From a virus: 41,264 nucleotides of DNA. Shown one piece after another: positions 1 to 41,264 of this stretch. Both the position numbers and the translations under genes were made by a program. A model generated the notes under the pieces. The model ran no database searches and was not told where the DNA came from. It worked only from the letters and a program-made list of their open reading frames with translations. The stretch covers positions 1-41,264 of the IMG/VR virus record IMGVR_UViG_3300015245_000722; one strand, given 5' to 3'. Position 1 is the first letter of the stretch. Each line of letters begins with the position of its first letter.

Positions 1-1152
1 GTGAGGGCGAAAATCGTCCTGTGGTGCGCGCTGGCGGCGCTGCCGTGGTCCGCGGCCGAGGCGGACGAAGTCCCGTCGTTCTCGGAGAGGGAGATCCAGG
101 CGATCCTGGCCCACGGCCCCTGGCCGGTTCCCGCCACGGCCGACTCCAGCAACCGGGTCTCGGGCAAGCGTGAGGCGGTCGAGCTGGGCGAGCGGCTGTT
201 CTTCGAGCAGCGCTTGTCCGCGGCCGGGAAGTTCTCGTGCGGGACCTGCCATGTGCCCGAGCGCAACTGGACCGACAACCAGACGCGCGGGGCCGCAGCC
301 GCGGAGGTCGAGCGCAACACTCCGACGCTCATGAACATCAGGCTGGGGCACTGGTTCGGGTGGGGCGGGGCATCGGACAGCCTGTGGGCGCAGAGCATAC
401 GTCCCATCCTGGACAACCGCGAGCTGGGAGCGAGCCCGCGCCACGTCGCCGAGCTGATGCGTAACGACGAGCAGATGGCGTGCCGCTACCGCCGGACCTT
501 CGGCGCCGTGCCGTCGGCGACCGAGGACGAGCAGGTGCTGGTGGACGTCGCCAAGGCGCTCGCCGCCTTCATGGAGACGCTCGACAGCCCGCCGACTCCC
601 TTCGACCAGTTCCGCAACGCGGTGGCGCGTGGCGAGCGCGTGCCGCCGTGGCGCTACTCGGAGGCCGCGCAGCGCGGCCTCAAGATCTTCATCGGCAAGG
701 GCGGCTGCGACCGCTGCCACTCCGGACCGAACTTCAGCGATGGCGAGTTCCACGCGAACGGATTCGCCGCGCTGGGCAAGCGCGCGGACGCGGGACGCAG
801 CGACGGCGTCAAGCACCTGGGCGAGAGCCGCTTCAACCTGCTGGGGCCGTACAACGACGACCCGGCGCGGTCCGGCGCGGGGCAAACGCGACGCGCACTG
901 AGCGAGGCGGGCGACAGCAGGGCGTTCAAGGTTCCGACTCTGCGGCACATGCTGCTCACCCCACCGTACGGCCACCATGGCGAGGTCGAAAGAATCGCCG
1001 ACGCGGTGCGCCACTACTCCGAAACCGGGGGCCCTGAGATCAAGCCGCTGCGTCTAACGGCGGCGGAGCAGACCGATATGGTTGTGTTCCTCGAGTCGCT
1101 GAGTAACTTCAGCAATCCTTGGCGCCCGGACGATCGTGGACGTTGCGAGTGA
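1..1152 (+). CDS. Di-haem cytochrome c peroxidase / MauG-family protein
   Basis: This 383-residue protein has a Sec-type signal peptide (hydrophobic core about residues 4-20) and two c-type haem sites, CGTCH at residues 80-84 and CDRCH at 236-240. That is the layout of the bacterial di-haem cytochrome c peroxidase/MauG family. Such proteins act in the periplasm, reducing peroxide or oxidising a partner with electrons from small c-type cytochromes. The start is a GTG at the first base of the window, so no upstream sequence is visible; the signal peptide is complete, which supports this start. It lies outside the integrase/tRNA boundary and is read as a chromosomal host gene. The exact substrate (peroxidase versus MauG-like oxidation) cannot be told from sequence. 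Confidence 0.85.
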   Translation: MRAKIVLWCALAALPWSAAEADEVPSFSEREIQAILAHGPWPVPATADSSNRVSGKREAVELGERLFFEQRLSAAGKFSCGTCHVPERNWTDNQTRGAAAAEVERNTPTLMNIRLGHWFGWGGASDSLWAQSIRPILDNRELGASPRHVAELMRNDEQMACRYRRTFGAVPSATEDEQVLVDVAKALAAFMETLDSPPTPFDQFRNAVARGERVPPWRYSEAAQRGLKIFIGKGGCDRCHSGPNFSDGEFHANGFAALGKRADAGRSDGVKHLGESRFNLLGPYNDDPARSGAGQTRRALSEAGDSRAFKVPTLRHMLLTPPYGHHGEVERIADAVRHYSETGGPEIKPLRLTAAEQTDMVVFLESLSNFSNPWRPDDRGRCE

Positions 1153-1185
1153 GCGCGATTCCCTGCTGTTGCAGCGCAAAAAGGT

Positions 1186-1215
1186 TTGACAGTCTTTCGA
1201 TGTGACAGCTATAAT
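1186..1215 (+). promoter_or_regulatory. Sigma70-type promoter of the tRNA-fMet gene
   Basis: A consensus -35 box TTGACA (1186-1191) and a consensus -10 box TATAAT (1210-1215) are separated by 18 bases. Transcription would start about 10 bases before the tRNA at 1233. The promoter lies on the host side of the prophage boundary, so the tRNA keeps its own promoter after integration. Confidence 0.85.
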
Positions 1216-1232
1216 TCCGCTTCTGTACCGGG

Positions 1233-1309
1233 CGCGGGGTGGAGCAGTCTGGCAGCTCGTCGGGCTCATAACCCGAAGGTCATAGGTTCAAATCCTATCC
1301 CCGCAACCA
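1233..1309 (+). tRNA. Initiator tRNA-fMet (anticodon CAU)
   Basis: The 77-base gene folds as a cloverleaf and encodes its CCA end (1307-1309). The anticodon loop reads CTCATAA. Two features mark it as initiator rather than elongator tRNA-Met: the unpaired C1/A72 at the top of the acceptor stem, and three G-C pairs at the base of the anticodon stem (GGG/CCC). It is intact although a prophage integrase ORF ends inside it, as expected when integration restores the 3' part of the tRNA. Confidence 0.95.
1266..1309. other. Probable attL in the 3' half of tRNA-fMet
   Basis: The integrase reading frame on the minus strand runs through the 3' half of the tRNA and stops at 1266-1268, in the anticodon loop. 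The last residues of the integrase (GIGFEPMTFGL) are therefore encoded by tRNA sequence. This is typical of an element inserted in a tRNA 3' end, so the crossover core should lie within 1266-1309. The core cannot be defined exactly because the right attachment site is outside the window. Confidence 0.6.
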
Positions 1310-2879
1310 ATCCCAGATACTGGCCGCCGGCGGCCAAGAGAAGCCGCTCCGGCCGGGTTTGGATCTCCGCGTAGATCTTCCCGTCCGACTCCTCCTTCAA
1401 GGTAATTTCGCCTAGCACGTCCTGAAGCGCAGCCCGCGCCCTTGGCGGGTCGGTTTCCAGTTCCGCTCCTAGTCTCATCAGCGCTTCCTTGTAACGCAGC
1501 TGCAGGGCGCTCACGGTGCCGCGCGAGGGCGCCTGGCGCGTTGCCAGGTCCCGGAGGGCCGCCTGCTCCCGTTCGGCCTCCTGCAGGCGTTCTCCTAGGC
1601 TTTGAGACCACCCTGCAGCGGCGACCGCGTCGACGAGGCGAGGGATTTCCTTGTCGAGCTCGGCGAGCCTCTTCCTTGCGCCCGCGGCCGCGGGCGCGCC
1701 CGTTCTCGCGCGCTCGAGGATCACCTGGTCGACCAGCCCCTGCAGCTCGACGATCGCGGCGGGCGCGAGCAGATCCTCGCGCACCACGGAGAGCAGCCGG
1801 GCATCGATCGCCTTTCGCCTGGCGTAGATCCCCGGGCAGACCACGGCTCCGCGATCTTTCCGCGCGGCGCAGCCGTAGGCGGTGCCGTTCACCGCGATCA
1901 CCGCTCCTCCGCATCTTCCGCACCGAAGCAACCCTCCGAATAGCGTCCGAGGCCGCGCGCCCTTGCCGCGCGCGCCGCCCTCTAGGCGCTTCCCATCGAG
2001 CCGCGCGCGCACCGCGCGCCAGGCCTCGTCCTTCAGGATCCGCAGCTCGGGCCGTTCCTCCGCGATCCATTCCGCGCGAGGGCGGTCGATGCGCTGCCGG
2101 CGGCCGCTGTCCGGATCCTTCACCCATCGCGATCGGTTCCACACATAACGCCCGACGTACAACTCGTTGTTCAGGACACCGCTGCCCTTGTTGGGGCTGC
2201 CATAGATCGCGGAGACTGCCCAGGTCCCGCCTCGAGGCGCCGACACGCGCCGGCGATTGAGGTTCTCGGCGATGCGCTGGCAGCTCCAGGACTCCGCGTA
2301 GCGCGAGAAAATCCAGCGTACGACGTCGGCTTCCTCCGGAAGGATCTCGAGGCGGTGGCCGATCGGTTCGCCTTTCGCGTCGACGCCGGCGAGCGTGGAG
2401 CGGTAGCCGTACGACAGGCCGCCGGCATGATAGCCGCGCGCGATCTGACCGCGCAGGCCGCGGTGAGTCTTCTTCGAAATATCGCGGAGCAATTGCTCGT
2501 TGAAGCTGCCGCGGACCGCGCGCATCATCTCGCGGCCCTCGGTCGCGGAGTCGTAGCCGTCGACCACGCCGATGATGCGTATGCCGCTGAACTCGAGGCG
2601 CCGCACCATGCGCTCCTGGTCGACCAGGTTGCGCGAGAAACGGTCGAGCGCCTCGAGGATCAGGACGTCGAAGCGCGCGGCCGCGGCATCGGCCATGAGC
2701 GCGCGCCCGCCGGCGCGCTGCTCGATCGGCATGCTGCCGGACACGCCCTCGTCGAAATGGATCGCGACAACTTCGAGATTCGCGGAGTCCGCCCGGGCGC
2801 GCCCGAGGCGGAGCTGGTCCTCAATCGACGTCGGCCGCTGCAGGTCGGTCGAGTAGCGGGCGTACAGTGCTGCGGGCAT
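1266..2879 (-). CDS. Serine recombinase (prophage integrase)
   Basis: This 537-residue large serine recombinase has an N-terminal resolvase domain with the catalytic serine in YARYS (S10) and the DRFSRN motif. A recombinase domain with GYHAGGLSYGYR and a zinc beta-ribbon (LRCGRCGG, then a Cys near GCAARKDRG and VCPG) follow, then a coiled coil. The start chosen is the ATG at 2879, with GGAG about 10 bases upstream; an ATG at 2888 is too close to that site. It is the last gene of the leftward operon, overlapping the preceding small gene by 59 bases. Its C-terminus is encoded by the tRNA. It very probably integrates and excises this prophage. Serine integrases at tRNA genes are less common than tyrosine integrases. 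Confidence 0.92.
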   Translation of the reverse strand: MPAALYARYSTDLQRPTSIEDQLRLGRARADSANLEVVAIHFDEGVSGSMPIEQRAGGRALMADAAAARFDVLILEALDRFSRNLVDQERMVRRLEFSGIRIIGVVDGYDSATEGREMMRAVRGSFNEQLLRDISKKTHRGLRGQIARGYHAGGLSYGYRSTLAGVDAKGEPIGHRLEILPEEADVVRWIFSRYAESWSCQRIAENLNRRRVSAPRGGTWAVSAIYGSPNKGSGVLNNELYVGRYVWNRSRWVKDPDSGRRQRIDRPRAEWIAEERPELRILKDEAWRAVRARLDGKRLEGGARGKGARPRTLFGGLLRCGRCGGAVIAVNGTAYGCAARKDRGAVVCPGIYARRKAIDARLLSVVREDLLAPAAIVELQGLVDQVILERARTGAPAAAGARKRLAELDKEIPRLVDAVAAAGWSQSLGERLQEAEREQAALRDLATRQAPSRGTVSALQLRYKEALMRLGAELETDPPRARAALQDVLGEITLKEESDGKIYAEIQTRPERLLLAAGGQYLGLVAGIGFEPMTFGL

Positions 2880-3000
2880 CGGTGGCATTCTCCACGTGCG
2901 AGGGCGGCGCGGCAAGTGGCGCCGCGGAGGGCTCCGCACGCTCGGCCGCGTCGACGATGCGCTCGGCTAGAAAACGCAGAAGGGCGGTGCGGTGGGTCAT
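2821..3000 (-). CDS. Small hypothetical protein upstream of integrase
   Basis: This 59-residue, alanine- and arginine-rich protein begins with an amphipathic segment (FLAERIVDAAERAE) and becomes Pro/Ala-rich. Its ATG overlaps the stop of the upstream gene (ATGA), and its 3' end overlaps the integrase start by 59 bases, suggesting translational coupling. I do not recognise the family. A role in integrase expression or directionality is possible from position only. Confidence 0.5.
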   Translation of the reverse strand: MTHRTALLRFLAERIVDAAERAEPSAAPLAAPPSHVENATDARSTVRPLLDRPAAADVD

Positions 3001-3206
3001 CGCGGATTTTTGGGCCAGCGGCGATCGAAGGCTCGGGCGACATCGGGGCGGCAGATCCAGCCAGAAGGAAAGTCCTGCCATACGACGGCTCCGCGGGATT
3101 TCAGGCCGTTCAGCTGCGCGCCGTTGATCTGCATGCCAGCGCGAAACTTGGCGAAGTTCGCCCGGGCGCTGGTCGACAGTCGTCGCACGATCTGGTCGGG
3201 AGTCAT
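2997..3206 (-). CDS. Small hypothetical protein
   Basis: This 69-residue basic protein begins MTPDQIVRRLSTSARANF and contains a tryptophan-rich middle (VVWQDFPSGWICRP). It overlaps the genes on both sides by four bases (ATGA), so it fits a coupled operon. No family is recognised. Its size, charge and place two genes before a serine integrase would suit a recombination directionality factor or a small DNA-binding protein, but there is no motif to prove either. Confidence 0.5.
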   Translation of the reverse strand: MTPDQIVRRLSTSARANFAKFRAGMQINGAQLNGLKSRGAVVWQDFPSGWICRPDVARAFDRRWPKNPR

Positions 3207-3385
3207 GCGAAGTGCTTATCGTGGAGTTTCTGCAGGGAGTCGATCTGGCGCTCGCTGAGGCCAACCAGCTTGTTCTCGTCGCGCTTGTCGACCAGGCCGC
3301 TCACGAATTTCTGCTCCCACTCATTGAGGTCCTCGGTGCCGAGGAGGCCCTCGAGCTTGTCGACCATGACGCGGGTGGAGTTCAT
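3203..3385 (-). CDS. Small hypothetical protein
   Basis: This 60-residue charged, mostly helical protein starts MNSTRVMVDKLEGLLG and ends LSERQIDSLQKLHDKHFA. The start at 3385 was chosen because its ATG overlaps the stop of the DUF4326 gene (ATGA). Such short proteins with a WEQKFV...LSERQ pattern are common in phage early regions and are of unknown function. Confidence 0.6.
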   Translation of the reverse strand: MNSTRVMVDKLEGLLGTEDLNEWEQKFVSGLVDKRDENKLVGLSERQIDSLQKLHDKHFA

Positions 3386-3639
3386 TTGTTGGCGAGTTCC
3401 ATGAGGACGTCTCCATGACAGGGCAGGGGAGCGCAAAAACAACCGAGGACTTTTCCGCGGAGTGTTCCGACGTCCTTAAGCAGGTCCGGGCGATGGACGG
3501 AAAGCCAGCCCCGGTATTTCTCGATGATCTGTTCGCGGCTGCCATCGCGGCCGAGCAGGAACGGATTGCCCCATTTCGACGGCCGTCCGATGTAGACGTC
3601 GTAGGGCTCCATGCGGCAATGGACAACGCGCGCGCTCAT
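3382..3639 (-). CDS. DUF4326 domain protein
   Basis: This 85-residue protein is a complete DUF4326 domain: VVHCRMEPYDVYIGRPSKWG near the N-terminus, then LRGKVLGCFCAPLPCHGDVL at residues 60-79. The conserved Cys and His residues (C67, C69, C73, H75) look like a metal or active site. The biochemical role of the family is not established. It overlaps the stop of the upstream hypermodification-type gene by one base (TGATG), so the two are probably translated together. That neighbour suggests, but does not prove, a part in DNA base chemistry. Confidence 0.8.
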   Translation of the reverse strand: MSARVVHCRMEPYDVYIGRPSKWGNPFLLGRDGSREQIIEKYRGWLSVHRPDLLKDVGTLRGKVLGCFCAPLPCHGDVLMELANK

Positions 3640-4496
3640 CAGAGCAGGCTCGGCTGCGGTGCGCCGGCGCCATCGTAGCGGGCGCGGACTTTGCCCTCGC
3701 CCAGGTCGAGCCGCCGGTACTTGTCGTATTCGCACAGGCAGTTCTGGACGTCCATGGCGATCAGGCCGCGATCCACCCAGAGCGTCTCGACACGCGCGCG
3801 CACTACGGGCACGAGCTCGCGGAGGAGCGCTTCGAATTCTGGTTGCCTGAGCCGCTGATCCTTGGCTCGGCCGAGGAGCCGATTCATTCCGCGCGCGGAG
3901 CCCGGCCCGATCGGGGCCCAGGTATGCTTGTCGGGCCATTCGTCTCCTACGCCGAGGGCGGCAAGGTCGGCGACGATCTGGCCCGCGAGGAAAGGGCCGA
4001 GCCCGTTGAAGGCTATCAGGGCCGTCCACGTATCGCGGGCGGTTCGGTTGGCGAGGATGCGCTCGCTACTGTCGCCAATGGCCTGGACGAGGGCGCAGAT
4101 CGACTTGACCTTGTTCTGGCCGATGGCGCCGGGGATAACGTAGGCGCCGGTGAAGACCTTCTCTTTTCGCCCGGCGCGGGCCTCGAGGATCCTGCGCGCT
4201 TCGATGGGATGCCGCCAGGTATCCATCTCAGCGAGAGCCTCGGGCCAATTGATCAATCTCGCCCACGCCGCTGCGATGAGCTGTTCGTCCGGATCGTCGC
4301 GATCGCCATACCAGTGCTCGAAGAGCCAGCGGCTCACGCGATCGTCCATGCGCCTGACGTTGCACCAGCGGTAATCGCGGAGCAGCGGATCGTCCGTCCA
4401 GGGCTTGGGCTGGCCAGCTTCCTTGGCGGCGCGGATGCGATCGCGCTCGAGCATCCAGGAGACGAGGATGTCGAGCTCGGCGGGGTTGATCGTCAC
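3639..4496 (-). CDS. 5-hmdU DNA kinase helical-domain / base hypermodification family protein
   Basis: This 285-residue helical protein carries the KPWTDDPLLRDYRWCNVRR motif (about residues 31-49), followed by ARLINWPEALAEM and a C-terminal conserved block ending QNCLCEYDKYRR. This matches the helical domain (HMUDK_hel, earlier called alpha-glutamyl/putrescinyl thymine pyrophosphorylase-like) found in phage systems that hypermodify thymine through 5-hydroxymethyl-uracil. No P-loop kinase domain is present, so only the helical part is encoded. No dUMP hydroxymethylase or other pathway gene is seen in the window. It is coupled to the genes on both sides by 1-4 base overlaps. Assignment to the family is fairly sure; activity is inferred. 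Confidence 0.72.
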   Translation of the reverse strand: MTINPAELDILVSWMLERDRIRAAKEAGQPKPWTDDPLLRDYRWCNVRRMDDRVSRWLFEHWYGDRDDPDEQLIAAAWARLINWPEALAEMDTWRHPIEARRILEARAGRKEKVFTGAYVIPGAIGQNKVKSICALVQAIGDSSERILANRTARDTWTALIAFNGLGPFLAGQIVADLAALGVGDEWPDKHTWAPIGPGSARGMNRLLGRAKDQRLRQPEFEALLRELVPVVRARVETLWVDRGLIAMDVQNCLCEYDKYRRLDLGEGKVRARYDGAGAPQPSLL

Positions 4497-4687
4497 GCCT
4501 TAGCCTTTCGTGCCAGCGCATTCCATTGTTTGTCGCTCAGCCAGGTTCTCGTCTCGCACGTCCGGCACATGACGTGCATGATCGGTTCGCTCCCCATCTG
4601 CCGATTGAGCTTGAACACGGGTTCGCCTCCGTGGCCGCCATTTGCGACCCAGATGTGTTTACAAAGCGTTGTTGGACCTTGGGTCAT
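4493..4687 (-). CDS. Small zinc-site protein coupled to the reverse transcriptase
   Basis: This 64-residue protein has a CKH pair near residue 9 and a HVMCRTC block near residues 38-44, a likely one-zinc fold of Cys/His type. The end is basic (LARKAKA). Its ATG overlaps the reverse transcriptase stop (ATGA), and its own stop overlaps the next start in the same way. A role as a nucleic-acid-binding partner of the retroelement is possible from the coupling. It could equally be an unrelated phage early protein. Confidence 0.65.
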   Translation of the reverse strand: MTQGPTTLCKHIWVANGGHGGEPVFKLNRQMGSEPIMHVMCRTCETRTWLSDKQWNALARKAKA

Positions 4688-6027
4688 GAGGTTCTCCGGT
4701 AGGTCTTGGTCAGCTGGCGGTTCACGGCATGGCCGCGGGCGAGCAGGAGCCGCGCGAGCTGCGCGCGGTCGTTGTGGCTGTGCGAGGCCTGGCGCATCAG
4801 GCCGAAATAGCTGTTGCCGGCCTCGTAGAGGTCCTCGGCGGGCATCGCGGCGACGCGCTGGAGGGTGGCGCGCACAGTGCGCGGGCGGATCGAGCGGCGG
4901 TGCGGTTTGATCAGGTGTCCGGCGAAGTCGATGCCGCGGTCGATCGGCTGCAGGACGGTCTTGGACGGGTTGAGCCGCACCGCGAGGCGCTCGGCGAGCA
5001 GCGCCTCGATCTCGAGCCGCCAGGCGTTGAGCTGCGCCGGAGATTCGTGGAGCAATACGAAGTCGTCGACGTAGCGGACGTAATGCCGCGCGCGGAGCCG
5101 GTGCTTGACGTGCTGGTCCAGGACGTCGAGGTAGACGTTGGCGAAGAACTGGCTGCTCAAGTTGCCGATCGGCAGGCCCAGATGCGTCGGCTGGTTGTTC
5201 AGGCTCTTGTGCGGCGGCACGAGGGCGAGGCGCTCGGGCGGGCTCTGCACGTCGACGTCGACGCGCGGATCGTGGAATAGGATGCGCTCGGCCAGGTCCA
5301 TGAGCTCGGGCTCGTGGATCCGTGCGGCGAGCAGATCGCGGAGCTTGTTCTTGTCGATGCTGACGAAGAAGTTCGCCAGGTCGCATTTGAGGTAATACGC
5401 GGGCCGTTTCCAGTTCTGGGTGATCGAGCGGACCTTCGCCTCGAGGCGGCGCGCTGAATACAGCGTTCCCCGGCCGGGAATGCAGGCGCAACTGTCGGTG
5501 ATGAAGGCCCGTTCGAAGCGCTCGGCGACCGCGAGATAAAGATGATGGTGGCCGACGCGATCGCGGAAGGGCGCGGCCCAGACCTCGCGCGGCTTGGGGC
5601 GGGTGATGACGAAGCAGATCGAACGCCCGGGCGTATAGCTCCCGTTCAAGAAGGCATCGCGGAGCTCGGTCAGGTTCTCCTCGAGACGAGACTCAAAGGC
5701 GCGCGCGCTCGCGGTGGAGCGCTTGTTTCGCCGGCAGGCGAGCCAGGCTTCGAGCACGCGCGCGTAAGAAAAAACCGCATCGTTTCGATCTGCGGACCGC
5801 GCAACCCCGGTACCGATTGTCCTTGTGCCAGTTGTTCTGGTTGCCGTTGCCGAAGTTCTGGTACCAGGCGTAGTCGGAGTCGTTGGCGTACTGCTGCGGT
5901 CATTCGCGCTATCTATATTGCCCCGCCGAAGGCCCGCATCCTGGCGGCCGATCAGAGGGGAAACTGCGCCGGACGCGTCCCGGTCGCCGAAGAGATCCAG
6001 CTGGCCGGAGGTATCCGCGGTGCGCAT
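4684..6027 (-). CDS. DGR reverse transcriptase
   Basis: This 447-residue reverse transcriptase copies the template-repeat RNA and, with Avd, puts random bases opposite template adenines; the cDNA then replaces a variable repeat. Visible motifs are DLANFFVSID (from residue 216), IGNLSSQ (287-293) and the catalytic YVDD (319-322). The IGxxxSQ form is diagnostic of DGR enzymes; group II intron enzymes have QG at this place. The start at 6027 was chosen because GGAGG lies 8 bases upstream and no later in-frame ATG precedes the core. As a result residues 45-80 are encoded by the template repeat in another frame and are Thr/Gly/Pro-rich, probably an unstructured extension. Nearby Avd and TR/VR copies confirm the class. 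Confidence 0.93.
   Translation of the reverse strand: MRTADTSGQLDLFGDRDASGAVSPLIGRQDAGLRRGNIDSANDRSSTPTTPTTPGTRTSATATRTTGTRTIGTGVARSADRNDAVFSYARVLEAWLACRRNKRSTASARAFESRLEENLTELRDAFLNGSYTPGRSICFVITRPKPREVWAAPFRDRVGHHHLYLAVAERFERAFITDSCACIPGRGTLYSARRLEAKVRSITQNWKRPAYYLKCDLANFFVSIDKNKLRDLLAARIHEPELMDLAERILFHDPRVDVDVQSPPERLALVPPHKSLNNQPTHLGLPIGNLSSQFFANVYLDVLDQHVKHRLRARHYVRYVDDFVLLHESPAQLNAWRLEIEALLAERLAVRLNPSKTVLQPIDRGIDFAGHLIKPHRRSIRPRTVRATLQRVAAMPAEDLYEAGNSYFGLMRQASHSHNDRAQLARLLLARGHAVNRQLTKTYRRTS
5789..5893 (-). repeat. DGR template repeat (TR)
   Basis: The 105-base sequence, read on the minus strand from CAGTACGCC to GTCCGCAGA, matches two variable repeats at 6508-6612 and 7103-7207 except at adenines. 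Of its 29 adenines, 9 differ in the first and 13 in the second copy; no other base differs. In the variable-repeat frame it is rich in AAC (Asn) codons, which adenine mutagenesis turns into many residues without creating stop codons. It lies inside the 5' part of the reverse transcriptase gene, in a different frame. Confidence 0.95.
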
Positions 6028-6103
6028 GTCGGTGACCTCCGCGAAAGCGGAAGGCAGCGGCGCGACCAGATTGAAATTCGCGCGGGCGCGGCCGCCGTGG
6101 CGG

Positions 6104-6472
6104 TCACGCAGCGGGCGACGGTGCGGGTGCAAAGGTATTCCTCAGTGCGATGGTTTGCTTGCCGATCGAAGCCGTGATCGGGATGGATGCGGCAAAGTGC
6201 GTGTTGGTAAGCCAGCCCCCATCGCGGAGCACCCGCAGGATCACCTGGGAGATCTCCAGGTGATCGAGGAGCTGCTCGAAATGGGGGAGCTTGGCCTCGT
6301 CGCGGGCGACGTTCGCATGGCGCACGATCACCGGCATCCACAGGGACTCGTCCACCAGCCGCTCGCCGTACATCTGCTTGACGTCGCGACGAAGATGGAT
6401 CACCGTGCTGGCCACGAATTTTTGAAAATCGATGACCGCGCGGTAGAGCTCGGTGTCACTGTGCAAGCCCAT
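6104..6472 (-). CDS. avd: DGR accessory variability determinant (Avd)
   Basis: This 122-residue, mainly helical, basic protein matches the Avd four-helix-bundle family in length, in pattern (LYRAVIDFQKFVASTVIHL, then FEQLLDHLEISQVILRVLRD) and in place between the target gene and the TR/reverse transcriptase. Avd forms a pentamer that binds the reverse transcriptase and template RNA and is needed for adenine-specific cDNA synthesis. The C-terminal 25 residues are less helical. It starts 20 bases after the stop of the first target gene, with only a weak ribosome site. The gap to the reverse transcriptase start (76 bases) should contain the 5' part of the template RNA. Confidence 0.85.
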   Translation of the reverse strand: MGLHSDTELYRAVIDFQKFVASTVIHLRRDVKQMYGERLVDESLWMPVIVRHANVARDEAKLPHFEQLLDHLEISQVILRVLRDGGWLTNTHFAASIPITASIGKQTIALRNTFAPAPSPAA

Positions 6473-6492
6473 GAGCTACGCGAATGCCGGAA

Positions 6493-7062
6493 TTAGCGAA
6501 TGGGAACTCTGCGGACCGCGCAACCCCGGTACCGATTGACCTTGTGCCAGCCGTCCTGGCTGCCGTTGCCGAAGTACTGGCACCAGGCGAAGTCGGAGTC
6601 GTCGGCGTACTGCTCGCCAGACAAGTACCACGCGTCCTCGAATTGCCCGGGGGCGGCGTTGGCGAACTGAACCCGCTGCTCCTTGCGGTTGGGCATTACG
6701 AAGTCGTTGTGACCGTCGATCGCGAGGTCCTTCGCATACTGCTGAAGCTCCGCGAATGTGCCGCCGGCGTGATGGTGTTTCTTCTCGGCGCTGATCAGGA
6801 GATAGTCGGGCTTGCCATCCTGGCCGCGCATCAGGCCATGGAAAATCCCGCCCTGACTGTTGAAATATTCGCCGATGGGCGGAACGACTGACTTGAGCAC
6901 TTCGAAGAATAGAGCGGCCTGCGCGGACTTGAATTTTGTATCGCCGAGGCTCTTGGACAGTGCGTCGTAGTTCGAGCCTAGAGTTGGTTTCTTCGAGCGG
7001 ACGGTACTCCGCGCGCGTTTGGTTGGGCGCTTGCGCGCGGGCGTCTTGCGTGATTTTTTCAT
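6493..7062 (-). CDS. DGR target protein 1 (DUF1566/C-type-lectin-like C-terminus)
   Basis: This 189-residue protein ends in a variable repeat. Its first 30 residues are very basic (many Lys, Arg, Pro), which could bind nucleic acid or phosphate. The C-terminal half resembles DUF1566/Lcl-type domains of the C-type lectin fold, with DFVMPNRKE, a Trp-Tyr before the variable region and a final RGCAVRR. The variable residues, corresponding to TR codons 4, 8, 11, 13, 18, 20, 21 and 25, lie where DGR proteins bind ligand. No signal peptide is present. The start at 7062 has GAGGAG 8 bases upstream. The ligand and location (virion or cytoplasm) are unknown. Confidence 0.85.
   Translation of the reverse strand: MKKSRKTPARKRPTKRARSTVRSKKPTLGSNYDALSKSLGDTKFKSAQAALFFEVLKSVVPPIGEYFNSQGGIFHGLMRGQDGKPDYLLISAEKKHHHAGGTFAELQQYAKDLAIDGHNDFVMPNRKEQRVQFANAAPGQFEDAWYLSGEQYADDSDFAWCQYFGNGSQDGWHKVNRYRGCAVRRVPIR
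6508..6612 (-). repeat. DGR variable repeat 1 (VR1)
   Basis: These 105 bases at the 3' end of target gene 1 differ from the TR at 9 positions, all TR adenines (A to G six times, A to T three times, on the coding strand). The last 24 bases, including the palindromic GCGGTCCGC, are identical to the TR and probably contain the initiation-of-homing site. Confidence 0.95.
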
Positions 7063-7090
7063 CGGAAAATCTCCTCGAATGATCGAATGG

Positions 7091-7723
7091 TTAAATTTTG
7101 AATCTGCGGACCGCGCAACCCCGGCACCGACCGGCCTTGCGCCAGTCGTACTGGTGGCCGTCGCCGAAGTACTGGTACCAGGCGTAGTCGGAGACGCGGG
7201 CGTACTGCGTGGAGGTCCAATACACCGCGTCGGCCTCGAAGCACTCGGCGCCGCCTGCCTTGAAGATCTCGAGCGCGGTCTGTTCGGGATCCTTGGCCGT
7301 ATAGGGATGCCCCAACGGACAAGAGTGCAGGTTGATTCCGCTACGCGCCCATCGTGAGTTCTCCTCCGCGGAGGGTTTGAGCGCGCGATAGGCGATCTCG
7401 AGCTCGTCGAGCGCAGGCAGATACCAATCGTTCAGGTCGCCGATGTTGAGAGCCAGGACGCGCTTGGCGAGCTCGCTGCCGGCTTCGGCCATGGCAAGCG
7501 TGTTGGCGCGGCCATCGGACAGACTGAGGGCGCCGGTAACGTTGTTGTCGTACGGTCCCCAGGCCGTTGCGGGGAAGTCGCCGATGGCCTTGGGCGACTT
7601 GATCAGGCCATAGAGCGCTCCTCCGATCTGGATCGCGCCGAAATAGAAGCCGCCTTCCGCCGGCGCGCCGAGCGCGAATGGATGAGTAATGGCGTGCGTC
7701 CGGACTATAGTTGATGCATTCAC
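7091..7723 (-). CDS. DGR target protein 2 (DUF1566/C-type-lectin-like)
   Basis: This 210-residue protein ends in the second variable repeat. It shows a clear DUF1566-like course: DWYLPALDELEIAYRAL in the middle, YWTSTQYA just before the variable region, and RGCAVRR at the end. This fold is used by many DGR targets to present variable residues. A GTG start at 7723 was chosen because AAGGAA stands 4-5 bases upstream. There is no signal peptide. It starts 47 bases after the upstream gene, the second-largest gap in the leftward arm, but no clear promoter is visible there. With target 1 it shares a single TR, so both are diversified by one retroelement. Confidence 0.85.
   Translation of the reverse strand: MNASTIVRTHAITHPFALGAPAEGGFYFGAIQIGGALYGLIKSPKAIGDFPATAWGPYDNNVTGALSLSDGRANTLAMAEAGSELAKRVLALNIGDLNDWYLPALDELEIAYRALKPSAEENSRWARSGINLHSCPLGHPYTAKDPEQTALEIFKAGGAECFEADAVYWTSTQYARVSDYAWYQYFGDGHQYDWRKAGRCRGCAVRRFKI
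7103..7207 (-). repeat. DGR variable repeat 2 (VR2)
   Basis: These 105 bases at the end of target gene 2 differ from the TR at 13 positions, all at TR adenines, affecting codons 4, 5, 13, 16, 18, 20, 21, 23, 25, 26 and 28. Eight of the changed codons are Asn (AAC/AAT) in the TR. The pattern differs from VR1, so the two copies have been mutated independently. Confidence 0.95.
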
Positions 7724-7770
7724 GAGGTTCCTTTCTGAATAGGCACTACGAAGTTGGATGGACCTGCACT

Positions 7771-8052
7771 TCACCGCTGCTTCTCCAGATCCGGGAACTT
7801 GACCTCGATCACCGGCTCGGGCACGTCTTGCGGAAAATGTTCCTTGCGCCAGCCGCGGGCAAATTGGGCGAAGCGGAAGGCGGCGCGGACCTTGTCGTCG
7901 TGGAGGCCGGCGAGCAGGGCGCGGGCGGCCCACTCCTCGACGATCTTCGCGAAGAGCGGATCCTTTCCGCGGAGCACAAAGATCGGCTCCTCGTCGGTGG
8001 CGCGGTTCAGGCAGGAATTCGGATCCGCGATTTCATCGCGCTTGATGGCCAT
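7771..8052 (-). CDS. Hypothetical protein between PRTRC and DGR
   Basis: This 93-residue soluble protein is charged and helical (DPLFAKIVEEWAARALLAGL). The start is taken as the ATG at 8052, with AAGGAA about 8 bases upstream; a GTG at 8058 in the same frame is also possible. It overlaps the end of the ThiF-like gene by 20 bases, so it belongs to the same operon. Its size and the DP.FAKIVEEWAA pattern resemble small proteins often found beside PRTRC or phage early genes. Function unknown. Confidence 0.65.
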   Translation of the reverse strand: MAIKRDEIADPNSCLNRATDEEPIFVLRGKDPLFAKIVEEWAARALLAGLHDDKVRAAFRFAQFARGWRKEHFPQDVPEPVIEVKFPDLEKQR

Positions 8053-8869
8053 CGGCACGTTTCCTTTCTTTCGGGGGTGAAGGCCGCCGATATCCGAGCC
8101 GCGCCCAGGCCTTCGGGTCGATGGGGAGCGGAGCGGTGCGGCCGGTTGAGAGATTGACGAAGGCGCCGCACCAGCTGGTGCGGCCGTAGCGGAAGATCTG
8201 CCAGAGCAGCTGCAGCGCCGGCGTGACCACGGCCTGGTTGACGAACAATTCCTGGCGCTCGAGCGCCTGCGCTAGGCTGCAACTCGGGCCGTTCTGGCGA
8301 TCGAGGCGCTTTTGCGCGGTGTGCAGCTCGGGGTAGAGCTCCAGCACAGTGGGGAGCCGATACTCGAAGGCGGCATGCTTGGCGTTCCACGCCGGGATGC
8401 CGAGCACGACCTGGCCGTCGGCCGCGCGGTTGCCGAGGTCCATCCAGTAGAGCGGCTTGCGGTACGCCGCACGAAGGCGCTTGCCGATCGTCAGGCGCGA
8501 TCGAGCGCTGTCTACGCAGCTGATGACGATCTGCGGCCCGCCGCCGGTATTCGCGGTGCCGCGCTCGCCGAAGGTGAACTCGCAGGCTTTCCACTGCAGG
8601 CCGAACCAGGCATTGGTCCGCGTGATGAGGACCGCGGCTTTGTTGCGGCCGACGTCGGCCCGCGAAAAGAGCTGGCGGCCGAGGTTCGCCTCGGAGACGT
8701 GGTCGGGGTCGAAGAGGGCGACGTCGAGCCCCTGGTGGCCCAGGGCTCGGATCGCGGAGTCGAGCCTGGCGAGGCCCGAGAGCATCTGGCTGCCGTTGCC
8801 GCCGGCGCCGACCAGCGCGACAGTCGCGCGTTCGGCGAGCAGGCTCGGGTGGGTGGTGTGCTCGAGCAT
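8033..8869 (-). CDS. PRTRC system ThiF/E1-like protein
   Basis: This 278-residue protein has a nucleotide-binding GAGGNGS loop near residue 20, the E1-type NLGRQLFS and DVGRNKA motifs that bind ATP in the ThiF/MoeB/UBA1 fold, and SCVDSARSR after the central strand. These define the ThiF-like member of PRTRC (ParB-related, ThiF-related cassette). E1-like enzymes adenylate the C-terminus of a ubiquitin-like protein; here the likely partner would be PRTRC protein C. It begins with a TGATG overlap with the protein A stop. Activity in PRTRC systems has not, to my knowledge, been shown; the family assignment is firm. Confidence 0.85.
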   Translation of the reverse strand: MLEHTTHPSLLAERATVALVGAGGNGSQMLSGLARLDSAIRALGHQGLDVALFDPDHVSEANLGRQLFSRADVGRNKAAVLITRTNAWFGLQWKACEFTFGERGTANTGGGPQIVISCVDSARSRLTIGKRLRAAYRKPLYWMDLGNRAADGQVVLGIPAWNAKHAAFEYRLPTVLELYPELHTAQKRLDRQNGPSCSLAQALERQELFVNQAVVTPALQLLWQIFRYGRTSWCGAFVNLSTGRTAPLPIDPKAWARLGYRRPSPPKERKRADGHQAR

Positions 8870-9501
8870 CAGCGCTCTGCCCATTCGTCTTCGTCGACGA
8901 ACTGCCCGCCCGGCAGGCACAGCCGCATCTTCCATCGCGGAGCGTCGGTGCCCAGGCCGCCGAGCACGGCCGCATACTTGACTTCGCCGGCGTCGTCCTC
9001 GTCGTCGATCGCGGAGAAGAAGGCCTCCATCGCGCCGTGCGAATGCAGGTCCGCGACCAGGTGCTCGCCTTCCGCGAGCGCGGGGCGGATCAGGTCGAGG
9101 CCGCCCGGGGTTGCCTCACTCGCAAGCAGCGGGCGGTAGTCGAGCGTGTGGCCGCCCGATCCGTTGGGCTTCCAGGTGATCCATGCCGCGAACTCGTTCG
9201 GCATGGCTAGGTGCGCGTCGCGCTCGAACGGATCGAGAAGCGCGGTGAGCTGCTTCCAGTCGAAATCCAGGCGCGCGCCGATCTCGGGCGCCTGGCCGAA
9301 GGGCAGCGGCGCCTCCGCCGGGGCGACCGGCCAGACGATGCGCATCCACGGCCGGCGCAACTCGAGATAGACGCCATCCTCCGCGATCAGGTAGCGGTGG
9401 CCGTTATGCTCGAGCGGCGCGAGCTCGGAGAATCGCGGAACGATGATCGCCGGCGTGTGCGCCTGGAGTGCGCGGTCGCGCGGGTCGAGATCAGTCTGCA
9501 T
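8869..9501 (-). CDS. PRTRC system protein A (JAB/MPN-type peptidase)
   Basis: This 210-residue protein carries a full JAMM signature: H153-S-H155 followed by seven residues, Ser163 and Asp166 (HSHGAMEAFFSAIDD), the metal site of JAB/MPN isopeptidases. In ubiquitin-like systems such enzymes trim or remove the ubiquitin-like partner. The start at 9501 overlaps the protein B stop by 11 bases. Order (B, A, ThiF) matches known PRTRC cassettes. Catalysis is likely from the intact metal ligands, but the substrate is unproven. Confidence 0.85.
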   Translation of the reverse strand: MQTDLDPRDRALQAHTPAIIVPRFSELAPLEHNGHRYLIAEDGVYLELRRPWMRIVWPVAPAEAPLPFGQAPEIGARLDFDWKQLTALLDPFERDAHLAMPNEFAAWITWKPNGSGGHTLDYRPLLASEATPGGLDLIRPALAEGEHLVADLHSHGAMEAFFSAIDDEDDAGEVKYAAVLGGLGTDAPRWKMRLCLPGGQFVDEDEWAER

Positions 9502-10276
9502 CGCCCTCGCCCTTGTCCTTCTCCAGGCGGCGCGCGAGCCCCTGCAGCGTGAGATCGAGGGGCACGAGGGCTTCGACCGGGAAGCGATCGCCCCACGCAC
9601 GGTCGAGGCCCTGGCGCCAGAACGCGTAAGCGCCGCCCTTGTGATTGACCAGGCGATCCTTGCCGCGGATGTTCGGGTGCGTGAAGTTGGAATCGAAGAA
9701 CGCGCGCTCGTATTCAGCGAGTGCGGAGGGCGAAAGCTGCTCGGGCAGCCTGACGTTGCCCTCGCAGATCTCGCCGCTCGAGTAGACGTTGAAGTAAGGG
9801 GCGCGGCAGAGTTTCGTGCCCGGCGCCGGGCGGTTGGAATCGCGGAGCGCGAACACATGCCAGCCCCCGGATCCCACCGCGAACACCAGGGCGGGCTGCG
9901 GCGTGGAGCCCGAGCGCTTGCCGATGAGCTTGGCGGCGGTTTGGTCCTCCTCCTGGTCGCCGGCGGCAGCTGTGCGGGTATCGAAAAACACGGTGGTCTT
10001 CGCCGCGGGGCGCCACCAGATGATCGAGCGCGCGCCGAGATAGCAGAGTTCGGGGGGCACGAACCCGGAGAGGCTCGCCATCGCGCCGAGCTTGCGGGCG
10101 AGGTCGGCGCAGGCCTCCTTCGTGGCGGGGCGGCCGGCGCCAAGACGCAGGGCCGTGGGGTCGCCCTGGATATCGTGGAGCGTGGCGTAGGCGCCGGCGC
10201 CGCTCAGGTAGACAAGGATTGCCTGGCGCAGCTGCCAGAGCGGTTTCTCGGCGCCGGTGATGGCGACGGAGCTCAC
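9491..10276 (-). CDS. PRTRC system protein B (proposed E2-like)
   Basis: This 261-residue protein matches PRTRC protein B in length, order and motifs, such as ELCYLGARSIIWWRPA, a hydrophobic beta-region, and VGSGGWHVFALRDSNRP with PYFNVYSSGEICEGN. The family has been proposed, from computational work on prokaryotic ubiquitin-like systems, to be an E2-like fold (Prok-E2_D). The GTG start at 10276 overlaps the protein F stop (GTGA). It sits between F and A in a tightly coupled cassette. No experimental role is known to me. Confidence 0.82.
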   Translation of the reverse strand: MSSVAITGAEKPLWQLRQAILVYLSGAGAYATLHDIQGDPTALRLGAGRPATKEACADLARKLGAMASLSGFVPPELCYLGARSIIWWRPAAKTTVFFDTRTAAAGDQEEDQTAAKLIGKRSGSTPQPALVFAVGSGGWHVFALRDSNRPAPGTKLCRAPYFNVYSSGEICEGNVRLPEQLSPSALAEYERAFFDSNFTHPNIRGKDRLVNHKGGAYAFWRQGLDRAWGDRFPVEALVPLDLTLQGLARRLEKDKGEGDAD

Positions 10277-11256
10277 CGGGAGCCCTGCCTCACAGCGATC
10301 AGGGGGACCAGCCGGTCGATCAACCGGATGATCGCGAAGCGCCGCTCCATCTGCGCGATCCACGCGGGAATCTGGCGCGGTTGCAGGCAGAACCAGCCGA
10401 GCGTGTCGTTGCCTCCCATCTGTGAGACGTACTCCAGGTGGTCATCGCAAAGCCCGGGAAGCGGGTCTTTCGTGTTCCAGCGGAGCGCGATCGAAAAGGC
10501 CAGCGCCTCTCCCTCATCCTCGCCCGATGAGAAGGTCATATCGACCTTGTCGGCATGCCTGCGCGCGGCGCGCACCGCGTCGACGATGCCGAGCGTTAAC
10601 TCCGCGATCGTCCCGACCGGGCCGCGGCGCTTTGCCAGGCGCTCCAGCTTGCCGCGCGGCAGGATCTTGGGGAAGGTGACTTCCTCTGGGATCGCCTTGT
10701 CGAAATCGGCGCGCCGGAAAATGTCGAGATCCCCGACGTCTTCCCCGTTGTCCGCGGCTTCGGCAAGCATGTCTGTTTCGTCCATCTCGCCGCGCCAGTG
10801 ATAGTGGACGGCGAAGCCGAAGCCGATATCGGGGGTGAAGATCGGCATGGCCCAGACGTGCGCCTGGCCGATCGCAAAGAGGGCGCTTCGGGCGAGCCCC
10901 GGGGCCGCGCGCTCGATTTCCTTCCAGCGGCGCTCGAGGCACCACACCTGATGCCAGATTTCCTGGGGATCGTTGCTGACGAAGATGGTGAGCTGGCTGT
11001 CCGCGATGTTCTCGTCGGTATGGCCGGTGGCGACGTGCAGCGAGAAGTCGAAAACGCGGAGCCCCTTGGTCTGCTCGTCGAGCCAGGCCTTCAAGGTGTC
11101 CGCGAATACCATCTGCTCGAGCGGCGCCTTGCGGTGGGACGGCGCGACGAGCGGCCGCTTCTTGGCCAGCGCGATCGCGCACTGCGCGGCGATCGCATCG
11201 CTGCCGATGCCTTGATAGATCGCCGGCGCGCCGGCGAGCGACGGAAGGGCGAGCAT
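10273..11256 (-). CDS. PRTRC system protein F
   Basis: This 327-residue soluble protein lies just before protein B, the usual position of PRTRC protein F, and shows features of that family (an N-terminal LALPSLAGAPAIY segment, FVSNDPQEIWHQVWCLE, and VHYHWRGEMDE). The biochemical role is unknown. Its ATG overlaps the stop of a small upstream gene (TGATG), and its end overlaps protein B. The assignment rests on order, length and partial recognition rather than on a catalytic motif. Confidence 0.7.
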   Translation of the reverse strand: MLALPSLAGAPAIYQGIGSDAIAAQCAIALAKKRPLVAPSHRKAPLEQMVFADTLKAWLDEQTKGLRVFDFSLHVATGHTDENIADSQLTIFVSNDPQEIWHQVWCLERRWKEIERAAPGLARSALFAIGQAHVWAMPIFTPDIGFGFAVHYHWRGEMDETDMLAEAADNGEDVGDLDIFRRADFDKAIPEEVTFPKILPRGKLERLAKRRGPVGTIAELTLGIVDAVRAARRHADKVDMTFSSGEDEGEALAFSIALRWNTKDPLPGLCDDHLEYVSQMGGNDTLGWFCLQPRQIPAWIAQMERRFAIIRLIDRLVPLIAVRQGSR

Positions 11257-11447
11257 CAGGTAAGCGGCGGGAGGAGCTCGGCGGGTGCCGTGAGCGGCTC
11301 GCCCGATTCGGATCGAGCGAACGCGACCCAGGCGCGGAACGCCGGCGCGTGCTTGTCGACCTCGACGGGACTGATCGCGTTCGGCAGCTCGTCGACGCCG
11401 CGGCCGGCGGCGATATCGCGGAGACGGACGAGAAGGTCGGGCTTCAC
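11256..11447 (-). CDS. Small hypothetical protein in PRTRC cassette
   Basis: This 63-residue protein begins MKPDLLVRLRDIAAGRG, probably one amphipathic helix, and ends Leu/Pro-rich. It is linked by a four-base overlap upstream (ATGA) and a one-base overlap to protein F downstream (TGATG). No family is recognised. Confidence 0.55.
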   Translation of the reverse strand: MKPDLLVRLRDIAAGRGVDELPNAISPVEVDKHAPAFRAWVAFARSESGEPLTAPAELLPPLT

Positions 11448-11641
11448 GCGGTGGCCCAGGCGATGAAGCGGCTACACCAGCTTGGCGCTGCGGCGGGATG
11501 CCGATAGAGGGGCACTACGCGTTCGTTGTGCGAAGGCTGGCCCTTGGCGACCATGTCCTCGGCGATGCGTTGACTCTTCCAGATGCCGACGAAATAACCT
11601 TGGTCGTTCTCGACGGCGTAGCCGTGCGGCGCGGTCTTCAC
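11444..11641 (-). CDS. Small hypothetical protein in PRTRC cassette
   Basis: This 65-residue protein contains YAVENDQGYFVGIWKSQRIA and ends in a hydrophobic tail (WCSRFIAWATA). The pattern ...VVPLYRHPA is common in small phage early proteins of unknown function. Four-base overlaps on both sides place it firmly in the operon. Confidence 0.6.
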   Translation of the reverse strand: MKTAPHGYAVENDQGYFVGIWKSQRIAEDMVAKGQPSHNERVVPLYRHPAAAPSWCSRFIAWATA

Positions 11642-11856
11642 GTGATCAGCTTTTCTCGCAGGGCAATCGCCACCGCGTGGGTATTGGTCTTTGCGTCAAG
11701 GCTCGCTCGGATCAGCACCATTCTGTTGCTGTAGGCGGGGCGCTTTAGGCCGATCGCCATACTGACCTCGGCGAAGGTCCTGCCGTTGGCGAGCATCTGG
11801 AGGAGCGCCTTGTCGCGCGAGGAAAGTTCGCTCTTGCCGGTCGGCTTAGAAGTCAT
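11638..11856 (-). CDS. LuxR/GerE-type helix-turn-helix protein
   Basis: This 72-residue protein is almost only a LuxR-type DNA-binding domain. SSRDKALLQMLANGRTFAEV matches the scaffold helix, GLKRPAYSNRM the recognition region, and HAVAIALREKLI the final helix. There is no receiver or ligand domain. The start at 11856 has GGAGG five bases upstream; an earlier ATG at 11868 overlaps the protein C stop and is also possible. It sits inside the PRTRC cassette between C and F. It could regulate the cassette or a late promoter, which is inference. Confidence 0.72.
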   Translation of the reverse strand: MTSKPTGKSELSSRDKALLQMLANGRTFAEVSMAIGLKRPAYSNRMVLIRASLDAKTNTHAVAIALREKLIT

Positions 11857-11867
11857 GGAACCCTCCA

Positions 11868-12098
11868 TCACCAATCGATGACTGGCGCGGCGCCCTTCGT
11901 GCCCACCGGCCGCCGGAACGTGTAGACGAGCTTGCCGTCTTTGTTCTCCGGGCCCTCGATCGCGGCGTTGGCGAGCTCGGGGTAGGTGGCGGTGTAGAGG
12001 TCGCGGACTTCTTCGGCGGAATACTGCGCGCCCGGGTCGACCAGGTCGACGCTGTTGTAGCGGAACGCGCGCTCGAGCGCGCGGGTTTCGAGGGTCAT
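11868..12098 (-). CDS. PRTRC system protein C (proposed ubiquitin-like)
   Basis: This 76-residue protein has the typical pattern of PRTRC protein C: FRYNSVDLVDPGAQYSAEEV, then LYTATYPELANAAIEGPE and VYTFRRPVGTKG. Computational studies place this family in the ubiquitin-like superfamily (Prok_Ub). The C-terminus here is GAAPVIDW, with no exposed di-glycine, so conjugation as for ubiquitin would need trimming or may not occur. The ATG overlaps the protein E stop (ATGA). Confidence 0.85.
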   Translation of the reverse strand: MTLETRALERAFRYNSVDLVDPGAQYSAEEVRDLYTATYPELANAAIEGPENKDGKLVYTFRRPVGTKGAAPVIDW

Positions 12099-13126
12099 GG
12101 CTGCTTGCTTCCTTCCGTGGTGAGCAGGTCGGCGGTTTTCGCGTCCGCCCGTGCGGGGGCCTCGGGCGGCCGCTGGACGATGTAGCGATCCTTCTCGATC
12201 TTCACGACGCGGTATTCGCCGAACTCCGGATGCGTGTAGGTCTCGCCCACGGCGAGGTCTTCATCGCAATTGCCGAGCAAGGTGCCGGTGTCGGTGCGCA
12301 CGGTGCGCGCGAGGCGATCAAGTGGAAAGGGCCACTTTCCGGCGGGATCGATAGTGGTCTTCGAGGTCTTCATGGTGGGTTCCGGGGCAGCCGCGGCGGT
12401 CCGGGAGCTTTGCGAGGAGGGAGACTCCGCGGAACGAGACGACGAGGGAGGCGGCGCGTCGGCGCGCGGCGCCCCGGAAGACGGTGTCTTGCCTTGCTCG
12501 AGGAATTCGTGCCAGCCGGTCCACAGCTTCTCGAAGCGGCGGCCGGTCTTGTTGGCGTTCCTGCGCGCCCAGGCGATGAACGCGGCGCGATTGAGGTCCT
12601 TGCCGGTGGTGAGGTAGGCGCGCAGATCCTCGAGGCACTTGTCCTTTCCCGGAAGGCTCGATCGCGGAGTGGTGACCTTCCTGGCCGCATTCGCCTTCTT
12701 AGCGGAGGCCGCGCTCGCCGGCTTCGCCTGGGCGGGCGCCTTGGGCTTAGGCGCCTTCTTCGCCTTGGCGGCCTTGGGCGCGCGCGGCACCTTCGATTTT
12801 TTCGCCGCTTTGGCGGGCTTGGGCGGCTTGGGCGGTGTCGCCTTGGCTACCTTGGTCTTTGCGGCCGCGATCGCCTCGGTCGGGACCTTGATCGACGCGC
12901 GCAGATCGTTGACCTTCTCCGCGTAGTCGGCGATCGCCTTGGGCAGTTCGGCGTCGAGCTCCTCGGGGGTGCCGGTCGCCTCGATCGGCTTGCTGAGCGC
13001 GGAGGCTTCCTTCGCATCTTTCCCGGGCTTGGGCATGATGATCACGCGGAGTCGCGCGCCCTGGGGCGTGATGATCATGCTCATGGGGGTATGCCGGGCG
13101 ACGTCGTAGAGCGACTTGAAGAACAT
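12095..13126 (-). CDS. PRTRC system protein E
   Basis: This 343-residue protein has an N-terminal segment like PRTRC protein E (MFFKSLYDVARHTPMSMII, then IMPKPGKDAKEASALSKP and a TPEELDAELPKAIADY helix). The middle (about residues 110-175) is a Lys/Ala/Pro-rich stretch like histone H1 tails, which could bind DNA or RNA. The C-terminal third is Ser/Pro-rich and then beta-like (VGETYTHPEFGEYRVVKIEK). It is longer than I expect for the family because of this linker. It starts nine bases after the upstream gene. Confidence 0.75.
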   Translation of the reverse strand: MFFKSLYDVARHTPMSMIITPQGARLRVIIMPKPGKDAKEASALSKPIEATGTPEELDAELPKAIADYAEKVNDLRASIKVPTEAIAAAKTKVAKATPPKPPKPAKAAKKSKVPRAPKAAKAKKAPKPKAPAQAKPASAASAKKANAARKVTTPRSSLPGKDKCLEDLRAYLTTGKDLNRAAFIAWARRNANKTGRRFEKLWTGWHEFLEQGKTPSSGAPRADAPPPSSSRSAESPSSQSSRTAAAAPEPTMKTSKTTIDPAGKWPFPLDRLARTVRTDTGTLLGNCDEDLAVGETYTHPEFGEYRVVKIEKDRYIVQRPPEAPARADAKTADLLTTEGSKQP

Positions 13127-13135
13127 GGCGGTCTT

Positions 13136-13408
13136 TCAGGAGTAAGCGACAATCCCGCGGATCCAGAATCCGGTCTGGATGCAGGCGACGAGGAACATGC
13201 CGGGCTGGCGGGCTCGCCAGGTGGCGGTGAACCAGAATGGCTGCGAGAACAAGCCGACGAGGCAGCCGGCCTTGACATAGCCGGGGGTGGTGAGGAGCGC
13301 CATCGCGGCCACGGTGCTGAAAAGAATAAACGTCTGCAGCACGCCGTCGAAAGTCACGCGCGGGAGCAATTCGCGGAGCGTCACCGGTTCGAAGTCGAAA
13401 TTAACCAT
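13136..13408 (-). CDS. Small membrane protein
   Basis: This 90-residue protein has two or three hydrophobic segments: residues about 23-41 (LQTFILFSTVAAMALL), 47-63, and 70-88. It is probably an inner-membrane protein. It ends just before PRTRC protein E and its start overlaps the upstream gene by eight bases. The fold resembles small phage membrane proteins with conserved Trp-rich loops. No function is known. Confidence 0.6.
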   Translation of the reverse strand: MVNFDFEPVTLRELLPRVTFDGVLQTFILFSTVAAMALLTTPGYVKAGCLVGLFSQPFWFTATWRARQPGMFLVACIQTGFWIRGIVAYS

Positions 13409-13655
13409 CGGTCTCCTCGCGCGAATCGAGCACGGCGGTCTCCCAGGCGTTGCTGTCGTCGATGCGTGGAAGTTGCTTCAGGGCGTTCTGGACCAGGGCG
13501 TGCTGGCTGCGGCCGAACTTGCGCACCAGGCTCACGAACTGGCGCAGCTTGATGTTCTCCGCGACCAGCGCGCGGAGCTTCTCGGGATGCGTTTCCAGGA
13601 TGTAGAGCATTCTTTCGACTTGTTCTCGTTCGTGAGGATCCAGATCCAGCACCAT
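13401..13655 (-). CDS. Small hypothetical helical protein
   Basis: This 84-residue acidic protein is predicted helical throughout (HEREQVERMLYILETHPEKL and LRQFVSLVRKFGRSQHALVQ). Coiled-coil-like heptads suggest a dimer. It overlaps the membrane-protein gene by eight bases. No family is recognised. Confidence 0.6.
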   Translation of the reverse strand: MVLDLDPHEREQVERMLYILETHPEKLRALVAENIKLRQFVSLVRKFGRSQHALVQNALKQLPRIDDSNAWETAVLDSREETDG

Positions 13656-13658
13656 GGC

Positions 13659-13895
13659 CTAGGCCGTGCGGGTCCTCTTCAGGTCGTCGATCGAGGGCTG
13701 CGCGGCGGTGCGGCTGATGTTCATGGTCTGGCGGTCCTGGACCATGTCGAAATAGCGCGAGCCTGGCGCGAAGGCGATTACGAATTCCACGCCAAGACCG
13801 CCGTCGATGACGCGCGCGAACTTGCAGCCGGGTTTCTCCGCGGAGACCAAGGCGAATGGGTCTTCCTCGAGCACGGTGCCGGCGGCGTCGTTCAT
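13659..13895 (-). CDS. Small hypothetical protein
   Basis: This 78-residue protein begins MNDAAGTVLEEDPFALV. The ATG at 13895 was chosen because it overlaps the stop of the upstream gene. The middle looks like two beta strands (FARVIDGGLGVEFVIAFAPG). No family is recognised. Confidence 0.5.
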   Translation of the reverse strand: MNDAAGTVLEEDPFALVSAEKPGCKFARVIDGGLGVEFVIAFAPGSRYFDMVQDRQTMNISRTAAQPSIDDLKRTRTA

Positions 13896-14035
13896 CCGAA
13901 AATCTTGGAATAGAGCTCGAAGGCGAGCCCGGCGAGCACCATCAGGATCACTACGGCGAAGCAGATCGCGGCCATTTCCTCGCTGTCGCGCTTGGAAAGC
14001 CGATACTCTTCCTGCTCCGCCTCCCAGGATTTCAC
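13892..14035 (-). CDS. Single-span small membrane protein
   Basis: This 47-residue protein has a charged N-terminus and one strong transmembrane helix (residues about 21-42, AAICFAVVILMVLAGLAFEL). The GTG at 14035 overlaps the preceding stop (GTGA). An ATG further upstream at 14092 would add 19 residues inside the previous gene and is less likely. Function unknown. Confidence 0.55.
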   Translation of the reverse strand: MKSWEAEQEEYRLSKRDSEEMAAICFAVVILMVLAGLAFELYSKIFG

Positions 14036-14292
14036 GCCGCCTCCGTCGATCGGTTGGAGAGAAAATCCGCGGAATGCGCGGCGTTGCCGCAATTGGCGCA
14101 GACCACGAAAGGATGCCGTGCGCCGGCGTCGGGCACGGTTTCATTGGTATCGAAGTAGCGCCGGCCTGGCTGGATCAGCCTCTCGCAGCAGGCGAGATCG
14201 CCGAAATAGCGGCTGCAGCGCTTTATGGCGGTAGCCGTGCGCCACTCGCCCTTGCGTTCCTGCTGCTGGTGCCGCTCGGCGTTGGTGATCAT
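14032..14292 (-). CDS. Small Cys-rich hypothetical protein
   Basis: This 86-residue protein contains CSRYFGDLACCERLI (residues 26-40) and a later CANC motif, which together could bind a zinc ion. The GRRYFDT segment between them fits small phage zinc proteins of unknown role. Coupled by four-base overlaps at both ends (ATGA upstream, GTGA downstream). Confidence 0.6.
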   Translation of the reverse strand: MITNAERHQQQERKGEWRTATAIKRCSRYFGDLACCERLIQPGRRYFDTNETVPDAGARHPFVVCANCGNAAHSADFLSNRSTEAA

Positions 14293-14558
14293 CGGGTTCG
14301 TCTTCCGTTGCCATCGAAGCGTCGGCTGCGGCGTCGCGCGCGGGAATCGCTGAGCGAGCGATGTCGCCAGGGACGTGGGCGAGCGTTGTAGAACCTGGAG
14401 ACGCGCAGGTTCGCGGAGTGCACTTCGGCGAATGTGGGATTGCGATATTCGAGGCCGATTACTTCGCCTGAAACGCCGCGCGCGCCGAATCCTCCTGCGA
14501 TCAATCCGAGAAATGCTGCTAAGCGTTCGAGCGGTCGTTCCTTGTATTGGGCTTTCAC
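14289..14558 (-). CDS. Hypothetical protein
   Basis: This 89-residue basic protein starts at a GTG (14558) with GGAGG seven bases upstream. It begins VKAQYKERPLERLAAFLGLI and ends Arg-rich. The N-terminus has a short hydrophobic stretch. Overlaps both neighbours by four bases. No family is recognised. Confidence 0.5.
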   Translation of the reverse strand: MKAQYKERPLERLAAFLGLIAGGFGARGVSGEVIGLEYRNPTFAEVHSANLRVSRFYNARPRPWRHRSLSDSRARRRSRRFDGNGRRTR

Positions 14559-14896
14559 GCGATTTCCTCCGGAGGGCGATCGGCGACGACGCGCAGCATC
14601 GTTTGCGGGCGCTTGTCGCTCGGCAGGAGCGCGAAGCGATCGCGACCGATCCGTGCAAGCTCGAGGCCCTCGCGACGGCACAGAAGCTCGACCTGCGCCG
14701 GGGTCATGCAGTCGATCGGCTGGACCAGCGCTGGCGCTCGAGGCGCCGGCTGCACGATGGAGCGGATGAGCTCGCTCGATTCGCGGAACCAGCCGCGGGA
14801 CCACTCGCCGTGCGAATGGGTGTGCTCGGGATGCGGGTTCAGGGAGTGCGGCAACCGCAGCCTGGCGACGCGGCGCCCTTCTTCGTAGGCGGTCAT
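14555..14896 (-). CDS. Hypothetical protein
   Basis: This 113-residue protein has a histidine-rich segment (NPHPEHTHSHGEWSRGW, about residues 20-36) that could bind metal, and a C-terminal IDCMTPAQVELLCRREGLEL helix pair. The start at 14896 overlaps the upstream stop (ATGA). No family is recognised. Confidence 0.55.
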   Translation of the reverse strand: MTAYEEGRRVARLRLPHSLNPHPEHTHSHGEWSRGWFRESSELIRSIVQPAPRAPALVQPIDCMTPAQVELLCRREGLELARIGRDRFALLPSDKRPQTMLRVVADRPPEEIA

Positions 14897-15159
14897 CGGA
14901 TGAGTCCCACGCGACGGGCTATCGGAAGATCGAACTCGGGGAAGCCTGCGATGTGCGTGCATTCGAGCTTAAGCTCGCCGCGGTGAACCCAGCGGCGAGC
15001 TATCCAGGTCTCGCCCTCGTCGAGCGGCGTTGGACAGTCCTGAGCCTCAGCTAAGGCGACGGGCTGGGATTGATCGTGGAGCTGAGTCTGGAGGGACTGC
15101 GCGCTGACCAGTAGCGCAATTACGGCTGCGGTCAGGAAAACCGATAAACGCTTGTTCAT
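14893..15159 (-). CDS. Small exported or membrane protein, first gene of PL operon
   Basis: This 88-residue protein has a basic start and a hydrophobic segment (LSVFLTAAVIALLVSAQS, about residues 5-22), either a signal peptide or a membrane anchor. The rest contains two Cys residues and is exported if the signal is cleaved. The ATG at 15159 has GGAGG five bases upstream. It is the first gene after the leftward promoter. Function unknown. Confidence 0.65.
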   Translation of the reverse strand: MNKRLSVFLTAAVIALLVSAQSLQTQLHDQSQPVALAEAQDCPTPLDEGETWIARRWVHRGELKLECTHIAGFPEFDLPIARRVGLIR

Positions 15160-15188
15160 CACTCCCTCCCATGATGACTATGGGAGAA

Positions 15189-15218
15189 AGTGTAGAACTA
15201 AAAGTAACCTAGTGTCAA
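15189..15218 (-). promoter_or_regulatory. Leftward early promoter PL
   Basis: On the minus strand, -35 TTGACA (15218-15213) and -10 TACACT (15194-15189) are 18 bases apart, with a start expected near 15182, about 23 bases before the first leftward gene. An operator-like site fills the spacer. It is the only strong promoter I can see for the leftward arm. Confidence 0.8.
15194..15208. promoter_or_regulatory. Operator OL1
   Basis: GTTACTTTTAGTTCT on the minus strand fills the PL spacer. It differs at one base from OR1 in the same place in PR (GTTACTTTTGGTTCT). A repressor bound here would block RNA polymerase. Confidence 0.7.
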
Positions 15219-15232
15219 GAACCGAAAGTCAC
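15218..15232. promoter_or_regulatory. Operator OL2
   Basis: GTGACTTTCGGTTCT on the minus strand lies just upstream of the PL -35 box, centred exactly 24 bases from OL1. It matches OR1 at 13 of 15 positions. The site overlaps the gap after the secreted-protein gene. Confidence 0.6.
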
Positions 15233-15238
15233 ATTTCG

Positions 15239-15832
15239 CTAAAGCCCTCGCTCCCTGGGGCGTTCCGAGGCCTTCCAAGCTTCGCGGAGAGCGCTTGCTT
15301 GAGGTAAATCTACGAAGACTTCGCCGCTATCTAAGTTGTTCAATGTGGACGTGAAAGTGACAACCAATCCCGGCAATTTCCAGCGCGCCTCGATGGACTG
15401 GAATCTAGCGCCCATGCGATTTTGTACTGGCAGCCTATCGACTTTGGTGGCCTGGCCGTATTTTTCGGTCAGCTTGTTGAGGACCAGTTCCTGTGTGTCT
15501 ACGCCATCCGTAAGAAAGTGGACTCCAATTAAGCGACCGGCGCTCTCCAATATGAACATCCGCCAATTCTTCACAATGGGCGGCATCTCGTCTTTTGAAA
15601 ACACTATACGACGCGGAGGGTTTGCGTATCCGCGGAGCGGCGCCGCGTCCTGAACGCAGGTCCGCGGAGGGAAGGCGTCATAGATCTTGGTGTTTCCCGC
15701 GAAGCCATCGTACGAACATTCCGGCAGGTTGATAGCTTCGCCCAAGACGAAACCGAAAATGGACTGTGTCTCCGCGAATGCTGCCGGCGAAATCAGCACG
15801 CAGCACCATAGAGCCGAGATCAGGATCCTCAC
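15239..15832 (-). CDS. Secreted protein coupled to repressor (candidate lysogenic-conversion gene)
   Basis: This 197-residue protein has a signal peptide ending in AFAE (residues 1-21) and four later Cys residues that could pair in the periplasm. Its ATG overlaps the repressor stop (ATGA), so it should be made whenever the repressor is made, that is, in the lysogen. This is the usual setting for a moron: a superinfection-exclusion or host-altering factor. The N-terminal FGFVLGEAINLPEC pattern is seen in exported proteins of unknown function. The role is inferred from place and export signal only. Confidence 0.75.
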   Translation of the reverse strand: MRILISALWCCVLISPAAFAETQSIFGFVLGEAINLPECSYDGFAGNTKIYDAFPPRTCVQDAAPLRGYANPPRRIVFSKDEMPPIVKNWRMFILESAGRLIGVHFLTDGVDTQELVLNKLTEKYGQATKVDRLPVQNRMGARFQSIEARWKLPGLVVTFTSTLNNLDSGEVFVDLPQASALREAWKASERPRERGL

Positions 15833-16221
15833 GCGTGGGGATCCTTGTCGGATTTTTTTCCCAGCGAACCGAGAGCTGTCACTTGGCGAATCGCTATGGG
15901 TTTGAGATATTCCGGAAGGCGTTGCATTGCGACGTTCATCTGGTCGGAATATTGATCGGCTGCGAGTGAGTCCGAACGCTTAGGGCCGCGGCCGGAAATA
16001 AGCCATTCGGTATGGCATCCAGCCCAGCTGGCGATGTCAGCGCACCGCACGAGCGTGGGCATGCCTTCTCCTTCTAGCCATTTTCTGGCGCCCTTCTGTG
16101 AGACCTTAAATATCTTAGCTACTGTGGCCTGCCGATTTTTTCCCTTGGGAGGCACGCCCATATCGTCGCAGATCTCATTGAGTCGTGTGGCGAACCCCTG
16201 AAGTTGCTCTTTGGTATCCAT
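15829..16221 (-). CDS. CI-like immunity repressor, short form
   Basis: This 130-residue protein has an N-terminal helix-turn-helix (RQATVAKIFKVSQKGARKWL, residues about 30-49), then ADIASWAGCHTEWLISGRGP typical of phage repressor N-domains. There is no S24 peptidase domain, so it should not cleave itself when RecA is active. The ATG at 16221 was chosen because the domain begins there; a longer frame from 16302 would cross the operators. No clear ribosome site precedes the ATG; operator OR3 abuts it. It is divergent from the Cro-like gene. Confidence 0.82.
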   Translation of the reverse strand: MDTKEQLQGFATRLNEICDDMGVPPKGKNRQATVAKIFKVSQKGARKWLEGEGMPTLVRCADIASWAGCHTEWLISGRGPKRSDSLAADQYSDQMNVAMQRLPEYLKPIAIRQVTALGSLGKKSDKDPHA

Positions 16222-16236
16222 GTTACCAAAGGTAAC
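16222..16236. promoter_or_regulatory. Operator OR3
   Basis: GTTACCAAAGGTAAC is a perfect inverted repeat directly before the repressor ATG. Its centre lies 25 bases from OR2. Repressor or Cro bound here would block the repressor's own expression, as OR3 does in lambda. Confidence 0.65.
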
Positions 16237-16246
16237 CTTGTGCGGA

Positions 16247-16261
16247 AGAACAAGCAGTTCT
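16247..16261. promoter_or_regulatory. Operator OR2
   Basis: AGAACAAGCAGTTCT is a perfect inverted repeat of the half-site AGAAC, which also forms one half of OR1, OL1 and OL2. It is centred 24 bases from OR1 and overlaps the first base of the PR -35 box. Confidence 0.6.
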
Positions 16262-16290
16262 TGACCGGAAGTTACTTTTGGTTCTAGACT
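16261..16290 (+). promoter_or_regulatory. Rightward early promoter PR
   Basis: -35 TTGACC (16261-16266) and -10 TAGACT (16285-16290) are 18 bases apart. Transcription would start near 16297, only about four bases before the Cro-like ATG, so that mRNA is nearly leaderless. OR1 fills the spacer. Confidence 0.78.
16271..16285. promoter_or_regulatory. Operator OR1
   Basis: GTTACTTTTGGTTCT fills the spacer of PR, in the same place and direction as OL1 in PL, with one base different. It combines a GTTAC half-site (as OR3) and a GTTCT half-site (as OR2). Confidence 0.7.
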
Positions 16291-16300
16291 GCGTTGCATC

Positions 16301-16549
16301 ATGGACGTGAATCCTCTTGCCCGAGCGATCGAAATTGTCGGTTTGTCGACCCTGGCCCAGAAGCTCGGGGTGACCTACCAGGCCATACGGAAGTGGCAGC
16401 GCCGTGGGCGCATGCCCAGGACCGAATGGACCGGCGAAACGAACTATGCCGGCACGATCGAGCAGTTGACCGATGGGCGCGTGACAAAAATATCATTGCT
16501 CGCCGAGTGGTCGGAAAGCTCGTCGCCCGCAACGGCTGTGGCCGCATGA
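16301..16549 (+). CDS. Cro/YdaS-like regulator
   Basis: This 82-residue helix-turn-helix protein (IEIVGLSTLAQKLGVTYQAI, then RKWQRRGRMP) belongs to the YdaS/Cro-like group used as the second regulator in many lambdoid phages. It is the first gene of PR and divergent from the repressor. Its 5' leader is very short and no ribosome site is visible, suggesting leaderless translation. It probably competes with the repressor for the OR sites. Confidence 0.82.
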   Translation: MDVNPLARAIEIVGLSTLAQKLGVTYQAIRKWQRRGRMPRTEWTGETNYAGTIEQLTDGRVTKISLLAEWSESSSPATAVAA

Positions 16550-16557
16550 AATGACAG

Positions 16558-16595
16558 AAGAGAGTCGATCCCATTAGGGGCGATTCTCTTTTTTT
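16558..16595 (+). terminator. Rho-independent terminator after cro-like gene
   Basis: GAGAGTCG (16560-16567) pairs with CGATTCTC (16581-16588) with one G-T pair, with a further CCC/GGG inside, followed by seven T residues. It lies in the place of lambda tR1, between the Cro- and CII-like genes, so an antitermination or read-through step may act here. Confidence 0.8.
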
Positions 16596-16627
16596 GTCCC
16601 AAGCCTGTCTTTAGGACGGCTTAGGAC
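16596..16627 (+). promoter_or_regulatory. Second hairpin before the CII-like gene
   Basis: GTCC-AAGCC-GTC pairs with GAC-GGCTT-GGAC around a short loop, with one mismatch. It directly follows the terminator T-run and ends 20 bases before the CII-like ATG. It could alter read-through or RNA stability. Confidence 0.5.
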
Positions 16628-16647
16628 ATTTTCTCAGGGGGTCGTAA

Positions 16648-17076
16648 ATGGAAAACAAGCAAAGCGAGCTCGATTTCAAATACGAGAACATCTATGACGC
16701 ACTGCGCGCCGCTGTGCAAGGCCTCGGTGGGTTCAAGAAGGTGGGGCAGCGGCTGTGGTCAAAGAAGGATCCAGATGAGGCGGGGCGCTGCATGGCGGAC
16801 GCACTCAATCCGACCCAGGCTCGCAAGCTCGATCCGGAAGAAACAATCGCGATCCTTCGGTGGGCGCGCGATGCTGGCTTTCACGCCGCAAAACATTTTC
16901 TAGACGATCGCACGGGCTACGAAAGGTCTAAGCCTGTGAACATTGACGACGCGCGAGAGAAACTCGGACGCGAAATTCTTGAGGGTGTGAAACGGCAGGA
17001 GCAGTTGCTTGCCGAGTACAAGCAATTGCTGGAGCCCGTTCAACCTCAACTTCGTGATGTATCGGTGACTAAGTAG
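16648..17076 (+). CDS. CII-like transcriptional regulator
   Basis: This 142-residue protein resembles the phage CII family of beta-/gammaproteobacterial prophages: an N-terminal helical domain (YDALRAAVQGLGGFKKVGQR), a middle ALNPTQARKLDPEETIAILR segment, and a C-terminal coiled coil (residues about 105-130). In this place after cro it probably activates lysogeny promoters. It has a GGGGG ribosome site before the ATG. Confidence 0.75.
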   Translation: MENKQSELDFKYENIYDALRAAVQGLGGFKKVGQRLWSKKDPDEAGRCMADALNPTQARKLDPEETIAILRWARDAGFHAAKHFLDDRTGYERSKPVNIDDAREKLGREILEGVKRQEQLLAEYKQLLEPVQPQLRDVSVTK

Positions 17077-17082
17077 GCCTCA

Positions 17083-17472
17083 ATGTATCCCTTGGGAGGG
17101 GGCTCTGAGATTCAGGCGGCGCTGGGAAGCTTGATGTCGGAATCCATCTACGCCGGTTTGCCCGCGAGCTTCGGCTCGCCGCGGGCGGCCGCGGCGCGCA
17201 TCGTCGATTTGCCCACGCTCGTCGAGCGTGAACGTTTCTTCCTGAGTGTCCCTGCGCCCTGGCGCGGGATGATCGCGCACTTCGCGCGGATCGGGCTTGC
17301 CGCTTTTGTGGTGATCGCCGAAGAGCTCGAGGAGCGCCAGCGTAGGCTCACCGAGGTTCCCCCGGCATGGCGCGCGGAGGTCGAGTCGCACGTCAAGCGC
17401 CTATGGTCGCGGCGCGAGGAGCTGCGCGCGGGCTGGCGGCCCGGGCGCAAGTCTGAACAAGAGGGTGAATGA
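17083..17472 (+). CDS. Hypothetical early protein
   Basis: This 129-residue protein has a hydrophobic centre (FARIGLAAFVVIAEEL) and a charged C-terminal helix (EVESHVKRLWSRREELRAGW). Its stop overlaps the start of the next small gene (ATGA). The pattern VERERFFLSVPAPWRG...HFARIGLAAFV is common in unknown proteins before phage primase genes. Function unknown. Confidence 0.65.
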   Translation: MYPLGGGSEIQAALGSLMSESIYAGLPASFGSPRAAAARIVDLPTLVERERFFLSVPAPWRGMIAHFARIGLAAFVVIAEELEERQRRLTEVPPAWRAEVESHVKRLWSRREELRAGWRPGRKSEQEGE

Positions 17473-17633
17473 GCGGCAAGCTGCCGAATGTTCCCGCGGC
17501 GCGCAGGCGCGCAGTGTGGCGCTCGATGCTGCGCGAGCGCCGGATTGGCGATTGGCAAAGCCTGGCTGACAAGCTTCCGATTCGCCTGGCGATCGTCAGG
17601 GATTACCACCGGCGATACCGACAGGTCAATTGA
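17469..17633 (+). CDS. Small basic protein
   Basis: This 54-residue, Arg-rich protein (MSGKLPNVPAARRRAVWRSM, then LADKLPIRLAIVRDYHRRY) begins in a four-base overlap with the upstream gene and ends three bases before the primase ATG. The charge and helical pattern suggest nucleic acid binding. Function unknown. Confidence 0.55.
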   Translation: MSGKLPNVPAARRRAVWRSMLRERRIGDWQSLADKLPIRLAIVRDYHRRYRQVN

Positions 17634-17636
17634 TCC

Positions 17637-20267
17637 ATGGCCACCCTCGACCAGGTCATCTCGCAGATGATCGCGGCGGACATGCCTCCGCTGCCGCCGG
17701 GGCATCCGGTCGCGGACGGGAAGTGGCATCGCTACGGCCCGAAGCGCAAGGCCTGGTACCGCCTATTCGAGTTTCCATCGCGGAGTGGCAAGCGTTTCAT
17801 CTCCGGGTCGTTCGGATTCTTCCGCGGATCCGATCCGGGCACCTTCAAGGTGGAGTCGGACTTACGCGGCGTCGATCCGGGCGAGCTCGAGCGAATCAAG
17901 CGCTCTCAGGCGGGTATCGCGGAGCGGGACGAGGCCAGGCGGCTCGAGCGGGCCGGATTCGCGGGCAATCGCGCGCGCGGGCAGTACGATGCGGCGGCGC
18001 CGAGCGGGACATCGCCCTATCTCCAGCGCAAGGGCGTCGAGGCCGAGGCGCCGCTCAAATTCGCGGCGGACGGCACGCTGCTTGTGCCCATGATCCGCTA
18101 CGACGTCACCGATGCGCAGCTGCAGGATCCGGACTATCGCGGGCCGAAGAAGCTGGCCGGCCTGCAGAAGATCGCGCCCGACGGCGCCAAGCTCTTCAAC
18201 AAGGGGATGGCGAAGGAGGGTTGCGCATGCCGGCTGGGCGCGGAGCCGAAGGACGGCGATATCCTGCTGATCGCGGAGGGCGTGGCCACCGCGCTATCGA
18301 TACGCCAGGCCATCGGCCGGTCGCGCGCGGTGTACGTGGCTTTCGACGCCGGCAGCCTGGGCCCGGTCTCCGCGATTCTCCGCAAGCTCTACCCGAAGTC
18401 GCCGTTTCTCTTCTGCGCCGACGATGACGCTTACCTCGCGGCCTATATCAGCAAGCGCATGCGCGATGAGTGGGGCGCGCGCGAGGACTACGAGGCCTGG
18501 TTCTCGACCAAGATCTATCCGGCAAAGGATGGCGAGCTGAGCGTCGATTCTGAGCGCTATACCGATCCCGACGGCATCGAGGTGCTCACCGGGCTTTTTA
18601 GACTGGTGATGCCGCAAGGCGATGTCCGATCGCGTACCTTCGTGATGCAGAACGCCGGGCGCACCAAGGCGCACGCTGCGGCCAAGCAGGTCGGCATCGC
18701 CGCGGTGTGTTTCCCGGTCTTCACGGCGCGCAAGATGCACGCGAAGCCCGAGGGCCCGCGATGGACGGACTTCAACGACCTGCATGCGGTCGAGGGCCTG
18801 GCGGTTGCGGAGAAACAGATCGCGGAGGCGATCGCCGCGCTCGAGGCGGGAGAAAAGCAGCGGGCGGAGCTCTCCAAGGCGATCGCGGAGCAGGCGGCGC
18901 CGGGCAAGAAGAAAAAAAAACGGGATGACAAGGCTTCGCCGGGCGCGGGGGGCGCCGCGCCAGGTGATCCGGCCTTCTGGGAGAAATTCTGGGAGCTGGT
19001 CGACCGATTCACCTGGATCTATCCGACCGAGACCGCCTTCGATCATGAGTTGGGCGATATCGTCGGCGTCGCGGCGATGCGGCTGCACTTCGGATACGGA
19101 TATGTCGATTGGTGGCTTTCCAATAAGCGCCGGCGCACGGTGAACCTCGAGGATGTGGTCTTCGATCCGGCTGAGAAGGTGCGGCCGCCCAAGATCAACC
19201 TATATCGCGGCATGGGGATGGAGCCGTCCAAGGAGGGCTCCTGTAAGCGCCTCCTCGAGCTGCTCGCCTACCTGTGCGGCGATGACAACAACGTATTCGA
19301 GTGGATCCTCAAGTGGATTGCGCTGCCCCTGCAGCGCCCGGGTGCCAAGATGCAAACGGCGCTGATCTTCCAGGGCAAAGAAGGCACGGGCAAGAACATG
19401 TTCTATGGCGCGGTGCGCCAGATCTACGGCCGGCACGGCGGGGTGATCACTCAGCGCGAGCTGGAGGATCGCTTCAATCTATGGCTCTCCGCGAAGTTGT
19501 TCATGGTGGCGAACGAAGTGGTCACGCGCCAGGAGATGGGGCACCAGCGTGGCTATATCAAGCACCTCATCACCGAGCCCACGATCTTCATCAATCGCAA
19601 GAACCGTGACGCGCGCGAGGAAGAGAATCACGTCAACCTGGTGTTCTTCTCGAACGAGCAGCAGCCGCTCTCGATCGGCCCGGACGACCGGCGCATGGTA
19701 GTGGTCAGGACGCCGTCTCCCAAGGAGAAAAAATTCTATCTGGACGTCTTGGCGGAGATCCGCGCTGGAGGCGCGGCAGCGCTGTATCAATATCTGCTCG
19801 ACATCAAGCTGGAGGGCTTCGACGAATCCGCGGAGCCGATCGAGACCCAGGCGAAACGCGATCTGATCGAGATCAGCATGAACGCGGCGCAGCTCTTCTG
19901 GGTGGGGATCCACGAAGGCGAAGTACCGCTGCCCTATTGCCCGGCGCTGGTCGAGCATGTGTACAGATGCTATGGGGTGTGGTGTCGACGGAACGGCGAA
20001 AAAATGCCGATGCGCATCAATAAATTCGTCCCGGACTTCATGGCGCTGAACGGAGTACGTCGCTCATCATCGCTCGTGCCCACGCTGAGCAAGAACATGG
20101 GCTTGTGGTCCGCGAATGCCGAAACTCTCGTTCGCCGGCGCGTTCTGCTGATGGGCGAGCAGCCCGAGCTCGCCGAGGACACCGTCTGGATCAGGGATGG
20201 GGTGCTGAAGTTCGCAAAGGCGATGGAGATGTACTGTCGCAATGAAGAAGAGGAGCAGGCGTTTTGA
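17637..20267 (+). CDS. Toprim-helicase replication protein (primase/DUF5906)
   Basis: This 876-residue protein combines a Toprim-type primase region (LLIAEGVATAL at about 211-221, later FCADDDAYL) with a C-terminal DUF5906/D5-like helicase. Its Walker A GKEGTGKN lies at about 579-586, with Walker B-like LFMVANEV and a sensor region FFSNEQQPL. A Lys-rich linker (KKKKKRDDK) separates the two. Such proteins prime and unwind phage DNA. No other helicase is seen, so it probably serves as the main replication protein. The adjacent repeat-rich gap (20268-20583) could be its target. Confidence 0.88.
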   Translation: MATLDQVISQMIAADMPPLPPGHPVADGKWHRYGPKRKAWYRLFEFPSRSGKRFISGSFGFFRGSDPGTFKVESDLRGVDPGELERIKRSQAGIAERDEARRLERAGFAGNRARGQYDAAAPSGTSPYLQRKGVEAEAPLKFAADGTLLVPMIRYDVTDAQLQDPDYRGPKKLAGLQKIAPDGAKLFNKGMAKEGCACRLGAEPKDGDILLIAEGVATALSIRQAIGRSRAVYVAFDAGSLGPVSAILRKLYPKSPFLFCADDDAYLAAYISKRMRDEWGAREDYEAWFSTKIYPAKDGELSVDSERYTDPDGIEVLTGLFRLVMPQGDVRSRTFVMQNAGRTKAHAAAKQVGIAAVCFPVFTARKMHAKPEGPRWTDFNDLHAVEGLAVAEKQIAEAIAALEAGEKQRAELSKAIAEQAAPGKKKKKRDDKASPGAGGAAPGDPAFWEKFWELVDRFTWIYPTETAFDHELGDIVGVAAMRLHFGYGYVDWWLSNKRRRTVNLEDVVFDPAEKVRPPKINLYRGMGMEPSKEGSCKRLLELLAYLCGDDNNVFEWILKWIALPLQRPGAKMQTALIFQGKEGTGKNMFYGAVRQIYGRHGGVITQRELEDRFNLWLSAKLFMVANEVVTRQEMGHQRGYIKHLITEPTIFINRKNRDAREEENHVNLVFFSNEQQPLSIGPDDRRMVVVRTPSPKEKKFYLDVLAEIRAGGAAALYQYLLDIKLEGFDESAEPIETQAKRDLIEISMNAAQLFWVGIHEGEVPLPYCPALVEHVYRCYGVWCRRNGEKMPMRINKFVPDFMALNGVRRSSSLVPTLSKNMGLWSANAETLVRRRVLLMGEQPELAEDTVWIRDGVLKFAKAMEMYCRNEEEEQAF

Positions 20268-20583
20268 CCGGCCTGGTCCAACGGCTGCCTTTTGCACCGT
20301 CGGCGTGTCGCGGCGCCGACCAGGATGCGCTCGCGCGCGCGTCGCGGTGTAGACGGTGTAGAGGGTGCTGTAGACGGCCCTTAATCTGGAATTCTCTTTT
20401 CCATCAATGCCCGGTAGACGGTGTAGACGGTGTAGACGGGTGACGCGGGCGCGCACGTGCAGGCGCGCGCGGATGTGCGCGCGCTACGCGCGCGTGCGTA
20501 TACCTGTCTACACCGTCTACACCCTTGTAAAAATATTGAATGGAAAGGGAAATCCAGTGGTGACGGTGTAGAGGGTGTAGACG
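20268..20583. repeat. Non-coding repeat region, possible replication origin
   Basis: This 316-base gap holds no believable gene. It contains repeated GTAGACGGT/GTGTAGA words: near 20346-20377, 20412-20440 and 20559-20583 in direct orientation and 20505-20523 inverted. An alternating GC-rich palindromic stretch (20451-20500) and a short AT-rich segment (20526-20545) lie between them. Iterons next to a primase-helicase gene with a local AT-rich stretch suggest an origin. The last copies run up to the next ATG. Confidence 0.5.
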
Positions 20584-21360
20584 ATGGGAGATATTTTGAA
20601 GCCTGGGATCCAGGAGAAGATGGGCGTCGCGGTCAACGCGACCGATCTTTCCTCGATCGAGGGCCGCGAAGGGGCGGTGGAACGGGTTGCGGCGCTCGCT
20701 TATACGCAGACCAATCCAGGGGCGATCGAGCACGCCGCAAGGGAGCTTGGGGAGATCGACCCGGGGGCGGAGCTGGGCGCGCTCCTGATCCGGATCAAGG
20801 CGGGCAATCAATATCGCGAGGCTGATCGGGCCGCGGGCCTCCTCGTTCACTGGATTCGAAAGCATCCGAAATATGCGCACTGGAAGCTGCGAGACGGGCA
20901 CGGGCTGCTCCAGTCGTTCGCCCGGCAATCGCTCGCGGAGTGGCTGTGGCCCGTGTGCGCCGAATGCAAGGGGGTCGAGGCGGTCGGCATGGAGCGCGAC
21001 CGACGCGAGAACAAGCGGGTCAAGTGCCGCACCTGCTTTGGCGCGGGGCGCGTGAGGCGCCAGACCGAGAAGGGAACGGCCTTCTGGCGATCGTGCGAGT
21101 TGTGCTGCGGCTTCGGCCGCATGCTCCGCGAAAAGATCTACAACGTGAAGCCGCGCATCTGCCCGAGCTGCCAGGGAACCGGCCAGCGGCTCATCGACGA
21201 CTTCGAGCGCGCGCGCGTGCTCCGCGTTTCGCTTGCCCAGTACCAGCGGCATTGGCTGAAAAGATTCGATTGGCTGCGCAGCCGGCTCGATCATCTGGAT
21301 TGGAACGAAAACAACCTGTTGACCTCCGCGTTGGGAAGGCGTACAAATCCCGGTCCATAG
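20584..21360 (+). CDS. Zinc-finger protein, candidate Q-like antiterminator
   Basis: This 258-residue protein has DnaJ-like zinc modules: CAEC near residue 123, CRTCFGAG near 144, CELCCGFG near 167 and CPSCQGTG near 193. A basic helical C-terminus (QYQRHWLKRFDWLRSRLDHL) follows. Zinc proteins with CxxCxG repeats at the end of the early region, just before the late genes, are often lambda-Q-type antiterminators. The position fits, but the protein is not a clear Q homologue by eye. Confidence 0.6.
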   Translation: MGDILKPGIQEKMGVAVNATDLSSIEGREGAVERVAALAYTQTNPGAIEHAARELGEIDPGAELGALLIRIKAGNQYREADRAAGLLVHWIRKHPKYAHWKLRDGHGLLQSFARQSLAEWLWPVCAECKGVEAVGMERDRRENKRVKCRTCFGAGRVRRQTEKGTAFWRSCELCCGFGRMLREKIYNVKPRICPSCQGTGQRLIDDFERARVLRVSLAQYQRHWLKRFDWLRSRLDHLDWNENNLLTSALGRRTNPGP

Positions 21361-21643
21361 CGGCAACGTATTGATAGAAAGCCGCGCGGCGCGATGTTGG
21401 CGCCGATGCAGTAACCCAACGGGCGATAAGAAAAACGACAACTGCACCCGGCGGGACGGATGCTCTCGCTCGCTCTGAATTCCTGAAATCCAGATAATGG
21501 TCCAGCGCGGGCCGCTTCCCCATACTCACCCGGCTCGCCGGGCGGACTTTTAGCGTCTAGGCTTTTCTCTTCCATCCTCCTCCTTTGGTGGAAGCTTCGC
21601 CGCGGCAAGATTCGACGCGGCTTTTTATTCTTCGGAGCGCGCC
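21361..21643. other. Gap between early and late regions
   Basis: This 283-base gap contains no credible gene. It ends with a terminator hairpin and is where a lambda-like late promoter and Q site would lie. I could not pick a convincing -35/-10 pair. An inverted repeat CTTCCA/TGGAAG occurs at about 21569-21594. Confidence 0.5.
21599..21626 (+). terminator. Terminator hairpin before late genes
   Basis: GCCGCG (21599-21604) pairs with CGCGGC (21616-21621) and is followed by five T residues. It would stop early transcription, and a Q-type antiterminator would be needed to pass it. Confidence 0.6.
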
Positions 21644-22324
21644 ATGGGTTCACCGATCAGCGTGAACATGCGCGCGCAGATCGCCGAGCTGCAGGCGCGC
21701 ATCGCCGTCCGCAAGGACAAGATGCAGCGCTTCGTCAAGGAAGGCATGCGGGAGGCCAAGCCCGTGGTGCGCGCGATCCTGCAGGACGAGCAGGGCAAGC
21801 GATTCAACGTCAAGCAAACTCGCTTCTTGAGGACCTGGCGGATCGGTGTGCGCAGCCCGCACACGATGATAGTCGAGAACATCATGAAGGGTTTCGGCCT
21901 GTTCGCCACCGGGGGTACGATCGGCCCTAGGCGTGGGCGCGCGCTCCTCATCCCGATCAACACGGCGGCCGGAACGCGCCTGGGCGTCAAGAAGTTTTAT
22001 CAGCTGATCGATTGGCTGCACCAGGAAAAGCTCCTGGTGGCCAAGAATGGCATCCTGTACGTGAAGCCTCCGATGAACACCTCGAGGCGCGGTGGTATCG
22101 GCATCGGCACTAGGGTGCAAAAGAAATTCAGGCAGCGGTTCAGCGGCTCGGACAGGCGACCGACCGGTTTCGATATCGTGCTGAACTCCGAGGGCCTCAC
22201 ACCGATTGCTGTCATCCGGCGGTCCATCACCCAGAAGAAGCGATGGGACATGGACACCATAGTCAGAGGCAGGATCATTCCTGTGATCCTGCAAGCAATC
22301 GAAGCCAAGGCCAAGGCCGGATGA
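21644..22324 (+). CDS. Phage structural protein, minor tail/DUF6441-like
   Basis: This 226-residue basic protein starts with a helical segment (AQIAELQARIAVRKDKMQRF) and continues with TWRIGVRSPHTM...FATGGTI and RRGRALLIPINTAAG. The RALLIP motif resembles DUF6441-type phage proteins that are thought to be minor tail or head-tail proteins. It is the first gene of the late region, in front of the terminase. Assignment is tentative. Confidence 0.55.
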   Translation: MGSPISVNMRAQIAELQARIAVRKDKMQRFVKEGMREAKPVVRAILQDEQGKRFNVKQTRFLRTWRIGVRSPHTMIVENIMKGFGLFATGGTIGPRRGRALLIPINTAAGTRLGVKKFYQLIDWLHQEKLLVAKNGILYVKPPMNTSRRGGIGIGTRVQKKFRQRFSGSDRRPTGFDIVLNSEGLTPIAVIRRSITQKKRWDMDTIVRGRIIPVILQAIEAKAKAG

Positions 22325-22506
22325 TGCGCCGCGCCGGCGGGCGGAGGCAGGAGCCGAGGGCATGCGGGCATCCGCAGTATGGGAGGGCCAGGCAGTCATG
22401 GTTTCACGGGTCCTTCCTGGCCTCACAGCGATCACGCGTAAAAACACCCCCAATCGCCCCCAGAGACACCGCTCGGGAGGTAGGTTAACTGGTCAGGTGA
22501 GCGTCT
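22325..22506. other. Gap before terminase, expected cos region
   Basis: This 182-base gap just before a Nu1/GpA-type terminase is where lambda-like phages keep cos. I see C-rich words (CACCCCCAATCGCCCCC near 22444-22460) but no clear match to lambda cosN, so the site is not assigned. Confidence 0.3.
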
Positions 22507-23103
22507 ATGGGAATCACAGTCAACCAGGCGCGGCTTGCTGAAATTCTGGGTCGGACGGACGTCACGATCTGGGAGTGGCAGGACGAAACTCCGCCGCTCC
22601 CGATCCTGAAGCGCGGAGCGAAGGGCGAAGAGCACGAATACGACACTGCGGCGGTGATCGCCTGGTGGATCGCGCGCGAAGTTGGGAAGGTCTCGGGCGG
22701 CTCACAAAAAGACCGGCTCGCGCGACTCCAGGGTGACAAGCTCGAGCTCGATCTCGCGCGCGAGCGCGGAGTGCTGGTGCCGGCGGAAGAAGTCAAGCCG
22801 CTGTGGGAGTCGAGGGTTCTGGCCGCGGCTGCGTTGATGGCGGCTCGCGCCTCGCGGCTTGCTGGGATTCTCGAGGCAACGCCTGGTCTTGAGGCGAAGC
22901 GCGATATTCTAAAAAAGGAGGACGCCGAGTTCCTGAAGAAACTCGGCGTCGAGGGAGAGCGCATGCAAGACGAACTTCAAAAATTGCTGGAGAAGGTATC
23001 CACGGCCGAGGCCGATGCCTTCCTGCAGAGGATCCGCGGCGATGACCAACAACGTACTATTCAACCTGATCAAGGAGGTGTGGGGCCGGCTAGTCCCGCC
23101 TGA
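22507..23103 (+). CDS. Terminase small subunit (Nu1-like)
   Basis: This 198-residue protein has the N-terminal winged HTH of Nu1 (VNQARLAEILGRTDVTIWEW, then YDTAAVIAWWIAR). The middle KLELDLARERGVLVPAEEVK motif is also typical, and a helical C-terminus follows. The small subunit recognises cos and loads the large subunit for packaging. It overlaps the large-subunit gene by 62 bases. Confidence 0.85.
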   Translation: MGITVNQARLAEILGRTDVTIWEWQDETPPLPILKRGAKGEEHEYDTAAVIAWWIAREVGKVSGGSQKDRLARLQGDKLELDLARERGVLVPAEEVKPLWESRVLAAAALMAARASRLAGILEATPGLEAKRDILKKEDAEFLKKLGVEGERMQDELQKLLEKVSTAEADAFLQRIRGDDQQRTIQPDQGGVGPASPA

Positions 23104-25132
23104 GAAGATCCCGCCGTCCGAATGGGCGGTCAAGCATCGCCGCATCTCGGGGATGACCGCGGAGATGTCCGGAGAGTACTCGTGGGCGATGTTCCCGCAT
23201 ATGCGGGCGATCATCGACACGTTCTTCGAGGCGGGCGTGCGCGGTATCCGCTGCATGAAGAGCTCGCAGGCCGGGTGGACGGAGACGGTCGCGACTTTGA
23301 TCGGCTACATCGCCGATATGATCCCGGCACCGATCCTGGTGCTCTTCCCGAAGGAGAAAAAGGGGAAGGAGTTCAACCTCGAGCGTTTCGAGCCGATGGT
23401 GCGCGAAACACCTCGCCTGGCGGCGAAGATCCCGCTGACTAGTCGTGAGAAAGGGATCACCCAGACCTTCAAGCTGTTCCCCGGGGGATGGCTCAAGTTC
23501 GTGCACTCACATTCCGCGGACGAAGTGAAATCTTCGTCGGCACGCTACGCGTTCGTCGAAGAGCCCGACGAGTGTGAGCAGGACGTGCGCGGGCAGGGCA
23601 GCACCGTCAAGCTGCTGCTCGAGCGCCTGAAGCAGTTCTTCGACACGTTCTCGATCATGGGCGGCTCGCCGACTTTGTCGGAGATCTCCGCGATCGAGGC
23701 GGAGATGGAGCTGACCGACAAGCGCAAATGGTTCGCGCCCTGTCACCACTGCCAGGGCGAGGTGGCGCTGGACGGCCAGGCGTGGGGTCTCGTTAAATAC
23801 AAAGAGGACCCGGCGCGCAGCCATCCGGTTTATGGCCACGTCGACCCCGAGACGGCCTATATGGTCTGTCTGCATTGCGGAGGGGAGTGGAGTGATGCGG
23901 AGCGCGCACGGAATTCGCGCGCGGGCAGGTTTATGGCCACGGCGCAATTCACCGGGCTCGCAGGCTTTTACATCAGCGACCTGATGAGCAGCTCGCCGGG
24001 AGCGGCGCTGCCGCGGCTGCTCGAGAAATACCTCGAGGCGAAGCATCGCGAGGCACAGGGCGATATTCGCGGACTGATCGAGTTCTGGAACAACCAGCTG
24101 GGCCTGGCGTTCAAGTACAAGTCGCCGGCGCCGGATATCGAGGAGCTCGAGGCGCGCGCGGAGGACTATCCCGAGCTCACGGTGCCGTGGGGCGGCCTGC
24201 GCCTGGCATGCGGTGTCGATGTCCAGGGCAATCGAATCGCGATCTCCGTGATCGCCTGGGGGCGGGGCGAGGAATCGTGGCGCATATACTGGGGCGAGAT
24301 CTTCGGCAATCCCAGCGATCATGACGATCCGGTCTGGACCGAGCTCGAGAGTTTCCTGTTCCGGCCTTACCGGCACGCCAATGGCGCGGAGCTGTTTATC
24401 GAGGCGACCTCGATCGATGCCGGCGACGGCAATACGTCGGACGCCGTGTACTGGTTCTGCCGCAAGCATCGCATGCGCGGAGTAATGGCGATCCGCGGAG
24501 TGGAGACCGGCGAGATTTTCCGCGTGCCGCGCCCGATCGATCCGGGCACGCGCGTGACCAAGGCCGCGAAGTACGGCCTGCAGGTCTATCTGGTGGGCAC
24601 GGAGAAAGCGAAGGACCTGATCATCGGCTTCGGCGAGCATGGCGGCCGACTGCGGCTCTCCGAGAAGGACGAGCAAGGGCGCGCCATCACAGGCCGCGGG
24701 CCAGGGCGCATGCACTGGTATCGAGGAATCCGCGGAGATTGGTACGCGCAAGTCGTCTCCGAAGTGAAAGCGCCGATGAAGAATCGGCCGCGCACCAGGC
24801 TCTACTGGCAGGTCAAGCAGGGCGTGCGCAACGAGGGCCTGGATACCGAGGTCTATGGGCTCCACGCCTCGCGGCGTCTGAAGATCAACCTCATGACCGA
24901 GGCCCAGTGGGTCGCGATCGAGGAAAAGCTGCGGCAGCCGGATCTGGCCGGCATCGCCGCGAAAGAGTCGAATACTTCGCCCCCAGAAGCAGCATCGCCC
25001 CGGCCGGCAGAACAACCCGCAGTTGCGCCGGTCGGGGCAGTCAGGGCCCAGCCTCCGCTCGATCCCTTGCTGGCCCAGCTCGAGCAAGGCGATATCGGGC
25101 GCGCCGAGATCGAGCAGCCGCAACCCTACTAA
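23042..25132 (+). CDS. Terminase large subunit (GpA family)
   Basis: This 696-residue packaging motor and nuclease has the N-terminal ATPase with a Walker A-like KSSQAGWTE (about residues 76-84) and Walker B region RYAFVEEPDE. Zinc-like CHHCQGE and CLHCGGEW motifs follow, and then the nuclease domain with VDVQGNRI. The start at 23042 was chosen over an upstream in-frame ATG (23015) because AGAGGA lies about 10 bases before it. GpA-type terminases usually cut at cos, giving cohesive ends. Confidence 0.92.
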   Translation: MTNNVLFNLIKEVWGRLVPPEKIPPSEWAVKHRRISGMTAEMSGEYSWAMFPHMRAIIDTFFEAGVRGIRCMKSSQAGWTETVATLIGYIADMIPAPILVLFPKEKKGKEFNLERFEPMVRETPRLAAKIPLTSREKGITQTFKLFPGGWLKFVHSHSADEVKSSSARYAFVEEPDECEQDVRGQGSTVKLLLERLKQFFDTFSIMGGSPTLSEISAIEAEMELTDKRKWFAPCHHCQGEVALDGQAWGLVKYKEDPARSHPVYGHVDPETAYMVCLHCGGEWSDAERARNSRAGRFMATAQFTGLAGFYISDLMSSSPGAALPRLLEKYLEAKHREAQGDIRGLIEFWNNQLGLAFKYKSPAPDIEELEARAEDYPELTVPWGGLRLACGVDVQGNRIAISVIAWGRGEESWRIYWGEIFGNPSDHDDPVWTELESFLFRPYRHANGAELFIEATSIDAGDGNTSDAVYWFCRKHRMRGVMAIRGVETGEIFRVPRPIDPGTRVTKAAKYGLQVYLVGTEKAKDLIIGFGEHGGRLRLSEKDEQGRAITGRGPGRMHWYRGIRGDWYAQVVSEVKAPMKNRPRTRLYWQVKQGVRNEGLDTEVYGLHASRRLKINLMTEAQWVAIEEKLRQPDLAGIAAKESNTSPPEAASPRPAEQPAVAPVGAVRAQPPLDPLLAQLEQGDIGRAEIEQPQPY

Positions 25133-25141
25133 GGAGCCACG

Positions 25142-25375
25142 ATGGCGGATCTCACCACCTTGCAAATCTGGCTCGCGGATGCGGAGGCAGCCCTGCAGGC
25201 TCTCCAGATCGGTGCCCAGGAGATGCAGATCGACCATGGCGACATGCGCGTCGCCTATACCAAGGCCGACACGGCCAGGCTGCAGAGCTATATCGATAGC
25301 CTGCGCGCGCAGATCGCCGCTGCGGGCGGAACGGTCTCGGGTCTGCGGCGGCGCGCGCTTATGGTGGATCTGTAG
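25142..25375 (+). CDS. Head-tail connector, gpW-like
   Basis: This 77-residue protein has the gpW pattern, from LTTLQIWLADAEAALQALQI to YIDSLRAQIAAAGG. gpW joins the packaged head to the tail in lambda. It lies between terminase and portal genes, as in lambda, and has an AAGGAG site before the ATG. Confidence 0.85.
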   Translation: MADLTTLQIWLADAEAALQALQIGAQEMQIDHGDMRVAYTKADTARLQSYIDSLRAQIAAAGGTVSGLRRRALMVDL

Positions 25376-25378
25376 ACG

Positions 25379-26983
25379 ATGGGCGCGGTTCTCGGCAGGG
25401 GCCGCTCGCGACGCGGGCTGCTGCAGGCTTCAACCTCGGGCGGCAGAAGCCACAATCTCGGCGGGCATGCCTATGCCGGCGCGAGCTGGTATTCGCCCGA
25501 CCTGCGCGGCTGGCATCCGTCCATCGGAAGCGCGGACGCGGATATCCTGCCCGAGCTCGACACGCTGCGGCCGCGTTCGCGCGACCTGGTGCGCAACCAT
25601 GGCGTCGCCAATGGCGCGCAGCAGACGATCCTCGACAACGTCCTTGGCTGCGGGCTCTGGCTCGCGCCGACGCCCGATTACGTCATTCTCAACAAAGACC
25701 GCAAGTGGGCGAGCGAATGGCGCCGCCCGGTCAAGGCCAAGTGGCGCGCCTTCGCGGAGACGACCTTCTGCGATGCGGGCGAGAGCCTGACGCTCGATGG
25801 CCTGGCGACGCAGGTCTTTCGCGGAGGCTGGGAGAACGGCGACGGCCTCGCGCTGCCGCTGTGGCTGCCGCAGCCTGGTTATCAATCCGCTACGCGAATC
25901 CAGGTGATCGAGTCCGACCGCCTGAGCAACCCGAATTTCCAGGTCGATACCGAGTTTCTCCGTGGGGGAGTCGAGATTAACCAGTACGGCGCGCCGCAGG
26001 CGTACTGGATCCGCAAGGCGCATCCGGGCGACCGCTTCTGGTTCATGAACGGGCAGCCGGCGATCTGGGAGCGCGTCGCGGCGAAAACGCCGTGGGGCCG
26101 CAGGAAAGTCATCCATGCCCACGATAAGGGCCGCGCCGGGCAAACGCGCGGAGTACCTGCGCTCGCCTCGGTGCTGCAGCAATTCAAGGTGATGGGTGAC
26201 TACCAGCGTGCGGAGCTCAAGTCCGCGGCGGTGAACGCGATGGTGGCCCTGGTTACCGAATCCTCCATCGGCCAGGAAGGCCTGGTCGAGCTGCTCTCCG
26301 GCAATCCGGATGCGCTCAAGCGCTACCAGGACGGTCTCACCAACCGCAACCGCTCCGCGATCAACTATCGCGAAGGTTTGATCGTGCCGCTGTCGCTGGG
26401 CGAGAAGATCTCGAGCTTCAGCCCGGCGCGTCCGTCGACAGCGTACGAACCGTTCACCGATACGGTGTTCAAGCATATCGCCGTTGGCCTGAACATCCCG
26501 TACGAGCTGCTGATGAAGGACTTCAGCAAGACCAACTACTCCTCGGCGCGCGCATCGCTGCTCGAGGCGTGGCGGTTCTTCTTCGGCCGGCGCGACTGGC
26601 TCGCGCAGATGTTCTACCAGGTTGTATACGAGCTGTGGTTCGAGGAGATGGTCGATGCCGGTGAGATCGAAGCGCCCGGCTTCTACGATGCCCGGTATGC
26701 ATGGACCCGCGCCCGCTGGATCGGCCCGGGCCGCGGCTGGGTCGATCCGCTCAAGGAAGCGCAGGCCTCCGAGCTGCGCATGGACATCTTCGTCTCCTCG
26801 CTCGAGGACGAATGCGCGGAGCAGGGCAAGGACTGGGAAGACCTGCTCGAGCAGATCGCGGAGGAAGAATCGCGGCTGAAGGAGCTCAAGCTCACGCGCG
26901 ATAGGGTCGCGAAGACCCTGCAGCCCAAGGGCGCGACGGATACCGGCCAGATGACGGAAGAAAAACCCGCAGTTCCCGCGTAG
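25379..26983 (+). CDS. Portal protein (lambda gpB-like)
   Basis: This 534-residue protein begins with an unstructured segment and continues with DTLRPRSRDLVRNHGVANGA (residues 61-80), typical of lambda-type portals. The central ALASVLQQFKVMGDYQRAEL and the later PYELLMKDFSKTNYSSARAS are also family marks. The portal ring sits at one vertex and is the passage for DNA. It begins three bases after the gpW-like stop. Confidence 0.92.
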   Translation: MGAVLGRGRSRRGLLQASTSGGRSHNLGGHAYAGASWYSPDLRGWHPSIGSADADILPELDTLRPRSRDLVRNHGVANGAQQTILDNVLGCGLWLAPTPDYVILNKDRKWASEWRRPVKAKWRAFAETTFCDAGESLTLDGLATQVFRGGWENGDGLALPLWLPQPGYQSATRIQVIESDRLSNPNFQVDTEFLRGGVEINQYGAPQAYWIRKAHPGDRFWFMNGQPAIWERVAAKTPWGRRKVIHAHDKGRAGQTRGVPALASVLQQFKVMGDYQRAELKSAAVNAMVALVTESSIGQEGLVELLSGNPDALKRYQDGLTNRNRSAINYREGLIVPLSLGEKISSFSPARPSTAYEPFTDTVFKHIAVGLNIPYELLMKDFSKTNYSSARASLLEAWRFFFGRRDWLAQMFYQVVYELWFEEMVDAGEIEAPGFYDARYAWTRARWIGPGRGWVDPLKEAQASELRMDIFVSSLEDECAEQGKDWEDLLEQIAEEESRLKELKLTRDRVAKTLQPKGATDTGQMTEEKPAVPA

Positions 26984-27073
26984 TCCGCAAGTCCCGAATC
27001 GCAAGGCAATCTGCCCGCGCTGTTTCCCGGCGCCGGCTTCGTTCGAACTCGAAACAATCAACAGGAGGACCGC

Positions 27074-27346
27074 ATGGCGCAATTGCTGAAGAAAGGTACC
27101 CCAGTGCGCACCGCCTCGGTCACCGGGGTCGTCAAGGGTATGAAAGTCAGCGATGACGGGGAGACGCTCCACTATCTGGTCGCGTACCGCGAGCATGGGT
27201 TGGACGGCACGCCTGCCGGCGATCCGATCGAGCGCTACTTCCTGCCCGAGGAGATCGTCGTCGACTTCGAGGCCCTCGAGGCCGCCATCAAGGCGGCGGC
27301 CGTAACCGCGGAGCAGTCCGCGGCAGCCAAGGGAGAGCAGGCATGA
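27074..27346 (+). CDS. Small hypothetical structural-module protein
   Basis: This 90-residue protein looks like a small beta-barrel ([15 protein letters not shown], then [10 protein letters not shown]) with an Ala-rich helical tail. It has a strong AGGAGG site and overlaps the next ATG by four bases. It opens an extra module between portal and protease that is absent in lambda. Function unknown. Confidence 0.65.
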
Positions 27347-28092
27347 GCGACTTCCACAAGAAGACCGGCGAGCGCGGAGACGCGAAAGACCTGCCGGGCG
27401 TCTTCGTCGGCAAGCACACCGAGCTCGACGAAGGGTTCCCGCTCAAGGGCACCTACGGCTTCAAGTGCGTCGGTCCGCGCGAGGACGCGCGCGAGGAGTA
27501 CAACCGGCTGATCGCGAGCGCGGGCGAAGACGTCGACGTGCACCACGTCGTCCGCGTCCACGCGCACGACGTGGTCTTGTTCGAGGCGGACGTCCTGCTT
27601 CCCGACGAGCCCGAGCTGCGGGCCCGGGCCGAGGCCTTGCTCGAGCAAAAGTGGACGGACGCTATCGAGAACACGGTGGTGACCGTCGGCAAGAACCATA
27701 TCCTCGATACGGAGCTCTCGGGCAGCTCCTACACCGCGGCCTGGTTCATGGGCCTCATCTCGCTGACCTCGTTCTCCGCGATTGCGGCCGGCGACACCAT
27801 GGCCTCGCATGCGGGCTGGCTCGAGGCCGGATCGGCCAACAATCCGACCTACTCGCAGTCCACGCGTCCGGCGCCGGCGTTCTCGGCGGCTTCGGCCGGG
27901 TCGAAATCGACCTCGGCCGCCGTGGTGTTCTCGATCACCAGCACCGGGACGGCAAAAGGCGGGTTCCTGAATACCGTCTCGACCAAGGACGGGACCACCG
28001 GGACCTTGCTCTCCGCTGGGCTCTTCACCGGCGGCGACAAGGCGGTCGCGAACGGCGACACGCTCAACGTGACCTATTCACTCTCGGTGTAA
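27343..28092 (+). CDS. Phage structural protein, unknown
   Basis: This 249-residue protein has an N-terminal soluble part and a C-terminal part with [31 protein letters not shown] and [12 protein letters not shown]. The latter pattern occurs widely in phage structural proteins of unknown place in the particle. The C-terminal part is beta-rich. It overlaps the upstream gene by four bases. Confidence 0.7.
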
Positions 28093-28102
28093 GGAGCAAG
28101 AC

Positions 28103-29914
28103 ATGAAGAAAATTCTCGCGGCAGTTTTCGCGCTCGCCTTGGTCGGCGCCGCCGATGCCGGCATCGTATGGCAGGTTGCATCGAACCCGACGAACAAGGC
28201 GGCACTCACGCGCACCACGCAACCTGATGCCGGGAAGGCGAACGTGGGCGACCCCTGCGAGGATCCAGTGATCGCGATCGTCGGCAAGAACCAATGGCAC
28301 GCCCTTAAGGGCACCGCTGCGCCGAACATGCGCTTGGCGCCCTGCGTGGCGATTACTGTGGCGGATCCGCCCCCTCCCGTGCCAGTTCCCGTGCCTGTCC
28401 CGCCGGCACCGCCCGCACCGGACCCCGCGCCGACTCCGATCCCGATTCCTGCCCCGACACCCGTCCCTGCACCCGACCCAGCGCCTGCGCCGCCGCCTGC
28501 TGTCCGCGGCGCGCTCGCGATCTTCTTCACCGACATCATCACTGGGCCGAACTCGGGCGGGGAGGGCGGCAATGGCGCCTATCTGACCCTCTACGGCAGG
28601 GGCTTCGGCTCCCTGCAGGCCGATTCGATCGTGACGATCGGCGGGGCGCAGGTGGCCTCCTACAAGCAGTGGTCGGACGCCAAGGTGACCGTGCAGCCCG
28701 GGCCCGGTGTCGCGGGCGGGCCGATCCAGGTCAAGGTGGCGGGCGCGAGCTCGAACGCCGACCAGGCCTTCACCGTGGTCGCGGGCAAGATCTGGTTCGT
28801 CTCCCTGGCGGGCAACGATTCGACCTGCGCCGCCGGCGACATCACCAAGCCCTGCCGCCTCATCACACAGACCTTCGAGCGCGCCGCCTTCGCGCCCGGC
28901 GACCACCTGGTGGTGCGCGGGGGAACCTGGAGCGACGTCTACGCGCAATACGGGTCCTTCTTCTCGATCCACCACAAGAGCGGCACCGCGGCCGCGCCCA
29001 TGGCGTTCCTGTGCTATCCCGGCGAGGCCTGCAACCTGGTGCGCACCACGCAGAGCCGCGGCATCCATATGTTCTCGACGACCGGCCACGTCGTCATCGC
29101 CGGCTTCTCGATCGACGGCAAGGGCCATGGTCTGAGCATTGCGCCCGAGCAGGGCAACGACGACGTGCGCGTCGTCAACAACGAGGTGATGAACTACTTC
29201 GAGGATTCGGGCGGCGCCGCCACCATCGAATTCAGCGGCACGCGCATCAAGGTCCTGGGCAACCGCCTGCACGACAACGGCGGCTCGAAGCTCTACCACG
29301 CGATCTATGGCGACTGCCGTGCGGCGACGGTCGACGATGTCGAGGTCGCCTGGAACACGATCAGCAACCAGACCGGCGGCCGCGGCATCCAGTTCTACTG
29401 CTCCGACGATACGCGCGTGATGACCAACCTGGTCGCGCACCACAACGTCATCCACGACATCCACCTGGACGGCATCATCTTCTCCAGCAACAGCGGCGCG
29501 GGCGCTGTGGCGCACCACAACGTCGTCTACCGCACGGGCAGCAAGGCGCTCCAAGGGCCGAGCACCGACGCCGGTGTGGCGGGCGGTTGCATCCGCTTCG
29601 CCTCGAGCAAGGTCGCGGCGCAGATCTTCAACAACACCCTCGCCGACTGCGGCCTTGATGGTGATCCGGATTCTGCGGCGATCCGTGCCGATATCATCGG
29701 CAGCGTCTCATTCCGCGACAACATCGTGGCGGACAAGAAATTCTCGAACGGTTTCCCCTCGGGATTCACCGCCGGCGGCAATGTCTGGTTCGGCGCGGCG
29801 AAGCCTGCTATCGACGTGACCGGCCTGACTGTCGATCCGCTCTTCGTCGACCGCCTTAACTACGATCTGCATCTGCTGCCCGCTAGCACGGCGCTGGGCA
29901 AAGGGGCGTTCTGA
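28103..29914 (+). CDS. Signal-peptide beta-helix protein with IPT/TIG domain
   Basis: This 603-residue protein has a Sec signal peptide (residues 1-19), a Pro-rich linker with PVPVP-type repeats (about 88-137), an IPT/TIG domain (about 150-230, AYLTLYGRGFGSLQADSIVT), and a right-handed beta-helix (about 235-600) with NNEVMNYFED, HDNGGSK and HHNVIHDIHLDG turns. Such helices occur in pectate-lyase-like enzymes and phage tailspikes. A signal peptide on a late phage gene is odd: it might be exported by the host or be a tail component whose leader is not used. A strong AAGGAG site precedes the ATG. Confidence 0.75.
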   Translation: MKKILAAVFALALVGAADAGIVWQVASNPTNKAALTRTTQPDAGKANVGDPCEDPVIAIVGKNQWHALKGTAAPNMRLAPCVAITVADPPPPVPVPVPVPPAPPAPDPAPTPIPIPAPTPVPAPDPAPAPPPAVRGALAIFFTDIITGPNSGGEGGNGAYLTLYGRGFGSLQADSIVTIGGAQVASYKQWSDAKVTVQPGPGVAGGPIQVKVAGASSNADQAFTVVAGKIWFVSLAGNDSTCAAGDITKPCRLITQTFERAAFAPGDHLVVRGGTWSDVYAQYGSFFSIHHKSGTAAAPMAFLCYPGEACNLVRTTQSRGIHMFSTTGHVVIAGFSIDGKGHGLSIAPEQGNDDVRVVNNEVMNYFEDSGGAATIEFSGTRIKVLGNRLHDNGGSKLYHAIYGDCRAATVDDVEVAWNTISNQTGGRGIQFYCSDDTRVMTNLVAHHNVIHDIHLDGIIFSSNSGAGAVAHHNVVYRTGSKALQGPSTDAGVAGGCIRFASSKVAAQIFNNTLADCGLDGDPDSAAIRADIIGSVSFRDNIVADKKFSNGFPSGFTAGGNVWFGAAKPAIDVTGLTVDPLFVDRLNYDLHLLPASTALGKGAF

Positions 29915-29923
29915 GGTAGCGCG

Positions 29924-31339
29924 GTGGCCAACCCGCTCGTCCGCTCGGGTAACTATGGCTCTAGCACCATAGGCGACTCCGTCCTTAATAATGGGACGAT
30001 GACGCGCCGCATTCCGAATCCGGACGGGGTGCCTCCTGGGAATACGATCCTCGTCGGGCTGAAGTTCAGCTCGTCGCTCGGCAGCCTGGCAGGCGGGTTG
30101 AAGGTAAGGGACGACAAGGGTAATACCTACACGGGCGTCGATGGCGGGTGGGACGGCAGCGCGATGGGGTGCGCGCTGTTCCGCTCGATCAACGTCAAGG
30201 GCCGGGTGAGGCGTGTCTTCATCGACAACGTCAGCGGCGACAACATGACGGATTTCATGGTGTCGATCGTCGACATACCAGACATTGCGTCATTCGACCT
30301 GGCGAACAAGGCCACGGGCAGCGGCACGGCCATGACCGGCGGCGCGCTGGCGGTGGGAGCGACCGGCCGCTTCATCATCCAGTTTTCTTGGCGCGTCGGA
30401 TCGGGTGCGGATCACACGACCACCCTTACACCGACTACGCACGCGAACATTGTGTGGACAAACGACAACGAGAACACCAACGAGGGGCACTGCGTCCAGT
30501 CTGGAGTGTACAACTCGGCCAGTTCGATCACGCCGCAGTGCGACGCTGGCACGACCACCACCGGATGGATCACCGTGTCGGCAGCCTTCGTGGTGGGAGA
30601 CTCCGGGCGGGGAGTTCCACCTGGCCTGTTCGTTCGTGGTCTGCACCACGTCGGCATCCTGAATCCGAACCCGACGCCGGTACACATCCGGCACACCTTC
30701 AAGGGAAACCTCGGGCTCGTCATGAACTCGGGTGGAGTGCCGACGCACGCGCTCGTGACCGCCATCAGCGGCACGAACAATTGGTCGCGCGAGACGCCGA
30801 TCGCGCAGAACGACGCCAACAACATCATGATGTGGGCGCCGGTCACGACGGCGGTGGACGACATGACGCTCACGCTCAACGATGGGCTCGGCGACCTGAC
30901 GCACATGCTGTGCGACATAGCGGGGGCCGATTCTATTGCGCCCAAGGTCTTCTACGATCACGTGACTGGGAACCAGTCGGTGACCGCGCCAATTACTACG
31001 TTCACGCGCGCGCCCTCGGCGGTCGGCAACATGACCTTCAGCCAGGTCTCCTGGGCGAGCGGCACGGCGGACGATCTGCTCGATCAGCAGATGGTCTTCT
31101 ACTCCGACAACTGGGACGGAGAGCCGGTGGACGGACCGACCAACGGAGACGAGAACAACGGATTCGGAATGCACCTGGCGCAAGACACCAATCGCCACGA
31201 CTGGACCTTCCATCGCACCGCGGCCTCGATCGGTGCGGGGAATTGGGAGGCGACGATTATCGAATTCAAGGCCGCGCCGATAGTCGGCGCCTCGGTGCCT
31301 CTCGCGCTGCCGCAGTGGCCGTCAAGACTAGGAGCATGA
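29924..31339 (+). CDS. Beta-rich structural protein, unknown
   Basis: This 471-residue protein is mostly beta strand, with repeated Thr/Asn-rich turns and no membrane or catalytic motif that I can see. A GTG start at 29924 has GAGG seven bases upstream. The series ...ILVGLKFSSSLG...KVRDDKGNTYTGVDG resembles particle-surface proteins found beside glycine-rich tail proteins. It may be part of a fibre or decoration. No family is named with certainty. Confidence 0.6.
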   Translation: MANPLVRSGNYGSSTIGDSVLNNGTMTRRIPNPDGVPPGNTILVGLKFSSSLGSLAGGLKVRDDKGNTYTGVDGGWDGSAMGCALFRSINVKGRVRRVFIDNVSGDNMTDFMVSIVDIPDIASFDLANKATGSGTAMTGGALAVGATGRFIIQFSWRVGSGADHTTTLTPTTHANIVWTNDNENTNEGHCVQSGVYNSASSITPQCDAGTTTTGWITVSAAFVVGDSGRGVPPGLFVRGLHHVGILNPNPTPVHIRHTFKGNLGLVMNSGGVPTHALVTAISGTNNWSRETPIAQNDANNIMMWAPVTTAVDDMTLTLNDGLGDLTHMLCDIAGADSIAPKVFYDHVTGNQSVTAPITTFTRAPSAVGNMTFSQVSWASGTADDLLDQQMVFYSDNWDGEPVDGPTNGDENNGFGMHLAQDTNRHDWTFHRTAASIGAGNWEATIIEFKAAPIVGASVPLALPQWPSRLGA

Positions 31340-31343
31340 AACG

Positions 31344-32726
31344 ATGATCCAGATTTCCGGCGCGAGCGAGAAACTTCAGATCGTCACGGCTTCGGCCACG
31401 GCGACGCTCGACGTCCAGGTCGATTTCGCCAACTGGGACACGACGGCAGGCACGCCCAAGGTCGACGCGCCGAAGAATCAATGCACCGCGATCAGCGGCG
31501 CAGCGACGACCGATGTGCTCGCCGCGCCCGGTGCGAACGTTTCCTCTCGGGTGAAGGCGGTGTTCGTCACCAACACGCACGCCAGCCTCCCGCAGACGTT
31601 CAATCTGCAGCGGATCCTGTCGGGCCCGACGACCTTCAAGTTCAAGACCATCACGTTGCAGCCGAACGAGATGGCAATCATGAACGAGCATGGCGTCTGG
31701 TTCGTCTATGACGGCATTGGCGCGGTGAAAGGCACCGCCCAAGGTCCGGTAGACGTCCAGATCTTTACCAGCACCGGCGCGAACACTTGGACGAAGCCGA
31801 CCTCGTTCACGCCCAAGTGCACCATCGTCAATATCTGGGGCGCGGGTGGTGGTGGCGGCGGCGGCGCATCGCTTGCAACAGCGGTTGTCGCGCATGGCGG
31901 CGCTGGCGGTGGCGGCGGGGCATTCAACCGAGCCGAAATGGCGACTGTGGATCTCGGCACGACCGTCACGGTCACGATCGGCGCCGGAGGTACTGCGGGC
32001 GCGGCGAGCACTGCAGGCGCGGCCGGCGGCGATGGTGGTGTCGGTGGTACCACGACCTTCGGCTCGCTGCTCTCGGCCTTCGGCGGCGGCGGCGGACGCG
32101 GCGGCGCCATCTCGGCCGCGGTCAGCGGCGGTGGCGGTGGCGGTGGCACGACCAGCGCTGGCGGAACGGGCTCGACCACGGCGGGCGCGCCCGGCGGTCC
32201 AGCGCCTCATGCGACGGCCGCAACCGGCACTCAAAACTCGGTGGGCACCGAGGGCGGCATCGGTACAGTAGCTGTCCCGACGACGAACCAGAACTGCGCG
32301 GAGTACGGCGGCGCAGGAGGTGGTGGAGCAGCGGCGACGCCCGTGGCGGCCGGCCTGGGAGCGAGCTCGCTCTTTGGCGGCGGCGGTGGTGGCCACGGCG
32401 GCTCGCACAGCGCGACCCCGACGATTATTGCGGGCGGCGCGGGCGGCGCGAGCGCATCTTATACGGTGGGCGGTGGCGGCGCGGTCGGCACGGACGGCGC
32501 AGCTCCCACTGTGGGAGCGAATGGCGCGGATGGTGATTCAACGAAGGGCGGCGCCGGCGGTGGCGGTGGCGGCACGACCGTCACGGCCTCGACCGCAGGC
32601 AAGGCGGGCGGCAACGGCGGCCGCGGCGGTGGCGGTGGTGGCGGCGGTGGCGTCGGTCAGAACCCCGGAGTCGGCGGCGCGGGCGGCACCGGCGGCAATG
32701 GCTATGCGGTGGTGATCTCGTTCTGA
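31344..32726 (+). CDS. Glycine-rich phage protein (fibre/adhesin-like)
   Basis: This 460-residue protein has a beta-rich N-terminal half (residues 1-135) and a C-terminal half of Gly-Gly-rich repeats, starting with NTWTKPTSFTPKCTIVNIWG and then many GGGG runs. This is the glycine-rich domain found in phage fibre and adhesin proteins, where such repeats can form polyglycine-II helix bundles that bind host receptors. The Gly-rich part would make it a candidate for receptor contact. Its placement before the protease gene is unusual for a tail fibre. Confidence 0.72.
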   Translation: MIQISGASEKLQIVTASATATLDVQVDFANWDTTAGTPKVDAPKNQCTAISGAATTDVLAAPGANVSSRVKAVFVTNTHASLPQTFNLQRILSGPTTFKFKTITLQPNEMAIMNEHGVWFVYDGIGAVKGTAQGPVDVQIFTSTGANTWTKPTSFTPKCTIVNIWGAGGGGGGGASLATAVVAHGGAGGGGGAFNRAEMATVDLGTTVTVTIGAGGTAGAASTAGAAGGDGGVGGTTTFGSLLSAFGGGGGRGGAISAAVSGGGGGGGTTSAGGTGSTTAGAPGGPAPHATAATGTQNSVGTEGGIGTVAVPTTNQNCAEYGGAGGGGAAATPVAAGLGASSLFGGGGGGHGGSHSATPTIIAGGAGGASASYTVGGGGAVGTDGAAPTVGANGADGDSTKGGAGGGGGGTTVTASTAGKAGGNGGRGGGGGGGGGVGQNPGVGGAGGTGGNGYAVVISF

Positions 32727-32727
32727 T

Positions 32728-33798
32728 ATGGCGCGCGCGGGGATTTTCGACCCGGCGCTCGCGCCCGCGGGCATTTTCGATCCCGCGCTCGACAAGGCCG
32801 GATTATTCGGTGAGGACTTTTCTGGCGCGGTCGGCGGCGGTTCTCAGTCAGCCGCCATTGCTGAGATTGGCAGCGCGGCGGAGGCCATCTCCGTAGTCCT
32901 ATCCGCCTTGGCTGCTCTCGCGGAGTCTGGCGCGGGCGCCGACGCTCCGACGGCGACTCTGGTCACGAGCCAGGCGCTCGCGGAGTCGGGATCTTCGGTG
33001 GATTCCTGGGGCGGCGCGGCGACTTATCCGGTTGCGATCGCCGAATCGGGTGGCTCGGCGGACTCGCAGGATTCGGTCGTCACGAAGAACGTGAATATCG
33101 CGGAGTCGAGCGCGGGCGTGGATTCGATCTCCGCGAGCTCGTCAGCGGTCGCGGCGCTCGCGGAGTCCGCGGCCGCAACGGACGCGCTGTCGGTGGCGAT
33201 GAGCGCGACGAAAGCGATCGCCGAGGCCGGTTCGGCCGTGGATCTGATCTCCACGACGCTCTCGGCCGTGGCGGCGATCGCCGAGGCGCTGGTATCGGCC
33301 GACTCCTGGTCGGCGCTGGTGAGCGCCCTGGCGGCCCTTGTCGAGACGCTGTCGGCGACGTCGGTGATCGACGCCTCCACCGGGAACGTCAGTCCGGTGT
33401 CGGAGTCGGTCAGCTCTGCGGATGTGCTCTCCGCGATCATGACCGCGAACGCGGTGTTGAACGAAGCCGCCGGCGCGGTCGAAAGCGTGTCCGCGGCCGG
33501 CTCGTTCATCGTCCAGGCCCAGGAGGCCGGGGCGGCGCTGGATGCGATCTCCGCCAAGCTCACGGCGGCCGGGCAGCTGCAGGAGACCGTGACGGCGCTC
33601 GAGGCGCTGTCCGCGACCCTGGCGACCTCGGCTGCGCTCCTCGAGCAAGCGATCGGCGCGGACGCGATCGCAGTCTTCGAAGGCAAATTCCTCGGCGCGC
33701 CCGCCGAGCGCATGCATTTCGGCGCGCCGCGGGTGCGCATGATCATCGGCTTTCGGCGCCGCGTGCGGTTCGGAACTCCGCGAAAAAGGGAGGACTGA
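32728..33798 (+). CDS. 20-residue-repeat phage protein
   Basis: This 356-residue protein starts with two copies of AGIFDPAL and then has about 12 repeats of about 20 residues with the core ALAES-x4-D-x2-SA (for example AIAEAGSAVDLISTTLSAVA). It ends in a basic segment (PRVRMIIGFRRRVRFGTPRK). Ala/Ser/Asp repeats of this type occur in phage particle proteins and probably form a long fibrous or solenoid structure. It begins two bases after the glycine-rich gene stop. Confidence 0.7.
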   Translation: MARAGIFDPALAPAGIFDPALDKAGLFGEDFSGAVGGGSQSAAIAEIGSAAEAISVVLSALAALAESGAGADAPTATLVTSQALAESGSSVDSWGGAATYPVAIAESGGSADSQDSVVTKNVNIAESSAGVDSISASSSAVAALAESAAATDALSVAMSATKAIAEAGSAVDLISTTLSAVAAIAEALVSADSWSALVSALAALVETLSATSVIDASTGNVSPVSESVSSADVLSAIMTANAVLNEAAGAVESVSAAGSFIVQAQEAGAALDAISAKLTAAGQLQETVTALEALSATLATSAALLEQAIGADAIAVFEGKFLGAPAERMHFGAPRVRMIIGFRRRVRFGTPRKRED

Positions 33799-33800
33799 GG

Positions 33801-34115
33801 ATGTTCACACCCCCCAAGCAACCCGCCGCGGAGGAGTATTTCGGCTTCGATTTCGTCCGCCAGCTCGCGGTTGGCGAGGCGATCCTTTCCGCGGTGTGCA
33901 CCCTGGTCGTGGTCGACGGCGCGGGCGATCCGAACCCCGGGGCGATGCTGTCCGGGGCGCCGGTCATTTCCGGCACCAAGGTGTCCCAGAAGATCATCGG
34001 CGGAGTCGGCGGAACGCGGTATTGCTTCACGATCCTCGCGACCACCGACGGGCCGGAGAAGATCCCGCTGTCCGATACCTTCTGGGTGCAGGCGCCTTGC
34101 TCGCAGCTTACTTGA
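33801..34115 (+). CDS. Probable fibre-tail adaptor protein
   Basis: This 104-residue beta-sandwich protein has FVRQLAVGEAILSAVCTLVV, then PVISGTKVSQKIIGGVGGTR and YCFTILATTDG. The course resembles small phage proteins annotated as fibre-tail adaptors. It sits next to the repeat and glycine-rich proteins, which are candidate fibres. It has a GGGAGG site before the ATG. Confidence 0.6.
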   Translation: MFTPPKQPAAEEYFGFDFVRQLAVGEAILSAVCTLVVVDGAGDPNPGAMLSGAPVISGTKVSQKIIGGVGGTRYCFTILATTDGPEKIPLSDTFWVQAPCSQLT

Positions 34116-34134
34116 CCCCGCTTCTGGCGGGGTC
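34114..34134 (+). terminator. Hairpin after adaptor gene
   Basis: GACCCCGC (34114-34121) pairs with GCGGGGTC (34127-34134) across a five-base loop. Only a weak T-rich tail follows, so it may be a weak terminator or an RNA-processing hairpin that divides the accessory module from the head genes. Confidence 0.45.
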
Positions 34135-34155
34135 GTCGTTTCCAGGAGACCACCG

Positions 34156-35571
34156 GTGAATAAACGCAACCTGTCGCGCCTGGCCGGCCGTCTCTACGGC
34201 GTGCCGCTGATGATTCAACCGGACAAGGCCGCGGTGATCGAGCGCGTGTTCCAGTCGTATCTCGCGGGCGATCGGCCTTTGTCGATGGATGATGAGGACC
34301 GCGAGACGCCCGAGCAGCGCGCGGAGCGCGAGCATGCGGAGCGTGTCCGCGCCTATGCCGGGATCGAGTTGCAGAAGCGCACCGATAAGCCGTACGCGCT
34401 GACCACGTCCGGGATCGCGCTCGTGCCGGTGATGGGCACGCTGATCCAGCGCGGCTCCTGGATGGACGCCATGTCGGGCCTGACCGGCTACGACGAGATC
34501 GGCGCGCTGGTCGGCGCCGCGGTGGCCGACCCGGAGGCCCGCGCAGTGGTCCTCGAAATCGATTCGCCCGGCGGCCAGGTCAATGGCGCCTTCGAACTCG
34601 CCGACAAGATCGTCGCGATGAGCGGCAAGAAGAAGATCTATTCGCATGCGAACGAGGCGGCATTCAGCGCCGCCTACCTGCTCGCGTCCTCCGCCGACCG
34701 GATCTACGCCCCGATCACGGGCGCCGTCGGTTCGATCGGCGTGCTCGCATTGCATCTCGATCAGAGCAAGCGCGATGCCCAGATGGGCTACACCTACACG
34801 CTCATCTATGCCGGTGCGCGCAAGGTCGACCTGAACTCGCATAAGCCGCTCACTGACGCGGCGCGATCGAACGTGCAAGAGGAGGTCGACCGCGTCTACC
34901 AGCTTTTTGTATCGCACGTCGCGGAGCAGCGCTCCTTGACCGCGGAGGCCGTCATCGGTACCGAGGCCGGCGTCATGGCGCCGCCGGAGGCGCTCCACCA
35001 GAAATTCATCGACGGGGTCGCCACGCTCGCGGAGGTCGTTGCGCTCCTCGAGGGCGAGCTCGGATCAGGGACTTCAAGCGTTTCACCCGGTGCGCGAATG
35101 AATGCGGACCGCCTTTTGTCAACCACGGAAAGCGAGGCTTCAATCATGGATACGAAAGACAAGGGTGCGGCCCCTGCAGCGAACGCCGCGGACCAACCGA
35201 AGCACACCGACGCGCAGCTCGAGGCCGCGCGCACCGAGGCGAGAGCCGAGGGCGTCAAGGCCGGAAGCGCGGAGGGAATCAAGGCGGAACGCGATCGGGT
35301 GCGCGCAATCATGATCCACGCGGAGGCCAAGGATCGCCAGGAGCTGGCCCTGTCGATCGCAACCGAGACCGACATGAGCGCGGAGCAGGCGGCCAAGCTG
35401 CTCGCCGCAGCGCCGAAACAGGCCTCGGGGAGCGCGCTCGCGGCGCTCATGGCCAAGGAGAAGAATCCGGCGGTCGGCGTGGACGGCGATCCGAACGCGG
35501 CCGTCACGGCGCAGATGATCGATTCGGCCGCGATCTTCGAATCGCGGAGGACGGCCCAGCGCGCCAACTGA
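34156..35571 (+). CDS. S49-family prohead protease (lambda gpC-like) with scaffold part
   Basis: This 471-residue protein has an S49/SppA-type protease domain. VLEIDSPGGQVNGAFELADK and SAAYLLASSADRIYAPITGA (with the catalytic Ser near GSIGVLAL) lead to a later Lys in a conserved helix. The C-terminal 140 residues are Ala/Glu/Lys-rich helix. A GTG start at 34156 has AGGAGA upstream. In lambda a nested gene in the same frame (Nu3) gives the scaffold; here an ATG at 35146, with a GAGG about nine bases before it, could do the same. The protease matures the prohead. Confidence 0.85.
   Translation: MNKRNLSRLAGRLYGVPLMIQPDKAAVIERVFQSYLAGDRPLSMDDEDRETPEQRAEREHAERVRAYAGIELQKRTDKPYALTTSGIALVPVMGTLIQRGSWMDAMSGLTGYDEIGALVGAAVADPEARAVVLEIDSPGGQVNGAFELADKIVAMSGKKKIYSHANEAAFSAAYLLASSADRIYAPITGAVGSIGVLALHLDQSKRDAQMGYTYTLIYAGARKVDLNSHKPLTDAARSNVQEEVDRVYQLFVSHVAEQRSLTAEAVIGTEAGVMAPPEALHQKFIDGVATLAEVVALLEGELGSGTSSVSPGARMNADRLLSTTESEASIMDTKDKGAAPAANAADQPKHTDAQLEAARTEARAEGVKAGSAEGIKAERDRVRAIMIHAEAKDRQELALSIATETDMSAEQAAKLLAAAPKQASGSALAALMAKEKNPAVGVDGDPNAAVTAQMIDSAAIFESRRTAQRAN
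35146..35571 (+). CDS. Possible nested scaffold protein (Nu3-like)
   Basis: From the in-frame ATG at 35146 a 141-residue, Ala/Glu/Lys-rich protein (MDTKDKGAAPAANAADQPKH...) could be made independently, preceded by GAGG at a nine-base spacing. Its helix-rich, charged composition fits a head scaffold. The case rests on analogy with lambda C/Nu3 and is unproven. Confidence 0.45.
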   Translation: MDTKDKGAAPAANAADQPKHTDAQLEAARTEARAEGVKAGSAEGIKAERDRVRAIMIHAEAKDRQELALSIATETDMSAEQAAKLLAAAPKQASGSALAALMAKEKNPAVGVDGDPNAAVTAQMIDSAAIFESRRTAQRAN

Positions 35572-35622
35572 GCCTATCCGGAAACGCATCACAACCCCTT
35601 TCCCTTTTTTGGAGAATATTTC

Positions 35623-36264
35623 ATGACTCTTCTTTCTGAACTCCTGCACGCCGGCGGTTTCATCATCGCGGAACAGGAGGGGCATCTCTCTCGCGACAAC
35701 GGCATCCTTGCAAGCGGCGAGAATCGCGGCGCCGGGACCGTCCTCGGCAGGACCGTGACCGCTGGCACGGCCGTCGGCGCTGCATTCGCCGGCAATACCG
35801 GCACCAGCACCATCGGCTCGGTATCGGTGGGCGGCGGCGCCAAGGAAGGCATCTACATGGTCGAGCTCATCACAGCGGGCGCGACGGCGGCGTTCACGGT
35901 GGAGGATCCGAACGGGGTCAATATCGGACACGGCGCGATCGGCACCGCCTTCGCCGGTGCGGTGAACTTCACGATCACCAACGTTGGCGGCACCTCGGTC
36001 GCTGGCGACCGTTACACGGTGACCGTGTCGCAGCTCACCAAGAAGTTCAAGATCCTCGCGCCGGCCGCCACCGACGGGACGCAGATCCCGGCGGGCATCC
36101 TGTTCGCTCCGGTCGACGCTTCGGCGGCAGACCAGGCCTGCTGCGTCATCACGCGGAACGCGGAGTTGAACTCCAACGAGCTCGTCTGGCCGGGCGGCAT
36201 CACCGCCGCGCAGCAAAGCGTCGCCACCGCGCAGCTTGCCGCCGCCGGCGTGATCCTGCGGTAA
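35623..36264 (+). CDS. Head decoration protein (gpD-like) with insert
   Basis: This 213-residue protein begins FIIAEQEGHLSRDNGILASG, then has an inserted beta domain (about residues 45-140), and ends with NAELNSNELVWPGGIT...VATAQLAAAGVILR. These terminal parts match lambda gpD, which stabilises the expanded head as trimers. Lambda gpD has about 110 residues, so about 100 residues are extra here. It is preceded by TTGGAGAA and followed by the capsid gene. Confidence 0.85.
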   Translation: MTLLSELLHAGGFIIAEQEGHLSRDNGILASGENRGAGTVLGRTVTAGTAVGAAFAGNTGTSTIGSVSVGGGAKEGIYMVELITAGATAAFTVEDPNGVNIGHGAIGTAFAGAVNFTITNVGGTSVAGDRYTVTVSQLTKKFKILAPAATDGTQIPAGILFAPVDASAADQACCVITRNAELNSNELVWPGGITAAQQSVATAQLAAAGVILR

Positions 36265-36298
36265 GCGGCCCGATACCCTTCATTCAAGGAGAAAAAAC

Positions 36299-37309
36299 AT
36301 GCTCGACGTATTCAAACAGAACGCCTTTTCGGTGATCTCGCTCACCGATGCGATCAACAAGCTGCCCTTCATCCCCGGCCGTGCCGGCAAGGTGATCGAC
36401 TGGAGCGAGGAGGGCGTGGCCACCACGGTGATCGCCATCGAGGAGATCAGCGGGGTGCTGCAGCTGGTGAGCCCGACTCCGCGCGGCGGACCCGGGACCA
36501 CCTCGCCCAAGCAGAAACGCGGACTGCGCAACCTGACCGTGCCGCACTACGAGGTCGACGATGGGGTCATGGCCGAGGAAGTGCAGGGCATCCGCGCTTT
36601 CGGACAGGAGAACCAGGTGCAGGTTCTGCAGAACGTGGTCAACGCCCGCATGCAGCAGCATCTGCAGTTGACGCTCGATCCCACGCTCGAATATCAAAGG
36701 ATCGGGGCAGTCCGCGGCATCATCCTCAATGCGGACGGGACGACGCTCTACAACCTGTTCACCGAGTTCGGGGTGACGCAGCCGACCGAGGTGGCGTTCG
36801 ACCTTACCAACGTTTCGCCGGCGAGCGGAGCGGTGCGCAAGGCATGCACCGGCGTTGTCCGCACCATCGCCAATGCGATGGGCGGGGTGCCCTACGCCGG
36901 CGTCTATGCCTTCTGCAGCGACCAGTTCTGGGACGATCTGACCGGGAATGCGGAAGTGCGCGCCACCTACCTGAATCAGCAGGAGGCCGCGCAATTGCGC
37001 CAAGGGCTTGCGTTCGAGACCTTGTATTACGGCGGCATCATGTTCGAGAACTATCGCGGTTCGGTGGGCGCGACCAAGTTCATCCCGGACGACAAGGCCG
37101 AGTTCTTCGCAGTCGGGTCTCCGGGGCTGTGGCGCACCGTGTACGCCCCGGCCGATTACATCGAGACGGTGAACACGATCGGTCTGCCGCGTTATGCGAG
37201 ACAGTTCCCGATGGACAACGGCAAGGGGATCAACCTCGAGACGCAGACCAACCCGCTGTCTTACTGCGTTCGTCCCGGTACCCTGATCCAGGGCAGGCGC
37301 GGCGCATAA
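36299..37309 (+). CDS. Major capsid protein (gpE-like, HK97 fold)
   Basis: This 336-residue protein matches the lambda gpE family: FSVISLTDAINKLPFIPGRA at the start, VPHYEVDDGVMAEEVQGIRA at about 80-100, FCSDQFWDDLTGNAEVRATY near 203-222 and FIPDDKAEFFAVGSPGLWRT near 261-280. It forms the head shell. It has an AAGGAG site and ends before a strong terminator. Confidence 0.92.
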   Translation: MLDVFKQNAFSVISLTDAINKLPFIPGRAGKVIDWSEEGVATTVIAIEEISGVLQLVSPTPRGGPGTTSPKQKRGLRNLTVPHYEVDDGVMAEEVQGIRAFGQENQVQVLQNVVNARMQQHLQLTLDPTLEYQRIGAVRGIILNADGTTLYNLFTEFGVTQPTEVAFDLTNVSPASGAVRKACTGVVRTIANAMGGVPYAGVYAFCSDQFWDDLTGNAEVRATYLNQQEAAQLRQGLAFETLYYGGIMFENYRGSVGATKFIPDDKAEFFAVGSPGLWRTVYAPADYIETVNTIGLPRYARQFPMDNGKGINLETQTNPLSYCVRPGTLIQGRRGA

Positions 37310-37325
37310 TCGTTCCAGCCATAGG

Positions 37326-37366
37326 AAAAGGGCGCCCGCATTTTCAATGCGGTGCGCCCTTTTTTC
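37326..37366 (+). terminator. Rho-independent terminator after capsid gene
   Basis: GGGCGCCCGCATT (from 37330) pairs with AATGCGGTGCGCCC with one bulge and is followed by six T residues. The stem is very stable. The next gene starts four bases later, so partial termination probably lowers tail-gene expression relative to capsid. Confidence 0.85.
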
Positions 37367-37369
37367 TCC

Positions 37370-37678
37370 ATGCTCACAACCGAAAAGTTCTATGCGAGCT
37401 TCGACAAGGCGGGCTTTCTCAAGACCGCCCTGTGGACGCCCTCATTCGGCGGTCCGGCGCAGCAGGCGAGGGTGCGGTTCCGCGCGCCTTCCGACAACCT
37501 GCTGGCCGGTGACCAGGCATCGACCGACTACGGCATCACCTACCCGGCTTCGGTGCTGGTGGGCCTGAAGCGCCAGGAGATCCTGACGATCGACGGGCAG
37601 CAGTACACGGTCCGCGAATCGCCGATCTCGAGGAAGGACGGGTCGGAGCTCGAGGTCAAGCTGCGCAGGGGCGCGTGA
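37370..37678 (+). CDS. Head-tail joining protein
   Basis: This 102-residue protein begins MLTTEKFYASFDKAGFLKTA. The ATG at 37370 was chosen because it follows the terminator hairpin. The beta-rich end (ILTIDGQQYTVRESPISRKD, then GSELEVKLRR) matches small phage head-tail joining proteins (gpFII-like place). No ribosome site is obvious. Confidence 0.65.
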   Translation: MLTTEKFYASFDKAGFLKTALWTPSFGGPAQQARVRFRAPSDNLLAGDQASTDYGITYPASVLVGLKRQEILTIDGQQYTVRESPISRKDGSELEVKLRRGA

Positions 37679-37679
37679 C

Positions 37680-38144
37680 ATGCTCGGGCCGGCGACGATC
37701 TTCGAGCGAATCGCGGAGGAAGTGAAGACCGCGCTTCTCCAGGCCGACATCCCGGGGATCGAGGAGCGGGTCGAGCGCGCGCGGGAAGATGCCGTCACGT
37801 TCGACGACGGCGACTCGCTCAACGTCATGATGGACAGCAATTCGCAGAAGGTCTTCTCCGAGTCGATCGACGACAACGAGCTGCTCGTCGACGTCTGCAT
37901 CAGCGTGCGGGCGACCGGGGACTCCGCGAACGTCTGGGAGACCAAGGCCGACGAATACGCGCGCCAGATCCACCCGGTGGTGATGCGGCGCAATTACTTC
38001 GCGGCAGGCCTGAAGATCGCGCGGGTGCGGCTCACCGACCAGGACTGGCAGGCGGAGGCAGGCGACAACACGCCGGGCAAGCGCACCCTCAAGTATTCGG
38101 TCCGGTTCCTCACGCTCGCCGACGACATCACGCAGCAACCTTGA
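37680..38144 (+). CDS. Tail completion / terminator protein (gpU/gpZ-like)
   Basis: This 154-residue protein has an N-terminal helical part (ATIFERIAEEVKTALLQADI) and a beta-rich remainder (LLVDVCISVRATG...KYSVRFLTLADDI). It resembles tail terminators and completion proteins that cap the tube before it joins the head. It begins right after the upstream stop. Placement before the tail tube supports this. Confidence 0.65.
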   Translation: MLGPATIFERIAEEVKTALLQADIPGIEERVERAREDAVTFDDGDSLNVMMDSNSQKVFSESIDDNELLVDVCISVRATGDSANVWETKADEYARQIHPVVMRRNYFAAGLKIARVRLTDQDWQAEAGDNTPGKRTLKYSVRFLTLADDITQQP

Positions 38145-38158
38145 AAGGACCCTTCAGC

Positions 38159-38461
38159 ATGGCCAAGAACAAGCAGCCCGACGTCTCCGCCGCCGACATT
38201 GCGGACCGCTGGCACCGCCGCGTGCAAGATCTGGCCGCCTTCGCGAGCTCCGCGGAAGTGGACGAGCAGGTCCTCACGGCGGTCGCGGCTCTTCCCGACA
38301 CGCTGGGAACCGGCGCGCTCGGCGCCGACCGCGACTCGGCGATCGACAAGTGGTTCCAGACCCATTTCCACAAGGCGCCGGTTTCGTACAACACGCGCCT
38401 GTTCAACACCCTGCACGCAGCCAAGGAAGAGCTGAAGGCGATGCTCTCCGCGGTTGCGTAG
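38159..38461 (+). CDS. Hypothetical tail-region protein
   Basis: This 100-residue protein is helical and acidic in the middle (ADIADRWHRRVQDLAAFASS). The ATG at 38159 has AAGGA nine bases upstream; an upstream TTG in the same frame is less likely. No family is recognised. It may be a small tail-assembly protein. Confidence 0.55.
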   Translation: MAKNKQPDVSAADIADRWHRRVQDLAAFASSAEVDEQVLTAVAALPDTLGTGALGADRDSAIDKWFQTHFHKAPVSYNTRLFNTLHAAKEELKAMLSAVA

Positions 38462-38500
38462 GGCGATCCGTCCCGTTTCAACCACTGAAAGGAGCACGCC

Positions 38501-39238
38501 ATGCAATTCGGATTCGGTTCCGGTTCCGCCTACGCGGTCGATTCGGTCGCTAACCCCACGCCGGCGCCCTTCGGCATCCTGCAGGACCTCTCGGTGGACT
38601 TCTCGTTCACCAACAAGGAGCTGACCGGCCAGTTCGGGTTCCCGGTCGCGGTAGGCCGCGGCACGGGCAAGATCGCCTGCAAGGCGAAGAACGCGCGCCT
38701 CTCCGGTCGTTTGCTGAACATGTTCTTCAGCGGCACCAAGGCCACGGGCCAGACCTCCGTGGCGCAGGACGAGGGCCCGACCGCCATTCCTGGCACCCCG
38801 TTCCAGATCACGGTGGCGAACGGCGCCACTTTCGTCACCGACCTAGGCGTGTTCGACTCCGCGACCGGCATCCCGTTCGTGCGGGTGGCCGCCGCGCCTG
38901 CGGTCGGGCAGTACACGGTTTCAGCCGGCGGCGTCTACCTATTCAACACCGGCGATACCGGCAAGAACGTGAAGATCAGCTACACCTTCACGATCTCGGC
39001 GACGGGCGAAAGCATCACCATCACCAACCCGCTGATCGGCGTGGCGCCGACCTTCAAGGCGGTGGCGACGCAGCTCTTCAACACGCTGCGCAATACGCTG
39101 ACGCTCAACGCCAACGTGTTCACCAAGCTCGGCTGGGCGACCAAGCTCGAGGACTTCGCGATTCCCGAGATGGACTTCTCCTCGTTCGCCGACTCCGCGA
39201 ACAACATCGGCACCTGGAGCGTGGCGGAAGCCTCGTAG
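38501..39238 (+). CDS. Major tail tube protein
   Basis: This 245-residue beta-rich protein begins MQFGFGSGSAYAVDS and has the conserved FGILQDLSVDFSFTNKELTG and GFPVAVGRGTGKIACKAKNA segments, ending ...LGWATKLEDFAIPEMDFSSF. These mark phage tail tube proteins of many siphoviruses. It has an AAAGGAG site and precedes the chaperone genes, as expected. Confidence 0.85.
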   Translation: MQFGFGSGSAYAVDSVANPTPAPFGILQDLSVDFSFTNKELTGQFGFPVAVGRGTGKIACKAKNARLSGRLLNMFFSGTKATGQTSVAQDEGPTAIPGTPFQITVANGATFVTDLGVFDSATGIPFVRVAAAPAVGQYTVSAGGVYLFNTGDTGKNVKISYTFTISATGESITITNPLIGVAPTFKAVATQLFNTLRNTLTLNANVFTKLGWATKLEDFAIPEMDFSSFADSANNIGTWSVAEAS

Positions 39239-39242
39239 GACC

Positions 39243-39797
39243 GTGACCGAGGGCCAACAGCTGCTGATCGCCAACCTGCTCAACGGCGTCGCTCCCGAGA
39301 CCGCGGGAACCGCCGAGGGTATGACCGCGGAGGATGCGCTCGCGTTCTTCGCGGAGGTGATGCGGCTGGTGGCCGAGTACCGCTTCGTGCACTGCGTGCC
39401 GTACTTCGACTGCGCTTCGCTCGAGCAGGCCAGGCGGAACCGGCTCTGGGTGTTGGACATCCTGGCGCGGATCGAGCGCTGGGACTCCGTGGAGCACGAC
39501 CTGATCCTGGATCTGCTCAAGGGGCGCGACGTCGCGGAGTATGGCGTCGAGCACGAGGAGATCCAGAAGGTCCTGGAGCGCGTGCTGGACGCGTTGCCGC
39601 ACTATCTCAAGCAGGAATCCGACCGCGCAATCTACTTCCGCAGCCGCAAGGTGTTCATCGCGGAGCGGCGGTCGGCGGCGATCGCGGCGGTCGAGCAGTT
39701 CGTGTCTTTCCGCAATCCGCTCACCTACAAGAAGATCGAGCACCTGGGCATGACCCAGGACAACGCGCTCGCCGTCTCCGCGCAGGTGACTCATTGA
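39243..39797 (+). CDS. Hypothetical tail-region protein
   Basis: This 184-residue, mostly helical protein starts at a GTG five bases after the tube stop. Helices such as AEDALAFFAEVMRLVAEYRF and IQKVLERVLDALPHYLKQES run through it, and VEHDLILDLLKG lies between. No family is recognised. The place between tube and chaperone genes suggests a tail assembly role. Confidence 0.55.
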   Translation: MTEGQQLLIANLLNGVAPETAGTAEGMTAEDALAFFAEVMRLVAEYRFVHCVPYFDCASLEQARRNRLWVLDILARIERWDSVEHDLILDLLKGRDVAEYGVEHEEIQKVLERVLDALPHYLKQESDRAIYFRSRKVFIAERRSAAIAAVEQFVSFRNPLTYKKIEHLGMTQDNALAVSAQVTH

Positions 39798-39807
39798 AGG
39801 GGCAAGC

Positions 39808-40137
39808 ATGGCCGATTTCACCCTGAAGATCGGGGGCAAGGAGTATTCGGCGAAGCGGGTGAACCTCGCGACGCTGAAGAAGCACAAGGAGTTCCTGAAA
39901 CGCGGAGCTGCGATGGCCGCTTCCGGGAAGATCGATCTGCCGGGCGAGATCGATGGGCTGTTCGAGATGACGGCCATCGTCCACGCGTGCATCGCGCGCG
40001 CGAATCCGGGTGTGAGCCTCGAGGAGATCGAGGAGGGGCTGAATCAGGACGAGCTGGTCGGTGCTTTCAACGCCGTCATGACCGGCAGCGGGTTCGCGTC
40101 CTCGGGGGAGCCGAAGCCGGAGAGTTCCCCGACCTAG
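39808..40137 (+). CDS. Tail assembly chaperone (gpG-like)
   Basis: This 109-residue protein begins with a beta-rich segment (MADFTLKIGGKEYSAKRVNL) and then is helical to ...LVGAFNAVMTGSGFASSG. It resembles gpG-type chaperones in length and position before the tape measure. A frame beginning inside its end continues to 40385, so a -1 shift should give a longer G-T product. Confidence 0.72.
   Translation: MADFTLKIGGKEYSAKRVNLATLKKHKEFLKRGAAMAASGKIDLPGEIDGLFEMTAIVHACIARANPGVSLEEIEEGLNQDELVGAFNAVMTGSGFASSGEPKPESSPT
40102..40110 (+). promoter_or_regulatory. Candidate -1 frameshift site (G/GT)
   Basis: In the chaperone frame TCG-GGG-GAG, GGGGGAG (40104-40110) allows re-pairing of the glycine tRNA after a -1 slip. 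This is similar to lambda's GGGAAAG. The -1 frame is open without a stop up to 40385. Confidence 0.5.
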
Positions 40138-40385
40138 ATCGCATCACCGCCCACGTTTGCCAGGCCCTGGGATGGACCTGGGATTATGTGGAGCAGGAGA
40201 TGGACCTTGTCCGGCTGAAGCACCTCGGCGATTACTGGGCCGACCACCCGCCGCCTCACGTGGCGATCTGGTGGATCGCGCAGACGCTCGGCGTCAAGAA
40301 GGCCGATGCCACGCCCTCCGCGGAGAAGATCGCGGACGGTGCCGGCGACATCCTCGACATGTTGATCTCCGAAAAAAAGGGCTGA
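40107..40385 (+). CDS. GT extension of the tail chaperone (-1 frame)
   Basis: The -1 frame continues with GEFPDLDRITAHVCQALGWT, then HLGDYWADHPPPHVAIWWIA, and ends in a helical MLISEKKG. The HPPPHVAIWW pattern is typical of T-type extensions that bind the tape measure. No good start codon or ribosome site opens this frame, so it should be made as a fusion to the upstream chaperone. Confidence 0.65.
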   Translation, partial: GAEAGEFPDLDRITAHVCQALGWTWDYVEQEMDLVRLKHLGDYWADHPPPHVAIWWIAQTLGVKKADATPSAEKIADGAGDILDMLISEKKG

Positions 40386-40388
40386 CGC

Positions 40389-41264
40389 ATGGCCGATACG
40401 TTCAGAACGGAGATCACCGCCGATCGCGCGCAGTACGACGCGACGATGGACGGCATGGCGCAGAAGGCGCTGACGTCTTCGCAGGCGGCCGCCTCCGCGA
40501 TTCGCGCCTCATTCCTCAATATCGACCAGAACCAGATGGTCGCCGGGTTCAACGCGAGCTTCGACGTTATCAAAAAGGGCGCTGAGTCGGTTCGCGGCGT
40601 TCTGGCCGGTATCGCTGCGGTCGCGGCGGCGGCGGCGGGTTTTGTCAAACTCGCCGACGATTCCGAGAAGGCCACGCTGCAGGTCGAGGTGCTGGCCCGC
40701 ACGCTGGGCGTCACCACCCAGGAGGCCTCGGCGCTCAAGATCGCGCTGAACGATATCGGCGTCGGCACGGACGACTACACCACGATGGTCGGCAAGCTGA
40801 CCGTCAAGCTCCGCGACAACGAGGAGCGCTTCAACCAGCTCGGCGTGGTCACCCGCGGTGCCAACGGTGAACTCCTCGATACGCGCGAGATCGTCCAGAA
40901 CTCGCTCGCGGCGCTGACTGACTTCACCATCGGCACCGACCGCAACCTTGCTTCCACCGAGCTCTTCAGCCGTGGCTGGGCCGACGTGGTCAAGCTGATG
41001 CGCCTCACGCCCGAGGCGATGGAGCAGGCGCGCACCAAGGCCGCGGAGCTGCAGCTCGTCATCGGGCCCGAGGGCGTGGAGCGCGCCCACGCCTACCAGG
41101 CGGCGATGTCGGACGTGAAGGACATGCTCGAGGGGATCTGGAACCGTATCGGCACGGCGTTGATGCCGGTCCTCACCGACATGGGGAATTGGTTCGCCAC
41201 GCTGGGTCCAGCCGCGATCCTGCTGACGCGGGGAGCATTCGGAGGTCTCATCGCGGTGATCCAG
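40389..41264 (+). CDS. Tape measure protein, N-terminal part (cut by window end)
   Basis: The first 292 residues are seen; the frame is open to the window end. It begins MADTFRTEITADRAQYDATM, has a hydrophobic stretch (GVLAGIAAVAAAAAGFVKLA, about residues 79-98), and LARTLGVTTQEASALKIALN later. These are typical of tail length tape measure proteins, which fix tail length and enter the host membrane. It begins four bases after the GT stop. Confidence 0.88.
   Translation, partial: MADTFRTEITADRAQYDATMDGMAQKALTSSQAAASAIRASFLNIDQNQMVAGFNASFDVIKKGAESVRGVLAGIAAVAAAAAGFVKLADDSEKATLQVEVLARTLGVTTQEASALKIALNDIGVGTDDYTTMVGKLTVKLRDNEERFNQLGVVTRGANGELLDTREIVQNSLAALTDFTIGTDRNLASTELFSRGWADVVKLMRLTPEAMEQARTKAAELQLVIGPEGVERAHAYQAAMSDVKDMLEGIWNRIGTALMPVLTDMGNWFATLGPAAILLTRGAFGGLIAVIQ

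Follow-up and report, generated by a model that had tools for sequence, protein, structure and literature searches.

A phage-adapted PRTRC cassette without ParB, probably encoding a ubiquitin-like conjugation pathway, and its small additional component T

To our knowledge, the PRTRC system, named nearly two decades ago, still has no known function, and the literature that we searched contained no report of a conjugate, a cleavage or expression for any PRTRC system. Its cassette (TIGR03734-TIGR03742) is known from plasmids and integrative elements and is widespread, with ParB, on plasmids. The type 6d operon of Iyer, Burroughs and Aravind (2006; PMC1779556), as set out in the available part of that account, combines a ubiquitin-like protein (Ubl) with a C-terminal Gly, a JAB peptidase with an N-terminal domain, an E1-like protein and an alpha-helical protein, and its E2s carry a Cys and an absolutely conserved downstream His.

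The DNA analysed here, hereafter the window, is the whole 41,264-base virus record IMGVR_UViG_3300015245_000722. It is a real phage, with an integrase, a CI-like repressor, a terminase large subunit, a lambda-type portal and a major head protein, in agreement with the lambda-like carrier named in a preliminary description of this DNA. Between 8033 and 13126, on the minus strand, it carries E-C-F-B-A-ThiF, with the CI-like repressor on one side and the integrase on the other:

1266-2939, minus strand: large serine recombinase (integrase; PF00239, PF07508, PF13408), overlapping the end of a tRNA-Met at 1233-1309 (plus strand)
8033-8869, minus strand: PRTRC ThiF/E1-like protein (TIGR03736, 287 bits against a cut-off of 145; PF00899, 2.5e-14; start inferred, ATG at 8869)
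8869-9501, minus strand: PRTRC protein A, DUF2016 plus JAB/JAMM peptidase (TIGR03735, 186 bits against 102; PF14464, 2e-16; PF09436, 5e-26; start inferred, ATG at 9501)
9491-10279, minus strand: PRTRC protein B, E2-like (TIGR03737, 212 bits against 131; PF14460 Prok-E2_D, 3e-39; start inferred, GTG near 10279)
10273-11256, minus strand: PRTRC protein F, alpha-helical (TIGR03742, 102 bits against 58; PF14456 alpha-hel2, 3e-11)
11256-11447, minus strand: component T, a separate 63-aa ORF ending at the start of F, homologous to the C-fused tail of the nearest relative (locus L013)
11444-11641, minus strand: 65-aa ORF between C and T (no Pfam or NCBIfam match)
11638-11874, minus strand: small HTH (LuxR/GerE-like) gene between C and T (sub-threshold GerE/autoinducer-regulator matches)
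11868-12098, minus strand: PRTRC protein C, ubiquitin-like (PF14454 Prok_Ub, 8e-25; TIGR03738, 91.4 bits against 45.95)
12095-13126, minus strand: PRTRC protein E, 343 aa (TIGR03741, 56.4 bits against 37.95; PF19556, 29.6 against 26)
15829-16302, minus strand: CI-like repressor, upstream of the leftward operon (phrog_2328 transcriptional repressor, 7e-8)

All six PRTRC genes score above their NCBIfam cut-offs; the profile search that the preliminary description had named as a check thus upholds its six assignments and the usual gene order that it had reported. It had also seen no ParB-like gene, and indeed neither the PRTRC-type ParB (TIGR03734) nor the generic ParB_N (PF02195) had a match across the whole record, while plasmid controls in the same searches gave matches; we therefore file the window as a ParB-less variant and not as canonical PRTRC. 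Its treatment of this absence as an oddity of the one phage did not hold, as ParB-less cassettes are the rule among phage-borne copies. Related ThiFs are encoded on at least 112 viral contigs, and 69 of the best 80 viral loci have no nearby ParB, their cassettes being mostly complete; by comparison, 55 of 80 genome loci carry ParB upstream. The cassette is common to phages with lambda-type portals and phages with HK97-type portals, and is also carried by the isolated Burkholderia phage BgVeeders33 (OK665841). With protein C alone as query, no viral relatives were found.

A single clade of all phage cassettes appears in our best careful tree, yet we do not claim monophyly since its support is only 75/28; a phage core of 25 rows, 16 of them phage and nine chromosomal without ParB, has a support of 100/99. 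For the ThiF pattern search, a nine-sequence alignment was too diverse and a four-sequence alignment was used instead. In a Deinococcus locus (L010), three genes adjoining ThiF were considered as A, B and C; alignments ruled out at least C and A. L010 was left out of the profile references.

Protein A joins DUF2016 to a Prok-JAB domain, which corresponds to the type 6d JAB with its N-terminal alpha+beta domain, and its metal site HxH-x7-S-x2-D (HSHG-x6-S-x2-D) is intact (HSHGAMEAFFSAID), as had been read earlier; the JAMM motif is kept by every A protein of the best 80 viral loci. The window ThiF, the E1-like member (2.5e-14), has a GxGGxG nucleotide loop and a PSCS cysteine, and is accompanied by F as alpha-helical partner (alpha-hel2, 3e-11). 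Among the best 80 viral ThiFs, GxGGxG and N-x-x-R-Q occur in every one, and PSC[S/G] was found wherever inspected. Protein B (Prok-E2_D) has the Cys and downstream His of an E2-like protein: the window copy shows N-x7-C (NVYSSGEIC) with a THPN motif downstream and, across 57 sequences, the Asn and Cys172, eight residues apart, are invariant and the downstream His201 is near-invariant. Every viral B that could be read has the E2 cysteine; a pattern finds it in 79, and the one remaining sequence of the 80 is truncated. An AlphaFold model of B (pLDDT 88.5) had no significant Foldseek match in the PDB, so that its assignment to the E2 (UBC) fold is based on Pfam family, motif and secondary-structure order; sequence comparison with the PDB found no relatives of C, ThiF, A or B either. 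The set of E1-, E2-, JAMM- and ubiquitin-like proteins that had been proposed for a ParB-less phage is borne out, and the phage copies all conserve the catalytic residues.

Protein E has its E domain at residues 2-98, followed by a long additional C-terminal region. For protein F, an AlphaFold model (pLDDT 86) had no significant PDB match in a fold search; all of its top matches pointed to a PolF-type diiron enzyme, but with an E of 0.2 and a TM of about 0.2, and this candidate was discarded.

The ubiquitin-like domain of protein C terminates in VGTKG and is followed by a seven-residue tail, AAPVIDW (C-terminus ...VGTKGAAPVIDW), in keeping with the earlier reading of a GAAPVIDW end with no di-glycine. 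The missing di-glycine is no defect, because the family uses the one GTKG glycine, and the tail behind it would be an extension of the precursor or a second protein fused to it. GTKG, with the conserved C-terminal Gly expected of a type 6d Ubl, closes the domain in 148 of 162 loci, where it is followed by a stop (directly in 40 loci) or by a tail. In a Bacillus jumbo phage, four C domains lie head-to-tail, joined at VKG and adjoining A- and ThiF-like genes, an arrangement that implies a cut at this glycine. KLEB27-3 alone was found to have tandem C repeats.

Comparison of these tails indicates that they are a second small protein, T, either fused to C or encoded apart. T is fused straight after GTKG in 112 loci and forms separate ORFs in 50. 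In most of the non-fused loci, the window included, the separate T stands just before F. The C-to-F interval of the window holds three small genes, and the last one (11256-11447), missed in the preliminary description, is this component, split off from C by two inserted genes. It matches the L013 tail (phmmer E of 1e-5 against all ORFs and 2.5e-9 against tails only), and its position and C-terminal LLPPLT are both typical of T. A separate T that starts at most 18 nt from the C stop and extends to F is found in 40 of 46 loci, against 6.8% of shuffles, and T is under constraint (dN/dS 0.14-0.66). It has switched between fused and separate forms at least seven times on a 63-row tree and 14 times on a 172-row tree. 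T matches nothing in Pfam, NCBIfam or PHROG and is a PRTRC component that was previously unrecognised and unannotated.

The window thus carries a phage-adapted, ParB-less PRTRC cassette of type 6d, and these features make it probable that the cassette encodes a self-contained Ubl conjugation pathway. Protein C would be the modifier, synthesised with residues past its final glycine, and the JAMM peptidase A would cleave it after GTKG to expose this glycine. ThiF would adenylate C and then bind it to its PSC[S/G] cysteine through a thioester; B would accept it on the GxICxG cysteine and hand it to target proteins, from which A may take it off again. The part cut from C would usually be T; in the window, where T already has a gene of its own apart from C, only the seven-residue tail would be left to trim. 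The C-T fusion itself might also be functional uncleaved.

In lambda-like phages, the interval from repressor to integrase is the leftward early region. The order integrase, cassette, S24 repressor, divergent from the replication genes, recurs across phage loci. Because the window cassette occupies this region, it most likely serves establishment in the host or host modification rather than partition; a putative modification of host or rival-phage proteins, as suggested in the preliminary description, is possible. A promoter and terminator scan gave signals at chance level.

A prophage antiphage system, in which C would be attached to the virions of superinfecting phages, on their proteins, and cause superinfection exclusion as in Bil, is possible but unlikely. 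The four activities would be the same as Bil's, the site adjoins the repressor, a frequent place for lysogenic accessory genes, and a comparison with the PADLOC models of Bil and CBASS-type E1-E2-JAB defence gave a weak, partial similarity of ThiF to E1-E2 models. The earlier comparison with Bil thus stands at the level of parts; it does not extend to a PADLOC match beyond this weak shared E1 domain, and proteins A, B, C, E and F gave no specific match. Moreover, the same cassette is widely carried by ParB-bearing plasmids, and this points to a function for the element more than to defence. Its place is the early replication/lysogeny arm and not a typical cargo site, and no Cap-type DNA-damage regulator was identified. 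A target in the element's own replication or partition machinery, with ParB as substrate or partner on plasmids and a phage replication protein instead in phages, seems doubtful to us: the ParB genes upstream of the genome loci and the RepO/DnaB or primase genes that phage cassettes face across the repressor would fit, but phages do without ParB and their replication genes vary (RepO/DnaB in many, DUF5906/VapE-type in the window).

It is improbable that C is a sulfur carrier, processed by peptidase A and thiocarboxylated on the GTKG glycine to serve a biosynthetic step of the phage or the host. The ThiF family match and the single C-terminal Gly are what this would predict, ThiF-like proteins are also capable of sulfur transfer, the glycine fits equally, and comparable JAMM, ThiF and ThiS sets appear in the available part of PMC1779556; however, an E2-like protein with an invariant Cys is always present here, and the cassette has no sulfurtransferase or metabolic genes. 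Decayed cargo, captured from a plasmid and now drifting, is very improbable despite the lost ParB, the seven-residue remnant past GTKG and the two inserted small genes that part C from T, as every ORF is intact and above cut-off, catalytic residues are retained in 80 viral loci, and the C proteins of the window and L013 share a conserved domain even at a ThiF identity of only 65%.

The conjugation pathway that we favour has wider implications. We regard as evenly balanced the proposal that many temperate phages have a working Ubl pathway in their early region, that the modifier, made as a precursor fused to the partner protein T, is freed at GTKG by the JAMM protease of the phage itself, and that this pathway remodels host or rival proteins as a viral ubiquitin system in bacteria. 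The phage lineage shows that PRTRC can do without ParB; the phage comparison places the likely modifier end at GTKG and adds an unannotated component, and the natural fused and separate versions of C and T lead to the sharp prediction that protein A cuts after GTKG. BgVeeders33 is a small isolated phage suited to PRTRC genetics. Should conjugation be confirmed, ubiquitin-like signalling in bacteria would have a major home in temperate phages.

Eukaryotic ubiquitin is made fused to a ribosomal protein or in tandem (polyubiquitin) and released at its final glycine. We liken C-T to the ubiquitin-ribosomal protein fusion because the residues removed would usually be T; C-T and tandem C are similar to these precursors in layout, whereas the tails are unrelated and cleavage in PRTRC is inferred only. 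Bil (BilABCD) is a Ubl, E2, JAMM and E1 set that matures and conjugates its Ubl, as we propose for the window cassette; unlike the latter, it has two Ubl domains in BilA and a larger E1, BilD, and no counterpart of F, E or T. BgVeeders33, like the window, has a complete E-C-F-B-A-ThiF without ParB, its C being fused to a tail after GTKG, but differs in its contractile tail, HK97-type portal and tyrosine integrase; its genes are annotated mostly as hypothetical, and those of the cassette go unmentioned in the literature found on this phage. The available part of the 2006 account (PMC1779556) lists bacteria and, for type 6d, mentions no phage carriage, fused T or tandem C; the window cassette shares with the type 6d operon the Ubl with its C-terminal Gly, the JAB with its N-terminal domain, the E1-like protein, the E2-like protein with its downstream His, and the alpha-helical protein. 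Compared with plasmid PRTRC, the window has the same six families in the same order, but is phage-borne instead of located on a plasmid or integrative element, lacks ParB, lies between a CI-like repressor and an integrase, and has its T parted from C by two genes.

The six cassette genes proposed in the preliminary description were all confirmed by profile search, with 6/6 above the curated NCBIfam PRTRC cut-offs; the start codons of B, A and ThiF were inferred from gene overlaps.

Cassette genes of the window, with Pfam matches in brackets; component T is taken up further on.
12095-13126, minus strand, PRTRC protein E (PRTRC_E)
11868-12098, minus strand, PRTRC protein C, the ubiquitin-like modifier (Prok_Ub)
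11256-11447, minus strand, component T, matching the fused tail of protein C in the nearest relative (L013)
10273-11256, minus strand, PRTRC protein F (alpha-hel2)
9491-10279, minus strand, PRTRC protein B, E2-like (Prok-E2_D)
8869-9501, minus strand, PRTRC protein A, JAMM peptidase (DUF2016 and Prok-JAB)
8033-8869, minus strand, ThiF, E1-like (ThiF)

Profile searches of the same IMG/VR virus record, 41,264 bases long, also detected terminase subunits, a major head protein and a portal of the lambda type (PF05136), and the record encodes a CI-like repressor and a serine integrase adjoining tRNA-Met. Apart from a weak partial match for ThiF, none of the six cassette proteins has a PHROGs family, so the usual phage catalogue misses the cassette. 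At the left edge, before tRNA-Met, lies a di-haem cytochrome c peroxidase gene (1-1152) that is probably host DNA, supporting a prophage integrated at tRNA-Met. Near the integrase, the protein at 3639-4496 matches the helical domain of 5-hmdU DNA kinase (PF18723, 6e-41), which suggests a possible hypermodified-base pathway.

The absence of ParB, also claimed previously, was borne out over the full-length record: no match came from the PRTRC ParB model or from generic ParB_N, in searches where ParB models matched 3/3 plasmid controls. Because ParB was tested for and is absent, the cassette is not canonical PRTRC; it is fully type 6d, an operon class of Iyer, Burroughs and Aravind (2006).

A ThiF pattern search, whose query included the window, found relatives in at least 112 viral contigs. 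Among the best 80 of these loci, 66 have E-C-F-B-A-ThiF without ParB nearby, six have a ParB-like ORF downstream, and three have ParB upstream, versus 55/80 genome loci, where ParB was scored within about 10 kb. Across 46 whole virus records, which are predicted viruses and may be fragments, four matched either ParB model, two exceeding the PRTRC ParB cut-off. One viral ThiF with an over-cut-off ParB groups with Sphingomonad plasmid cassettes, as do two other ParB-bearing viral ThiFs. Three IMG/VR contigs with PRTRC ParB upstream (L090, L091, L092) group with these same plasmid cassettes, and the two searched whole also have an HK97-type portal; they may represent phage-plasmids, or else prophages residing on plasmids. 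Burkholderia-type phages (L071, L073, L079, L086, L087, L089) carry the ParB-like ORF downstream of ThiF. Whole-record searches of L086 and L089 scored it, a frame of 280 aa, below ParB family cut-offs.

The isolated Burkholderia phage BgVeeders33 carries the full cassette without ParB. It has an HK97-type portal, as do 26 of the 46 whole virus records, while a lambda-type portal is over cut-off in 16; one early-region cassette is thus common to phages with differing head modules. In a careful ThiF tree, 16 phage ThiFs and nine chromosomal ones lacking ParB form a clade (support 100/99), near the base of which the window pairs with L013 (99/97) and L014 (95/87). A single origin of all ParB-less phage cassettes would fit the best tree, where it is weakly supported (75/28).

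In the viral loci, a tyrosine integrase follows the cassette, an S24 repressor precedes it on the same strand, and divergent replication genes (RepO, DnaB) lie beyond the repressor. The window is arranged likewise, its integrase being of the serine type and its replication protein of the DUF5906/VapE type. By analogy, the location would correspond to the leftward early arm of lambda. Just downstream of the cassette, at 4684-7933, is an apparently intact diversity-generating retroelement.

Retroelement features of the window.
4684-6132, minus strand, reverse transcriptase
5897-6120, minus strand, RT-15 RNA (Rfam)
5757-5917, template-like repeat
6476-6636 and 7071-7231, variable repeat copies in two Lcl_C-domain genes

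In their shared core, the repeats differ mainly at template adenines. RT-15 RNA exceeded the gathering score in 3/9 other viral PRTRC records tested (behind L014, L015 and L033); some relatives thus carry both the cassette and the retroelement.

The catalytic motifs are conserved: HxH-x7-S-x2-D in A and GxGGxG in ThiF are kept in 80/80 viral loci, and the B cysteine in 79/80 by pattern, the remaining sequence being truncated. The ThiF pattern PSCS was too strict, since the listed misses showing this region read PSCG. Protein B has invariant Asn and Cys spaced eight residues apart and a near-invariant downstream His; its structure model, of good confidence, has no significant PDB match, so the E2 assignment rests on family and motif. 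For the F model (10273-11256; pLDDT 86), eleven PolF-type diiron enzymes head the fold matches, but at E about 0.2 none reaches significance, which leaves them as a faint hint of a possible enzymatic role.

The preliminary description rightly saw no di-glycine in C, but this is no anomaly: the domain ends in GTKG in 148/162 C proteins, and in GVKG, GAKG, GRKG, GGKG or GSKG in 13 more, making a single glycine the family rule. A stop follows immediately in 40 of the 162; the others have a few extra residues (AAPVIDW in the window) or a long tail of 50-98 residues, belonging to several families. Loci whose C lacks a long tail mostly have an ORF of comparable length that starts just past the C stop and reaches the start of F (40/46 loci, vs 6.8% of shuffled gaps and 6/46 reverse complements). 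Separate phage ORFs are homologous to relatives' fused tails (E 1e-10 to 1e-24). This component, T, has pairwise dN/dS of 0.14-0.66 and C-terminal residues alike across tail families (e.g., RLLPPSIALPLML, RCLAPSVNHAVLP); the T proteins tested match no Pfam or NCBIfam family, and that of the window, separated from C by two small genes, no PHROGs family. Six ParB-bearing reference plasmids list no gene between C and F, in an incomplete gene table. Switches between fusion and separation number at least seven on a 63-row tree and 14 on a 172-row tree; this repeated interchange suggests that C and T would finish as separate products either way, in keeping with cleavage by JAMM protein A after GTKG.

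Beside what is observed (parts, order, conservation, GTKG boundary, T, ParB absence), we propose that A would trim C, ThiF activate the trimmed C, B transfer it and A reverse the attachment. We argue for a role in the establishment or upkeep of the element, modification of host proteins included, because the cassette is carried by plasmids and phages and placed in the early arm; this is the weakest point of our interpretation, and superinfection exclusion and an effect on replication are other possible roles.

Four points are new: how widely the cassette occurs in phages, the GTKG end of the modifier together with its natural precursors, component T, and a single gene of tandem repeats. The last belongs to the 217-kb Bacillus phage KLEB27-3 (L005, 2676-3425) and encodes four head-to-tail PRTRC-C domains, each ending in AGVKG with the Met of the following domain as next residue; it adjoins A-like, ThiF-like and weakly B-like genes, and no second such gene was found in phage or viral collections. 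As regards known systems, the 2006 study predicting the operon as type 6d (PMC1779556) reports a C-terminal Gly on the ubiquitin-like protein and a downstream His in the E2-like protein, the latter also found in B here, and the tandem layout of KLEB27-3, which implies probable cutting after glycine, resembles polyubiquitin.
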